A program made the position numbers and the translations under genes. DNA of 45,414 nucleotides, from the NCBI GenBank assembly GCA_017620525.1, contig JAGAUY010000034.1:1-45414 (forward strand), given 5' to 3'. Positions 1 through 45,414 of this stretch are shown here, one piece after another. Source of the DNA: Oscillospiraceae bacterium (GTDB taxonomy: Bacteria; Bacillota; Clostridia; Oscillospirales; Oscillospiraceae). Position 1 is the first letter of the stretch; each line of letters opens with the position of its first letter. The notes beneath the pieces were generated by a model, which did no database searches, was not told the DNA's origin, and worked only from the letters and a program-made list of their open reading frames with translations.

Positions 1-1
1 C

Positions 2-139
2 GATCTGGATACCCTCCAGCGGTTCTTCGGGTATACCGTCAGCAATACCAAGGGAAAGCCCACCAATTCGGAGTTCATCGCCCTGATTGCAGACAAATTG
101 CAGCTTCAGCTGAAGTCTTCTGAGGTTGCCAATTTCTGA
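2..139 (+). CDS. C-terminal end of an unrecognised protein (cut by window edge)
   Basis: An open frame runs from the window edge to a TGA at 137-139 and gives 45 residues, starting DLDTLQRFFGYT and ending SSEVANF. It is followed directly by a strong hairpin terminator, which supports it as the real end of a rightward gene. The visible part is soluble, with no membrane segment and no cysteine cluster. I do not recognise the family. The upstream part lies outside the window, so function cannot be assigned. Confidence 0.55.
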   Translation, partial: DLDTLQRFFGYTVSNTKGKPTNSEFIALIADKLQLQLKSSEVANF

Positions 140-180
140 TTATGGACATCCATAAGGAGGAACCCTCAGGAAAACAAATA

Positions 181-207
181 GTCCGGTGGATAATCCACCG
201 GACTTTT
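181..207. terminator. Bidirectional hairpin terminator
   Basis: A perfect 10-bp stem (GTCCGGTGGA with TCCACCGGAC, loop TAA) is followed by TTTT on the plus strand and preceded by an A-rich run. It can therefore end both the rightward gene stopping at 139 and the leftward gene stopping at 238. Confidence 0.85.
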
Positions 208-237
208 ATTCTGTTTTCCTGAAATTCAGCAGTCCTG

Positions 238-1605
238 TCAAACGCCTGCAATATTCCGGGCCACATAAACACCGCTGGCAGATGCATGGGCCAGAGAATG
301 CGTAATGCCGCTGCCGTCGCCGATGATGTACAGTCCCCTGTGAAGCGTTTCCAGGTTTTCGCTGACTTTCACTTCCATATTATAGAACTTCACTTCCACT
401 CCGTACAGCAGTGTATCGTCATTGGCAGTCCCCGGTGCCACTTTATCGAGTGCATAGATCATTTCAATGATACCGTCGAGAATTCTCTTGGGAAGTACCA
501 GGCTCAGGTCGCCGGGGGTCGCACTCAGTGTCGGGGTAACAAAAGCCGACTCAATTCTGCCGGGTGTAGAACGGCGCCCCCGAATCAGATCGCCGAACCG
601 CTGAACGATCACACCGCCGCCCAGCATGTTGCTCAGCCGGGCAATGGATTCGCCATAGCCGTTGGAATCCCGGAACGGCTCCGAGAAATGCTTGGCAACC
701 AGCAGCGCAAAATTGGTATTATCCGTCTGTCTTGCAGAATCCCCATAACTGTGACCATTGACAGTAATGATTCCGTTGGTGTTCTCGGTAACAACGGAGC
801 CTCTGGGATTCATGCAAAACGTGCGGACCCGGTCGCCGTATTGTTTGGTGCGGTAGACGATCTTACTCTCATAAAGCTCATCTGTCAGGTGTGAAAAAAC
901 ATCCGACGGCAGCTCTACCCGAACACCGATATCCACACGGGAGGATTCTGTCGGGATCTCCAGTTCCCTGCAGACCTGTTCAAGCCACTTGCTGCCGCTT
1001 CGTCCCACGGAAATGATACAGTTTGCGCAGGTTAAGGATCCCCCCTGATAAGCGACATCGTATCCGCCCGCAACGACACGGACCGATTCAACAGGCGTAT
1101 CGAAATAGAAATCCACCCGCTCTTTCAGATATGCATACAGATTCCCCATTACCACATAATTGATGTCGGTTCCGAGATGACGAACGGAAGCATCTAACAG
1201 GTGCAGGTCATTTTCGATGCACAGTTTTTTGAATTTCGTTCCGGCCGTGGAGTACAGTTTTGTTCCCGCACCGCCGTAGCGCATATTGATCTCATCCACA
1301 TAGTGCATCAGATCCAGCGTCTGCTGTCTGCCGAGGTATTGATACAGCGTACCGCCAAAATCATTGGTAATGTTGAATTTTCCGTCTGAGAAAGCCCCTG
1401 CGCCGCCGAAACCATTCATCACAGAACAACTTTTGCAGTTGATGCAGGATTTGATTTTCTCACCGTCGATGGGGCAGTGCCGTTTGTCCAGGGCATGCCC
1501 CGCCTCAACGACCGCTACTTTCAGTCCGGGATTCAGATTCACCAGTTCATAAGCGGAAAATACCCCTCCGGGACCGGCGCCGATAATAATGACATCGTAA
1601 TTCAT
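238..1605 (-). CDS. FAD-dependent dehydrogenase (COG2509-like)
   Basis: This 455-residue soluble flavoprotein starts with a Rossmann FAD-binding motif, GAGPGG at about residues 9-14. It has a cysteine-rich stretch near residues 47-60 (C-P-I-D-G then CINCKSC). It ends with the usual FAD-contact segment GLYIIGDGSG followed by HASASG. This architecture and length match the uncharacterised FAD-dependent dehydrogenases of COG2509; the substrate is unknown. The start ATG has TTTGGAG seven bases upstream. The gene begins 21 bases after the AraC-type regulator, so the two are probably cotranscribed and the regulator may respond to its substrate (inference). Confidence 0.85.
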   Translation of the reverse strand: MNYDVIIIGAGPGGVFSAYELVNLNPGLKVAVVEAGHALDKRHCPIDGEKIKSCINCKSCSVMNGFGGAGAFSDGKFNITNDFGGTLYQYLGRQQTLDLMHYVDEINMRYGGAGTKLYSTAGTKFKKLCIENDLHLLDASVRHLGTDINYVVMGNLYAYLKERVDFYFDTPVESVRVVAGGYDVAYQGGSLTCANCIISVGRSGSKWLEQVCRELEIPTESSRVDIGVRVELPSDVFSHLTDELYESKIVYRTKQYGDRVRTFCMNPRGSVVTENTNGIITVNGHSYGDSARQTDNTNFALLVAKHFSEPFRDSNGYGESIARLSNMLGGGVIVQRFGDLIRGRRSTPGRIESAFVTPTLSATPGDLSLVLPKRILDGIIEMIYALDKVAPGTANDDTLLYGVEVKFYNMEVKVSENLETLHRGLYIIGDGSGITHSLAHASASGVYVARNIAGV

Positions 1606-1626
1606 GTGTTTTCTCCAAAGGAACCT

Positions 1627-2490
1627 TTATTTTTTCTGAAACCGCCGGCGGTACTCCTTGGGTGTCGTATGATACACCCGGTCAAACTGCCGCCCAAAGG
1701 AACGCAGATCCGGAAAGCCTGCCTCCAGCGCAACCTCCAGGGTGCTCTTGCTGGTATGAAGCAGCAGTCTGCAGGCATGCGTCAGCCGGATGCTGTACAG
1801 GTATTCCTTAAATGTCAGTCCCAGTTTCTTCTTGAAGATCCGGGAAAGATGCTCGCAGGAAACATTATGCAGCTGGGCAATGTCTTTCAGAGTCAGCGGC
1901 TCCGTATAGTGGACATTGATATAGTGGATGATCTCCTGCAGATATGTCTCCTGCAGCGCCAGCCTGTTGAAGGAGGATGCTGCGCGGGGACGGCTGAAAT
2001 ATTTCATCAGCGTGTAGTAAATCATGCATATCAGGCCATGCAACTGCATCAGCTCATGGCTTACCTGATTTCCTTCCAGATTCTCCACCTTATCCTGATA
2101 ATAGGCACGGCTGGAATCGTAAAGGCGCATCATCAGCTGTTTCAGTTCCGGTATCTTTTCCGGGCAGATGGATAGCTCAAATTCCATAGAATTCAAATCC
2201 GGGCATTTATTCTCCCAGAAGTCCATATCGGCAACCAGGATAATGCCTCTGTCATCACCAACGGAGTTCTCGCCCAAATAGTGCATCTGACCGCTGTTGA
2301 CCAAAAACAGTTCCTCGTTTTGTACATCGATGCTCTGGTTGTCAATATATGCCCGGAACCCCCCCTGGAGGAAATAGCAGATCTCAACACTATTGTGCCA
2401 GTGTGCAGGAAGATGGGTATTTTCATCTTCTCTGAACAGGATTTTGCCGGGAATCTGAGGGTTATTCAGTTTTTCACTCAGGAACATCAT
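1627..2490 (-). CDS. AraC-family transcriptional regulator with cupin sensor domain
   Basis: The 287-residue protein has an N-terminal cupin-like sensor half, with the WHNSVEICYFLQGG segment near residues 31-45. The C-terminal AraC double helix-turn-helix covers roughly residues 185-283, including LKDIAQLHNVSCEHLSRIF and the family ending TPKEYRRRF. Such proteins bind sugar-type ligands and act on nearby promoters. It lies between the sugar ABC operon upstream and the FAD dehydrogenase downstream, so either could be the target. A terminator separates it from the transporter operon. A TATACT -10 candidate sits at 2531-2536 on the minus strand, without a clear -35, so it may be activator dependent. 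Confidence 0.9.
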   Translation of the reverse strand: MMFLSEKLNNPQIPGKILFREDENTHLPAHWHNSVEICYFLQGGFRAYIDNQSIDVQNEELFLVNSGQMHYLGENSVGDDRGIILVADMDFWENKCPDLNSMEFELSICPEKIPELKQLMMRLYDSSRAYYQDKVENLEGNQVSHELMQLHGLICMIYYTLMKYFSRPRAASSFNRLALQETYLQEIIHYINVHYTEPLTLKDIAQLHNVSCEHLSRIFKKKLGLTFKEYLYSIRLTHACRLLLHTSKSTLEVALEAGFPDLRSFGRQFDRVYHTTPKEYRRRFQKK

Positions 2491-2560
2491 AGTAAATGCC
2501 TCAAAACTTTCTGTATTATCGGTTAATCATAGTATACCCGAAATCTCCCATACGGGTGCC

Positions 2561-2592
2561 AAAACAGGGCATCGGTTGCCCGATACCCTGTT
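2561..2592 (-). terminator. Terminator of the sugar ABC operon
   Basis: On the minus strand AACAGGGTATCGG pairs across a GCAA loop with CCGATGCCCTGTT, with one mismatch, and runs into TTTT. It lies just after the stop of the last operon gene at 2610. Confidence 0.8.
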
Positions 2593-2609
2593 CTGTTAAC
2601 AGTGAAAGC

Positions 2610-3239
2610 TTAATACTGCCAGCAGTTGTAACCGAAGGGCTGCACCTCGGGAGCACCTTCCATTTCAGATTCGTGCTTGCAGAATTCGATGTAGTCTGCA
2701 TGGATGCGGACAATGTCGTCGCCTTCCAGCTGGGGAATCACGCGGCTTGCCTCGGTCAGGAAATGCATCTCATCGCGGCCCATAGCGCGGCCCTTCCTGG
2801 TGTGCAGATCATAGGCATAATCAGGAACCTCGGGTTTCTTGCCGTGCTCCCACTCCTTCATGATCTTGTTCTTGATGTTATCGGTGGTGCGCTCCTTCTT
2901 GCAGCGGCACAGATAACGGATCGCGTGCATGAAGAACATAGGCTGGTCGCCATCGGCATAGGGGAACTCCTGGGCCATCTTGAACAGGGTATAAACCTGC
3001 ACAGGCGCATCAGAGTTGCCAAAACCAATATCCTCAACGGAGATGGCCAGCAGTCTGCGCCACATCTTCTCGTGGAACTGAGGACTGGTGATGTACATCT
3101 CATAAGCAGCGGCCAGAGCATTCTCCTCAATGCCCCGGCGAATGGACTTCTGGAGCATGGAAATCAGTTCGTCGCCGGGAATGCCGTTGCGGGAGACAAT
3201 ATTGGACCAGGGATCATAGGACATAAAGTCTTTTGCCAT
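2610..3239 (-). CDS. Stand-alone RarA/MgsA C-terminal-domain-like protein
   Basis: The 209-residue protein lacks the AAA+ ATPase part of RarA/MgsA but resembles the C-terminal domain of that family. SIRRG..ENALAAAYEMY then RRLLAISVEDIGFGN corresponds to the family pattern S-[MI]-R-G-s-D-x-D-A-A-L-Y followed by RRL-x-x-x-A-S-E-D-I-G-L. HAIRYLCRCKKE corresponds to A-V-I-Y-L-A-x-A-P-K-S-N, and VPDYAYDLHTRKGRAMG to VPDHLRDAHYxGAKxLG. It follows the substrate-binding lipoprotein by 23 bases, has a ribosome site (GGGAGG), and is the last gene before the terminator. Its role in a sugar-uptake operon is unknown. The family match was made by eye. Confidence 0.6.
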   Translation of the reverse strand: MAKDFMSYDPWSNIVSRNGIPGDELISMLQKSIRRGIEENALAAAYEMYITSPQFHEKMWRRLLAISVEDIGFGNSDAPVQVYTLFKMAQEFPYADGDQPMFFMHAIRYLCRCKKERTTDNIKNKIMKEWEHGKKPEVPDYAYDLHTRKGRAMGRDEMHFLTEASRVIPQLEGDDIVRIHADYIEFCKHESEMEGAPEVQPFGYNCWQY

Positions 3240-3262
3240 TGTAGTTTCCTCCCTTTTGCCGT

Positions 3263-4594
3263 TTACTGAAGCAGGGCGATCAGAGCCTCCAGCTCAGTGC
3301 GCACATCAGCACCGTTGTTCAGGATGTTATCCATTGCAATGACAACATAGTCATGCAGACCACTGGAGGTGTAGGTGTCGGTGACGAAGCCGGGGTAGGT
3401 ATAGAAGTAATCCTGCTGCACGACACCAGCCAGCTGAGCGGGAGCGGCATTGTTCAGGAACTCTTCGCTGGCAGCGACGGACTTCAGGAAGGGCAGACGG
3501 GACTCACCGGAGTTGATCATCTGGCAGGCCTCATAGGACTGCAGGTAACGGACGAACATCCAGGATGCCCAGCGGGTCTCCAGGTCGCCGGTGTTGTCCA
3601 GAATGGAAACCAGGAAGCCTTCACAGTAGTCGGCCTTGACACCATCCTCGAACTGGGGCACGGGAGCGCAGGACCACTCGAAGGAGTTGTCTTCGGGAAT
3701 CTTCATGTTAATGAACTCACCTTCGTTGCCGGAGCTGATGTACAGCTGAACCTGCTGGTTGGCGAAGGGGCCGGAGAAGAAGAAGTCCTCACCGGGGGTA
3801 CGGATGATGCCCTTCTGGACCATGCTCTGGTACCAGGAAATGACTTCGGTGGTTGCGTCCAGGTCGTTGGCGAAGAGCAGGTTGCCTTCACGGTCGGTGT
3901 AGCCGATGCCCTTCTGCTCAACCAGGGTGGAGAAGCACTTAACACCTTCGTCCCAGCCTGCTGCGGGCTTGCCGGTGATCTCGCTGATGGTGGTGCAGAC
4001 TTCCTCGAACTCTGCCCAGGTAGTGGGAACGGTCAGGTTGTTGGCTTCGAAGAAGTCAACGTTGTAGTAAATGACTTCGCCGGCAACATACACAGGCAGG
4101 CTGTAGTAGCCTTCCACAGGATAGCTGCAGCTGTCCTCAATGTAAACGTCGTAATAGTCGGTCAGATCCAGGCCATAGTTTTCGCTCTCAATGTAGGGAG
4201 TCATATCAACAACACAGCCGGCTTCCAGCCAGTCGACGACGCAGGCAGCCTCGGTCAGAGTGACGTTGGGCATGTTGCCTGCCTTAATGGATGCGGTGAC
4301 AGCGTTTTCGCAGTCAGGCATTTCGCCCTTTGCAAAAACCTCAACGGTGATGCCCATTTCAGCGCCGATGCCGGTGTTGAAGTTGTCAACGATCTCGTTC
4401 AGGGTCTTCTGCATATTTTCCTGAACGATGCCGTGCCAGAAGGAAATGGTGATGGGCTCAGTCAGCTCCACTTCCACGCTGGCGGGGTCTGCAGGGACCT
4501 CGGGGGCTGCATTGTTTTCGGGCTGCTCACCGCCGCAAGCCACCAGGCTCAGCAGCATGCACACTGCCAGAAGAATGCTAAATAACTTTTTCAT
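3263..4594 (-). CDS. Sugar ABC transporter substrate-binding lipoprotein (UgpB/MalE type)
   Basis: The 443-residue protein has a lipoprotein signal peptide with lipobox LVAC, giving lipidation at Cys20. An acidic linker follows and then a family-1 extracellular solute-binding fold beginning ITISFWHGIVQE. The opening FWHG and the overall length are typical of the UgpB/oligosaccharide-binding group. It would hang on the outer face of the membrane and deliver a carbohydrate or glycerophosphodiester to the two permeases encoded just upstream. The true ligand cannot be read from sequence. The permease gene ends 37 bases before it. Confidence 0.92.
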   Translation of the reverse strand: MKKLFSILLAVCMLLSLVACGGEQPENNAAPEVPADPASVEVELTEPITISFWHGIVQENMQKTLNEIVDNFNTGIGAEMGITVEVFAKGEMPDCENAVTASIKAGNMPNVTLTEAACVVDWLEAGCVVDMTPYIESENYGLDLTDYYDVYIEDSCSYPVEGYYSLPVYVAGEVIYYNVDFFEANNLTVPTTWAEFEEVCTTISEITGKPAAGWDEGVKCFSTLVEQKGIGYTDREGNLLFANDLDATTEVISWYQSMVQKGIIRTPGEDFFFSGPFANQQVQLYISSGNEGEFINMKIPEDNSFEWSCAPVPQFEDGVKADYCEGFLVSILDNTGDLETRWASWMFVRYLQSYEACQMINSGESRLPFLKSVAASEEFLNNAAPAQLAGVVQQDYFYTYPGFVTDTYTSSGLHDYVVIAMDNILNNGADVRTELEALIALLQ

Positions 4595-4631
4595 AATGTA
4601 CCTCCTGATATGTTTGTTATTTTAAGGGTTA

Positions 4632-5492
4632 TCAACCCTTGGTTCCGCCGGATGCGACGCCTTCCATAATCTTCTTGTGGAAGATGATATAGAAGACGAC
4701 CATAGGAATCAAAACGATGCAGGCTGCTGCCATCTGATTGTGCAGATTCGAGCTGGATGCCTGACGGAATCGCAGCAGACCCACAGACAGAAGCGTATGC
4801 TCATCGGACATTGTCACGATCAGCGGCCACATAAAGGAATTCCAGGCCGTGATGAAGGTCAGAATGGCCACAGTGACAATGGCATTGACATTCATGGGGA
4901 TGACGACCTTGATCAGATATTTCAGATTGCTGCAGCCGTCGACCTTTGCAGCCTTGAACAGGGACGGCGGTGTCTGCAGGAAGTATTCCTGCAGCATGAA
5001 GATGTAAAATCCGTTTGCCACAGTAGGCAGCACGATGCCGGAGAAGCTGTCCAGCATACCCAGCTTGCTGCAGGTGACGTAATTCTGAATGATCAGGATC
5101 TCATTGGGAACCATCATGGTCAGCATGAACAGATAGAAGCAGAGGTTATGGCCGGGGAAGGAATAGATGCTGAAGGCATAAGCGCCCAGGATGGACAGCA
5201 CCAGCGTCACCACCACACTGAGGATGCCAACCCAGATGGTATTGCGGAAGAACATTCCGAAGGGAACCAGGTTCCAGGAATACTCATAGTTGACCCACTG
5301 AGGATCGGAAGGCATCCACTGAGGCGGGATTGAGATGGCTTCCGGAAGGGTCTTCAGGGAAGTCAGCAGCATCCAGATAAAGGGGAACATCATCACCAGA
5401 GCGCCGATGGTCAGGACCACATACTTGACTGCCGTCAGGGTGATGCTTCCGGAATCCCGGATCTGCCGGTCATTTGCGTTTTTCTTGCTCAT
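4632..5492 (-). CDS. Carbohydrate ABC transporter permease (MalG/UgpE type)
   Basis: The 286-residue inner-membrane protein has six predicted membrane segments. It carries the EAA loop typical of MalG-like permeases (FKAAKVDGCSNLKYLIKVVI, about residues 182-201), which contacts the ATPase. Length and C-terminal GVASGGTKG ending fit the family. It starts 12 bases after the first permease gene and pairs with it as the heterodimeric channel. Confidence 0.93.
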   Translation of the reverse strand: MSKKNANDRQIRDSGSITLTAVKYVVLTIGALVMMFPFIWMLLTSLKTLPEAISIPPQWMPSDPQWVNYEYSWNLVPFGMFFRNTIWVGILSVVVTLVLSILGAYAFSIYSFPGHNLCFYLFMLTMMVPNEILIIQNYVTCSKLGMLDSFSGIVLPTVANGFYIFMLQEYFLQTPPSLFKAAKVDGCSNLKYLIKVVIPMNVNAIVTVAILTFITAWNSFMWPLIVTMSDEHTLLSVGLLRFRQASSSNLHNQMAAACIVLIPMVVFYIIFHKKIMEGVASGGTKG

Positions 5493-5504
5493 CTTGCTCC
5501 CTCC

Positions 5505-6467
5505 TTATACATAGTGGACGAACTTCTTGGAGACAACACGCTGCACCACTGTGATGAGGATAATCACGATCAGGAACAGAATTGCTGCCGCAGCGGCATA
5601 ATTGACCTTGCCCTGATCGTAGAACATCCAGTAGATGTAATACATGATGGTAATTGCCGCATTACCAGTACCAGCAGCGCCGCCGGCATAGGAAACGAAC
5701 ATGGCGTAGACTTCGTTGAACGTACGGGCCACATAGATCACAGAAACCAGGATCACCATCCAGATGGTGGGGCTCAGCAGAGGCAGCGTGATGCGGAAGA
5801 GCGTCTTTGCGGGGGATGCGCCGTCAATTCTCGCAGCCTGATAAACCTGCTTATTGATCTTCTGAAGGCCTGCCAGGAACAGCAGAATCTTAAAGGCCAG
5901 ACCGTTCCAGATCGAGAAGATCGAAAGGGTCACGATCATCAGATCCGGGTCCGTCAGCCACTTCTGAGGCGGGATGCCCAGAAATTCCAGGAAATAGTTG
6001 ATATATCCGTAGTCCGAATGGAACAGCCACAGAAAAGCCATACCAATGGCGATGGTGGAAGTAACATAGGGCAGGAAATAGACAGTCTGGAAAAAGCCCT
6101 GCAGTTTCTTGATGGAATTGATCAGCAGTGCCGCACCCAGTGCAATCACCAGCGTAATGGGCAGTGCGATCAGCAGCAGGATCAGTGTATTTTTGCAGGC
6201 CATCCAGAACGTCGGATCCTTCAGGACCCAGATGAAAGAGGACATACCAAAGCCGGTGCCGGTATTGGTGATGTAAATGTACTTCTGATAGAATGCCGTG
6301 CGGAGCACCATAACCAGAGGATAGAGGGTAAACAGCAGCAGCAGAGCCATGGCAGGCAGAATGTAGGCATATGCCCAGGCGCTGCGTACCCGGAGGGTAC
6401 CGTCAGACATCTCAACCAGCCTGTACTTGGGCTGCTTCTCCTTTTTGGCGGTTTTCACTTTTTCCAT
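5505..6467 (-). CDS. Carbohydrate ABC transporter permease (MalF/UgpA type)
   Basis: The 320-residue membrane protein has a charged cytoplasmic N-terminus (KVKTAKKEKQPKY) and then six membrane segments. The EAA motif YQAARIDGASPAKTLFRITL lies near residues 214-233. It is the partner of the MalG-like permease downstream and follows the ATPase gene by 12 bases, so the order is ATPase, permease 1, permease 2, binding protein. Confidence 0.93.
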   Translation of the reverse strand: MEKVKTAKKEKQPKYRLVEMSDGTLRVRSAWAYAYILPAMALLLLFTLYPLVMVLRTAFYQKYIYITNTGTGFGMSSFIWVLKDPTFWMACKNTLILLLIALPITLVIALGAALLINSIKKLQGFFQTVYFLPYVTSTIAIGMAFLWLFHSDYGYINYFLEFLGIPPQKWLTDPDLMIVTLSIFSIWNGLAFKILLFLAGLQKINKQVYQAARIDGASPAKTLFRITLPLLSPTIWMVILVSVIYVARTFNEVYAMFVSYAGGAAGTGNAAITIMYYIYWMFYDQGKVNYAAAAAILFLIVIILITVVQRVVSKKFVHYV

Positions 6468-6479
6468 AGTGCATCCTCC

Positions 6480-7535
6480 TTACAGGCGGACGCCCGTCTC
6501 AGGATGGAACAGATAGCAGCGCTTCTCCAGCAGCCGCAGGCCGATTTCCTGTCCGGAACGCACATATTCTTCCGCGTTCAGGATCGCACGGATCCGGTTC
6601 TTTCCCAGCGCAAAGGATACCACCTGATCCTGTCCGCGCATTTCCACATCAGTCAGCTTAACGCCGATGTCGCCGCCCACGGCCCATGCCTCAGGACGGA
6701 TACCCATCTTTGCAGCGCCGCAGTAATCCGTATGGTAAGGCAGCTTCATGCCGTTATCCAGCACAGCGAAGCCGTCCTTCACCTGAACATCCACATAGGA
6801 AATGGGAGGATTGCCCATAAAGGAAGCAACAAAGTCGTTGGAAGGATTCAGATACATTTCGTGAGGATCCGCGATCTGCTGCACCACACCATGCTTCATC
6901 AGAACGATCTCGTCCGTGATACTCATGGCCTCTTCCTGGTCATGGGTAACAAAGATGGTGGTAACCTTGGACTCCTGCTGAATGCGGCGGATCTCGGTAC
7001 GCATTTCCATACGCAGGCGGGCATCCAGGTTACTCAGAGGCTCGTCCAGCAGCAGGACATCAGGCTTCTTGACCAACGCGCGGGCGATAGCCACACGCTG
7101 CTGCTGACCGCCGGACAGCTGACCGGGTTTGCGGTCCAGCATATTTTCGATCTGCACCAGCTTGGCGATCTCTTCGACCATTTCATTTCTCTTCTGACGG
7201 GTGTACTTCTTGCCCGTTTCAGGGTCCTTCATATTGGACAGAGGGAACGCAATGTTTTCCCGAAGGGTCATGTGGGGATACAGTGCGTAGTTCTGGAAAA
7301 CCAGGCCGATGTTCCGCTTTTCAGGCATCCAGGTCGTAACATCCTGATCGCCAAAAATGATCTGTCCCTCTGTTGCGCTTTCCAGACCTGCAATCATATA
7401 CAGCGTGGTGGATTTGCCGCAGCCGCTGGGGCCCAGAAGGCCTGTCAGCTTTCCATCCTGAAAGGTAATGTTGATTTGATCGACAGCAGTGGTCTTGCCA
7501 AACCGCTTCGTCAGATTGTTTACACGGACTTCCAT
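6480..7535 (-). CDS. Sugar ABC transporter ATPase (UgpC/MsmX type)
   Basis: This is the nucleotide-binding subunit, 351 residues from the chosen start. It has Walker A GPSGCGKST, Q-loop VFQNYALYPHMT, signature LSGGQQQRV, Walker B VLLLDEPLSNLD and switch FVTHDQEEA. A C-terminal TOBE/OB regulatory region from about residue 235 is typical of carbohydrate importers. The longer open frame could start at 7544, but the ribosome site AAGGAG touches that ATG and is 9 bases from the ATG at 7535, so the shorter form MEVRVNNLTKRF is preferred. Having the ATPase gene first in the operon is somewhat unusual, since such ATPases are often encoded elsewhere and shared. Confidence 0.93.
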   Translation of the reverse strand: MEVRVNNLTKRFGKTTAVDQINITFQDGKLTGLLGPSGCGKSTTLYMIAGLESATEGQIIFGDQDVTTWMPEKRNIGLVFQNYALYPHMTLRENIAFPLSNMKDPETGKKYTRQKRNEMVEEIAKLVQIENMLDRKPGQLSGGQQQRVAIARALVKKPDVLLLDEPLSNLDARLRMEMRTEIRRIQQESKVTTIFVTHDQEEAMSITDEIVLMKHGVVQQIADPHEMYLNPSNDFVASFMGNPPISYVDVQVKDGFAVLDNGMKLPYHTDYCGAAKMGIRPEAWAVGGDIGVKLTDVEMRGQDQVVSFALGKNRIRAILNAEEYVRSGQEIGLRLLEKRCYLFHPETGVRL

Positions 7536-7568
7536 ATTGCACATCTCCTTTTGGGTTTATCTGCCTGT

Positions 7569-7574
7569 ATTATA
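7569..7574 (-). promoter_or_regulatory. Likely -10 element of the sugar ABC operon
   Basis: A perfect TATAAT on the minus strand lies about 34 bases before the ATPase start codon. No good -35 hexamer is present at the usual distance. That fits an activator-dependent promoter, possibly under the AraC regulator at 1627-2490 (inference). The AT-rich stretch 7600-7665 upstream could hold its binding site. Confidence 0.5.
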
Positions 7575-7700
7575 AATCAAGTTTCGCTGCATTTCTCCAC
7601 CATTATTGACTTGTTACTTACAGAAGTTGACTTTATATATCAATTATTGCTTTATTCTCCGCAGCCCGTTCCCCAACTGTGAACCACCCGCCGGAGCATC

Positions 7701-7736
7701 AAAAAAGGTCCGGCGGAACATCCGCCGGACCTTTTT
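7701..7736. terminator. Hairpin terminator between convergent-side genes
   Basis: A perfect 11-bp stem (GGTCCGGCGGA with TCCGCCGGACC, loop ACA) has six A residues on the left and five T residues on the right. It ends the leftward gene stopping at 7752 and could also work rightward. Confidence 0.85.
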
Positions 7737-7751
7737 GCTCTAAATTATGCG

Positions 7752-8156
7752 TCACATTGCTTCCAGAATCACAAAGCAAACCACCAGGATCACGATGCAG
7801 ACAGCGCATGCCGCCAGATTCATCAGCGGCTCCGCCGCCACCGTCTTTACCAGCTGAGCCTTTCCGTTTCTGACGTAAAACTGATAGGTTCCTCCCTCAC
7901 TTACCTTGTGATCGCGCTCACCCGCAACCAGTTCCTGATAGGCCGCGGAAGACCGTCCCGATTCGTCATCAACTGTCACTGCGAAGGTATACATGGTCTG
8001 GTTTTTTCTGCCTCTGTACTCACACTCTGTATTCGTCAGCGCACCGACCACACCCTCGCATTTTTTCGCGCTTACCTGCAGATACAGCAGTTTGATCAGC
8101 GCAATCACAAACTTCACGAAACTGATCATCGCGAACAACATCGCCGCCTGTGCCAT
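7752..8156 (-). CDS. Small two-helix membrane protein, unknown function
   Basis: The 134-residue protein has a hydrophobic N-terminal segment (about residues 3-25) and another at the C-terminus (about 110-131). Between them is a soluble domain of about 80 residues containing ECEYRGRKNQTMYTF and a GxYxFYVRNGK element. The layout, with a central beta-rich domain between two membrane helices, resembles DUF3592-like proteins, but I cannot confirm membership. It is a single-gene unit with its own promoter and terminator. Confidence 0.7.
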   Translation of the reverse strand: MAQAAMLFAMISFVKFVIALIKLLYLQVSAKKCEGVVGALTNTECEYRGRKNQTMYTFAVTVDDESGRSSAAYQELVAGERDHKVSEGGTYQFYVRNGKAQLVKTVAAEPLMNLAACAVCIVILVVCFVILEAM

Positions 8157-8193
8157 TTTTCAAATCCCCTTTTCTTTCTGAAATATCCCGTCT

Positions 8194-8222
8194 ATCATAT
8201 CAGCGCTGCCGGTACCTGTCAA
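8194..8222 (-). promoter_or_regulatory. Sigma-A promoter of the 7752-8156 gene
   Basis: On the minus strand TTGACA (8217-8222) is followed by a 17-base spacer and TATGAT (8194-8199), about 38 bases before the start codon. Confidence 0.75.
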
Positions 8223-8247
8223 CTGGAACCTGCGGTGTGTTTTCCGG

Positions 8248-8284
8248 CAAAAACTCCCCGGAGCAGTCTGTGACCGCTCCGGGG
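8248..8284 (-). terminator. Terminator of the amylopullulanase gene
   Basis: On the minus strand CCCCGGAGC pairs with GCTCCGGGG across an 11-base loop and is followed by AGTTTTTG, just after the stop codon at 8299. Confidence 0.85.
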
Positions 8285-8298
8285 ATCGCTGTATGGTT

Positions 8299-11200
8299 TT
8301 ACTTCAGAGCGCGGTACAGGAAGGTGACAACCTGTGCGCGGCTGCAGGGCGTGTTGACGCCGAAGACGGTTTCACTCAGGCCCGTGGTAATGCCGTTCTC
8401 AACTGCCCACAGAATCGCCTCAGTATAGAACTGCTCGTACGCAACATCTTCGAAGCGGCTCTCGGAATCGGTGGATTCGGGACAGCCGGCATAGCGCCAC
8501 AGGAAGGTAACGACCTGTGCGCGGCTGCAAATCTCATTGACACCGAAGGTGGCTTCATCAAGGCCGGTTGTGATTCCTTCTTCCACTGCCCACACGACAG
8601 CCTTGGAATAAAACTGATCTCTCTCCACGTCCGTGAAGCTGCAGGTCTGTGCCGCAGGTTCGGGACAGCCGGCTGCGCGCCACAGGAAGGTAACGATCTG
8701 AGCGCGGGTGCAGTCTTCATCCACGCCGAAGATGGTATCACTCAGGCCAGTGGTGATCTTCTGATCCACTGCCCACAGAACAGGCTCGGTGTAATACTCG
8801 CCGCTCAGTACATCGGTGAACGGATTATTGGAGTACTCGGAGCGCTCCTTTACGATATAGGAAGGAGCGTAAGCAGGCGCCAGAGCAGCCTTGTTGACGG
8901 TGGCTTCCACCACATCTTCTTCGGGCACCAGGATCAGGCCGGACATGGCGGGAATGGTGATGGAAGAAGTACCGCCGGGATACTTGGTACCGGTGATCAC
9001 ATCCACCAGCGTCTGCGCGACGCTGAACGATATGCTCACATCGCTGGAAGCGTTGTTGGCAAGGACACTGATGCGGGTATTCTCATCGCTGCGGATATAG
9101 CCCAGCAGATTGGCGTGATCCAGGTCCATGGGTTCCACCGTGCCGGTTCTCAGAGCGGGGTAAGCCTCGCGGATGGCTGCCAGAGATGCATACCACTCGA
9201 CCAGTTCCTGACTGCCCTTGCCCCATGCAAATGCGCGGCGGTCATCAGGATCATCAGCGCCAACCATGCCGATCTCGTCGCCATAGTAGATGGTGGGAGC
9301 GCCGGCATAGGTGAACTGCAGGAATGCCACCAGATACTGGCGGTCCTTTGCCAGCTGGGAAGTGGATTCGTAAGTGGGGAATGCGGCGCTGATGCTCTTG
9401 TCGGCACGGTCGTCGCCGATGCCGTCCAGATAGCTCAGGAGGCGGGTGGTGTCATGGGAACCCACCAGGTTCATCATGGCATAAAATGCTTCCTCGGGAT
9501 AACGCTCGCGGATCTTCTCCATAGCCTTGGCGGTATCGCCGGAAGCAGCACCCATGGCATAGGAGGTGACAGCATTGCGGAACTGGTAGTTCATGACGGA
9601 GTCATACATATCACCCATCAGATACTTGGTCGCATCGTCCCAGATCTCGCCGATGATGACAGCGTCGGAATCCAGAGCCTTGACGGAAGCGCGGAACTTC
9701 TGCCAGGTCTCGTCAGAAACTTCGTTGGCCACGTCCAGACGCCAGCCGTTGTTGCCCTTGGCGATCCAGTACTGGGTCACGCTGTCGTTTGCGTTGTTGT
9801 AAATGATCTCCTCCGCCCAGTTGCCGGTCTGGTACTCAGAACCGTTGGTGGAGTAGACAACGGGCATGGAGTCATAGCCCCACCAGCCCTCGTAGGCATA
9901 AACTTCCTTGCCGGCGCGCAGACCCACATGGTCAACAGTGCCTTCCATGGTTGCGGAAGAGACGGCGAACCACTCAGTGTAGGAATAGTCGGTGATGCCG
10001 TAGTTGTCGCCGAAGTATGCCTTGGCAGCAGTCTCAGCGGCATCCTGCTCAGCACCGTTTTCGCTCATATAGTCATAGACATATGCCCAGTAGGGATAAG
10101 CGCCGATCTTTTCGGAGGTGCCCAGGAATCTGTAGTAGCGGTCAAAATACACGGAATCATCAGAAACGTGGTTGAACACGCCGTCCAGGATGATGTGCAT
10201 ATCGTTGGCCTGCGCAGCAGCGACCAACTGCTCAAAGTCGCCCAGAGTACCCAGGATGGGGTCAATCTCGGTATAATCCACTGCATCATAGCGGTGGTTG
10301 GAGATGGACCAGAACACAGGGTTCAGATAAATCACGTTAACGCCCAGCGCCTTCAGATAGTCGATACGCTCAGTGATGCCCTCCAGGTCACCGCCGTAGA
10401 TCTCGTTGGACCATTCGCCGTCGCCGTAGTAAGCGCCGGTGGCCTTGTAGGTGGTTTCATCCAGCAGGCCTTCCTGCTCAGGGTTCTCGGGGATTGCGTA
10501 CCAGTCGGTGATGTACTCGTAGTCCACTTCACCGCGGGCCCAGGTCTGCGCCTGGTTGTTGCCCTCATTTCCGTCGAAGAAACGGTCGGGGAAGATCTGA
10601 TATACGACTGCATTCTTCATCCAGTCGGGAGTCTCGTAACCTGCCTGGTAGACGACCAGATCATAGGGAATCACATCCGTCAGATCGCAGCTCCTGCCTT
10701 CGCCATAGTAACCGTCATCATCGCCATAGACGCTGACGGCAGAGCCGTTGGACATAACGAAGTAGTAGTCATACTCGCCCATGCTGTCGATGACGGTGGT
10801 GCAGGTCCACAGACCGCTTTCGGCATTTTTCTCCATGGGAACGGAGGCGATGCCCTTGATCACCAGGACAGCGGAGGTGATGTCGTCTCCGGTGGCGATG
10901 GAGAAGGCCACTTCCTCGCCGGTTGCCACAGCGCCGAAGGGAGCCTTGTAGGCTTCATCCTGAGAGTTGTAGTAGATGGAAGCGGTGTCTACGGGCATAT
11001 TGGCGCCGTTGTGATAGAAGATACCGGTGACAGGATCGATGTAGAAGGTGACATCCTTGTCCTCTTCCAGTACAAATTCCGCGAATGCATATTCCTTGCC
11101 GTCGCAGGTAATGACCACATCGGAATAGGTGCCGGCCTTCATGGCGGCAGTGCCGCTGTAGATGCCGGTCAGGGCCTTGTCAGTCATCTCAGTAGTCTCC

Positions 11201-13257
11201 AGACCGGTGCCGGCAACGGATGCTTCCACGAACTTGTAGGTCACGCTGGTGACGGAGTTATGGCTGTTGTCGTTGTAGTAAACGGTAACATCCATGGTCT
11301 TGGGAACGGGAACCGCATAGTTTGCGCCGTCCTGCTCGCCGCCGACGCCGTAGTTTTCCGTCCAGGAACCGTTTACGGCAATCTTGTACTCGTAATTGGC
11401 AGCGGGCACATTCTCGAAGGTATAGACATACAGACCCAGAGCCTCATCATAGGTCATCTGGTTGGAACCTGCATCCCAGCTGGGGCCGGGGAAGGTGCCG
11501 GGGACATAGATTCTGCGGTTGGGATCGCTCCAACCTTCGGGAGCGGTGGAGGAGACATCGCTGCCCGCGACCCACAGCTCGGTGTTGAAGTTCAGGTCGC
11601 CGGTCCACAGGTCGCCGGTCTGGCTTCCGCTGCCGTTATTGAAGATGAAGTTGAAGCCGGTGCTGGTATCCTTGGAAATGGTCAGGTCGTACCAGCCGGC
11701 ATTGGCCTCATTCAGGCTGATCTCAGCGCCAGGCCAGGTATTGAAGGCTTCATAGCCGGGGATCGCGGAACTGTTGTTGAACGGATCCCAGACGTAGGCA
11801 TTGACTTTGCTCCAGTTTTCCGCATTCTTGAAATGGATCACGGTGGTATAGCCAGGCTTCTCAGTGTAGACGGTGTTGTCCACGACCCACAGCTCGGTAC
11901 TACCGCTGATCTCGCCGGTGGTCAGGTCGCTGGTCTGGCCGCCGGTGCCGTTAAAGATGAAGTTGAACTGCTTCTCAGTTTCAACCACCATATCGTACCA
12001 GCCGTCGCCGTCCGCATCGCTGACGGGCTTGCCGGGCCAGGCGTTATAGTCGCCGTAGCCGGAGACTGCACCGCCGCTGGTGCTCCAGAGGTAAACGTTG
12101 ATGCTGTCGCCCCAGCCTGCAGGTTTCATGAAGTGCAGGGTCACGGCCGTGGGAGCTGCCCAGTCCTCGGGTGCAGTGCTGCTGACCGCGCCGCCGGTGA
12201 CCCACAGCTCCACGTTGCCGGACAGCGCGCCGGTGGACAGGTCTGCAGTCTGAGCGCCGTTGCCGTTATTATTGAAGATAAAGCCGCAGCCGTTGGCATC
12301 GGTGGTCACGACCGCATCATACCAGCCGGAATTGTCTTCGTTTGCAGCAGCAGGAGTACCGGGCCAATCGCCCAGCAGAGCGCCGCCGTCATTCCACGCG
12401 TAGGCGCAGACTTCCGCCCAGTTTTCGGTATTGTGATAATGGATGGTAGCGGTGTAGGAAACCTCATCCTCCCCACCACCCTCGTCGCCGGAATCGGCCT
12501 TGGTGTAGCTCAGGGTCAGCGTGCCGTCATCATTGACAACCAGCGTGAAGGTCAGTTCCACATTGCCGGGAACGAACATCTTCTCGGAGGTGCCCTCATT
12601 GGTATTCTTCAGAGTGACGGAGGTATCCGCACAGTAGGACTCTGCCATATACCAGTTGGCATTGTCGCCGGTCTTGACGAACACATAGCTGTCCTTGGTA
12701 AAGGTGGCGACCAGAATGCCGTCCACGAACTTATACTCGCCCAGGTTGGCATAATCGGCCTCGCAGCCGTAATCCGCGCCATTGATATAGCCGATCAGAT
12801 AGTAATCCACGGCAGGTTCCTCTTGCGCATTGGCGTAGCTCAGCGTCAGGGAACCATCGTCATTGACTGCCAGGGTGAAGGTCAGTTCCACATTGCCGGG
12901 AACGAACATCTTCTCGGAGGTGCCCTCATTGGTATTCTTCAGAGTGACGGAGGTATCCGTGCAATAGGACTCTGCCATATACCAGTTGGCATTGTCGGTG
13001 GTCTTTACAAAGACATAGCTGTCCTGCGTAAAGGTGACTGTCAGCTTGCCGTCCACAAAGCGGTAATCGCCGGGGTTGGCATAGTCACCCTCACAGCCGT
13101 GGTCCGCGCCGTTGATGAAGCCGATCAGACTGTATTCGGTTTCCTCAGCCGCCTGGACAAGGGATGCCGCGGGCACCAGGCTCAGCAGCATAAACAACGC
13201 CAGCGCCAGGCTCAACACCCGCTTGAAAAGATTGCCGCACTGCAGCTTCTTCTCCAT
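8299..13257 (-). CDS. Secreted SLH-anchored GH13 amylopullulanase with starch-binding modules
   Basis: The 1652-residue exported enzyme breaks down starch or related alpha-glucans at the cell surface. After a signal peptide (residues 1-37) come two tandem copies of an unassigned domain of about 110 residues. Then three CBM26-like starch-binding modules (about 265-575), a pullulanase-type accessory module, a CBM34-like region and a GH13 catalytic domain (about 890-1400) follow. Catalytic motifs are DGVFNH (Asp1025), GWRLDV (nucleophile Asp1175), GEIWDD (acid Glu1204) and GSHDTT (Asp1269). Three SLH repeats (about 1480-1652) anchor it to the cell wall. The start at 13257 has GAAAGGAAGG upstream and lies downstream of the promoter; the longer open frame to 13374 would start before the promoter. 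Confidence 0.93.
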   Translation of the reverse strand: MEKKLQCGNLFKRVLSLALALFMLLSLVPAASLVQAAEETEYSLIGFINGADHGCEGDYANPGDYRFVDGKLTVTFTQDSYVFVKTTDNANWYMAESYCTDTSVTLKNTNEGTSEKMFVPGNVELTFTLAVNDDGSLTLSYANAQEEPAVDYYLIGYINGADYGCEADYANLGEYKFVDGILVATFTKDSYVFVKTGDNANWYMAESYCADTSVTLKNTNEGTSEKMFVPGNVELTFTLVVNDDGTLTLSYTKADSGDEGGGEDEVSYTATIHYHNTENWAEVCAYAWNDGGALLGDWPGTPAAANEDNSGWYDAVVTTDANGCGFIFNNNGNGAQTADLSTGALSGNVELWVTGGAVSSTAPEDWAAPTAVTLHFMKPAGWGDSINVYLWSTSGGAVSGYGDYNAWPGKPVSDADGDGWYDMVVETEKQFNFIFNGTGGQTSDLTTGEISGSTELWVVDNTVYTEKPGYTTVIHFKNAENWSKVNAYVWDPFNNSSAIPGYEAFNTWPGAEISLNEANAGWYDLTISKDTSTGFNFIFNNGSGSQTGDLWTGDLNFNTELWVAGSDVSSTAPEGWSDPNRRIYVPGTFPGPSWDAGSNQMTYDEALGLYVYTFENVPAANYEYKIAVNGSWTENYGVGGEQDGANYAVPVPKTMDVTVYYNDNSHNSVTSVTYKFVEASVAGTGLETTEMTDKALTGIYSGTAAMKAGTYSDVVITCDGKEYAFAEFVLEEDKDVTFYIDPVTGIFYHNGANMPVDTASIYYNSQDEAYKAPFGAVATGEEVAFSIATGDDITSAVLVIKGIASVPMEKNAESGLWTCTTVIDSMGEYDYYFVMSNGSAVSVYGDDDGYYGEGRSCDLTDVIPYDLVVYQAGYETPDWMKNAVVYQIFPDRFFDGNEGNNQAQTWARGEVDYEYITDWYAIPENPEQEGLLDETTYKATGAYYGDGEWSNEIYGGDLEGITERIDYLKALGVNVIYLNPVFWSISNHRYDAVDYTEIDPILGTLGDFEQLVAAAQANDMHIILDGVFNHVSDDSVYFDRYYRFLGTSEKIGAYPYWAYVYDYMSENGAEQDAAETAAKAYFGDNYGITDYSYTEWFAVSSATMEGTVDHVGLRAGKEVYAYEGWWGYDSMPVVYSTNGSEYQTGNWAEEIIYNNANDSVTQYWIAKGNNGWRLDVANEVSDETWQKFRASVKALDSDAVIIGEIWDDATKYLMGDMYDSVMNYQFRNAVTSYAMGAASGDTAKAMEKIRERYPEEAFYAMMNLVGSHDTTRLLSYLDGIGDDRADKSISAAFPTYESTSQLAKDRQYLVAFLQFTYAGAPTIYYGDEIGMVGADDPDDRRAFAWGKGSQELVEWYASLAAIREAYPALRTGTVEPMDLDHANLLGYIRSDENTRISVLANNASSDVSISFSVAQTLVDVITGTKYPGGTSSITIPAMSGLILVPEEDVVEATVNKAALAPAYAPSYIVKERSEYSNNPFTDVLSGEYYTEPVLWAVDQKITTGLSDTIFGVDEDCTRAQIVTFLWRAAGCPEPAAQTCSFTDVERDQFYSKAVVWAVEEGITTGLDEATFGVNEICSRAQVVTFLWRYAGCPESTDSESRFEDVAYEQFYTEAILWAVENGITTGLSETVFGVNTPCSRAQVVTFLYRALK
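12545..12959. repeat. 85-bp exact direct repeat within the amylopullulanase gene
   Basis: Positions 12545-12629 and 12875-12959 are identical over 85 bases and are 330 bases (110 codons) apart. They lie in the two N-terminal copies of the unassigned domain. The surrounding sequence is similar but less exact, so the domain duplication is recent or is being kept alike by gene conversion. Confidence 0.9.
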
Positions 13258-13305
13258 TTGTATCCTTCCTTTCATATCGTCACGATTTGCGCACTGCGCA
13301 GTTTC

Positions 13306-13334
13306 ATTATAATTGAAACGTTTCCAGTTTACAA
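13306..13334 (-). promoter_or_regulatory. Amylopullulanase promoter with palindromic operator in the spacer
   Basis: On the minus strand TTGTAA (13329-13334), a 17-base spacer and TATAAT (13306-13311) form a good sigma-A promoter. The spacer contains the perfect 10-bp palindrome GAAACGTTTC (13315-13324), a core typical of LacI-family regulators such as CcpA or maltose repressors. Binding there would block RNA polymerase, so carbon-source repression is likely (inference). The predicted leader is about 42 bases. Confidence 0.8.
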
Positions 13335-13400
13335 TTGTGACTCCGCATAAAATTGGAAGAACGATACTGAGCATTATGACGGACGGATTCGCACAGTATC

Positions 13401-13429
13401 AAAAAAGCCGCTGCATCGCAGCGGCTTTT
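13401..13429. terminator. Bidirectional hairpin terminator
   Basis: GCCGCTGC and GCAGCGGC form an 8-bp stem with loop ATC, flanked by six A residues and TTTT. It ends the leftward DUF1292 gene and insulates the amylopullulanase promoter. Confidence 0.8.
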
Positions 13430-13433
13430 CGCA

Positions 13434-13727
13434 TTACAGGATACTCACGGTCTTCTCCACTTCATCCCGGGGTGTGCTGGAGATATAGTTGATGAAGCTC
13501 TGGACCACATCCCGGTCCATGTCTCCCTGCAGGGGCATGATCCGGGTCATGTCCTCCGGATCATAGCGGGCGGCGGAAAGACGGGGAGGCTTTCCGGAAT
13601 CCAGATCATCGGGCGTAAAGAGAATATAATTGGCCTTCGTCTCCTCGGAGAAAAAGGTAAACAGCACCTGCATGGTGATATCCCCCTCGGGGGTATGCAT
13701 CACAAAGCTCATTTCCTGCTGGTCCAT
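13434..13727 (-). CDS. DUF1292 family protein
   Basis: The 97-residue soluble acidic protein has the DUF1292 pattern: an opening F-x-x-H-T-x-x-G segment, then VLFTFFSEETKANYILFT and later SAARYDPEDM. DUF1292 proteins are small, widespread in Firmicutes and of unknown function. The longer frame starts with a GTG at 13736 that abuts the ribosome site AAGGAG. The ATG at 13727 is 8 bases from it and is preferred. A second DUF1292 gene lies divergently at 13899. Confidence 0.75.
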   Translation of the reverse strand: MDQQEMSFVMHTPEGDITMQVLFTFFSEETKANYILFTPDDLDSGKPPRLSAARYDPEDMTRIMPLQGDMDRDVVQSFINYISSTPRDEVEKTVSIL

Positions 13728-13819
13728 GTGGAACACTCCTTGTTTTTCTTTTCAGAATACCACAGCTGCACGGAAAATCAAGCACTTCTTCCAATTCCCC
13801 TCTGCCTTGCGAATAATCC

Positions 13820-13848
13820 TTGCTTTTCCCCGCCGCATCGGCTATAAT
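13820..13848 (+). promoter_or_regulatory. Promoter of the rightward DUF1292 gene
   Basis: TTGCTT (13820-13825), a 17-base spacer and TATAAT (13843-13848) lie about 50 bases before the start codon. Confidence 0.7.
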
Positions 13849-13898
13849 TAACTCGGAAATCATGACCTGTCGGGTCCCCCGGCGGCAAGGAGGAACTT

Positions 13899-14192
13899 AT
13901 GGAAAACGAAAACATCGAACTGTACGAGGAAGAGACCAGCATCCTGACTCTGACCGATGAAAACGGCCAGGACGTGGATTTTGAGTATCTGGACTGCATC
14001 GACTATCAGGGCAAGGAATACCTGGTCCTGATGCCCGCGGAAGAGATCTCCACCGAGATCGTCATTCTGGAGGTCGAGCCTGTCGACGACGAAAACGAGA
14101 ACTATCTGAGCGTCCAGGACGAGGACACCCTCAATGCCGTTTACGAGATCTTCAAGGAAAAGTATCAGGATGTCCTGACTTTCGAGGACTGA
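13899..14192 (+). CDS. DUF1292 family protein
   Basis: The 97-residue, very acidic protein has the typical DUF1292 body: ILTLTDENGQDVDFEYLDCIDYQG is split by a short turn, then KEYLVLMPAEE and an acidic tail. An AGGAGG site lies five bases before the ATG. It has its own promoter and terminator and faces away from a second DUF1292 gene of the same length. Function is unknown for the family. Confidence 0.85.
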   Translation: MENENIELYEEETSILTLTDENGQDVDFEYLDCIDYQGKEYLVLMPAEEISTEIVILEVEPVDDENENYLSVQDEDTLNAVYEIFKEKYQDVLTFED

Positions 14193-14211
14193 TCCATCAC
14201 AGCGCAGACAA

Positions 14212-14252
14212 ACAGCACCGTCTTCAATCTTCAGACGGTGCTGTTTCTTTTT
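14212..14252 (+). terminator. Terminator of the rightward DUF1292 gene
   Basis: ACAGCACCGTCT pairs perfectly with AGACGGTGCTGT across a 9-base loop, followed by TTCTTTTT. Confidence 0.9.
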
Positions 14253-14266
14253 CAATTCATGCTCTC

Positions 14267-14758
14267 TCATTTTGCCGCCTTGCAGTCCCGGCGGCGCAGC
14301 AGAAGAAATCCCGCAATTCCGGCAATCATCACCAGAAGCCAGAACCAGGTATTTCCCCCCGGGGATGACGTCACAAAAACCGCCGTGGGACCATCGGCAC
14401 CGCCGATGATCCCGATGCTGGCCGCCTCGTTTTGAGTCATGCCCGTCAGCATATGGGTGATGAGGACTCCGCAAAGCATCCGGAGCAGCGCAAGTAGCGC
14501 AATTGCCAGAAACACAAACCGCCACGGATTGCCGCGGCAGGCAAACTCCTTCATCTGTTCATTCAGATCCGCCGCTGCCTTTTCCGCAGATCCCAGCTCA
14601 CCATAGATCTCCTCATCGGTCAAACCGGCTTCCCGACGGGCTGCGACGGATGTCATCAGGTCCGTCATGACCCGTTTCTTCACATCCCGCGGCAGATTCA
14701 GCTTCCGCTCAATGGAACTCATGTAACGTTTCATCTTTTTCTGCGCTTCGGTCATCAT
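14267..14758 (-). CDS. HAAS/DUF1700-type membrane protein with a decarboxylase-beta motif
   Basis: The 163-residue protein has an N-terminal helical domain (about residues 1-75) of the type found next to PadR regulators, with RYMSSIERKLNLP and AGLTDEEIYGELGSAEKAA. A membrane helix (about 80-100) and a second C-terminal helix (about 135-155) follow. Between them is IGIIGGADGPTAVFVTS. This matches the signature of the beta subunit of sodium-pumping decarboxylases such as OadB and GcdB, although the rest of that protein is absent. Its ATG overlaps the PadR stop codon in an ATGA, so the two genes are translationally coupled. It probably tunes or senses a membrane signal with PadR (inference). Confidence 0.75.
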   Translation of the reverse strand: MMTEAQKKMKRYMSSIERKLNLPRDVKKRVMTDLMTSVAARREAGLTDEEIYGELGSAEKAAADLNEQMKEFACRGNPWRFVFLAIALLALLRMLCGVLITHMLTGMTQNEAASIGIIGGADGPTAVFVTSSPGGNTWFWLLVMIAGIAGFLLLRRRDCKAAK

Positions 14759-15102
14759 GATTCATTTCCTCCTTCGTAAAAGCTGTCCACCGTTTTTTTG
14801 AATTCCACCCAGATCAGCTGCCGGCGCAGCCGCGCCTGCCGTCCCCGGTCTGTGGCAGAGTAGATCTTCTTGGGTGCGGCGCGTCCTTCACCCTGAGACC
14901 AGCGGGATTCGATCAGGCCGTCGTCCTCCAGCCGGTATAGTATGGGATAGAGCGTTCCCTCTTTCAGCTGAAACAACCCCTCGGACCCTTCCTTCAGCCG
15001 CTGCAAAAGCTCATAACCGTAGGTTGCCTTCCGGCAGACCAGCTCCAGCACCAGCATTTCCAGCACGCCTTTTTTCAGCTGCTGCGCCAACCGATCCTCC
15101 AT
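14755..15102 (-). CDS. PadR-family transcriptional regulator
   Basis: The 115-residue protein has the PadR winged helix, with LKKGVLEMLVLELV, then TYGYELLQRL and EGTLYPILYRLEDDGLI. PadR proteins repress their own operon and are released by small molecules or envelope stress. The frame is open to 15186, but GGAGG lies six bases before the ATG at 15102 and the promoter lies between the two, so the short form is right. It is the first gene of a two-gene operon with the HAAS-type membrane protein. Confidence 0.9.
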   Translation of the reverse strand: MEDRLAQQLKKGVLEMLVLELVCRKATYGYELLQRLKEGSEGLFQLKEGTLYPILYRLEDDGLIESRWSQGEGRAAPKKIYSATDRGRQARLRRQLIWVEFKKTVDSFYEGGNES

Positions 15103-15127
15103 AGCACGCCTCCATATCTCTAGGTAT

Positions 15128-15168
15128 TTAGTAATGCTAAGTATACAGCAGTACACACAGTTTGTCAA
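15128..15168 (-). promoter_or_regulatory. PadR operon promoter with inverted-repeat operator
   Basis: On the minus strand TTGACA (15163-15168), a 17-base spacer and TATACT (15140-15145) are close to consensus. The dyad TTAG-N5-CTAA at 15128-15140 overlaps the start region and is a plausible PadR autoregulation site (inference). Confidence 0.8.
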
Positions 15169-15237
15169 TCCACATTTCCGCCGCATCTGCCCGGAGCCTC
15201 AAATCCGTGAATAGTCGCGGGAAGCTGAGACAAATCA

Positions 15238-15266
15238 TTGACTTTTCTTATGTTTTATGAAATAAT
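15238..15266 (+). promoter_or_regulatory. aspS promoter
   Basis: TTGACT (15238-15243), a 17-base spacer and AATAAT (15261-15266) precede aspS. The leader is only about 35 bases, so no T-box riboswitch is present. Confidence 0.65.
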
Positions 15267-15308
15267 GTATAGGTTAAAATTATAGAAACAAGAGAGGGAA
15301 ATACCATC

Positions 15309-17087
15309 ATGACCCAATCCAGAACTCATAACTGCGGCGAGCTGCGCATCGCAGACGCAGGCAAGAAGGTTACCATTGTCGGCTGGCTGGAAAACATCCG
15401 CGAAGTCGGCTCCAATTTCGCATTCCTGGTCGTCCGTGATTTCTACGGCACCACCCAGGTGGTCGTCGAGACCGAAGAGATGATGCAGATCGTCAAGCCC
15501 ATCACCAAGGAGTCCACCATCTCCGTCGAGGGCACCGTCCGCGAGCGCGAAAGCAAGAATGCCAAGCAGGCTACCGGCGACATCGAAGTTGTGCCCGAGA
15601 AGATCACCGTCCTCGGCAAGTGCCGTCATTCCCAGCTGCCCTTCGAGATCAACAAGTCCAAGGATGCTGATGAGAATGTCCGCCTGAAGTACCGCTATCT
15701 GGACCTGCGTAATCCCGCCGTCAAGTCCAATATCGTGCTGCGCTGCCAGGTTGTTGCCGAGCTGCGCCGCCTGATGACCGAAAAGGGCTTCCTGGAGATC
15801 ACCACCCCCATTCTGACCGCTTCCTCCCCCGAGGGCGCCCGTGACTACCTGGTTCCCGCCCGTAACCACCCCGGCAAGTTCTATGCTCTGCCCCAGGCTC
15901 CCCAGCAGTTCAAGCAGCTGCTGATGACCTCCGGCTTCGACAAGTATTTCCAGATTGCTCCCTGCTTCCGTGATGAGGACGCCCGTGCCGACCGCACCCC
16001 AGGCGAATTCTATCAGATGGACATGGAGATGGCATTCGCCACCCAGAACGACGTACTGACCACCTTGGAAGAAGTGCTGGTTCCCGTCTTCGAGAAGTTC
16101 GGCAAGTACAGCCGCATCTCCCAGGCTCCCTTCCGCCACATCCCCTTCAACGAGGCCATGGAGCGCTACGGTTCCGACAAGCCCGACCTGCGTATCGATC
16201 TGGAGGTCCAGGACATCACCGCAGAGGTCCAGGGCTGCGGCTTCGGCCCCTTCGAGAACGCAACCGTCAAGGCCGTCGTTGTTGACAACTTCACCCAGGC
16301 CCGCAAGTGGATCGACAAGCTGCTCGTGGACGTGGAAGTTCAGACCGGCAACAAGGCCTGCTGGGTCAAGGTCGACGATCAGGGCAACCTGACCGGCGGT
16401 GTCTCCAAGTTCCTTGCCAATTGCAAGGATGCCCTGACCGGGAAGCTCTCCCTGAAGCCCGGCAGCTTTGTCTGCATGGCCGCCGGTAAGAAGCTGGCCG
16501 CCCAGAAGACCGCCGGCGTCATCCGTACCATGCTGGGCAAGCGCGTTCCCGGCCACTTCGACGAAGAGCAGTACGCACTGTGCTGGATCGTTGACTTCCC
16601 CATGTACGAAATGGGCGAGGAGTCCGGCGAGCTGGAATTCTGCCACAATCCCTTCTCCATGCCCCAGGGCGGTATGCAGGCTCTGCTGGACGCCGAGGGC
16701 AATACCGAAAAGCTGCTGGCCATCAATGCTGACCAGTACGACCTGGTCGTCAACGGCTACGAGTCCGCTTCCGGTGCCGTCCGTAACCACGATCCCGAGA
16801 TCATGGTCAAGGCCTTTGAGATGGTTGGTCTGGGCGAAGAGGATGTCAAGGCCAAGTTCCCTGCCATGTACAACGCCTTCACCTACGGCGCACCTCCCCA
16901 TGCCGGTGCCGCTCCCGGTGTTGACCGTCTGATCATGCTGCTGACCGGCGAGGAAAGCATCCGCGAAGTCATCACCTTCCCCATGAACAAGAACGCACAG
17001 GACCTGATGATGGACGCTCCCACCACTGTTTCCCAGAAGCAGCTGGACGACGTGCATATCGCCATCGCCATCAAGGAAAAGGAATAA
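15309..17087 (+). CDS. aspS: Aspartate-tRNA ligase
   Basis: The 592-residue bacterial-type AspRS charges tRNA with aspartate. An N-terminal OB fold that reads the anticodon (about residues 15-105, with VGWLENIREVG) is followed by the class II core. The core has PEGARDYLVPAR and the motif 2 segment FRDEDARADRTPGEF. A GAD-type insertion (about 285-415) comes next, then QYDLVVNGYESASG and motif 3 GVDRLIMLLTG near the C-terminus. Length matches the family. GAGAGGGAAA lies upstream of the ATG. Whether it also charges tRNA-Asn cannot be told here. Strong use of C-ending codons suggests high expression. Confidence 0.97.
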   Translation: MTQSRTHNCGELRIADAGKKVTIVGWLENIREVGSNFAFLVVRDFYGTTQVVVETEEMMQIVKPITKESTISVEGTVRERESKNAKQATGDIEVVPEKITVLGKCRHSQLPFEINKSKDADENVRLKYRYLDLRNPAVKSNIVLRCQVVAELRRLMTEKGFLEITTPILTASSPEGARDYLVPARNHPGKFYALPQAPQQFKQLLMTSGFDKYFQIAPCFRDEDARADRTPGEFYQMDMEMAFATQNDVLTTLEEVLVPVFEKFGKYSRISQAPFRHIPFNEAMERYGSDKPDLRIDLEVQDITAEVQGCGFGPFENATVKAVVVDNFTQARKWIDKLLVDVEVQTGNKACWVKVDDQGNLTGGVSKFLANCKDALTGKLSLKPGSFVCMAAGKKLAAQKTAGVIRTMLGKRVPGHFDEEQYALCWIVDFPMYEMGEESGELEFCHNPFSMPQGGMQALLDAEGNTEKLLAINADQYDLVVNGYESASGAVRNHDPEIMVKAFEMVGLGEEDVKAKFPAMYNAFTYGAPPHAGAAPGVDRLIMLLTGEESIREVITFPMNKNAQDLMMDAPTTVSQKQLDDVHIAIAIKEKE

Positions 17088-17100
17088 TTTCTGCTGCTAT

Positions 17101-17128
17101 GCGCCCCGCCGTTTGGCGGGGCGCTTTT
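17101..17128 (+). terminator. aspS terminator
   Basis: GCGCCCCGCC and GGCGGGGCGC form a perfect 10-bp stem with a GTTT loop, followed by TTTT. Confidence 0.9.
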
Positions 17129-17170
17129 CCCGGCAAAAGAAAACGCCCCTTGCGGAGCGGTGGTATATCC

Positions 17171-17388
17171 AAAAAGAGAAGCAACCCTTGACTGATCAGT
17201 TCATCACGCTGAAAAGTCAAGGGTTACTTCATTGAATTTTTGGTATCTAACATCGCTGGTTAACCTCTCTTTCTACAGGATCGACTCCGGCTTTCATCTG
17301 ACAAATTTGTACACTTTTTAGGAGGTTGAAAAGAAATGATAAGCCGTCATCTTGAAGATTTACCTGTACATTGGTATCACCTCTTTGT
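17171..17388 (-). ncRNA. Candidate small RNA of the dispersed element, copy 1
   Basis: On the minus strand TTGAAA (17418-17423), a 17-base spacer and TATTAT (17395-17400) form a promoter. The predicted RNA has GAGGTG six bases before a start-stop frame ATG-TAC-AGG-TAA (17360-17371, Met-Tyr-Arg). It also has a second short frame of nine codons (17224-17253, MLDTKNSMK) behind AGGTTAACC. It ends in a 16-bp hairpin (17178-17193 with 17215-17230, one G-T pair) and a TCTTTTT run. The RNA is about 218 bases. Expression and role are inferred. Confidence 0.55.
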
Positions 17389-17498
17389 AGCTTTATAATA
17401 CCCTCCCGTGTTCCGGTTTTCAAGATGGGATAATCCACAAGAAAGTTCTTCTATTCTGGTGCAAACAGCAGAAATAAAGATCATTCTCCAAACAAAGA

Positions 17499-17565
17499 TT
17501 GACAGGAAATGTAAGCCGTGTTATTATGAATATGTTGGGGTGGTCTACGGCTGCTCCAACTTTTT
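17499..17565 (+). promoter_or_regulatory. Promoter running directly into a hairpin (element copy 1, rightward unit)
   Basis: TTGACA (17499-17504), a 17-base spacer and TATTAT (17522-17527) are followed within seven bases by an 11-bp stem with several G-U pairs (17534-17544 with 17550-17560) and TTTTT. The RNA would stop after about 30 bases or act as an attenuated leader. The LRR/SLH gene starts 80 bases later. A second weak promoter, TGGACT-17-TACCAT at about 17577-17605, could start it beyond the hairpin. Confidence 0.6.
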
Positions 17566-17645
17566 GCTATTTCGGTGGACTTTCCGGAACGGCTGTGCTA
17601 CCATAAAAGCACATTTATCCCATCTGATCCGAGGAGGAAAAAACG

Positions 17646-19379
17646 ATGCGCAAACGAATCCTGTCTTTGCTGCTGGTGCTGTGCCTGATGCTCTGCTGCT
17701 CTCCAGCGGCCGCCGCAGCCGGACAAACCGACGGTGCCTGCGGCGAAAACCTGCTCTGGAGCTTCCATGAAGCCACCGGAAAACTGACCATCTCCGGCAC
17801 CGGTCCTATGGATGATTTCGACCTGTCTGCCAATCCCCCTCCCTGGTATTCTTTTGCATCGCAGATCACATCCGTGGAGATCGGCGGCGGAGTCAGTGCA
17901 CTGGGACAGCGGGCATTCTGCGACTGCACTGCACTGACGCAGATCACGATCCCCGAAAGCGTCACAATCATTCCGCGTTCTCTCTTTACCGGCTGCACAG
18001 CGCTGACCGGCATACAGCTGCACGACGGCATTACTCTGATCGAATCTCAGGCCTTCAGCTACTGCACCGGTCTGGAAACCATTGACCTTCCTGCCGGTCT
18101 GACTGAGATTGGCAGCGCTGCCTTCTCCAACTGCTCCGCCCTGAAATCCATCGTGATCCCCGAAGGCGTTACTTCCATGGGCTGCGATATGTTTACCGCC
18201 TGCTATGCACTGGAATCTGTGCACTTGCCCGACACTCTCACAGACCTGGACTACGGCGCCTTCCTGCGCTGCTCCAGCCTGACCGATGTCAGGCTGCCCG
18301 CCGGTATGACGCAGATCCCCTTTGAGACATTCATGTACTGCACCGCGCTGACTTCTCTGAAAATCCCCGAAACTGTCACCCATATCGGAACCTACGCTTT
18401 CCGCTCCTGCACCAAGCTCACCGATATCAACATTCCCGCGGGTGTTACCGAAATCGGCCAAAGCGCCTTTGAAGACTGTCCTATTACCTGCCTTACCATC
18501 CCCGGCGGTGTCGGGGTCATCTCCAAGGAAGCCTTCCGCGGATGCCGAAGCCTGGAAGAACTGACGCTGGAGGAGGGCATTCGTGTCATCGCAGAAGGTG
18601 CGTTTCGTGCATCCGCGTTGACGCAGCTTCATATTCCCGGGTCCGTCACCGAGATCTGCGCAGATGCCTTCTCCTATTCCGACCGCATCAGCAGGATCTC
18701 ATTCTCCGGAAACGCTCCGGTGATCGCTGACAATGCCTTCTCCTCCATCACCGCAACAGTTTACTATCCCGCAGGCAATGAGACCTGGACTTCCGATGTG
18801 ATGCGCAGCTACGGCGGAATCCTCACCTGGGTCCCCAGGGCAGTTTTCCGGGATGTGGTTACCGGAGCATACTATGATGCCCCTGTTATGTGGGCCGTGG
18901 AAAACGGCATTACCACCGGTCTGTCTTCCAACCGTTTCGGTGTCGATGATCCCTGCACCCGTGCCCAGGTGGTCACCTTCCTGTGGCGCGCCGCCGGATC
19001 ACCCGAGCCTGCCTCCGGAAGCAATCCCTTCCGGGATGTGGAACCCGATCAGTTCTACACCAAAGCCGTCCTCTGGGCGGTGGAACAGGGCATTACCACC
19101 GGCCTGACCGGCGACACCTTCGGTGTCAACGATCCCTGCAGCCGCGCTCAGGTCGTCACCTTCCTTTTCCGGTATGCGGGCAGCGATGCATCCCGAACCG
19201 CTGCCGTCTGTTTTGAAGATGTTCTGCCCGGACAATTCTACTCCGACCCAGTCCGCTGGGCCGTGGAAAACGGCATCACCACCGGCCTGAGTCCGACTGT
19301 TTTCGGAGTTCATAACCCCTGCAGCCGCGCTCAGGTCGTCACCTTCCTGTATCGTCTGGCCGGCGATCAATCCCCATAA
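17646..19379 (+). CDS. Surface protein with BspA-type leucine-rich repeats and three SLH domains
   Basis: The 577-residue exported protein has a signal peptide (about residues 1-25, ending AAAAAG) and an N-terminal beta region containing LTISGTGPMDDF. About twelve LRR_5/BspA-type repeats of 23 residues follow (about 60-390, pattern AFxxCTxLxxIxIPxxVTxIG). Three SLH repeats (about 395-577) hold it to the cell wall. Such proteins bind host or microbial surfaces or polymers; the ligand is unknown. The SLH repeats closely resemble those of the amylopullulanase. GAGGAGG lies before the ATG. The GNAT gene begins 16 bases after its stop. Confidence 0.9.
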   Translation: MRKRILSLLLVLCLMLCCSPAAAAAGQTDGACGENLLWSFHEATGKLTISGTGPMDDFDLSANPPPWYSFASQITSVEIGGGVSALGQRAFCDCTALTQITIPESVTIIPRSLFTGCTALTGIQLHDGITLIESQAFSYCTGLETIDLPAGLTEIGSAAFSNCSALKSIVIPEGVTSMGCDMFTACYALESVHLPDTLTDLDYGAFLRCSSLTDVRLPAGMTQIPFETFMYCTALTSLKIPETVTHIGTYAFRSCTKLTDINIPAGVTEIGQSAFEDCPITCLTIPGGVGVISKEAFRGCRSLEELTLEEGIRVIAEGAFRASALTQLHIPGSVTEICADAFSYSDRISRISFSGNAPVIADNAFSSITATVYYPAGNETWTSDVMRSYGGILTWVPRAVFRDVVTGAYYDAPVMWAVENGITTGLSSNRFGVDDPCTRAQVVTFLWRAAGSPEPASGSNPFRDVEPDQFYTKAVLWAVEQGITTGLTGDTFGVNDPCSRAQVVTFLFRYAGSDASRTAAVCFEDVLPGQFYSDPVRWAVENGITTGLSPTVFGVHNPCSRAQVVTFLYRLAGDQSP

Positions 19380-19395
19380 TCCGGAGGTTCCCAAC

Positions 19396-19890
19396 ATGTA
19401 CGATTTTCTGATCCGGACCGCCACACCGGCGGACCTCGAAATCATCGCCCGGGTGGAAGCGGAATGTTTCCCCCCTGCGGAAGCTGCCGGCGAATCGGAA
19501 TTCCGCCAGCGGCTGTCCCATTACGCCGATCATTTCTGGCTGATGTTCGAAGGAGACCGGCTGATCTCCTTCGTGGATGGCTTTGTGACGGATCTTCCTG
19601 ATCTGACGGACGAAATGTATGCCGACGCAAGTCTGCATGATGCGCATGGAGCCTGGCAGATGATCTTCGGCGTCAACACCATCCCCTCACACCGGGGCCA
19701 TGGCTATGCAGGGCAGCTGATCCGCCGGGCCATCGCCGATGCGGATGCCCAGGGCCGGAAAGGTCTTGTCCTGACCTGCAAAGAGGCTCTGATCCCCTAT
19801 TACGCGAAATTCGGTTTCGCGGACGAAGGTATTTCCGGCTCCACCCACGGCGGTGTTCTCTGGCACCAGATGCGTTTGACGTTCCGCTGA
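19396..19890 (+). CDS. GNAT-family N-acetyltransferase
   Basis: The 164-residue cytoplasmic protein has the GNAT fold. The acetyl-CoA loop is SHRGHGYAGQLIRRAI (about residues 95-110), and the family ending is ALIPYYAKFGFADEG. The acceptor substrate is unknown. The gene starts 16 bases after the LRR/SLH gene with GGAGG in the gap and may be cotranscribed with it. It ends at a strong terminator shared with the convergent degV remnant. Confidence 0.88.
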   Translation: MYDFLIRTATPADLEIIARVEAECFPPAEAAGESEFRQRLSHYADHFWLMFEGDRLISFVDGFVTDLPDLTDEMYADASLHDAHGAWQMIFGVNTIPSHRGHGYAGQLIRRAIADADAQGRKGLVLTCKEALIPYYAKFGFADEGISGSTHGGVLWHQMRLTFR

Positions 19891-19896
19891 AAAGAG

Positions 19897-19927
19897 AAAA
19901 CGGGAGCAGCAAGACTGCTCCCGTTTT
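19897..19927. terminator. Bidirectional hairpin terminator
   Basis: A 13-bp stem (AAAACGGGAGCAG with CTGCTCCCGTTTT, loop CAAGA) has its A and T ends built into the stem. It serves both the GNAT gene and the leftward degV remnant. Confidence 0.85.
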
Positions 19928-19928
19928 G

Positions 19929-20141
19929 TTATCTGCAAAGGCCCAGATGAAACAGACCCATCACACCGGGTCCCGTATGGGCACCCAGGATGGGGCCTAC
20001 AAAGCCGGTCAGAATATGCTTCACACCATATTCCTCCCGCAGGATCCGTTCCAGCACCGTCTCGTCTGAAAAGTGATTGTGACATTCTCCGTTCCACATG
20101 ACCGTCAGCGGTACGCATGTCACGTTCAGTTCTTTATACAC
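19929..20141 (-). pseudogene. Internally deleted DegV-family remnant
   Basis: The 70-residue frame (GTG start, no clear ribosome site) joins two distant parts of a DegV fatty-acid-binding protein. The first part, LNVTCVPLTVMWNGE, resembles the N-terminal strand with the VPLTV motif. The second part, VGPILGAHTGPGVMGLF, is the family C-terminus. A normal DegV protein is about 280 residues, so roughly 200 residues are missing between them. An in-frame stop lies at about 20189-20191, upstream of the frame. It is most likely a decayed gene. Confidence 0.7.
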
Positions 20142-20322
20142 CCATCTGTAAAATTGCAGCAGGAATCGGTATTGAATGTTGAATTATCATCATACACCCG
20201 CATATGCCCAAATGTCACACTCTTTTGAAGAGAACCGACCCCCATTTTGGTAGAAACCGGGACTCTACCGGCAGTAGAATTCCCAAAAATCCCCGGTATT
20301 CCCGCAAAATGCCCATCCCCTC

Positions 20323-20351
20323 TTTTCAACTCCGACCCGCCGTGCTATAAT
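20323..20351 (+). promoter_or_regulatory. Promoter of the ABC-F gene
   Basis: TTTTCA (20323-20328), a 17-base spacer ending TGC and TATAAT (20346-20351) lie 30 bases before the start. The TGC before TATAAT gives an extended -10. I saw nothing else of note in 20142-20322. Confidence 0.7.
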
Positions 20352-20381
20352 AATGGGCAACAATCAACACCGGAGGCACAT

Positions 20382-22160
20382 ATGTTATTAACCGCGGAGC
20401 ATCTTTCCATCAACTTCGGCAGCCGCCAGCTGCTGACGGATGTAAATTTCTATCTGAACGAAGGCGACAAGGTGGGCGTCATCGGCATCAACGGCACCGG
20501 CAAATCCACCTTTCTGAAGGTCCTGGCGGGCGTCATTGAAGCTGACGAGGGACGGATCATCCGAAATCCCAATGTTCAGATCAGCTACCTGTCCCAGAAT
20601 CCCGTGATGGACGACAGCGCCACCGTATTGGAGCAGGTGTTCCTCCATTTCCCGGCGGAATTCCGGGAGCTGAATGAATATGAGGCAAAGTCCATGCTGA
20701 CAAAGCTGGGATTCACAGATTTCTCCCAGAAGGTGGGAACCCTCTCCGGCGGACAGCGCAAGCGGGTGGCATTGGTTGCCGCTCTGGTCCACCCGGCGGA
20801 TATCCTGGTGCTGGATGAACCGACGAACCACCTGGACAGCGAAATGGTCGCATGGCTGGAAGAGTGGCTGCGTTCCTTCCGGGGCGGTCTTGTGATGGTT
20901 ACCCACGACCGCTACTTCCTGGAGCGGGTGGTAAATCACATCACCGAGCTGTCCCGGGGCAAGCTCTACCATTATGAGGCGAATTATTCCAAATATCTGG
21001 AGCTGAAGGAACTGCGGGCAGAAATGGCGGAAGCCAGCGAGCGCAAGCGCCAGTCCATTCTCCGGGTCGAGCGGGAATGGATTATGCGAGGCTGCAAGGC
21101 CCGAACCACAAAATCCAAGGAACGGGTGCAGCGCTACGAGGAGCTGCTGAACCAGGACGCCCCGGAGACCGACGATGCCATCCAGCTGGCTGCGGCCACC
21201 AGCCGTCTGGGCCGGAAAACCATCGAACTTCACGGGGTCTGCAAGGCCTTCGACGGCCGCACCATCATCGACAATTTCTCCTACAATCTGCTCCGCTTTG
21301 ACCGCATTGGCATCGTCGGACGCAACGGCGCAGGCAAATCCACTCTGCTGCATATGTTCGCCGGCGAACTGCAGCCGGACAGCGGTCATGTGGAGATCGG
21401 CACCACCGTTAAGATCGGCCACTTCTCCCAGGAGGGCAGGGAGCTGGACCTGAGTCAGCGGGTATATGATTTCATCCACGACATCGCCCGGGAGGTCCGC
21501 ACCGCAGAAGGCACCTTCACCGCCAAGCAGATGATGGAGCGGTTCATGTTCCCCTCCGACCTGCAGAGCGTTCCCATCGGCAAGCTCTCCGGCGGCGAGC
21601 GGCGCAGACTGTATCTGCTGTCCGTTCTGATGGAAGCCCCCAACGTCCTGCTCCTGGACGAGCCCACCAACGATCTGGACGTGATGACACTGTCCATTCT
21701 GGAAGACTACCTTCAGGGTTTCGCGGGTCCCATCCTGACGGTATCCCACGACCGGTTCTTCCTGGACAAGATGGCGGAATTTATATTCGAAGTCAGAGGT
21801 GACGGACAGATTCTCCAGTATCCCGGCAACTGGTCGGACTGGGCCGCCGGACGCAAAAAAGAAGAACCTGCAGCCAAAGTGGAAAAGCCGAAGGTATCCC
21901 AGGACCGCCCCCGGGAGAAGAAGCTGAAATTCTCCTATAAAGAGGAGCGGGAATATTCCACCATTGTTCAGGACATCGCCGAACTGGAAGCGAAGATTGA
22001 AGAAAACCAGGCAGCCCAGGCAGCCGCCGGCAGCGACTATGTGCGCCTGCAGGAGCTGCAGGAAGCGCTGACGCAGCTGGAAGAAGCCCTGGAAGCCAAG
22101 ACAGAACGCTGGATCTATCTGACCGAGCTGAAAGAAAAGATCGATGCCCAGGGAAAGTGA
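20382..22160 (+). CDS. ABC-F family ATPase (Uup-like)
   Basis: The 592-residue cytoplasmic protein has two ABC ATPase domains and no membrane segment. Domain 1 has Walker A GINGTGKST, signature LSGGQRKRV and Walker B ILVLDEPTNHLD. Domain 2 has GRNGAGKST, LSGGERRRL and VLLLDEPTNDLD. A linker helix lies between them, and a charged C-terminal coiled coil covers about 520-592. ABC-F proteins act on the ribosome; a C-terminal extension is typical of Uup. Without a resistance context, a translation role is more likely than drug resistance. The start was set at GGAGG-CACAT-ATG rather than at the longer frame from 20247. Confidence 0.92.
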   Translation: MLLTAEHLSINFGSRQLLTDVNFYLNEGDKVGVIGINGTGKSTFLKVLAGVIEADEGRIIRNPNVQISYLSQNPVMDDSATVLEQVFLHFPAEFRELNEYEAKSMLTKLGFTDFSQKVGTLSGGQRKRVALVAALVHPADILVLDEPTNHLDSEMVAWLEEWLRSFRGGLVMVTHDRYFLERVVNHITELSRGKLYHYEANYSKYLELKELRAEMAEASERKRQSILRVEREWIMRGCKARTTKSKERVQRYEELLNQDAPETDDAIQLAAATSRLGRKTIELHGVCKAFDGRTIIDNFSYNLLRFDRIGIVGRNGAGKSTLLHMFAGELQPDSGHVEIGTTVKIGHFSQEGRELDLSQRVYDFIHDIAREVRTAEGTFTAKQMMERFMFPSDLQSVPIGKLSGGERRRLYLLSVLMEAPNVLLLDEPTNDLDVMTLSILEDYLQGFAGPILTVSHDRFFLDKMAEFIFEVRGDGQILQYPGNWSDWAAGRKKEEPAAKVEKPKVSQDRPREKKLKFSYKEEREYSTIVQDIAELEAKIEENQAAQAAAGSDYVRLQELQEALTQLEEALEAKTERWIYLTELKEKIDAQGK

Positions 22161-22163
22161 AAA

Positions 22164-22194
22164 AATCCCGCCTGTCACAGCGACAGGCGGGATT
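22164..22194. terminator. Bidirectional hairpin terminator
   Basis: AATCCCGCCTGTC pairs with GACAGGCGGGATT across a five-base loop between the convergent ABC-F gene and the small membrane gene at 22201. Confidence 0.8.
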
Positions 22195-22200
22195 CTGTTA

Positions 22201-22425
22201 TCACACGCAGGCCTTGAGCACACCGAAGGCAATGGCGATCATCGCCACAGGCACCAGCAGGATGACCCCGCCGGCAAAGATCAGGCATCCGATCAGCACC
22301 GGGACCGCAACGGCGAACAACAGCGAAGCAATGATCTTCGCTCCGCCCCAGGCCACTTTGAATGCCAGCTTCACAGCTTTGATAAACAACCAGAAAAACG
22401 CGATGACGATCAGCAGTTCCAGCAT
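22201..22425 (-). CDS. Small hydrophobic membrane protein
   Basis: The 74-residue protein is almost wholly hydrophobic, with about two membrane segments (residues 2-22 and 36-70) and a short charged loop KAVKLAFKVAW. GGAGGGG lies about ten bases before the ATG. I do not recognise a family. The stretch upstream to 22539 shows no other feature. Confidence 0.6.
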   Translation of the reverse strand: MLELLIVIAFFWLFIKAVKLAFKVAWGGAKIIASLLFAVAVPVLIGCLIFAGGVILLVPVAMIAIAFGVLKACV

Positions 22426-22539
22426 GACCTTCCCCTCCTTGTTTGTATCTTCAAGGTGAGTATATCAGAAATGACCAGGCAAAATATGGATGAATTGTAA
22501 CATTTGGGTTACGGAAGTATGTCGTGCGTCAGCTTCCCC

Positions 22540-22568
22540 TTTTCAACGGCAGAAACCAATGGTATAAT
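22540..22568 (+). promoter_or_regulatory. Promoter of the 22606 gene pair
   Basis: TTTTCA (22540-22545), a 17-base spacer and TATAAT (22563-22568) precede the start by 37 bases. The same TTTTCA-17-TATAAT layout is seen before the ABC-F gene and the hydrolase at 34895. Confidence 0.65.
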
Positions 22569-22605
22569 GAATTCAACCAATCCGGGATGAACAGGAGTGT
22601 TGATT

Positions 22606-23010
22606 ATGGAAGAAAACCGTGAACTGATGGACCTTCTCCGCCAGATCCACAAATCCAACCGCCAGCAGGTCCGCACCAGCAGGCTGCTGTGCTTTTTCGC
22701 ACTGGTGAGCGCGGTCTGCTGCATCGTGCTGTTAGTAAATATATACCTCATGCTCCCCCAGCTTACCGACGTGGTGACCCGCATGGACACCGTTCTCGGC
22801 AATCTGGAGCAGACCACTGAGCAGCTGGCTGCCATGGATCTGCAGACCATGATCTCCGACGTGGACTCGCTGGTGGTCACCGGTCAGGAAAGTCTGGAGC
22901 AGACCATGGAAAAGCTCAACACCATCGACTTTGACACCCTCAATAAAGCGATCAACGATCTGGCCGACGTAATCGAACCGCTGGCAAGATTTTTCAATTC
23001 TTTCGGATAA
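22606..23010 (+). CDS. Single-pass membrane protein with coiled coil
   Basis: The 134-residue protein has a charged N-terminus, one membrane helix (about residues 25-47) and then an extracytoplasmic amphipathic region. That region has repeated LEQT(T/M)E and DxxTMISD-like heptads, consistent with a coiled coil. No family is recognised. The longer frame starts with TTG at 22597; the ATG at 22606 is 8 bases from AGGAG and is preferred. The methyltransferase gene begins 17 bases after its stop, so the pair is an operon. Confidence 0.7.
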   Translation: MEENRELMDLLRQIHKSNRQQVRTSRLLCFFALVSAVCCIVLLVNIYLMLPQLTDVVTRMDTVLGNLEQTTEQLAAMDLQTMISDVDSLVVTGQESLEQTMEKLNTIDFDTLNKAINDLADVIEPLARFFNSFG

Positions 23011-23026
23011 CAGGAGACAGACACTG

Positions 23027-23734
23027 ATGTACAGCGATGTATTTTGCAAGGTATACAATGAATTCGGCTGGAATTACTACCCCGAAGCCTTCGGCGAGCA
23101 GCTGCTGCAATGGCTGCGGCAGAACCATGTGACCGTCAAAACTGCCATGGACCTGGCCTGCGGAACAGGCGTGCTGTGTGAGATCCTCCGGGAAAACGGT
23201 ATTGAAGCCGCGGGCATGGACTTCTCCGAGGGCATGATCCGCATCGCCCGGGAGCGTGAACCCGCCATTTCCTACGAGGTTGCTGATATGATCACCTTCC
23301 GCCCGGACAGGCAGTTTGATCTGGTGACCTGCACCGGCGACGCGCTGAATCACATCAGCGATCTGACCGATGTGGAAGCGATCTTCCGGAATGTCCGCAG
23401 CTATCTGACCCCGGGAGGCCATTTTATATTCGACATCCTCAATGAAAACGAAGTCTCCACCAGCGAACCCTTCGAAATGGACTTCAGCGAAACGGTCCGG
23501 GTATGGTTCCAAATGACCCGCCCGGCGGAGAATACCGTCAATCTGTGCATCCGCGTCCGGGAGGACGGGAAGCCGCAGTTCGAAGAAAACATCCGTGAGA
23601 CCATCCACGCCCCCGAAGCCATCTGCGGTCTGCTGAGAAAATGCGGTTTTGAGATCATCAAATGCGCCGACCAGCTGCCTGACGGCGCCGCGAACCACGG
23701 CACCACCTGGTTCGTCATCGCAAGAAAACCATAA
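23027..23734 (+). CDS. Class I SAM-dependent methyltransferase
   Basis: The 235-residue soluble protein has the SAM-binding motif I ALDLACGTGVLCE form (MDLACGTG near residues 41-48). Next come AGMDFSEGMI as the acidic second motif and LVTCTGDALNHI as the post-motif. It belongs to the small-molecule methyltransferase group with an N-terminal YDVF/YN opening. The substrate is unknown. It is the second gene of an operon with the coiled-coil membrane protein and ends at a shared terminator. Confidence 0.88.
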   Translation: MYSDVFCKVYNEFGWNYYPEAFGEQLLQWLRQNHVTVKTAMDLACGTGVLCEILRENGIEAAGMDFSEGMIRIAREREPAISYEVADMITFRPDRQFDLVTCTGDALNHISDLTDVEAIFRNVRSYLTPGGHFIFDILNENEVSTSEPFEMDFSETVRVWFQMTRPAENTVNLCIRVREDGKPQFEENIRETIHAPEAICGLLRKCGFEIIKCADQLPDGAANHGTTWFVIARKP

Positions 23735-23736
23735 AA

Positions 23737-23770
23737 AAGCTGCGGATCTTTAGTGGTCCGCAGCTTTCTT
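23737..23770. terminator. Bidirectional hairpin terminator
   Basis: AAGCTGCGGA pairs with TCCGCAGCTT across a 10-base loop, with A residues before and TTCTT after. It lies between the convergent methyltransferase and MerR genes. Confidence 0.8.
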
Positions 23771-23771
23771 A

Positions 23772-24503
23772 TTACTTCGTATAGATCTCAATGGCCCGGC
23801 GGGCAAACTCACCGGTTCCCTCGCCGCCGGCAGCGTCGATGTTTTCATTCATGCTTCCGCCGCCACCGTAGCCTTCACTCAGTCCCCGCAGGATCTGGGG
23901 TGTGCAGGTGTAGTAATGCTCCGTAAAGAAGCTCTGCAGTTCCCGTACCCATGCCTGCACCGGGGCGCTGGCCGGATCTTCATGGCGCATGGCGCCCAGC
24001 CGGACAAAAAAATCCATCACCTGTTCTCCCAGCGCATGCTCCTGCTGCTTTGTGCGGCCGGTGCTTTTTTGGGTATACTCCCGATATGCCTCCGTCTTGC
24101 CGTAGAGCGTCTTTGCCTGCTGCGCGTAATCGTCGATCTGATTCGGATCAAAACCTTCCATTTCCAAAAACCTCACTCCAATCAATTTAATGCCCCGGGC
24201 CAGTTCGATCCGGTTTTCCAGATGCCTTACCTTCTGCTGCAGCAGTTCGATCTGCCGCTCCAGAATCCGGTTCCGGTCAAAATCCGGCGCGTCCAGAATC
24301 TGCCTGATCTGCTTCAGCGCAAACCCCAGCTCCCGGAAGAGCAGTATCAGATACAGCCGCTCCAGCGCCGCATCGTCATAGAGCCGGTATCCCGCCTGCG
24401 TCACGTCCGTGGGCTTCAGCAGTCCGATGGCATCATAGTGGTGGAGGGTCCGCACACTTATGCCGGTCAGGCTGCTGATTTCTTTTACTGTTTTCATGGT
24501 CAT
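23772..24503 (-). CDS. MerR-family regulator with TipAS-type drug-binding domain
   Basis: The 243-residue protein has a MerR winged helix at residues 1-70 (VKEISSLTGISVRTLHHYDAI is the recognition region, split over two helices). A coiled-coil dimer helix follows (about 75-110), and then a TipAS-like C-terminal domain ending MNENIDAAGGEGTGEFA. TipAL-type proteins bind bulky peptide antibiotics and activate their own promoter. Its promoter has the 19-base spacer such activators need. No separate resistance gene lies beside it, so it may control only itself or distant genes. Confidence 0.9.
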   Translation of the reverse strand: MTMKTVKEISSLTGISVRTLHHYDAIGLLKPTDVTQAGYRLYDDAALERLYLILLFRELGFALKQIRQILDAPDFDRNRILERQIELLQQKVRHLENRIELARGIKLIGVRFLEMEGFDPNQIDDYAQQAKTLYGKTEAYREYTQKSTGRTKQQEHALGEQVMDFFVRLGAMRHEDPASAPVQAWVRELQSFFTEHYYTCTPQILRGLSEGYGGGGSMNENIDAAGGEGTGEFARRAIEIYTK

Positions 24504-24520
24504 CCCTCCCGTCTGTCTGC

Positions 24521-24551
24521 ATTATAAGCCATGACGCAAGGTAAGAGTCAA
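24521..24551 (-). promoter_or_regulatory. MerR-type promoter with 19-base spacer
   Basis: On the minus strand TTGACT (24546-24551) and TATAAT (24521-24526) are 19 bases apart. The spacer holds CTTACCTTGCGTCATGG. The long spacer is the hallmark of promoters twisted open by MerR regulators, so the gene is probably autoregulated. Confidence 0.8.
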
Positions 24552-24580
24552 GAGGTTTTCCAACAATTCTTGCCCCGGGC

Positions 24581-24724
24581 AAAAAAGAAATAACCCTCGA
24601 TCTGTTACCTAATCACTGTAACGATCGAGGGTTATTTCATGAAGTTGTTGGGTTCCATCTATGGTTAACCTCGCTTTCTTCAGTATGGGAGTTGGTTAGT
24701 ACATTGGACTCACTCCTTTTTTGT
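24581..24724 (-). ncRNA. Candidate small RNA of the dispersed element, copy 2
   Basis: On the minus strand TTGAAA (24754-24759), a 17-base spacer and TATCAT (24731-24736) form the promoter. The RNA would carry AAGGAG eight bases before ATG-TAC-TAA (24696-24704, Met-Tyr-stop). CTGAAGAAAG and GAGGTTAACC follow, then a second frame of eight codons (24632-24658, MEPNNFMK). It ends in a perfect 16-bp hairpin (24587-24602 with 24623-24638) and TTTTTT. Length is about 145 bases. The stop codon of the second frame lies inside the terminator stem, as in copy 1. Confidence 0.6.
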
Positions 24725-24834
24725 ATTATTATGATAACCCCGGCAGGCACCTTTTTCAAGATGGGATATTTCATAATAAAGTTCCGAATCAGCTGTGCAA
24801 ACAGGAGAAATACCGCTCTTGTGTCAAGTAAAGA

Positions 24835-24909
24835 TTGACACACCGCAACGGCTGTGCTATGATGAATATGTTGGGGCGGTTTCCTGAGACCGCTCCAACA
24901 TTTTATTTT
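24835..24909 (+). promoter_or_regulatory. Promoter running directly into a hairpin (element copy 2, rightward unit)
   Basis: TTGACA (24835-24840), a 17-base spacer and TATGAT (24858-24863) are followed at once by an 11-bp stem (24870-24880 with 24889-24899, one G-U pair) and TTTTATTTT. Transcription should stop after about 35 bases unless the hairpin is prevented. The next gene downstream is the MetV-RnfC fusion. Confidence 0.65.
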
Positions 24910-25129
24910 CCCCTTATCCCGTGTCAAAAAATGGATTGTTTTATCCAAAGAAATTAAGATTGGACTAGATAACGCGAACATCATGTGCTATACTGAATAT
25001 GTGTTATTATATCGATAACGCCAGCCCGAATGCTTAACCTGTTTGTTTACGGTTTTCAAAGTGCAGAGGTTGAAAAACGGAAGCAGATAAGTATAAAGGT
25101 CATCATCAATCTGTAAGGAAGGTGAGCAA
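24910..25129 (+). promoter_or_regulatory. Leader region of the MetV-RnfC operon
   Basis: TATACT at 24989-24994 is followed by GAATATGTG, the same bases that follow the -10 of the element's rightward unit, so this looks like a second, diverged copy of that promoter. TTGGAC at 24960 is too far away (23 bases) to be a normal -35. GTTAT-N7-ATAAC can form a small hairpin at about 25001-25017. The rest, up to the ribosome site GGAAGGTG, shows no clear structure. Confidence 0.4.
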
Positions 25130-27091
25130 TTGGAAAACTATACCAAGTATAAGTTGAAAGCGGTCGACGAACTGGCATCGGTACTGGCCGGTACGGACAA
25201 CCTGTTTGTCATTGCTTGCAACAAGTGTTTCAAGGAATTTGAAACCACCCAGGAACCTGATTGCGACGCATTCGTAAAAATCGCCGCCGAACAGGGCAAA
25301 ACCATCACCGGCACTGCAAAGATCGATTTCCTTTGCAACAAGACTCAGACTGCAAAGAGCCTGCAGAACCTGATCCCCGAAGGCACTGAAAATGTTGTTG
25401 TGCTTTCCTGCGGCCTGGGCATCCAGACCGTCGCTGATCTGGCCGACGTACCCGTGTACGCAGGCAGCAACTCCCTGAATTACACCGGCCACCACGGCAT
25501 GGCCCTGACCAAGAAGGCCTGCGACGCCTGCGCTCAGTGCTATCTGAATGTGACCGGCGGCATCTGCCCCATCGTGGACTGCTCCAAGAGCCTGATCAAC
25601 GGCCAGTGCGGCGGTGCCAAGAACGGCAAGTGCGAAGTCAGCCCCGATAAGGACTGCGCCTGGGAAAAGATCCAGCAGCGTCTGGCCAAGCAGGGCCGTC
25701 TGGAGGAATTCCTGTGCCAGCCCGTCCAGCTGCGCGATTACTCCAAGATCAACTACAAGGTCATTCAGGACTACGTCAAGTCCATCCGCGAGAAGCGGTT
25801 TGAAAACTACTACGGCGGTGTCCATCCCGTGGAGGGCAAGGAGCCTACCGAGCATCTGCCTCTGGTCCGCTTCCCCGAACCCAAGACTGTCGTGATCCCT
25901 CTGTCCATGCACCTGGGTGCTCCCGCCAATGCCATCGTGGAAGTTGGCGATACCGTCAAGGTCGGTCAGATGATTGGCGAGGCTGCCGGCTTCATTTCCG
26001 CTCCCGTCCATTCCAGTGTCAGCGGTAAGGTCATCGCCATCGAAGAGCGTCCCCATGCCACCCGCGGCACCTGCATGAGCATTGTGATTGAATCCGACGG
26101 CAAGGGTGAGATCCACGAATCCGTCAAGCCCAATAAGAGCCTGGAAGAGCTCACCGGCAAGGAAATCGTGGATATCGTCAAGAATGCCGGCATCGTGGGC
26201 ATGGGCGGCGCAGGCTTCCCCACCTATGTCAAGCTGATGCCCAACAAGCCCATCGAGGCTGTGCTGGTCAACGCCTGCGAGTGTGAGCCCATGCTGACTG
26301 CCGACCACAGAATGCTGCTGGAGTATGCCGACGACATCATCTTCGGTCTGAAGGCTGAGATGAAGACCGTCAATGCTCCCAGAGGTGTCATCGTCATCGA
26401 AGACAACAAGCCCGATGCCATTGAGCTGCTGAGCGGCAAGGTCGCAGACGAGGAAGGCATCGAAGTCTTCGTTGCCAAGACCAAGTACCCCCAGGGCGGC
26501 GAAAAAATGCTCATCAAGCACGTTATGGGCCGCATGGTTCCCAGCGGCGGTCTGCCCGCCGATGTAGGCGCCTGCGTCAGCAACGTCTCCACCGTCAAGG
26601 CAATTGCCGATGCCATTAAGACCGGTATGCCTCTGATCGAGCGCATCACCACCGTCACCGGTCCCCATATTCCCAATCCCGGCAACTTCATCGTCAAGAT
26701 CGGCACCAGCGCTGCCGAACTGGTCGCTGCCTGCGGCGGCATCCAGGGCGAGAATGTTCTGGTCAAGGCCGGCGGCCCCATGATGGGCTTCCCCCAGACC
26801 ACGCTGGATACCCCCATCATGAAGGGCTCCAACGGCATCATCGCCATCGACAACGACGAGACCGAGCCTCAGGAATGCATCAAGTGCGGCCGCTGCGTGG
26901 ATGTCTGTCCCATGGAGCTGAAGCCTCTGTACTTCGCCAAGTTCTCCGGCGCAAACAATCCCCAGGCTCTGAAGGATTACAACATTATGGACTGCATGGA
27001 ATGCAGATGCTGTGAGTATATCTGCTCTTCCAAGCTGCCCCTGGTCAGCATGATCAAGTATGGCAAGATTCAGGTAAGGGGGATGAAGTAA
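25130..27091 (+). CDS. MetV-RnfC fusion protein (electron-input subunit for methylene-THF reductase)
   Basis: The 653-residue protein joins two modules. Residues 1 to about 215 are a MetV/MTHFR C-terminal-like domain with a cysteine-rich part (CDACAQCYLN, GGICPIVDCSKS, GQCGGAKNGKCEV). From about 250 on it is RnfC-like: a biotinyl-like barrel (PVHSSVSGKVIAI), the FMN/NADH loop GIVGMGGAGFPTYV, and two ferredoxin clusters (Cys583, 586, 589, 593 and Cys622, 625, 628, 632). In acetogens RnfC2 feeds NADH electrons to MetF/MetV, so the same role is likely here. The start is TTG with GGAAGGTG upstream; the next in-frame ATG is too far inside. Confidence 0.85.
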   Translation: MENYTKYKLKAVDELASVLAGTDNLFVIACNKCFKEFETTQEPDCDAFVKIAAEQGKTITGTAKIDFLCNKTQTAKSLQNLIPEGTENVVVLSCGLGIQTVADLADVPVYAGSNSLNYTGHHGMALTKKACDACAQCYLNVTGGICPIVDCSKSLINGQCGGAKNGKCEVSPDKDCAWEKIQQRLAKQGRLEEFLCQPVQLRDYSKINYKVIQDYVKSIREKRFENYYGGVHPVEGKEPTEHLPLVRFPEPKTVVIPLSMHLGAPANAIVEVGDTVKVGQMIGEAAGFISAPVHSSVSGKVIAIEERPHATRGTCMSIVIESDGKGEIHESVKPNKSLEELTGKEIVDIVKNAGIVGMGGAGFPTYVKLMPNKPIEAVLVNACECEPMLTADHRMLLEYADDIIFGLKAEMKTVNAPRGVIVIEDNKPDAIELLSGKVADEEGIEVFVAKTKYPQGGEKMLIKHVMGRMVPSGGLPADVGACVSNVSTVKAIADAIKTGMPLIERITTVTGPHIPNPGNFIVKIGTSAAELVAACGGIQGENVLVKAGGPMMGFPQTTLDTPIMKGSNGIIAIDNDETEPQECIKCGRCVDVCPMELKPLYFAKFSGANNPQALKDYNIMDCMECRCCEYICSSKLPLVSMIKYGKIQVRGMK

Positions 27092-27092
27092 G

Positions 27093-27713
27093 ATGCTGAT
27101 TACTGAAATGAAAGTTGGCGAGACCCTTCGTTCCCTGATCCAGGGCAAGGTTTTCACCATCATCTGCCACGGCTGCCGGGAAGTCCGTTTCCCCGAGCAG
27201 GAAGTGAACGCATTTGTCAGGGAACTGGCTGCCGAGGGAATCGTCACCGGCACCATCACCACCGATTATATCTGCAACCCCGATTTCCTGCAGATGCGAC
27301 TGAAGGGCCGCATGGCTGAGATTGAGGATGCCGATACGATCCTGGTCTTCTCCTGCGGCGTCGGTGTTCAGACCGTCTCCTCTTATCTGGAGGACAAGCG
27401 TGTCATCGCCGGCTGCGACACCTATGCACTGCCCGGCTATCAGGGCGTGACCCCTCTGGAGCATGACTGCGACCAGTGCGGCCAGTGCTACCTGAACCTG
27501 ACCGGCGGCATCTGCCCCCTGACCGCCTGCTCCAAGAGCCTGATCAACGGCCAGTGCGGCGGTGCCAAGAACGGCAAGTGCGAAGTGGACAGCAACATGG
27601 ACTGCGGCTGGGAGCGGATCTACCGCCGCCTGGAAAAGATCGGCCGTCTGGATGTCCTGAAGTGCCCTGTCCAGCTGCGCAACTACGCAACGGATGACGA
27701 AGTTTCCAGATAA
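27093..27713 (+). CDS. metV: MetV, accessory subunit of methylene-tetrahydrofolate reductase
   Basis: The 206-residue protein belongs to the MTHFR C-terminal family (MetV). It has an N-terminal C-H-G-C pair (ICHGCREVRFP), FSCGVGVQTV and the cysteine cluster CDQCGQCYLN...GGICPLTACSKS...GQCGGAKNGKCEV. MetV bridges MetF and the electron-input subunit. It is a paralogue of the N-terminal part of the preceding fusion and shares 60 identical bases with it. It starts one base after the stop of that gene and precedes metF. Confidence 0.88.
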   Translation: MLITEMKVGETLRSLIQGKVFTIICHGCREVRFPEQEVNAFVRELAAEGIVTGTITTDYICNPDFLQMRLKGRMAEIEDADTILVFSCGVGVQTVSSYLEDKRVIAGCDTYALPGYQGVTPLEHDCDQCGQCYLNLTGGICPLTACSKSLINGQCGGAKNGKCEVDSNMDCGWERIYRRLEKIGRLDVLKCPVQLRNYATDDEVSR

Positions 27714-27739
27714 TTTACATAGATTAGGAGTAATTGATA

Positions 27740-28618
27740 ATGAGAATTACCGAGTTATTTGATAACGGTGAATTTGTCGTTACCGCTGAAGTTGGCCCTC
27801 CCAAAGGCATTTGCGTCGACCACGTGGTGGAAGAAGCCAAGTCTTACCTCAGCGGCATCACCGCAGTAAACGTCACCGACAACCAGTCCTCTGTTATGCG
27901 CATGGGCAGCCTGCCCGCCTGCATCGCTCTGAAGAATGCGGGTCTGACCCCCATCCTTCAGCTGACCTGCCGCGACCGCAACCGCATCGCACTGCAGTCC
28001 GAGCTGCTGGGTGCTGCCATGCTGGGCATTGACAACATCCTGTGCCTGACCGGCGACCACACCAAGATGGGTGACCATCCCGGTGCAAAGCCCGTCTTCG
28101 ACCTGGATTCTGTCTCTCTGCTGCACACCGTCAAGCAGCTGGAGTCCGGCGTGGATCTGGCCGGCAATCCTCTGGTGGGCGAAGCTCCCAAGTTTGCCAA
28201 GGGTGCCGTTGTCTCCCCCTGCAGCGACAGCATCGATGCTCAGCTGGCAAAGATGGAGCGCAAGGTCATGGCCGGCTGCGACTACTTCCAGACCCAGGCC
28301 GTCTTTGAGCCTGAGAAGTTCATCAAGTTCATGGAAGCTGCCAAGCAGTTCGGCAAGCCCGTTCAGCTGGGTGTCATCATCCCCAAGAGCGTTGGCATGT
28401 GCAAGTTCATGAACAACAACGTTGCCGGTGTCCATGTCCCCGATGATATGCTCGAAGAGCTGCGCGCCGACAAGGAAAAGACCAAGGCCGGCATTACCGG
28501 TGTCGAGATCGCTGCCCGAATCATCAAGGAATGCAAGCCCTACTGCCAGGGTGTTCACATCATGGCTCTGGGCTGGGAATCCAAGGTCCCCGCTCTGCTG
28601 GAGAAGGCAGGCATCTGA
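27740..28618 (+). CDS. metF: Methylene-tetrahydrofolate reductase, MetF
   Basis: The 292-residue TIM-barrel flavoprotein reduces 5,10-methylene-THF to 5-methyl-THF. Recognised parts are VTAEVGPPKG near the start, VTDNQSSVMRMG, LQLTCRDRNRIAL, CLTGDHTKMGDHPGAK and the C-terminal KAGITGVEIA...GVHIMALG. Length fits short bacterial MetF partnered with MetV. AGGAG lies nine bases before the ATG at 27740; the TTG at 27734 is a less likely start. It closes the operon. The pathway feeds methionine synthesis or a Wood-Ljungdahl methyl branch; no other genes of that branch are in the window. Confidence 0.92.
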   Translation: MRITELFDNGEFVVTAEVGPPKGICVDHVVEEAKSYLSGITAVNVTDNQSSVMRMGSLPACIALKNAGLTPILQLTCRDRNRIALQSELLGAAMLGIDNILCLTGDHTKMGDHPGAKPVFDLDSVSLLHTVKQLESGVDLAGNPLVGEAPKFAKGAVVSPCSDSIDAQLAKMERKVMAGCDYFQTQAVFEPEKFIKFMEAAKQFGKPVQLGVIIPKSVGMCKFMNNNVAGVHVPDDMLEELRADKEKTKAGITGVEIAARIIKECKPYCQGVHIMALGWESKVPALLEKAGI

Positions 28619-28634
28619 TCATAACCGCATACCA

Positions 28635-28672
28635 GATCCCCGAAGAGCCGGTCTCTTCGGGGATCCCTTTTT
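28635..28672 (+). terminator. Terminator of the metF operon
   Basis: GATCCCCGAAGAG pairs perfectly with CTCTTCGGGGATC across CCGGT and is followed by CCTTTTT. Confidence 0.9.
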
Positions 28673-28693
28673 CATCCGCCGGAACCGGCCTTC

Positions 28694-28722
28694 TTGAAAA
28701 AGCCTCCGGTCTTTGCTACAAT
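28694..28722 (+). promoter_or_regulatory. Promoter of the DUF1349 gene
   Basis: TTGAAA (28694-28699), a 17-base spacer and TACAAT (28717-28722) lie about 60 bases before the start. Confidence 0.65.
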
Positions 28723-28784
28723 AAAATAAAACCGCTGCTGAATACGCAGCGGAACTACATCAGAAACCATAAGGAGCAGCTATA

Positions 28785-29399
28785 ATGGGTTTTGACACCA
28801 CCAAACTTGTCTGGACCAGAGCGCCCAGGAGCTATGACATTCAGCCGGACTGGATTACCATCACCACCGATCCCCACACTGACCTGTGGCAGCGGACCTA
28901 TTACGGCTTCCGCAATGATAACGCCCCGGTACTGCTGATGCAGACCGAAGAGGAGTTCTTCTCCTTCGTTGTAAAAACAGACTTTTCCTCCAGCCATCAG
29001 CGTTTTGACCAGTGTGGTGTGGTGGTGTATCTGGACAGCGACAATTGGCTGAAAGGCTCCATCGAATACGAAAATGAAGAGTATCAGCGTCTGGGCAGCG
29101 TCGTTACCAACCACGGCTACTCCGACTGGGCCACCACAGACATAGCTGCCTGCGTCAAATCCATGTGGTACCGCCTGAGCCGCCGCAGGAGCGACTACTG
29201 TCTGGAGTGTTCGGCTGATGGTGTAACCTTCAGGCAAATGCGCATCTGCCATCTCCACGAGGGTTCCGGAACAATCCGCTTCGGTATCTATGCCTGCTCC
29301 CCGGAGGAATCCAGCTTCGAGGCGATATTCACCGATATGGCGCTGACCCAATGTCTCTGGCAGGCCCACGACGGTCAGGCTCCTGACGAAGATCTCTGA
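28785..29399 (+). CDS. DUF1349 (concanavalin-like fold) protein
   Basis: The 204-residue soluble protein has the DUF1349 pattern: WQRTYYGFRNDNAP, FSFVVKTDF, FDQCGVVVYLDSDNWLKGSIEY and VTNHGYSDWAT. The fold is that of lectin-like laminarinase domains, and members probably bind carbohydrate; the exact role is unknown. There is no signal peptide, so it is cytoplasmic. It heads a run of three closely spaced rightward genes, the next starting 5 bases after its stop. Confidence 0.85.
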   Translation: MGFDTTKLVWTRAPRSYDIQPDWITITTDPHTDLWQRTYYGFRNDNAPVLLMQTEEEFFSFVVKTDFSSSHQRFDQCGVVVYLDSDNWLKGSIEYENEEYQRLGSVVTNHGYSDWATTDIAACVKSMWYRLSRRRSDYCLECSADGVTFRQMRICHLHEGSGTIRFGIYACSPEESSFEAIFTDMALTQCLWQAHDGQAPDEDL

Positions 29400-29403
29400 C
29401 AGG

Positions 29404-29817
29404 ATGACATTCTACGAAAAAATGCGGACCGTCTGCCTGGCAATCCCCGCAGGGAAGGTCGCGACCTATGGTCAGATTGCCATGCTCTGCGGTAAGCCGG
29501 CCAATTCCCGTCAGGTGGGGTATGGTCTGAAAAACAATCTTGCCGGCAGCGATATCCCCGCCTTCCGGGTTGTCAACGGAAAGGGGCAGCTCAGCGGCGC
29601 AGACCACTTTCGCATCCCCGGTCTTCAGCAGGAACTGCTGCAGTCTGAAGGCGTCGAGGTATCGCACAGCGGTGGCAGATGGTATGTGGATCTGAAGCGG
29701 TACGGCTGGAAAACCTCCGATGTCGATATCCAGACATTCCTGCGGCAGTTTGAACGCACTGATGCGAACCCTATCAAACACGAACCAGCGCAGGAATCTG
29801 CGCATCCGGGAGAATGA
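29404..29817 (+). CDS. Alkyltransferase-like protein (MGMT family without the active cysteine)
   Basis: The 137-residue protein matches the DNA-binding half of O6-alkylguanine-DNA methyltransferase: IPAGKVATYGQIAMLCGKPANSRQVGYG (in two parts), the helix-turn-helix, then the active-site loop. In MGMT that loop reads PCHRV with the acceptor cysteine; here it reads IPAFRVVNGKGQLSG, with no cysteine. That is the pattern of ATL proteins, which bind alkylated bases and hand them to nucleotide excision repair. The C-terminal 35 residues are a non-conserved tail. Confidence 0.85.
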   Translation: MTFYEKMRTVCLAIPAGKVATYGQIAMLCGKPANSRQVGYGLKNNLAGSDIPAFRVVNGKGQLSGADHFRIPGLQQELLQSEGVEVSHSGGRWYVDLKRYGWKTSDVDIQTFLRQFERTDANPIKHEPAQESAHPGE

Positions 29818-29819
29818 CC

Positions 29820-30599
29820 ATGGACAATATCAATAAAACACTCTATATTCCCCTGCGGGGCAAAGCCTTTGTCAGCCGGAAGGGAATCATCCTGAACGAC
29901 CCGAAAGCCGAAGAGATCTGGGCAGCGGAAGGGTTTCCCCTGAAAGGAAAATCCCGCTCCAGATGGCTGGCATATTACATGGGTATGCGCTCAGCCGTAT
30001 TCGACCGCTGGCTTCGGCAGCAGATGGAAGCGGATCCGGAAGCAGTGGTTGTGCATCCCGGCTGCGGTCTGGACAGCAGAATCGCTCGTGTCGGAACCCA
30101 AAACCACATTTGGTTCGACATCGACTTTCCGGATGTGATCGCCCAGCGCGGACGGCACTATGATGCGTCTGGCTCCTATAACATGCTGGGTTCTGACATC
30201 CGGAGCGTCAACTGGTCGGATGTTGCTGCCGGTGGAAATGCAATCGTGGTCATGGAAGGCGTGAGTATGTACCTGTCCCCTGATGAACTGATCCGGACGC
30301 TGTCCCGGATCTGCGGCCACTTTGAAAAAGTCCGCATTCTGATGGACTGCTACAGCGAGTTCGCCGCCAGAGCATCCAGATACAAAAACCCCATCAACGA
30401 TGTGGGTGTGACACAGGTTTACGGGATTGACGACCCGAAGCTGCTGGAAAAAGCCGGGATGCGGTTCGTCCGCGAACACGACATGACACCGCCCGAACTG
30501 ACAGATACGCTGACGGGCATTGAAAAGAAAATCTTCAAAACACTCTTTGTCGGGTCTGTTGCTGCGAAAATGTACCGCCTGTATGAATTCCGCAAATAA
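29820..30599 (+). CDS. Leucine carboxyl methyltransferase-family (PPM) SAM methyltransferase
   Basis: The protein has 259 residues from the chosen ATG. It has ILNDPKAEEIW and RSRWLAYYMGMRSAVFD as the family opening, VVVHPGCGLDSRI as motif I and WFDIDFPDVIAQR as the second motif. AIVVMEGVSMYLSPDEL completes the PPM pattern. Bacterial members methylate small molecules or polyketides, not PP2A. GGGAG is 7 bases before the ATG at 29820 and only one from the ATG at 29814, so the second start is chosen. The gene follows the ATL gene with almost no gap. Confidence 0.88.
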   Translation: MDNINKTLYIPLRGKAFVSRKGIILNDPKAEEIWAAEGFPLKGKSRSRWLAYYMGMRSAVFDRWLRQQMEADPEAVVVHPGCGLDSRIARVGTQNHIWFDIDFPDVIAQRGRHYDASGSYNMLGSDIRSVNWSDVAAGGNAIVVMEGVSMYLSPDELIRTLSRICGHFEKVRILMDCYSEFAARASRYKNPINDVGVTQVYGIDDPKLLEKAGMRFVREHDMTPPELTDTLTGIEKKIFKTLFVGSVAAKMYRLYEFRK

Positions 30600-30624
30600 G
30601 CTTCCCACGGAGCCTTCCAAACCG

Positions 30625-30661
30625 CAAAACAGCACCCTATCCGATTCGGATGGGGTGCTGT
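30625..30661 (-). terminator. Terminator of the SDR/RibD-like operon
   Basis: ACAGCACCC-T-ATCCG and CGGAT-G-GGGTGCTGT form a long stem. On the minus strand it runs into TTTTG, so it ends the leftward SDR gene at 30668; rightward it lacks a T run. Confidence 0.75.
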
Positions 30662-30667
30662 GATATT

Positions 30668-31372
30668 TCAGGGATTCAGCGTCCAGCCGTGATCGCCGTG
30701 GTAGATCATCAGTTTCGTCTGTCCGCCGTCGATGCAGATATTCTCGCCGGTGATGAAGCTCGCCTTGTCGGAGGCCAGGAAGAGCACCATATTGGCAATA
30801 TCCATGGGATTTCCCACTCTGCCTGCCGGCTGCTGGATGGCATCCGGGCCATCATAGACGGTGTATGCCGTATCGATCCAGCCTGGAGAAATAGAATTGA
30901 CCCGCACTCTTCCCGCGAAACTGACCGCCAGCGCGTGAGTCAGCGCAGCGATGCCGCCCTTGGCGGCGGTATAGCTCTCGGTCTGAGGCTGGCTCATCCG
31001 GTCCCGGGATGAGGAAATGTTGATGATGCTGGCTCCCGGCGCAAAGTAAGGCCCGAAGAGCTTGCTCAGGTAGAAGGGCGCCGTGACCCCCACCGCCAGC
31101 GCGTTTTGAAATTGCTCCCAGGTGCAGCTGTCGATGCCATGCATCATGGGCGGGGCGTTGTTTACCAGCACATCCACCCGGCCATATTTCTCAATGACAG
31201 TCCGGGCAAAATCCTCCAGGGTGTCCTGCCGGGCGATGTCTCCCACATAGTGATTGCCTTCAGCGCAGTCAATGACGCACACATAGGCGCCGGCTTTGCG
31301 GAATTCCTCCCCGATGCATTTGCCGATTCCGCCTGCGCCGCCGGTAATAACAACAACTTTTTTCTGAAACAT
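30668..31372 (-). CDS. Short-chain dehydrogenase/reductase
   Basis: The 234-residue classical SDR enzyme has the cofactor motif TGGAGGIGK (residues 10-18), NNAP after VDVLV, and the catalytic Ser in NISSSRDR. The active YTAAK (Tyr-x-x-x-Lys) and the closing GENICIDGGQ are also present. An acidic residue after the second strand (VIDCAE) points to NAD rather than NADP. The substrate is unknown. It starts 2 bases after the RibD-like gene, so the two form one operon. Confidence 0.9.
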   Translation of the reverse strand: MFQKKVVVITGGAGGIGKCIGEEFRKAGAYVCVIDCAEGNHYVGDIARQDTLEDFARTVIEKYGRVDVLVNNAPPMMHGIDSCTWEQFQNALAVGVTAPFYLSKLFGPYFAPGASIINISSSRDRMSQPQTESYTAAKGGIAALTHALAVSFAGRVRVNSISPGWIDTAYTVYDGPDAIQQPAGRVGNPMDIANMVLFLASDKASFITGENICIDGGQTKLMIYHGDHGWTLNP

Positions 31373-31374
31373 GG

Positions 31375-32064
31375 TTACCTCCTGTAATTCAGCCGCAGTA
31401 CACCGTCATGATTCTCTGCGTTCGTCAGGTGGTAATGCTCCGTTACCGCGTCCATAAACAGCGTTTTGTCCAGCGCATCTGCTGCGATGGGTGCCACCAC
31501 CAGGCTCAGCTCATCGATGACACCCGCACGCTGGAACGCGCCGTTGAGAATGCTGCCACCTTCCAGCAAAAGCCGGTCGATGCCGAAGCAGTTTTTCAGC
31601 TTGGTAAGAGACAGCTCGATATCAAGCCGGTCATCCCCGGCAAAAATGTAGGGAATTCCCATGGAGCGCAGATATGTCAGATACCGGGGGTCTGCCTGAT
31701 GTGTCAACACTTCGATGATCCGTGCGCCGCCGTAGCCGGGGTCGTCATCGATGATGGTATTGCTTTTCCAGCCAAGCACTCCCCGGGGATCATAGGCCAC
31801 TGCAAAGAAGCTGCCCAGTTCATCCGGCAGATAGTCCAAAGCCGTGCAATCAGGTTCAAGTCCGCTCAGTTCCGGATACCAACCACCGGTAAAACTGCCT
31901 TCCATCGTCACCCGGCCGCAGGCAAAGGCATCCGCCTGATAATCACGGTTGATCTGATAGTAAAGCCTGGTAGCTGATTCGCATTCCGGGGTATACAGAA
32001 AGGCTCCGGTAACCTTTCCATCCAGGGATGTCACCATATGGCAGATGATGTAAGGACGGTTCAT
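31375..32064 (-). CDS. RibD C-terminal / dihydrofolate reductase-like protein
   Basis: The protein has 229 residues from the chosen start. It matches the RibD C-terminal domain family: YIICHMVTSLDGKVTG at the start, AFACGRVTMEG, and the late LLLEGGSILNGAFQRAGVIDEL. The fold reduces a carbonyl or pterin-type substrate with NAD(P)H, but stand-alone members are poorly defined. The frame is open to 32121; GGGAGG lies before the ATG at 32064 and the promoter -10 at 32093-32098 falls inside the longer form. It is cotranscribed with the SDR gene. Confidence 0.85.
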   Translation of the reverse strand: MNRPYIICHMVTSLDGKVTGAFLYTPECESATRLYYQINRDYQADAFACGRVTMEGSFTGGWYPELSGLEPDCTALDYLPDELGSFFAVAYDPRGVLGWKSNTIIDDDPGYGGARIIEVLTHQADPRYLTYLRSMGIPYIFAGDDRLDIELSLTKLKNCFGIDRLLLEGGSILNGAFQRAGVIDELSLVVAPIAADALDKTLFMDAVTEHYHLTNAENHDGVLRLNYRR

Positions 32065-32092
32065 AATACTTGCCTCCCATTCGTTTGGGACC

Positions 32093-32121
32093 ATTATAGC
32101 GCAGAAAAGAAGCGGATGCAA
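32093..32121 (-). promoter_or_regulatory. Promoter of the RibD-like/SDR operon
   Basis: On the minus strand TTGCAT (32116-32121), a 17-base spacer and TATAAT (32093-32098) lie about 29 bases before the start. Confidence 0.75.
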
Positions 32122-32178
32122 ATCGGTTTTGCGCAGGGGGACTATTATTTCTCAGAAATATGTCACAAATACAGCTGC

Positions 32179-32207
32179 TTACATTGTATTATCTGTCAGA
32201 CTATGAT
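32179..32207 (+). promoter_or_regulatory. Promoter of the ZIP transporter gene
   Basis: TTACAT (32179-32184), a 17-base spacer and TATGAT (32202-32207) precede the start by about 38 bases. No metal-regulator operator was recognised. Confidence 0.55.
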
Positions 32208-32244
32208 ATCATAGAAAAAAACATGGACAGGAGAGAGAAAGGCC

Positions 32245-33081
32245 ATGGGCATTGTAGAAACCCTGATCATTACCACCGCTTTGGCGGGTGTAGGCGGCAC
32301 GGGACTGGGCGGTCTCATCGGCGCACTGCTGCAGAAAGATTCCAAAAGAACCGTCAGCCTGCTGCTCAGTTTTGCAGGCGGCGTTATGCTGAGCGTGGTT
32401 TGCTTCGACCTGGTCACAGAGGCCATTGAAACGAATGTCGGCATCTGGATCGTGGTGGGTGCCATCACCTTCGGTGTGGCAGCTACTTATTTTCTGAATT
32501 ATCTCATCGACCGGAAAACCAATCCGGAGGTCCCCCACATCGACGAAAACCATCCCAAAACCGCAGATGATCTGGATGAGTTGATTCACAGCGATCATCT
32601 GCTGGAGCATCGCGCCCGCCAGGACAGCAAGCTGGGCCTGTTCGTAGCAGGTGTCGTCATGGCCTGCGCCATCGCCCTGCATAACGTGCCGGAAGGCATG
32701 ACCATCGGCGCGTCCTATGCCAGCAACAACGGCGCCATGGGCGGCGCAGCGCTGGTTCTGGCAATCCTGATCGGCCTGCACAACATCCCGGAGGGTATGG
32801 CAGTGTCTGTTCCGCTGATCAGCGGCGGAATGGCTCGCTGGAAAGCTGTTCTGATCACCGCTTCTTCCGGCATTCCCACAATCCTGGGCGCGCTGCTTGG
32901 ATACCTACTGGGCGAGATCGGCCCCATAGGCTTGACCCTGAGCCTTGGCTTTGCCAGCGGTGCAATGCTGTATGTGGTATTTGGCGAGATCCTCCCCCAG
33001 TCGATCCTGATGTACCACAGCAAGCTCCCCGCATTTTCCACGATCGCAGGTATTTTGGTGGGACTGCTGATTATTTTCTGA
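32245..33081 (+). CDS. ZIP-family divalent metal transporter
   Basis: The 278-residue inner-membrane protein has eight predicted helices and carries both ZIP metal-site motifs: HNVPEGMTIG in helix 4 and HNIPEGMAVS in helix 5. A variable loop rich in His, Asp and Glu (PHIDENHPKTADDLDELIHSDH, in parts) lies between helices 3 and 4 and likely binds metal on the cytoplasmic side. It imports zinc or a related ion. GAGAGAAAGG lies before the ATG. It is a single-gene unit with its own promoter and terminator. Confidence 0.92.
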   Translation: MGIVETLIITTALAGVGGTGLGGLIGALLQKDSKRTVSLLLSFAGGVMLSVVCFDLVTEAIETNVGIWIVVGAITFGVAATYFLNYLIDRKTNPEVPHIDENHPKTADDLDELIHSDHLLEHRARQDSKLGLFVAGVVMACAIALHNVPEGMTIGASYASNNGAMGGAALVLAILIGLHNIPEGMAVSVPLISGGMARWKAVLITASSGIPTILGALLGYLLGEIGPIGLTLSLGFASGAMLYVVFGEILPQSILMYHSKLPAFSTIAGILVGLLIIF

Positions 33082-33094
33082 GAAAAATCCACAG

Positions 33095-33137
33095 GGCGCA
33101 GAGCCGGAAAACACTTTTCCGATTCTGCGTCCTTATT
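33095..33137 (+). terminator. Terminator of the ZIP gene
   Basis: GGCGCAGAGCCGGAAAA pairs with TTTTCCGATTCTGCGTC (a few G-T pairs) across CAC and is followed by CTTATTTG. Confidence 0.75.
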
Positions 33138-33139
33138 TG

Positions 33140-33168
33140 TTTACAGCCGGTTTTCCGTGCGATAGAAT
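33140..33168 (+). promoter_or_regulatory. Promoter of the TIGR04076/GyrI-like pair
   Basis: TTTACA (33140-33145), a 17-base spacer and TAGAAT (33163-33168) lie about 120 bases before the start codon at 33288. The leader between them shows no clear hairpin. Confidence 0.55.
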
Positions 33169-33287
33169 AAAGGAAAAAACCGGGGGAAGAACCAACCCGC
33201 TGACGTCCTCCGCAGTCCCCGAAACAGCCAATGAGGAGCAGCCTGCTGACAGCGGACCATACATCCCCAGTGACGCAAGGAGATATT

Positions 33288-33605
33288 ATGAAAAAGATTC
33301 GTATTACAGCTATCCGCAAAACCACTTACCCCGACCTGATGGAAAAATACGAGAACCCCATCGAACATGCCTGCGATGTGCAGGAAGGTCAGGTCTGGAT
33401 TGCCAACGGCTGGGCAAAACCCGAGGGCTTCTGCGGCAGCGCATGGGACAGCATTTCAGCTTTCGTCATGACTCTGGCCCACGGCGGCGGGAATTTCTAC
33501 GACGGATGGATGAAAAATCCCAAATCCGCGATGATTTCCTGCAACGACGGCTTCCGTCCGGTGAGTTTCTACATTGAAGCACTCGACGAGGATGCAGACC
33601 CATGA
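33288..33605 (+). CDS. TIGR04076 family protein
   Basis: The 105-residue protein has the family's features: KIRITAIRKTTYPDLMEKYE at the start, CDVQEGQVW, then GFCGSAWDSISAFVMTLAHGG and a closing CNDGFRPVSFYIEAL. The conserved cysteines (CDV, FCGSAW, SCNDGFRPV) suggest metal or redox function, which is not established for the family. AAGGAG lies five bases before the ATG. Its stop overlaps the start of the next gene in an ATGA, so the two are coupled. Confidence 0.85.
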   Translation: MKKIRITAIRKTTYPDLMEKYENPIEHACDVQEGQVWIANGWAKPEGFCGSAWDSISAFVMTLAHGGGNFYDGWMKNPKSAMISCNDGFRPVSFYIEALDEDADP

Positions 33606-34098
33606 CCGTAAACACAATGAACTATCAGGCCGTGATCAGGGAAATCGGCGAATGGATCATCTACAGCGAGGAGCGCTCACTGGAGCAGTACAGCGATGTG
33701 AGTATGCTGGTACTGGCTCCCGCGACAGAATGCCGCCGGCTGAATCCGGATATCGAATGTGTAAAGCCAGACTACGGCTTCTGCGAATATCTGGATGGTG
33801 AGCATAAGGAAACCAATATGCGTGTCCGCTACTCCCATGCGGTGACAAAGATGAGTGTGGGCAATGAGCGAATATGCTTCCGGGTTCTTCCTGCCACAGA
33901 GGCTATCTGCATCTACCACAAGGGCGCCTATGGCCGACTGGGTGAGGCATATGCTTACATTCACCGTTATGCAATGGAGAGAATGGTTACCAGGCAGCAG
34001 GTTTCCACCGGGAGTGCTACATCGACGGCATCTGGAACAAGGAAAACGTGGAAGACTGGCTGACGGAGATTCAGCTGCCTGTTAAATCCGCAGATTAA
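33602..34098 (+). pseudogene. GyrI-like/AraC effector-binding protein with C-terminal frameshift
   Basis: The frame gives a GyrI-like (SOUL/AraC effector-binding) domain up to YIHRYAME, then changes to nonsense (RMVTRQQV) and stops at 34063. Reading on two bases shifted after GGAGA, at about 33975, restores the expected family ending, ENGYQAAGFHRECYIDG then WNKENVEDWLTEIQLPV, with a stop at 34098. The extra GA looks like a dinucleotide duplication in GAGAGA. It is either a recent inactivation or a sequencing error. The intact protein would be about 165 residues and bind small hydrophobic ligands. Confidence 0.75.
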
Positions 34099-34194
34099 AC
34101 CAATAGAAACCCATTTTCAGGGTATCTGATATCAGAAGATCGCCTCTTCAGAATCACCTGAACAGATGTTGCAACACATTCCCAGAGAAAGAAA

Positions 34195-34220
34195 GTGCGG
34201 CTTCCGTATGGAAGCCGCAC
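34195..34220 (-). terminator. Terminator of the rubredoxin/superoxide reductase operon
   Basis: GTGCGGCTTCC pairs perfectly with GGAAGCCGCAC across a 4-base loop. On the minus strand it runs into TTTCTTTC. Confidence 0.85.
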
Positions 34221-34233
34221 CGATTATTTTCGT

Positions 34234-34389
34234 TTATTCTTCAGAGAACTGATCCTTGCCGACCATGCACAGGGGGCACTCAAAGTCTTCGGGGAGATCT
34301 TCCCACTTGGTGCCGGGAGCGATGCCGCCTTCCGGGTAACCCAGATTCTCGTCATATTCCCAGCCGCAGATGTCACAGACATATTTCAT
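34234..34389 (-). CDS. Rubredoxin
   Basis: This short gene encodes 51 residues: [14 protein letters not shown], then [20 protein letters not shown] and [14 protein letters not shown]. The two CxxC pairs (CDIC and CPLC) bind one iron. Conserved aromatic and PDF-like residues are present ([10 protein letters not shown]). Rubredoxin passes electrons to superoxide reductase, whose gene ends 15 bases upstream in the same operon. GGAGGA lies 7 bases before the ATG at 34389. Confidence 0.95.
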
Positions 34390-34404
34390 ATCCGGATCCT
34401 CCTC

Positions 34405-34785
34405 TCAGATTTCAGCCTTCCACAGACCGTGGAGGTTGCAGTAAGCGTAGACTGCAATGGGCTTTTCCTCACCCAGCAGGAATTTTACATGGGGTGCCTC
34501 GCCGGGGTTCAGCCACTTCCTGTAGCTGCCCTTGTCGGTTACCAGCTGTACCCACTCGATCCAGTGGACATCCACCATGGGGTGATCCACGGAGCCGACG
34601 TTGACTTCCAGAATACCGCCTTCGACATTAACAGCAGGGATGTGCTTTTCGCCGCTGGCTTCAATGGCGCCGGGAACCAGTTCGTTCATCTTCTGGCCGC
34701 AGCAGACGGGGTTGACACCGGCGTCGTGGACCATCTCAACAATATTGCCGCAGTGGGGGCAGATATAAAATTTAACGTTCTTCAT
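34405..34785 (-). CDS. dfx: Desulfoferrodoxin-type superoxide reductase
   Basis: The 126-residue protein reduces superoxide to peroxide without making oxygen, a defence typical of anaerobes. The N-terminal desulforedoxin centre has CPHC then CC (ICPHCGN...VCCGQ). The catalytic centre ligands are all present: His in GEKHIPAV, His in DHPM, His in DVHWI, and Cys with His in YCNLHGLW. It lies first in an operon with rubredoxin, its electron donor. GGAGG is before the ATG. No PerR box was recognised in the AT-rich upstream stretch 34786-34860. Confidence 0.96.
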
Positions 34786-34894
34786 ATTTTAATCCTCCAT
34801 TATTTAGAAGTTGGTTTTGTTTTTTTCTTTGTGGCTTTATTCTAACAGAGGAATCAAAAGTTTTCTGTGACTTTCTCACACATCAAAAGTGTTG

Positions 34895-35698
34895 TTATGT
34901 CAGAAAGCGTAGTACCCGCTGATGAAAGTCCCTTGCCTCTTCATACAGTCCGTGACCCCACTGCTCATACATATATAGTTCTGCGCCCGGAATTTGAGCT
35001 GCAATCTCCCGGGAAGCATCACCGCCCAGGCAATGATCCTGCTCGCCGCCGATTACCAGCGTGGCTGACCGGATCCCGGGCAGTTCGTCAAACGCATTGT
35101 GGTTCAGGCAGGCTTCCGCCTGAATGAGGAACCGGTCATAGGATTCCGGCTTTGTGACTTTTCCCATAATGGGCACCAGCCATTTATTCTTCCGGTAATA
35201 TGCATCGGAATAGATCTTGCGCACGTTGCTGTCCATCAGAGCGGTGTGATCGCCCCGCTTCGCCTGTGCCATCCATGTTTGCACAGACTCCGTCAAGATT
35301 GGATTGGATCTGGAAGAGGTTGCCACCAGAATCAGCTTTTCCACTGTCTCCGGGTAATCGACGGCAAGATGCTGGGCGATCATGCCTCCCATGGAAACAC
35401 CCAGGACTGCCGCTTTTCGGATCCCCAGCTGCTCCATGGCAGCTGCCTGATCCCGTGCCATATCCCGGGTAGTATAGCCTCTGGGAATGCTGTTTTTCCG
35501 ACTGAACATATAAACCGTAAAATCTCTGGAAAACTGTCTGTACATCAGCGCCATAGGCACAGCTGTACCCTTGAGTGTCTGCAGTCCGTCTCCCAGCCCC
35601 GGGAGCATCACAAGGGGCGTCCTGCCGCTGCCGAAGCGAATGTAGTCCATGTCCGTGCCGGCAAGATTCACTTTTTTGTTTCGGGCATGATACAGCAT
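34895..35698 (-). CDS. Alpha/beta hydrolase
   Basis: The 267-residue soluble hydrolase has the oxyanion region LVMLPGLGDG, nucleophile elbow GVSMGG, acid in GGEQDHCLGG and catalytic His in WGHGLYEE. The triad is complete, so it is probably an active esterase or C-C hydrolase of unknown substrate. The frame is open to 35968, but GAGGTGACATA lies before the ATG at 35698 and the promoter (TTTTCA-17-TATAAT, 35775-35803 on the minus strand) falls within the longer form. Confidence 0.88.
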   Translation of the reverse strand: MLYHARNKKVNLAGTDMDYIRFGSGRTPLVMLPGLGDGLQTLKGTAVPMALMYRQFSRDFTVYMFSRKNSIPRGYTTRDMARDQAAAMEQLGIRKAAVLGVSMGGMIAQHLAVDYPETVEKLILVATSSRSNPILTESVQTWMAQAKRGDHTALMDSNVRKIYSDAYYRKNKWLVPIMGKVTKPESYDRFLIQAEACLNHNAFDELPGIRSATLVIGGEQDHCLGGDASREIAAQIPGAELYMYEQWGHGLYEEARDFHQRVLRFLT

Positions 35699-36089
35699 TA
35701 TGTCACCTCTTATCATTGGCCGGGAAGGTCTGAACCAAGACCCTGTAACCGGCTGAACTATCTGTCTTTTCACGATTATACCACAGCATCTTGCCAATGA
35801 AAAGTGTCTGTGGTAGGATAAAGGAAAATCGGATAAAAGCCTGCTGAACGCAGCGGAGCGCAGTTGGGATATGTCTTGCACAGCACCATAGGGTAATCCT
35901 GCCGATATATTGGACACAGGATAAACTAATTCTGATATCAATCCCCAATATTCAGGAGGACCGAACATGGCTAAGAAGGGCTACCGCTGCAGACGATCCC
36001 GACGATTTTGATGTCTGATGGATCAGACTACTGCCTGCGAAAAAGCATGTACACGCTGACAGAAGGATACGGAAAGGAGCTTGCGAACT
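35699..36089. other. Gene-free stretch with divergent promoters and a deletion scar
   Basis: Two promoters overlap back to back: leftward TTTTCA-17-TATAAT (35775-35803) for the hydrolase, and rightward TTGCCA-17-TAGGAT (about 35790-35819). Further on, AGGAGG precedes ATG at 35966, giving only MAKKGYRCRRSRRF. One base over, the same DNA reads AADDPDDFDV and stops. That looks like the start of one gene joined out of frame to the acidic end of the same or another gene. A 35-codon frame at 36011-36118 has no ribosome site and was not called. Confidence 0.45.
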
Positions 36090-36704
36090 ATGACGGATCA
36101 CGAAACTGCATGGGATAAGCTCCTGCAGATCAATACAGCCGGCCGGGATGATAAAAATTCGGATGAAAATCATCATCCATATGAACCCACACCATATTGC
36201 GTTTTGGAGCGCCTTGCAGGCAGTGGCCTGATCAGCCAGGATGATGCGGTTCTGGACTATGGCTGCGGAAAAGGGCGAGCGGGCTTTTACCTGTCCTACC
36301 GGACGAAAGCAAGAACCATCGGGATCGAATATGATGAGCGGATTTACGGAATCGCGCTGGAGAACCGAAGATCCACCATTTCGAGAATCAAGCCGGACTT
36401 TCTTCTGACCGGAGCGGAAGGATATGCTGTGCCGCCGGAAGTCAACAGATTCTATTTTTTCAATCCATTTTCCGTTGAGATCTTTCACAAGGTGATGGCC
36501 CGGATCATTGAATCCTATTATGAGCTTCCCAGGGAAGCGTTTCTGTTCTTCTACTATCCCTCAGATGAGTACATTTCTTATCTGATGACCGTGGATGAAC
36601 TGGAGTTTTATGATGAGATCGAATGTGATGATCTGTTTGAAGGACAGGACCCGCGGGAACGGATCATGATTTTTCAGTTGCCCGGTTTTGAGTCGGACCT
36701 ATAA
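36090..36704 (+). CDS. Class I SAM-dependent methyltransferase
   Basis: The protein has 204 residues from the ATG. SAM motif I is VLDYGCGKGRAGF, the second motif is TIGIEYDERIYGIA, and the catalytic-region motif is FYFFNPFS. It resembles a small group of bacterial methyltransferases with an N-P-F motif where DNA or protein methylases have N-P-P-Y. The substrate is unknown. GGAG lies 10 bases before the ATG at 36090; the TTG at 36081 is less likely. Confidence 0.8.
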   Translation: MTDHETAWDKLLQINTAGRDDKNSDENHHPYEPTPYCVLERLAGSGLISQDDAVLDYGCGKGRAGFYLSYRTKARTIGIEYDERIYGIALENRRSTISRIKPDFLLTGAEGYAVPPEVNRFYFFNPFSVEIFHKVMARIIESYYELPREAFLFFYYPSDEYISYLMTVDELEFYDEIECDDLFEGQDPRERIMIFQLPGFESDL

Positions 36705-36733
36705 GCTATAATTCAGCAAAGGAGACGTTAACC

Positions 36734-36898
36734 GTGAAAATAAACAGGATTATTTGTCTTTTATTTGTGCTGGCAGCCTGCTGTTTTCTGGCAGGTACAC
36801 TCAACCATATCATAAACACCCATGAGGAATGGCTGTCCTCTGCGCTGCTGGCAGGCGGATGCCTGTGCGGAGCGATCGCATTTTGCAGAAAGAAATAG
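36734..36898 (+). CDS. Small two-helix membrane protein
   Basis: A GTG start with AAAGGAG nine bases upstream opens a 54-codon frame. The product has two hydrophobic helices (about residues 4-22 and 36-50), joined by HIINTHEEWLSS, and a basic end (CRKK). The hydrophobic pattern and the good ribosome site support coding. No family is recognised. It follows the methyltransferase gene by 29 bases and could be cotranscribed. Confidence 0.6.
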   Translation: MKINRIICLLFVLAACCFLAGTLNHIINTHEEWLSSALLAGGCLCGAIAFCRKK

Positions 36899-36973
36899 CA
36901 TGATGTCTACGGAGCGCAGGTTGCCCGGAGTCCTGTTTCGTGGTATGCTTTCCTCAGAAAGGAAGTGGCAATC

Positions 36974-37558
36974 ATGAATACCTATGTGACCGGAACCACC
37001 ATCAAACAGCTCCGTGAGAGCAGCCGCCTGACCCAGGCAGAGCTGGCAGAGAAAATCGGTGTCAGCAGCAAGACCATCTCCAAATGGGAGACCGCCAAGG
37101 GACTGCCGGATATCAGCCTTTTACAGTCTTTGGCGCAGGCGCTGGGCATCTCCGTCATCGAGCTGATGAACGGTGAGCATATCATAAACAAAAATGTCTC
37201 AGCCAATATGCTGCGCAGCAAGTTCTATGTCTGTCCCATCTGCGGCAATGCCGTTCATGCTCTGGGAGACACTGTGGTCAGCTGCTGCGGCATTACATTG
37301 CCTGCCCTGGAAGCGGAAGAAACGGATGATGACCATGCGGTGAGCATCGAGGATGTGGAGGATGAACATTTTATCACCATCCACCATCCCATGACGAAAG
37401 CCCATTATATTTCTTTCGTGGCCTATGTTTCCTCGGATCGGGTCCAGATGGTGAAGCTCTACCCCGAGGGGAATGCCCAGACCCGGCTGCAGCTGCGGGG
37501 CAGTGGATATCTGTATTACTGCTGCAATCAGCACGGATTGTTCCGAAGGAAGAAATAG
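36974..37558 (+). CDS. Transcription regulator: XRE helix-turn-helix fused to a desulfoferrodoxin-like domain
   Basis: The protein has 194 residues from the ATG at 36974. Residues 1-65 are a Cro/C1-type HTH (LRESSRLTQAELAEKIGVS, KTISKWETAKGLPDISLL). From about 80 it resembles superoxide reductase. CPICGN and SCCG match the desulforedoxin iron site. A His in DDDHAVS, HHPMTKAHYISF and YYCCNQHGLF line up with the four His and one Cys of the catalytic iron site of the 34405 gene. So both metal sites appear retained. A redox- or superoxide-sensing repressor is the natural inference. Confidence 0.8.
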   Translation: MNTYVTGTTIKQLRESSRLTQAELAEKIGVSSKTISKWETAKGLPDISLLQSLAQALGISVIELMNGEHIINKNVSANMLRSKFYVCPICGNAVHALGDTVVSCCGITLPALEAEETDDDHAVSIEDVEDEHFITIHHPMTKAHYISFVAYVSSDRVQMVKLYPEGNAQTRLQLRGSGYLYYCCNQHGLFRRKK

Positions 37559-37624
37559 GTTGTGTTTCTTTCCTTCCTGGCCTGTGCGGTCAAAGTCACA
37601 GAGCCGAAATCTGTAACAGAAAAA

Positions 37625-37675
37625 AGGGCGCAGGATCGGAAAAAGAAATTCCATACCTGCGCCCTGGTTTTATTT
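37625..37675 (+). terminator. Terminator of the HTH-desulfoferrodoxin gene
   Basis: AGGGCGCAGG pairs perfectly with CCTGCGCCCT and is followed by GGTTTTATTT. Confidence 0.85.
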
Positions 37676-37676
37676 C

Positions 37677-37805
37677 TTGACTTTTTCTGACTCTGCCGAT
37701 ATAATATCTCCAGAATACAGGTGCTGCCACCGGGTAGCTGTGCGAAAGCATTCATTTACACATCGTTAGGTCTTTGAAGATGTGTGGATGGGTGCTTGTT
37801 TTTTT
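37677..37805 (+). promoter_or_regulatory. pnuC promoter and attenuator leader (candidate riboswitch)
   Basis: TTGACT (37677-37682), a 17-base spacer and TATAAT (37700-37705) start a leader of about 110 bases. It holds hairpin GGTG-CTGC-CACC (37720-37731), a GTAG at 37734-37737 that can pair with the CTGC loop, and hairpin TGC-GAAA-GCA (37741-37750). A 19-bp terminator stem (37746-37764 with 37779-37797) then runs into TTTTTTT. The terminator shares bases 37746-37750 with the GAAA hairpin, so the two folds exclude each other. A guanidine-IV (mepA-motif) type switch is possible but unproven. Confidence 0.55.
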
Positions 37806-37819
37806 ACTTTGGAGGTACT

Positions 37820-38509
37820 ATGAAGAAACTGGTTGCTTATTTTTCAAAAGGAGAATTGACACTCTGGGGTTCGTCGTCCTTGCTGATACTGATCTCATTT
37901 CTGATCTTCGATCGGGTAAATACCATGACATTGGCAGCATCTCTGATTGGCACCACTTCCCTGATTTTTAACGCAAAGGGCAATCCCATCGGGCAAGCTC
38001 TGATGATTGTGTTCAGTCTGCTTTATGGCGTGATCTCCTACACTTTTTCTTATTTTGGAGAGATGATCACATATCTCGGTATGACTGCTCCGATGGCGCT
38101 GTTTGCTCTGATCACCTGGCTTCGCAATCCCTTCGGCGGAAATCGGGCAGAGGTAGCGGTGAATCAGCTTAAACATACAGAGATGTATGGTATGCTGGCA
38201 TTAACGCTTTTTGTGACTGCCGGTTTCTATTTTGTTCTTGACCACTTTGAAACGGCCAATATTCTGCCCAGCACCCTGTCTGTGACCACCAGTTTCATCG
38301 CTGTGTATCTGACTTATCGCCGCAGTCCTTACTTTGCACTAGCCTATGCCGCCAATGATGTGGTGCTGATCGTCCTGTGGACGATGGCGGCAATGGAGAA
38401 CATCAGCTATCTGTCTGTTATCATCTGTTTCGTCATATTCCTCGTCAATGACCTGTATGGATTTGTGAACTGGAAAAGGATGCAGAAGCGACAGATGTGT
38501 ACTGCCTGA
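37820..38509 (+). CDS. pnuC: PnuC-family nicotinamide riboside/vitamin transporter
   Basis: The 229-residue membrane protein has about seven helices and the PnuC pattern. Examples are NAKGNPIGQALMIVFSLLYG near residues 52-71, TYLGMTAPMALFALITWLRNP, and the C-terminal NDLYGFVNWKRM. PnuC proteins take up nicotinamide riboside; relatives move thiamine or riboflavin. GGAGG lies 6 bases before the ATG at 37820; longer frames start inside the leader. It is controlled by the leader described upstream. Confidence 0.88.
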   Translation: MKKLVAYFSKGELTLWGSSSLLILISFLIFDRVNTMTLAASLIGTTSLIFNAKGNPIGQALMIVFSLLYGVISYTFSYFGEMITYLGMTAPMALFALITWLRNPFGGNRAEVAVNQLKHTEMYGMLALTLFVTAGFYFVLDHFETANILPSTLSVTTSFIAVYLTYRRSPYFALAYAANDVVLIVLWTMAAMENISYLSVIICFVIFLVNDLYGFVNWKRMQKRQMCTA

Positions 38510-38530
38510 CCGCCTTGGCCATCCCCCCGC

Positions 38531-38644
38531 TTGACATTCCCTTGTGGTATGCTATAATGAAATCACTCATCTGAGGGCTTGTAATCGCAATTACGAAGCT
38601 GGATAAGATGTCGGGTGTCGCCCGGTTCTTATCCAGCTTTTTTT
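38531..38644 (+). promoter_or_regulatory. MATE gene promoter and terminator-bearing leader
   Basis: TTGACA (38531-38536), a 16-base spacer and TATAAT (38553-38558) are near consensus. The leader holds GCTT-GTAAT-CGCA-ATTAC-GAAGC (38577-38599). It overlaps a 13-bp terminator stem (38596-38608 with 38627-38639, inner stem CGGG/CCCG) that ends in seven T residues. The first hairpin takes up bases of the terminator, so read-through can be switched. No known riboswitch class was recognised. Confidence 0.65.
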
Positions 38645-38669
38645 GAGTTTAGGCATGTTGGGAGGATTT

Positions 38670-40019
38670 ATGAAGCAGACACAGAATTTCACAGAGGGTA
38701 AGATTTTTGCACCCCTGATCCGCTTTGCGCTGCCGGTACTGCTGGCATTGTTCCTGCAGACCATGTACGGCGCAGTTGACCTGCTGGTGGTAGGTCAGTT
38801 CGGTACTTCGGCGGACGTTTCCGCGGTTTCCACCGGTTCTCTGGTCATGCAGACCGTTACTGTGGTCATTACGAGCCTTGCCATGGGTCTGACGGTTCTG
38901 GTGGGCAGAAAGATTGGCGAAGGATTCAAGGAAGAAGCGGGCAGGATTATCGGCAGCGGCATCTGGCTGTTTGCCATTCTTGCTTTGGCCCTTTCGGTAG
39001 TCATGGTGTTTGCCGCACCTGCTCTGGCAGAAGTCATGCATGCCCCGGTGGAAGCCTTTGACAAAACCGTTTCCTATATCGTCATCTGCTCTGCCGGAAC
39101 GGTATTTATTGTTGCCTACAATCTGGTGGGCAGCATCTTCCGGGGCATCGGCGACTCCACCATGCCTCTGGTAACGGTTGCCATCGCCTGTGTGCTGAAT
39201 ATCATTGGCGACCTGGTGCTGGTCGCCGGTTTCCATATGGGCACTGCAGGTGCAGCTATTGCCACGGTATTTGCACAGGCTGTCAGTGTAGTTCTCTCTT
39301 TAGCGATCATCCGCCGTAAAGAATTGCCTTTTTCTTTCAGCAGAGCGGATATTCAGCCCAAGGCTGACCATATCAGGCAGCTTCTTTTCCTGGGCGTTCC
39401 CATTGCTTTGCAGGAATTGCTTGTGAGCATTTCCTTCCTGGCCATCACCGCCATCGTCAATGGTCTGGGTTTGACGGCTTCCGCAGGTGTCGGCGTTGCC
39501 GAAAAGCTCTGCGGCTTTATCATGCTGGTGCCTTCCGCCTATATGCAGTCTATGTCCGCATTCGTGGCCCAGAATATGGGCGCAGGCAAACCGGAACGGG
39601 CAAGGAAGGCGCTGCTCTGTGGCATTGCCTCCTCCCTTGCAGTGGGTGCTGTGATGGCATTCTTTACCTTCTTCCACGGCGATCTCCTGTCCGGCCTCTT
39701 TGCCAGGGATGCTGCCGTCATTGCGGCTTCTGCGGAATATCTGAAGGCTTATGCCATCGACACACTGCTGACTGCCTTCCTCTTCTGCTTTATCGGCTAC
39801 TTCAATGGCACAGGAGCCACGATTTTCGTCATGCTTCAGGGAATCATCGGTGCCTTTGGTGTCCGCCTGCCGGTAAGCTGGTTCGTCAGCCGCCAGACTT
39901 GGGCAACGCTTTTTCACATTGGTCTGGCAACCCCCGCATCCTCCCTGGTGCAGATCATCCTGTGCGGCGTGTATTTTGTAATCACACTGCCCAGGGAGAG
40001 AGGCAACCGTTTGAACTGA
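38670..40019 (+). CDS. MATE-family multidrug/cation efflux protein
   Basis: The 449-residue membrane protein has twelve predicted helices. It has the family opening PLIRFALPVLLALFLQTMYG and AVDLLVVGQFG in helix 1-2, TGSLVMQTVTVV, and the second-half repeat beginning LLFLGVPIALQELL. It uses a sodium or proton gradient to export drugs, metabolites or organic cations. The ATG at 38670 has GGGAGG four bases upstream; the longer frame starts inside the terminator leader. A strong terminator follows. Confidence 0.93.
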   Translation: MKQTQNFTEGKIFAPLIRFALPVLLALFLQTMYGAVDLLVVGQFGTSADVSAVSTGSLVMQTVTVVITSLAMGLTVLVGRKIGEGFKEEAGRIIGSGIWLFAILALALSVVMVFAAPALAEVMHAPVEAFDKTVSYIVICSAGTVFIVAYNLVGSIFRGIGDSTMPLVTVAIACVLNIIGDLVLVAGFHMGTAGAAIATVFAQAVSVVLSLAIIRRKELPFSFSRADIQPKADHIRQLLFLGVPIALQELLVSISFLAITAIVNGLGLTASAGVGVAEKLCGFIMLVPSAYMQSMSAFVAQNMGAGKPERARKALLCGIASSLAVGAVMAFFTFFHGDLLSGLFARDAAVIAASAEYLKAYAIDTLLTAFLFCFIGYFNGTGATIFVMLQGIIGAFGVRLPVSWFVSRQTWATLFHIGLATPASSLVQIILCGVYFVITLPRERGNRLN

Positions 40020-40027
40020 ATCAGAAA

Positions 40028-40060
40028 AGCCGGGATTGGTTTGTTCCAATCCCGGTTGTT
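40028..40060 (+). terminator. Terminator of the MATE gene
   Basis: GCCGGGATTGG pairs with CCAATCCCGGT (one G-T pair) across TTTGTT and is followed by TGTTTTA. Confidence 0.8.
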
Positions 40061-40169
40061 TTACTGAACAGTCAGCTGAAGCTCCGTCAGCCAGTCTTCC
40101 GCAGTTTCTTCGTTCCAGATACCGTCGTTGTAGCATTCCCAGTGGAATCCCGCCACCTGGCAGCGATGG
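40061..40169 (-). pseudogene. C-terminal fragment of a GyrI-like effector-binding protein
   Basis: On the minus strand a short frame reads VAGFHWECYNDGIWNEET then AEDWLTELQLTVQ and stops at 40061. This is the same C-terminal block as in the GyrI-like gene at 33602 (AGFHRECYIDGIWNKENVEDWLTEIQL). No N-terminal part is present; upstream sequence to 40231 is unrelated. It is the remnant of a deleted paralogue. Confidence 0.75.
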
Positions 40170-40231
40170 TGTAAATCGTATGATATATTACAACAAGCCA
40201 GACAAACTTACATTCTTCGGAACTTTAATGA

Positions 40232-41500
40232 TCATCTGAAATCAAAATCTTTCCATTTGCCGCCGTTAAGGCGGTGCAGCTCTTCCGTTGCCAGGAAGAA
40301 CTTTTCCACCACGCGGTTCTCCGGATAAAACTCCACGAATTCGCCGCTCACAAAGGTATAGAAACGGCTCAGGTCTGTGCACATACCGTATGTGGGCAGC
40401 GCCACACTGGGAATGTGGAAGGTAAAGGGTTCACCGTTTTTGGTACCATTGTAGCTGAGTCCCGTGCGGTCCAGGCGCAGCTTACCGCTGCCGACGATCT
40501 GGGATGTCTCCTGGTTCTTCAGCAGCTCAAACTCCGGCAGCATGCCCAGCTGCACCTTTTCTTCCAGGACGAAGTCCTCCTGCTGCACTTCCCTGCGGAT
40601 TATCTCCCGCTCCCGATTGAACCAGGCGGTCTGGGTCTCGGGGATCACACAGGTATCGTCAAAGGGAACCAACTCATAAGTATCCAGCAAAGTAGCGCCG
40701 TTGCCGCATTCGGTGCAGAAAATGGTATTACCCTTGGTTGCCATAGTGTGCTGCTTGCCGCACCGGGGACACCAGAACAGCAGGTCTTCCAGGTCCTCGG
40801 CGCCATTCTCTCCGATGTCGTAATGGTGCCTGCATACCTTATTCCAGGCATAATCGTCGTGGTAGATGGCCTGGTTGATTTTAGCCTCAATTTCGGCAGG
40901 CGTCATGCGTTCCAGATCCTCCACCGTAAACAGCTGGTCATACTCCACCTCCACATGACCCACCCGGTCACGGAGATTATACTTGGGACTGGTGAGATAG
41001 CCGCCCCGGATCACACTGTAGTAAACCGGCACCTTGTGGTGCTTGAACAGCTTGCCCGTACCCAGGGCCACAGGCTGGTTGGCGCCGGAAATGGAACTCA
41101 TTCCCTCGGGGAAAATGCAGACACCGTGGCCGGACTTGATGACGCGGCTGATCTGCTTCACCGTGTAAATGTCCGGCGTAAAATTCTTCTTGGGGATAAC
41201 CCGAAGCAGATTAAACACCAGGGACAGATGGGAACGGTGGAATTCGTTATAGCCTGCCACGAAATTCATCTTCAGGGGCAGCAAAGGCGCGCCCACGAAG
41301 ATATAGTCCAGGCGGGACGCATGGTTGCTGATGAAGAAGAACGGTCCTTTTTCATTGCGGAAATCCTTCTTGAAGGTGTAATGTACATGATACTTGGGGT
41401 AAACAAACAGCTTCCAAACCAGACCCAGGGTATCGTAGATCCAATTGGGATGGCTGATCTTTCTTTTATGAATGTTTTTTTCGACTGTCAGCTTTTCCAT
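40232..41500 (-). CDS. PlsC-like acyltransferase with C-terminal zinc ribbon
   Basis: The protein has 422 residues from the chosen start. Residues about 45-200 are a lysophospholipid acyltransferase domain: SNHASRLDYIFVG is the H-x4-D block and CIFPEGMSS the phosphate-binding block. A zinc ribbon follows (CPRCGKQHTM...CTECGNG, about 240-270), then a beta-rich tail of about 140 residues. The extra half is not part of PlsC and makes this a distinct family. It probably acylates a lipid at the membrane (inference). GGAAAGGAAAGAG lies before the ATG at 41500. Confidence 0.85.
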   Translation of the reverse strand: MEKLTVEKNIHKRKISHPNWIYDTLGLVWKLFVYPKYHVHYTFKKDFRNEKGPFFFISNHASRLDYIFVGAPLLPLKMNFVAGYNEFHRSHLSLVFNLLRVIPKKNFTPDIYTVKQISRVIKSGHGVCIFPEGMSSISGANQPVALGTGKLFKHHKVPVYYSVIRGGYLTSPKYNLRDRVGHVEVEYDQLFTVEDLERMTPAEIEAKINQAIYHDDYAWNKVCRHHYDIGENGAEDLEDLLFWCPRCGKQHTMATKGNTIFCTECGNGATLLDTYELVPFDDTCVIPETQTAWFNREREIIRREVQQEDFVLEEKVQLGMLPEFELLKNQETSQIVGSGKLRLDRTGLSYNGTKNGEPFTFHIPSVALPTYGMCTDLSRFYTFVSGEFVEFYPENRVVEKFFLATEELHRLNGGKWKDFDFR

Positions 41501-41520
41501 ATCTCTCTTTCCTTTCCCTA

Positions 41521-41586
41521 GCAAAAAAGCAGCCATACAGGCTGCCCAGCATTAATATCATATCACACAAAAACATCACTTGTCTA
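41521..41586 (-). promoter_or_regulatory. Promoter running into a hairpin (element copy 3, leftward unit), leader of the acyltransferase gene
   Basis: On the minus strand TAGACA (41581-41586), an 18-base spacer and TATGAT (41557-41562) are followed within about 10 bases by GCAGCC-TGTAT-GGCTGC and TTTTTT (41523-41542). The acyltransferase start codon is only 20 bases further. The gene should therefore be expressed only if the terminator is avoided or weak. Confidence 0.6.
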
Positions 41587-41670
41587 TTCTCATTTTATCT
41601 GAGAATTACACTTTTTTCTTATGAAACATCCCATCTTGAATCGGGCAGTTTCCGCGTTATTATGAAAATA

Positions 41671-41804
41671 CAAAAGACATAAGTCCAATGCACTAAGAAA
41701 ACTCCATTCTGAAGAAAGTAATTGTATCGAAGCTCATCGTCCGGGGATCCACATAAAAAGATGCCCTCCCAAGCAGGATTGCACTTGGGAGGGTTGTTTC
41801 ATTT
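41671..41804 (+). ncRNA. Candidate small RNA of the dispersed element, copy 3
   Basis: TTGAAT (41636-41641), a 16-base spacer and TATTAT (41658-41663) form the promoter. The RNA carries ATG-CAC-TAA (41688-41696, Met-His-stop) in the context AGTCCAATG, as in copy 2, but the ribosome site is poor here. It ends in a 10-bp hairpin (CCCTCCCAAG 41764-41773 with CTTGGGAGGG 41784-41793) and a T-rich run. Length is about 134 bases. Confidence 0.5.
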
Positions 41805-41805
41805 A

Positions 41806-41949
41806 TAGCATGCATCTTTGGGATGCACGTCTGTAAAAAGGTGTCATGGAGAAAACTTTTAATATGAAATAAGTTGCTGTTATCTGCGCCAGGCTGATTT
41901 TGCCAGGCGCAATCCCCGCAGTCATAAAAGCAGACATACAATTCCAACG
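41806..41949. other. Intergenic stretch without a gene
   Basis: The only structure seen is an imperfect hairpin, TGCGCCAGGC with GCCAGGCGCA around 41885-41911, not followed by a T run. No reading frame here has a ribosome site. Confidence 0.4.
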
Positions 41950-41984
41950 AAAAAGAGGATGCAGCCAAGAAAGGCTGCACCCTC
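41950..41984 (-). terminator. Terminator of the XRE regulator gene
   Basis: GAGGGTGCAGCC and GGCTGCATCCTC pair across TTTCTT on the minus strand and run into TTTTTC. Confidence 0.85.
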
Positions 41985-42009
41985 ATAAAATGATTTTACT
42001 CTTACAATT

Positions 42010-42318
42010 CTATCGCTGGTTCATTGCTTTCAACATCTGTCCCGCCGCTGCCTTCTGCTCGGGAGACAGGGATGTCCAGTTATCAAACACCTCTTTCAGA
42101 TCAGGGGTCAATTCTACCATTTCTCCCTCAGCAAAGAACTGGGATAAGGTTATGCCGTAACCACGGCAGATCGCTTCCAGTGTAGGGATGGAGGGCATGG
42201 TGTTTCTGCGGAAGATGTTTGCGATAGTGGCATCACTCAAACCACATTTTCTTGCCAGTTGATACTTTGTCCAACCACGCTCATCCAGTAATTGCTGCAA
42301 TTTTTCATGAACATCCAT
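42010..42318 (-). CDS. XRE-family (Cro/C1) transcriptional regulator
   Basis: The 102-residue protein has an HTH at residues 5-60 (RGWTKYQLARKCGLSDATIA is the core) and then a C-terminal tail of about 35 residues with LSPEQKAAAGQMLKAMNQ. It probably represses a promoter in the shared intergenic region with the divergent SLOG gene. Direct repeats at 42351 and 42387 are candidate operators. AAGGTGACAG lies before the ATG. Confidence 0.88.
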   Translation of the reverse strand: MDVHEKLQQLLDERGWTKYQLARKCGLSDATIANIFRRNTMPSIPTLEAICRGYGITLSQFFAEGEMVELTPDLKEVFDNWTSLSPEQKAAAGQMLKAMNQR

Positions 42319-42350
42319 AGTGCTGTCACCTTTCTTTCTTAATCATATTT

Positions 42351-42412
42351 TATCGTTAATAGTGACAGTAATGTACTAAAGACTTGTATCGTTAATATTG
42401 TTATGTTAAACT
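42351..42412. promoter_or_regulatory. Shared control region with two direct repeats
   Basis: TATCGTTAATA occurs exactly twice, at 42351-42361 and 42387-42397, 36 bases apart, in the region between the divergent XRE and SLOG genes. TTGTAT (42384-42389), a 17-base spacer and TAAACT (42407-42412) form a possible rightward promoter that overlaps the second repeat. The repeats are good candidates for the XRE protein's binding sites. Confidence 0.6.
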
Positions 42413-42453
42413 ATAAATTACTATACAACAAAACGATATGAGGTGATCACACC

Positions 42454-42915
42454 ATGAAAAGCTGTTTCTTCATTGGTCACAGAGAGGCGGATGAACGGCT
42501 GCTCCCCAGACTGGGATTGGTTATTGACCGGTTAATCGTGGAAGAAAATGTCCGCTATTTCTATGTTGGCGGATACGGCGGTTTTGATAGGATTGCTGCC
42601 GCTGCCGTCAAGCGCGCAAAACAGAAGTATCCGGACATTACCCTGATGCTTGTGCTGCCGTATCATCCATCAGAGAGAACTGTTCCTACTCCAAATGGGT
42701 TCGACGGAACATATCACCCTGATGGATTGGAAAACACCCCAAGGAGAAACGCAATTGTGCGTACCAATCAAATTATGGTCGATACCTGTGATTGGCTGGT
42801 CTGCTATGTTCGTCATGGTGCAAGCAATTCCCGGAATCTGTTGGAGTATGCCCGGTGGCGAGAAGAAAAAGATCTGATTCAGATTGTAAACATTGAAAAG
42901 ATTGAGATATGGTAA
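42454..42915 (+). CDS. SLOG-domain (YspA/YpsA-related) nucleotide-binding protein
   Basis: The 153-residue protein opens CFFIGHREADERL and continues YFYVGGYGGFDRIAA. That is the Rossmann-like SLOG pattern of DUF1273/YpsA relatives, with a glycine-rich nucleotide-binding loop. Later parts are LMLVLPYHPSER and a closing YVRHGASNSRNLLEYA, where the S-x-N and T/A pair completes the site. SLOG proteins sense or process nucleotides and often occur in conflict systems. It lies divergent to an XRE regulator. GAGGTG precedes the ATG. Confidence 0.85.
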   Translation: MKSCFFIGHREADERLLPRLGLVIDRLIVEENVRYFYVGGYGGFDRIAAAAVKRAKQKYPDITLMLVLPYHPSERTVPTPNGFDGTYHPDGLENTPRRNAIVRTNQIMVDTCDWLVCYVRHGASNSRNLLEYARWREEKDLIQIVNIEKIEIW

Positions 42916-42921
42916 AAAGAA

Positions 42922-42947
42922 ATCCCACCTGATTACTCAGGTGGGAT
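42922..42947 (+). terminator. Terminator of the SLOG gene
   Basis: ATCCCACCTGA pairs perfectly with TCAGGTGGGAT across TTAC, followed by CTTCACTT. The T run is weak. Confidence 0.7.
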
Positions 42948-43005
42948 CTTCACTTGCAGCGCAAATCCATTCCTCACAATGTGCACGGTTCGTATCTGCA
43001 GCTTA

Positions 43006-43082
43006 TGGTGCACCGGAAGGGACTCGAACTGGTGGTTTCGCTCCGCCGAGCCGTCGCGACTGACTGTCCACCGGACAGTCAG
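43006..43082 (-). other. Copy of the tRNA-Arg 3' end joined to a hairpin
   Basis: Positions 43006-43029 repeat the last 24 bases of the tRNA-Arg gene at 43157 (T arm to CCA) with a single mismatch. No 5' half of a tRNA is present. On the minus strand the fragment is preceded by a perfect 10-bp hairpin, CTGACTGTCC-GGT-GGACAGTCAG (43060-43082), and a GC-rich segment. It could be an integration scar (att-like), a tRNA remnant or a small mobile repeat. Confidence 0.55.
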
Positions 43083-43110
43083 ATTTGATAGCTCGAGTCC
43101 TTGTCGAGAT

Positions 43111-43150
43111 ATAAAAATAATCCGAACCCAGCACTAAGGTTCGGATTATT
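43111..43150 (-). terminator. Terminator of the tRNA-Arg gene
   Basis: AATAATCCGAAC pairs with GTTCGGATTATT across an 11-base loop. On the minus strand it runs into TTTAT just after the tRNA. Confidence 0.85.
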
Positions 43151-43156
43151 CTTCTT

Positions 43157-43232
43157 TGGTACACCGGAAGGGACTCGAACCCCCAACCCTCGGAACCGGA
43201 ATCCGATGCTCTATCCATTGAGCCACCGGTGC
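43157..43232 (-). tRNA. tRNA-Arg (anticodon CCG)
   Basis: The 76-base gene has acceptor GCACCGG with CCGGTGT, a D arm with GCTCAATGGATAGAGC, anticodon stem TCGGA/TCCGA with loop TTCCGGT (anticodon CCG), T arm GGGGG-TTCGAGT-CCC region, and an encoded CCA. It reads CGG codons. Confidence 0.95.
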
Positions 43233-43330
43233 ATCTGTTTAACAGCCTGAATATTATAGCAGGTTATTCCCGGTTTGTAAAGGGGAAAAACGAAAAAATC
43301 TGTTTCTGTCCGGTCCTGGCCCGAAAACAG

Positions 43331-43359
43331 TTGTTTTCCGGGATAAGCTGTGGTATAAT
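43331..43359 (+). promoter_or_regulatory. Promoter of the DivIVA-like gene
   Basis: TTGTTT (43331-43336), a 17-base spacer and TATAAT (43354-43359) lie about 60 bases before the start. Confidence 0.7.
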
Positions 43360-43419
43360 CGTTAAAATAAGAAGAAATCCCTTCGCCAAACCGGCGATGA
43401 ATTCAAAGGAGGCCTCTTT

Positions 43420-44181
43420 ATGGCTGTTCAGCAGAACTTTCGTACTGCGTTCAACGGTTTTAACCGTGAGGACGTGGTTCGCTATATCGAATTTCTCAAT
43501 GCCAAACACATTGCCGAGGTCAATCAGCTGACCTCTGAACTGGAATTTCTCCGCAGCAAGCTGGAACAGAGTCAGGATTCCGCACAGGAAGTTCCTGCTG
43601 CCGAGCCTGCAATGCAGGAAGAACAGATCAGTCCCATCATTGAGCAGCAGGCTGCCCGGGTACGGGAGCTTTTTGATGCGAATAAGGAACTGACAGGAAA
43701 GCTGGAGACGGCTGAAGCTGAAAATGCAAGTCTGGAAGTACAGCTGAAGACTGCGCTGGAGGATAAGCAGCAGGCCGAGGAACAGCTGCGCGGGGCACAG
43801 GCTGAAAAGCAACAGGCAGAAGCACTGCTCAGTGCTGCTCTGGCAGAGAAGGATCAGACTGCAGCCAGTCTGGAATCCGCGCTGCAGCAGCAGAATTCCT
43901 TCAAATCCCGGATGGAAGAGGAACTGGAGGCATACCGCCGCGCAGAGCGTACGGAGCGTCTTGCCCGGGACCGCGCGGAACAGATGTATCGTCAGGCCAA
44001 CGGCGCATTGGGCGATGCCACCGCCAAGGTGGACAGTGCAGCCAGCCAGATTGGCGAGCTGACGGACCGGGTGATGAACCAGCTGGCCGAGCTGCAGAAC
44101 GCGGTGGCAGGCAGCAAGCAGGCACTGCGGGACGCTGCCGCAACCATGTACACCATCCGCCCCAGCACAGATACACAGTGA
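43420..44181 (+). CDS. DivIVA-like coiled-coil protein
   Basis: The 253-residue protein opens with FRTAFNGFNREDVVRYIEFL, the kind of short motif (F-x-G-F-x-x-x-D-V) that begins DivIVA/GpsB domains. It is followed by a coiled coil from about residue 35 to 200 with a Gln/Glu/Ala-rich heptad pattern, and a short tail of about 50 residues. Such proteins mark curved membrane and guide cell division or wall growth. AAAGGAGG lies before the ATG. It has its own promoter; the FliB-like gene follows after 76 bases. Confidence 0.8.
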   Translation: MAVQQNFRTAFNGFNREDVVRYIEFLNAKHIAEVNQLTSELEFLRSKLEQSQDSAQEVPAAEPAMQEEQISPIIEQQAARVRELFDANKELTGKLETAEAENASLEVQLKTALEDKQQAEEQLRGAQAEKQQAEALLSAALAEKDQTAASLESALQQQNSFKSRMEEELEAYRRAERTERLARDRAEQMYRQANGALGDATAKVDSAASQIGELTDRVMNQLAELQNAVAGSKQALRDAAATMYTIRPSTDTQ

Positions 44182-44257
44182 GCATCCGGAGCGCATACTG
44201 AAAATGTATGCGCTCTTTCGTTGTTTTAGCGGCAGTCGAACTGCCGGAGGAGGAATT

Positions 44258-45253
44258 ATGCGAATCACAAAGCCGAAATACTATGATGCATTCCGCTGCA
44301 TCGCCTCTGAGTGCCCGGACAGCTGCTGCAAGGAGTGGGACGTTCAGGTGGATGAAACTGCCGCGGCATATTATCGAAAATTGCCCGGAGCGCTGGGAGA
44401 CAGGCTGCGGGAAGTTTTGAAAGAAGAAGACGGGGAGACGGTCATGACGATCATTGAAGGCCGGTGCCCCATGTGGCGCAGCGACGGACTGTGCCGGATC
44501 CAGGCGGAGCTGGGACACGAAGCATTGTGCAAAACCTGCCGGGATTTCCCGCGGCTGATCCACGACTACGGTGATTTTCAGGAGTTGGGACTGGAACTGT
44601 CCTGTCCGGAAGCGGCGCAGATGATTCTGGAGCAGGATGCTCCGGAGTATGTATCCGGGGAATGTCACGGCAACACGCCGGCGGAGTACGATGAAGAGGC
44701 GATGGAAGTGCTTCTGCGTACCCGGGACCGGGTGCGCGGGATCCTGGCAGAGCGCAGGCGGCCGGTGGAGGAAGTGCTGGCGCTGGTGCTGATGTATGGG
44801 TATCAGGCGCAGTCGGAGCTGGACGGCGCTCCAGAGGCGGATTTTGATGCCGACGCAGCCCTGGACGAAGCGGAGCAATTTGCTGCGGAAGGGGATATAC
44901 CGGCGATGCTGGACTTCTTCTCGCAGCTGGAGATTCTGACACCGGAATGGAGTGCAATGCTTGAATCGCCAGCACCTGCGAAGTGGGACAGCTGCCATTT
45001 GACACTTGCCCGGTATTTTGTGGACCGCTACTGGCTCCAGGCGGTATCGGACTATGATCTCGTGTCCAGGCTGAAGCTGACGATTATATCCTGCCTGATG
45101 ATCAGGACCCTGGGCGGGGACCTGAGACGCACCGCCCAGCTGTACTCAAAGGAGATTGAGAACGATATTGACAACGTGGAAGCAATCCTGGATGGTGCAT
45201 ATGATTGCCCGGCATTCACGGATGACAAGCTTTTAGGCATGCTTCTAAAATAA
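44258..45253 (+). CDS. fliB: FliB-family lysine N-methylase-like protein
   Basis: The protein has 331 residues from the ATG at 44258 (GGAGGAGG upstream). The cysteine cluster typical of FliB is clear: RCIASECPDSCCKEWDVQVD near residues 14-33, GRCPMWRSDGLCRIQ, and ALCKTCRDFPRL, followed by LSCPEAAQMIL. These cysteines likely bind an iron-sulfur cluster. FliB methylates flagellin lysines in enterobacteria, but no flagellar genes are in this window. In Clostridia such proteins are common without flagella, so the target may differ. Confidence 0.85.
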   Translation: MRITKPKYYDAFRCIASECPDSCCKEWDVQVDETAAAYYRKLPGALGDRLREVLKEEDGETVMTIIEGRCPMWRSDGLCRIQAELGHEALCKTCRDFPRLIHDYGDFQELGLELSCPEAAQMILEQDAPEYVSGECHGNTPAEYDEEAMEVLLRTRDRVRGILAERRRPVEEVLALVLMYGYQAQSELDGAPEADFDADAALDEAEQFAAEGDIPAMLDFFSQLEILTPEWSAMLESPAPAKWDSCHLTLARYFVDRYWLQAVSDYDLVSRLKLTIISCLMIRTLGGDLRRTAQLYSKEIENDIDNVEAILDGAYDCPAFTDDKLLGMLLK

Positions 45254-45277
45254 AAATAAAAATATTTCAAAAACCCC

Positions 45278-45305
45278 TTGACAAATTTCGCATGTGTGTT
45301 ATAAT
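45278..45305 (+). promoter_or_regulatory. tRNA-Ala promoter
   Basis: TTGACA (45278-45283), a 16-base spacer and TATAAT (45300-45305) are both consensus and lie about 33 bases before the tRNA. Confidence 0.85.
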
Positions 45306-45337
45306 ACAAAAGCTGTCTGACACAGCGAACCGAATAC

Positions 45338-45413
<76 letters not shown>

Positions 45414-45414
45414 A

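Follow-up and report, generated by a model that had tools for sequence, protein, structure and literature searches.

What kind of gene is encoded by a short DNA element that recurs within a single bacterial contig and carries two promoters pointing in opposite directions? The question arises from a stretch of 45,414 nucleotides from an Oscillospiraceae bacterium (referred to as the window in the following), in which such an element is found at positions 17170-17566, 24580-24909 and, inverted, 41521-41805 (copies 1 to 3). In a first-pass annotation, it was described as a dispersed element made up of two divergently oriented transcription units, whose blocks are kept while the filler sequence between them varies, and this description proved right. 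By direct reading, we likewise found the promoter of a long RNA with its -35 hexamer inside CCCATCTTGAA, the hairpin at the end of this RNA and, on the other side, a promoter with a hairpin and a T tract immediately after it, all as annotated. The attribute 'non-coding', however, is incomplete, as it overlooked two short ORFs, each preceded by a very strong ribosome site. As set out below, we tentatively favor the reading that the element is a stand-alone gene for a small structured regulatory RNA, which would be acted on by ribosomes at both ends.

The relatedness of the three copies is beyond chance. With copy 2 as a blastn query against its own genome, parts of copy 1 were matched at E-values of 3.8e-16 and 2.1e-6 and a part of copy 3 at 1.8e-10, and contigs C16 and C35 of this genome carry additional matches. 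The long RNA of copies 1 and 2 is assigned to the minus strand and their very short RNA to the plus strand; copy 3 is inverted (Table 1). While all three annotated copies are present, they are not equivalent: judged by their sequence, copies 1 and 2 are intact and copy 3 is a decayed relic, since both of its Shine-Dalgarno (SD) sites and ORF 2 are gone by direct reading and the family model, run with filters off, gave 17 hits at E<=10, none of them at copy 3. The whole predicted long RNA of copy 2 (24578-24730) has a fold z-score of -6.5. Just past this copy, at 24960-25020, TGTGCTATACTGAATATGTG resembles the element's divergent promoter and start, and this stretch is probably the remnant of a further copy.

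Table 1. Predicted features of the element in the window, with the basis of each assignment where given.
Copy	Feature	Position	Strand	Details and basis
1	TIR1 ACAAAGAGGTGATACC	17373..17388	-	sequence
1	micro-ORF 1, ATG TAC AGG TAA (M-Y-R-stop)	17360..17371	-	
1	micro-ORF 2, MLDTKNSMK-stop	17224..17253	-	stop in stem
1	terminator hairpin	17178..17230	-	
1	long-RNA promoter	17395..17423	-	TTGAAA 17418-17423, TATTAT 17395-17400; direct reading
1	divergent promoter	17499..17527	+	TTGACA 17499-17504, TATTAT 17522-17527; direct reading
1	predicted ultra-short transcript GTTGGGGTGG, hairpin and T tract	17534..17565	+	direct reading
2	TIR1, 5'-proximal ribosome site AAAAAAGGAGTGAGTCC	24706..24722	-	near-full-length complement of 16S 3' tail; duplex -15.4 kcal/mol; direct reading
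2	micro-ORF 1, ATG TAC TAA (M-Y-stop)	24696..24704	-	same kind of ORF in 89/95 TIR1-recognized copies
2	TIR2, second ribosome site AGAAAGCGAGGTTAACC	24663..24679	-	sequence, anti-SD duplex energy
2	micro-ORF 2, MEPNNFMK-stop	24632..24658	-	stop 24632-24634 inside terminator stem
2	terminator hairpin of long RNA	24587..24638; T tract 24581-24586	-	fold and covariation
2	long-RNA promoter	24731..24759	-	-35 TTGAAA 24754-24759, -10 TATCAT 24731-24736, spacer 17; direct reading and conservation in relatives
2	conserved CCCATC by long-RNA promoter	24760-24765	-	direct reading and conservation
2	divergent promoter	24835..24863	+	TTGACA 24835-24840, TATGAT 24858-24863, spacer 17; direct reading
2	predicted ultra-short transcript GTTGGGGCGG..., hairpin and T tract	24870..24909	+	fold z -4.3 for 24873-24910
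3	decayed relic	41523..41797	+	promoter remnants and both end hairpins kept; ORF 1 relic ATGCACTAA at 41688-41696

The first-pass annotation had proposed to search relatives by blastn and with covariance models, and these searches returned numerous additional copies from relatives. A covariance model built on 16 sequences of the RNA's 3' part had hits at E<=0.01 in 30 of the 37 genomes from the window's genus, with up to eight per genome (some being the same hairpin read on the opposite strand), and in three of 23 other genomes of the order. In an order-wide draw at E<=1e-4, it had hits in 42 of 295 genomes, belonging to 27 of 148 genera. A broader model built on 44 sequences, used at the same threshold, had hits in 36 of 150 genomes (24 of 82 genera) of the family and in 12 of 392 genomes, the own genome included, from nine of 220 genera of the class. 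In the large searches, filters were stricter and 10 to 26 candidates were scored per genome, so that these genome counts are lower bounds and the E-values rough. The spread of this RNA family through the family, the order and the class Clostridia is patchy. Scanning named genomes for a sequence pattern yielded 84 stretches and 80 listed loci, six of them titled Faecousia and the others mostly Oscillospiraceae or Clostridia metagenome-assembled genomes; a pair of copies in one genome of the window's genus (G001, L055) has a spacing like that of two pairs on Candidatus Faecousia contigs (L115 and L164), which makes Candidatus Faecousia the probable identity of this genus. The top-scoring copy among the pattern loci sits on a contig titled Bacteroidaceae (JAFUKV010000005.1), for which mis-binning seems likelier than transfer.

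From these searches, we compiled a set of copies for the following analyses. In the window together with 60 fetched places, 93 matches were obtained, of which 73 were retained after removal of 20 opposite-strand re-readings of hairpins, and the 80 pattern loci contained 99 matches, of which 92 were retained after removal of six such re-readings and one match that was cut off. The combined 165 hits represent 142 distinct sequences, most of them from the window's genus, with L108 and L109 from other genera.

Across these copies, the long RNA has a recurrent layout: a near-consensus promoter is followed by a ribosome site (TIR1) with ORF 1, a variable middle domain, and a second ribosome site (TIR2) with ORF 2, whose stop codon is paired in the terminator stem. 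TIR1 begins a few bases after the predicted RNA start, and ORF 1 lies ~20 bases from it. We recognized TIR1 in 95 of the 142 copies; in the other 47, it is missing or diverged beyond recognition, and two of these had less than 200 bases of upstream sequence. An ATG-started ORF of just two or three codons follows in 89 of the 95, encoding mainly MYR (33), MY (18), MI (18), MYT (6) and MYK (3). Likewise, 16 of 18 copies from other genera have a TIR1, and in 15 of these 16, ORF 1 is no longer than three codons (e.g. MRK, MRN, MYK, MEE, MKK). The recurrence of such ORFs in other orders suggests that selection can keep ORFs of two or three codons.

Both ribosome sites are unusually strong. Against a 16S tail taken from one genome of the genus (the only match among 61 genomes), the median anti-SD duplex energy was -16.1 kcal/mol for TIR1 (n=87, at most two substitutions) and -15.8 kcal/mol for TIR2 (n=142), compared to -10.7 kcal/mol for 489 predicted genes scored at the best of several starts, ~6% of which are as strong as the TIRs; these strengths are partly ascertained, as TIR1 was searched by resemblance to three consensus strings chosen by eye, with up to four substitutions (up to two for the energies), and TIR2 was included in both the search models and the pattern scan, whose loci were selected for this site. 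Outside the genus, TIR2 is weaker (median -13.9). Three differently built types of TIR1 have nearly equal duplex energies with bulges at different places (among at least 12 rows). TIR1 also pairs with RNA downstream of it above the shuffled level in 69 of 75 copies (0.64 vs 0.50).

Strong sites in front of minimal ORFs are what one would expect of a ribosome or tRNA sponge, that is, an RNA that occupies 30S subunits and runs minigenes (M-Y, M-I, M-Y-R) which, like those of lambda bar, bind ribosomes or strand peptidyl-tRNA, thereby slowing global translation in certain conditions; the short divergent RNA might act as the partner of such a sponge. Among minigenes, those of two codons behind a strong SD are reported to be the most toxic (PMC8708949), and the fact that genomes in the window's genus have several copies each points in the same direction. 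A sponge, however, has no need for a conserved middle domain or for a stop codon locked in the terminator stem, and many genomes of other genera had one hit (a lower bound, with 13 or 26 candidates scored per genome). Furthermore, there is little specific pairing between short and long RNA (-13.3 vs -12.5 for shuffled and -12.9 for non-cognate partners, better than shuffled in 51 of 81 cases). We regard this explanation as unlikely, albeit as the foremost of the alternatives.

The regulatory RNA gene that we favor draws support from the 3' end of the long RNA as well as from the 5' features described above. ORF 2, which starts from an ATG after the site AGAAAGnGAGGTTAACC, has 7-10 codons in 139 of the 142 distinct copies; one has 11 and two have 25 and 26. 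It ends with TGA in 76, TAA in 55 and TAG in nine of them. Outside the genus, ORF 2 has 6-11 codons in all 62 copies fetched (40 genera) under a lenient rule that took the first suitable ATG, GTG or TTG; L255 and L277 were omitted from this set, as their second ribosome site is not at the expected place. The stop codon is the exact complement of the opposite arm of the stem in 151 of 164 scored copies (TGA/TCA in 78, TAA/TTA in 64 and TAG/CTA in nine), after two of the 168 examined had been dropped for want of a short ORF and two for want of a clear arm. The same holds for 55 of the 62 copies outside the window's genus; 26 of the 62 enter both counts.

The compensatory changes that the first-pass annotation had suggested looking for in the hairpins are present in the terminator. 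In alignment A4, which was not fitted to the structure, 98.0% of the cells of the stem are paired, 14 of its 16 pairs have changed on both sides, and the covariation exceeds that of all 500 shuffles and of all slid controls. A stop codon that covaries with its own terminator is an unusually clear lock between coding and structure.

Could the peptide itself be the product? In that case, the element would encode the mRNA of a functional micropeptide of 9-10 residues with the consensus MLDxKSEQK or MIEPKNSxK. The recurrence of a short ORF 2, among the 142 copies as well as in those from 40 other genera, is consistent with this, and so is an acidic residue 3 in all 90 distinct nine-codon ORFs. Over codons 2-8 of these same ORFs, however, pN/pS is ~1.1, a value from non-independent pairs with possible saturation among paralogues; the length varies from 7 to 10 codons, the last codons serve the stem, and no export signal is apparent by eye. 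The amino acids of this peptide thus seem little constrained, and a functional micropeptide is improbable. Given the preserved match between stop and arm and the pN/pS of ~1.1, the position of the stop would appear to matter more than the peptide, and selection seems to act more on the act and end point of translation than on its product.

Predicted translation of ORF 2 overlaps the terminator, and a stop codon in the terminator stem is the anatomy expected of a cis-acting ribosome-mediated attenuator, in which the position of the ribosome on ORF 2 would set readthrough into the next gene; a uORF attenuator lies upstream of hflXr (PMC6310831). An attenuator, however, should have a consistent gene downstream of its terminator. 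According to our own gene caller, the gene past the terminator lies on the same strand in 57, on the opposite strand in 73 and is missing in 12 of the 142 copies, and four similar copies are accompanied by three different downstream sequences. No recurrent neighbor family was found at 27 loci from other genera beyond six two-locus matches. This explanation is therefore improbable as well, and we place it below the micropeptide. For lack of a recurrent neighbor and given the mixed strands, the element looks like a stand-alone transcript rather than a leader. It also tends to avoid operons, since its flanking genes are less often co-directional (50 of 120) than gene pairs in the same loci (526 of 852). 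In one genome (G022), an aspartyl-tRNA-synthetase-like gene, named by protein reading, is followed by another gene and then by the element; in the window, it is followed directly by copy 1.

Less credible still is a mobile or recombining MITE-like repeat with outward terminators as insulation: several copies per genome, five of them within ~3 kb in one genome, the different downstream sequences beside similar copies and the relic in the window would suit it, but we noticed no terminal repeats or target duplications by eye, found no clean empty site for three neighbor genes each searched in 36 genomes and no viral contig stretch matching two exact patterns, and saw an upstream coding sequence at the element that is common to four genomes as well as covariation and ORF conservation across genera. 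Mobility of the element is neither shown nor needed. The alternatives rank in the order in which they were presented, from the sponge through the peptide and the attenuator to the mobile repeat. The five same-strand model hits within ~3 kb (L282, G848:C56:17500-23500), which have an ORF 2 of 8-9 codons and a shorter stem, represent a local expansion within a different genus of this family.

On the divergent side, a loose pattern for the promoter and a TTGGG-like start was matched in 87 of the 95 TIR1-bearing copies. As this pattern had no shuffled control, only its distance to TIR1, 107-108 bases in 58 of the 87, argues for the promoter. The spacer is 17 or 18 in 82 of them (15-19 permitted). 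Between the two promoters lie the conserved blocks TTTCT..TTTGCAc and TTCCAtcTTG.AAA. A hairpin with TTTT follows within ~50 bases after 55 of 81 divergent starts (no shuffled control); an immediate terminator is thus frequent, though not present in every copy. Pairing of the short with the long RNA in trans was rejected as weak and of little specificity. By eye, a TCCATYTTGCAMAA-like motif seems to occur on the consensus twice between the promoters (24754-24834 of the window and relatives), once over the -35 hexamer of the long RNA, and is a possible operator pair.

The middle domain of the long RNA can be as short as ~20 bases or reach several hundred. In an alignment of 12 copies from other genera, most have ACACGRCGGTGT..ACG..ATATAGAT, ATTCGCCTTTTGC and TTCTCnTTAGAGAA in this domain. 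A related hairpin with a GCTnA-like loop occupies the expected place in 41 of 168 stretches, and there were 11 more hits elsewhere; the script required the loop and complementary arms, its covariation is therefore not independent, and none is claimed. The analysis turned up no target or ligand for the middle domain, and complementarity between the conserved ORF 2 RNA and one 16S-23S stretch was at the level of shuffles (11 of 14 matched vs 10-11).

How would a stand-alone regulatory RNA with these parts work? The sequence evidence for the RNA and its ORFs is strong; its mechanism and target are inferences. Given two strong sites and a stop built into the end hairpin, the RNA is probably under the control of ribosomes at either end. 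Occupancy of TIR1 by a ribosome or a 30S subunit would shield the RNA from decay at its 5' end, in a manner like that of Stab-SD, and would hold a 5' hairpin open, while a ribosome terminating at the stop of ORF 2 would melt the lower half of the terminator stem. The amount and the 3' end of the RNA would thereby report ribosome supply, and the middle domain would be the likely effector, acting in trans. A broader proposal, which is possible but which we hold more loosely, is that of a Clostridia-wide class of ribosome-gated regulatory RNAs, in which the 5' minigene with its nearly complete anti-SD complement and the stop in the terminator would form a direct sensor of ribosome supply, the variable middle the output, and the divergent promoter pair a built-in control. 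If true, gut bacteria would offer a natural readout of their ribosome supply, in the form of an RNA, that lends itself to testing.

Each known kind of system that we compared shares one or two features with the element, and none has all of them. SgrS and RNAIII are dual-function small RNAs, each coding for a single functional peptide some tens of residues long; they share the combination of a small RNA with an ORF, whereas the element has two micro-ORFs with little peptide constraint. The erm and vmlR leaders are ribosome-mediated transcription attenuators. With these leaders and with rli80-hflXr, where ribosome position can change hairpin folding (PMC6310831), the element shares a short ORF and a terminator; by contrast, it comes without a recurrent downstream gene, has its stop within the stem and covarying with it, and possesses a separate 5' minigene. 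Two-codon minigenes such as lambda bar and axe-txe mg2 (PMC8708949) have the 2-3 codon ORF and the strong SD that we also find here, but the compared cases lie in the leaders of other genes, whereas those of the element make up the conserved 5' end of an RNA that is structured and stands alone. Finally, a strong SD near the 5' end can protect an RNA even without a start codon (Stab-SD of the cryIIIA leader in Bacillus; PMC3997798). The element shares such a site, given its predicted start; here, however, the site precedes a 2-3 codon ORF, approaches the length of the 16S tail, and belongs to a short stand-alone RNA with a second site.

The first-pass annotation had also recognized no known RNA, which agrees with Rfam 15: at the gathering cut-off, no family was assigned to the element in the window, at 13 loci from the genus or order and at 15 loci from other genera, where only tRNAs and one Gut-1 RNA ~200 bases past a copy were found. 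A permissive scan of three single stretches gave below-cut-off hits only. The RNA family is thus unrecognized by Rfam 15 in the stretches scanned. Likewise, we found no prior description in the largely open-access literature searched or in passages of two published RNA screens. At a locus from another order (L271, 1687-1877), a copy is directly followed downstream by a tRNA and a Gut-1 RNA (RF01706). Elsewhere in the window, positions 8293-13374 contain very long ORFs on both strands (1691 codons on the minus and 1685 on the plus strand), and this stretch is rich in direct repeats of the families D1, D2 and D5.
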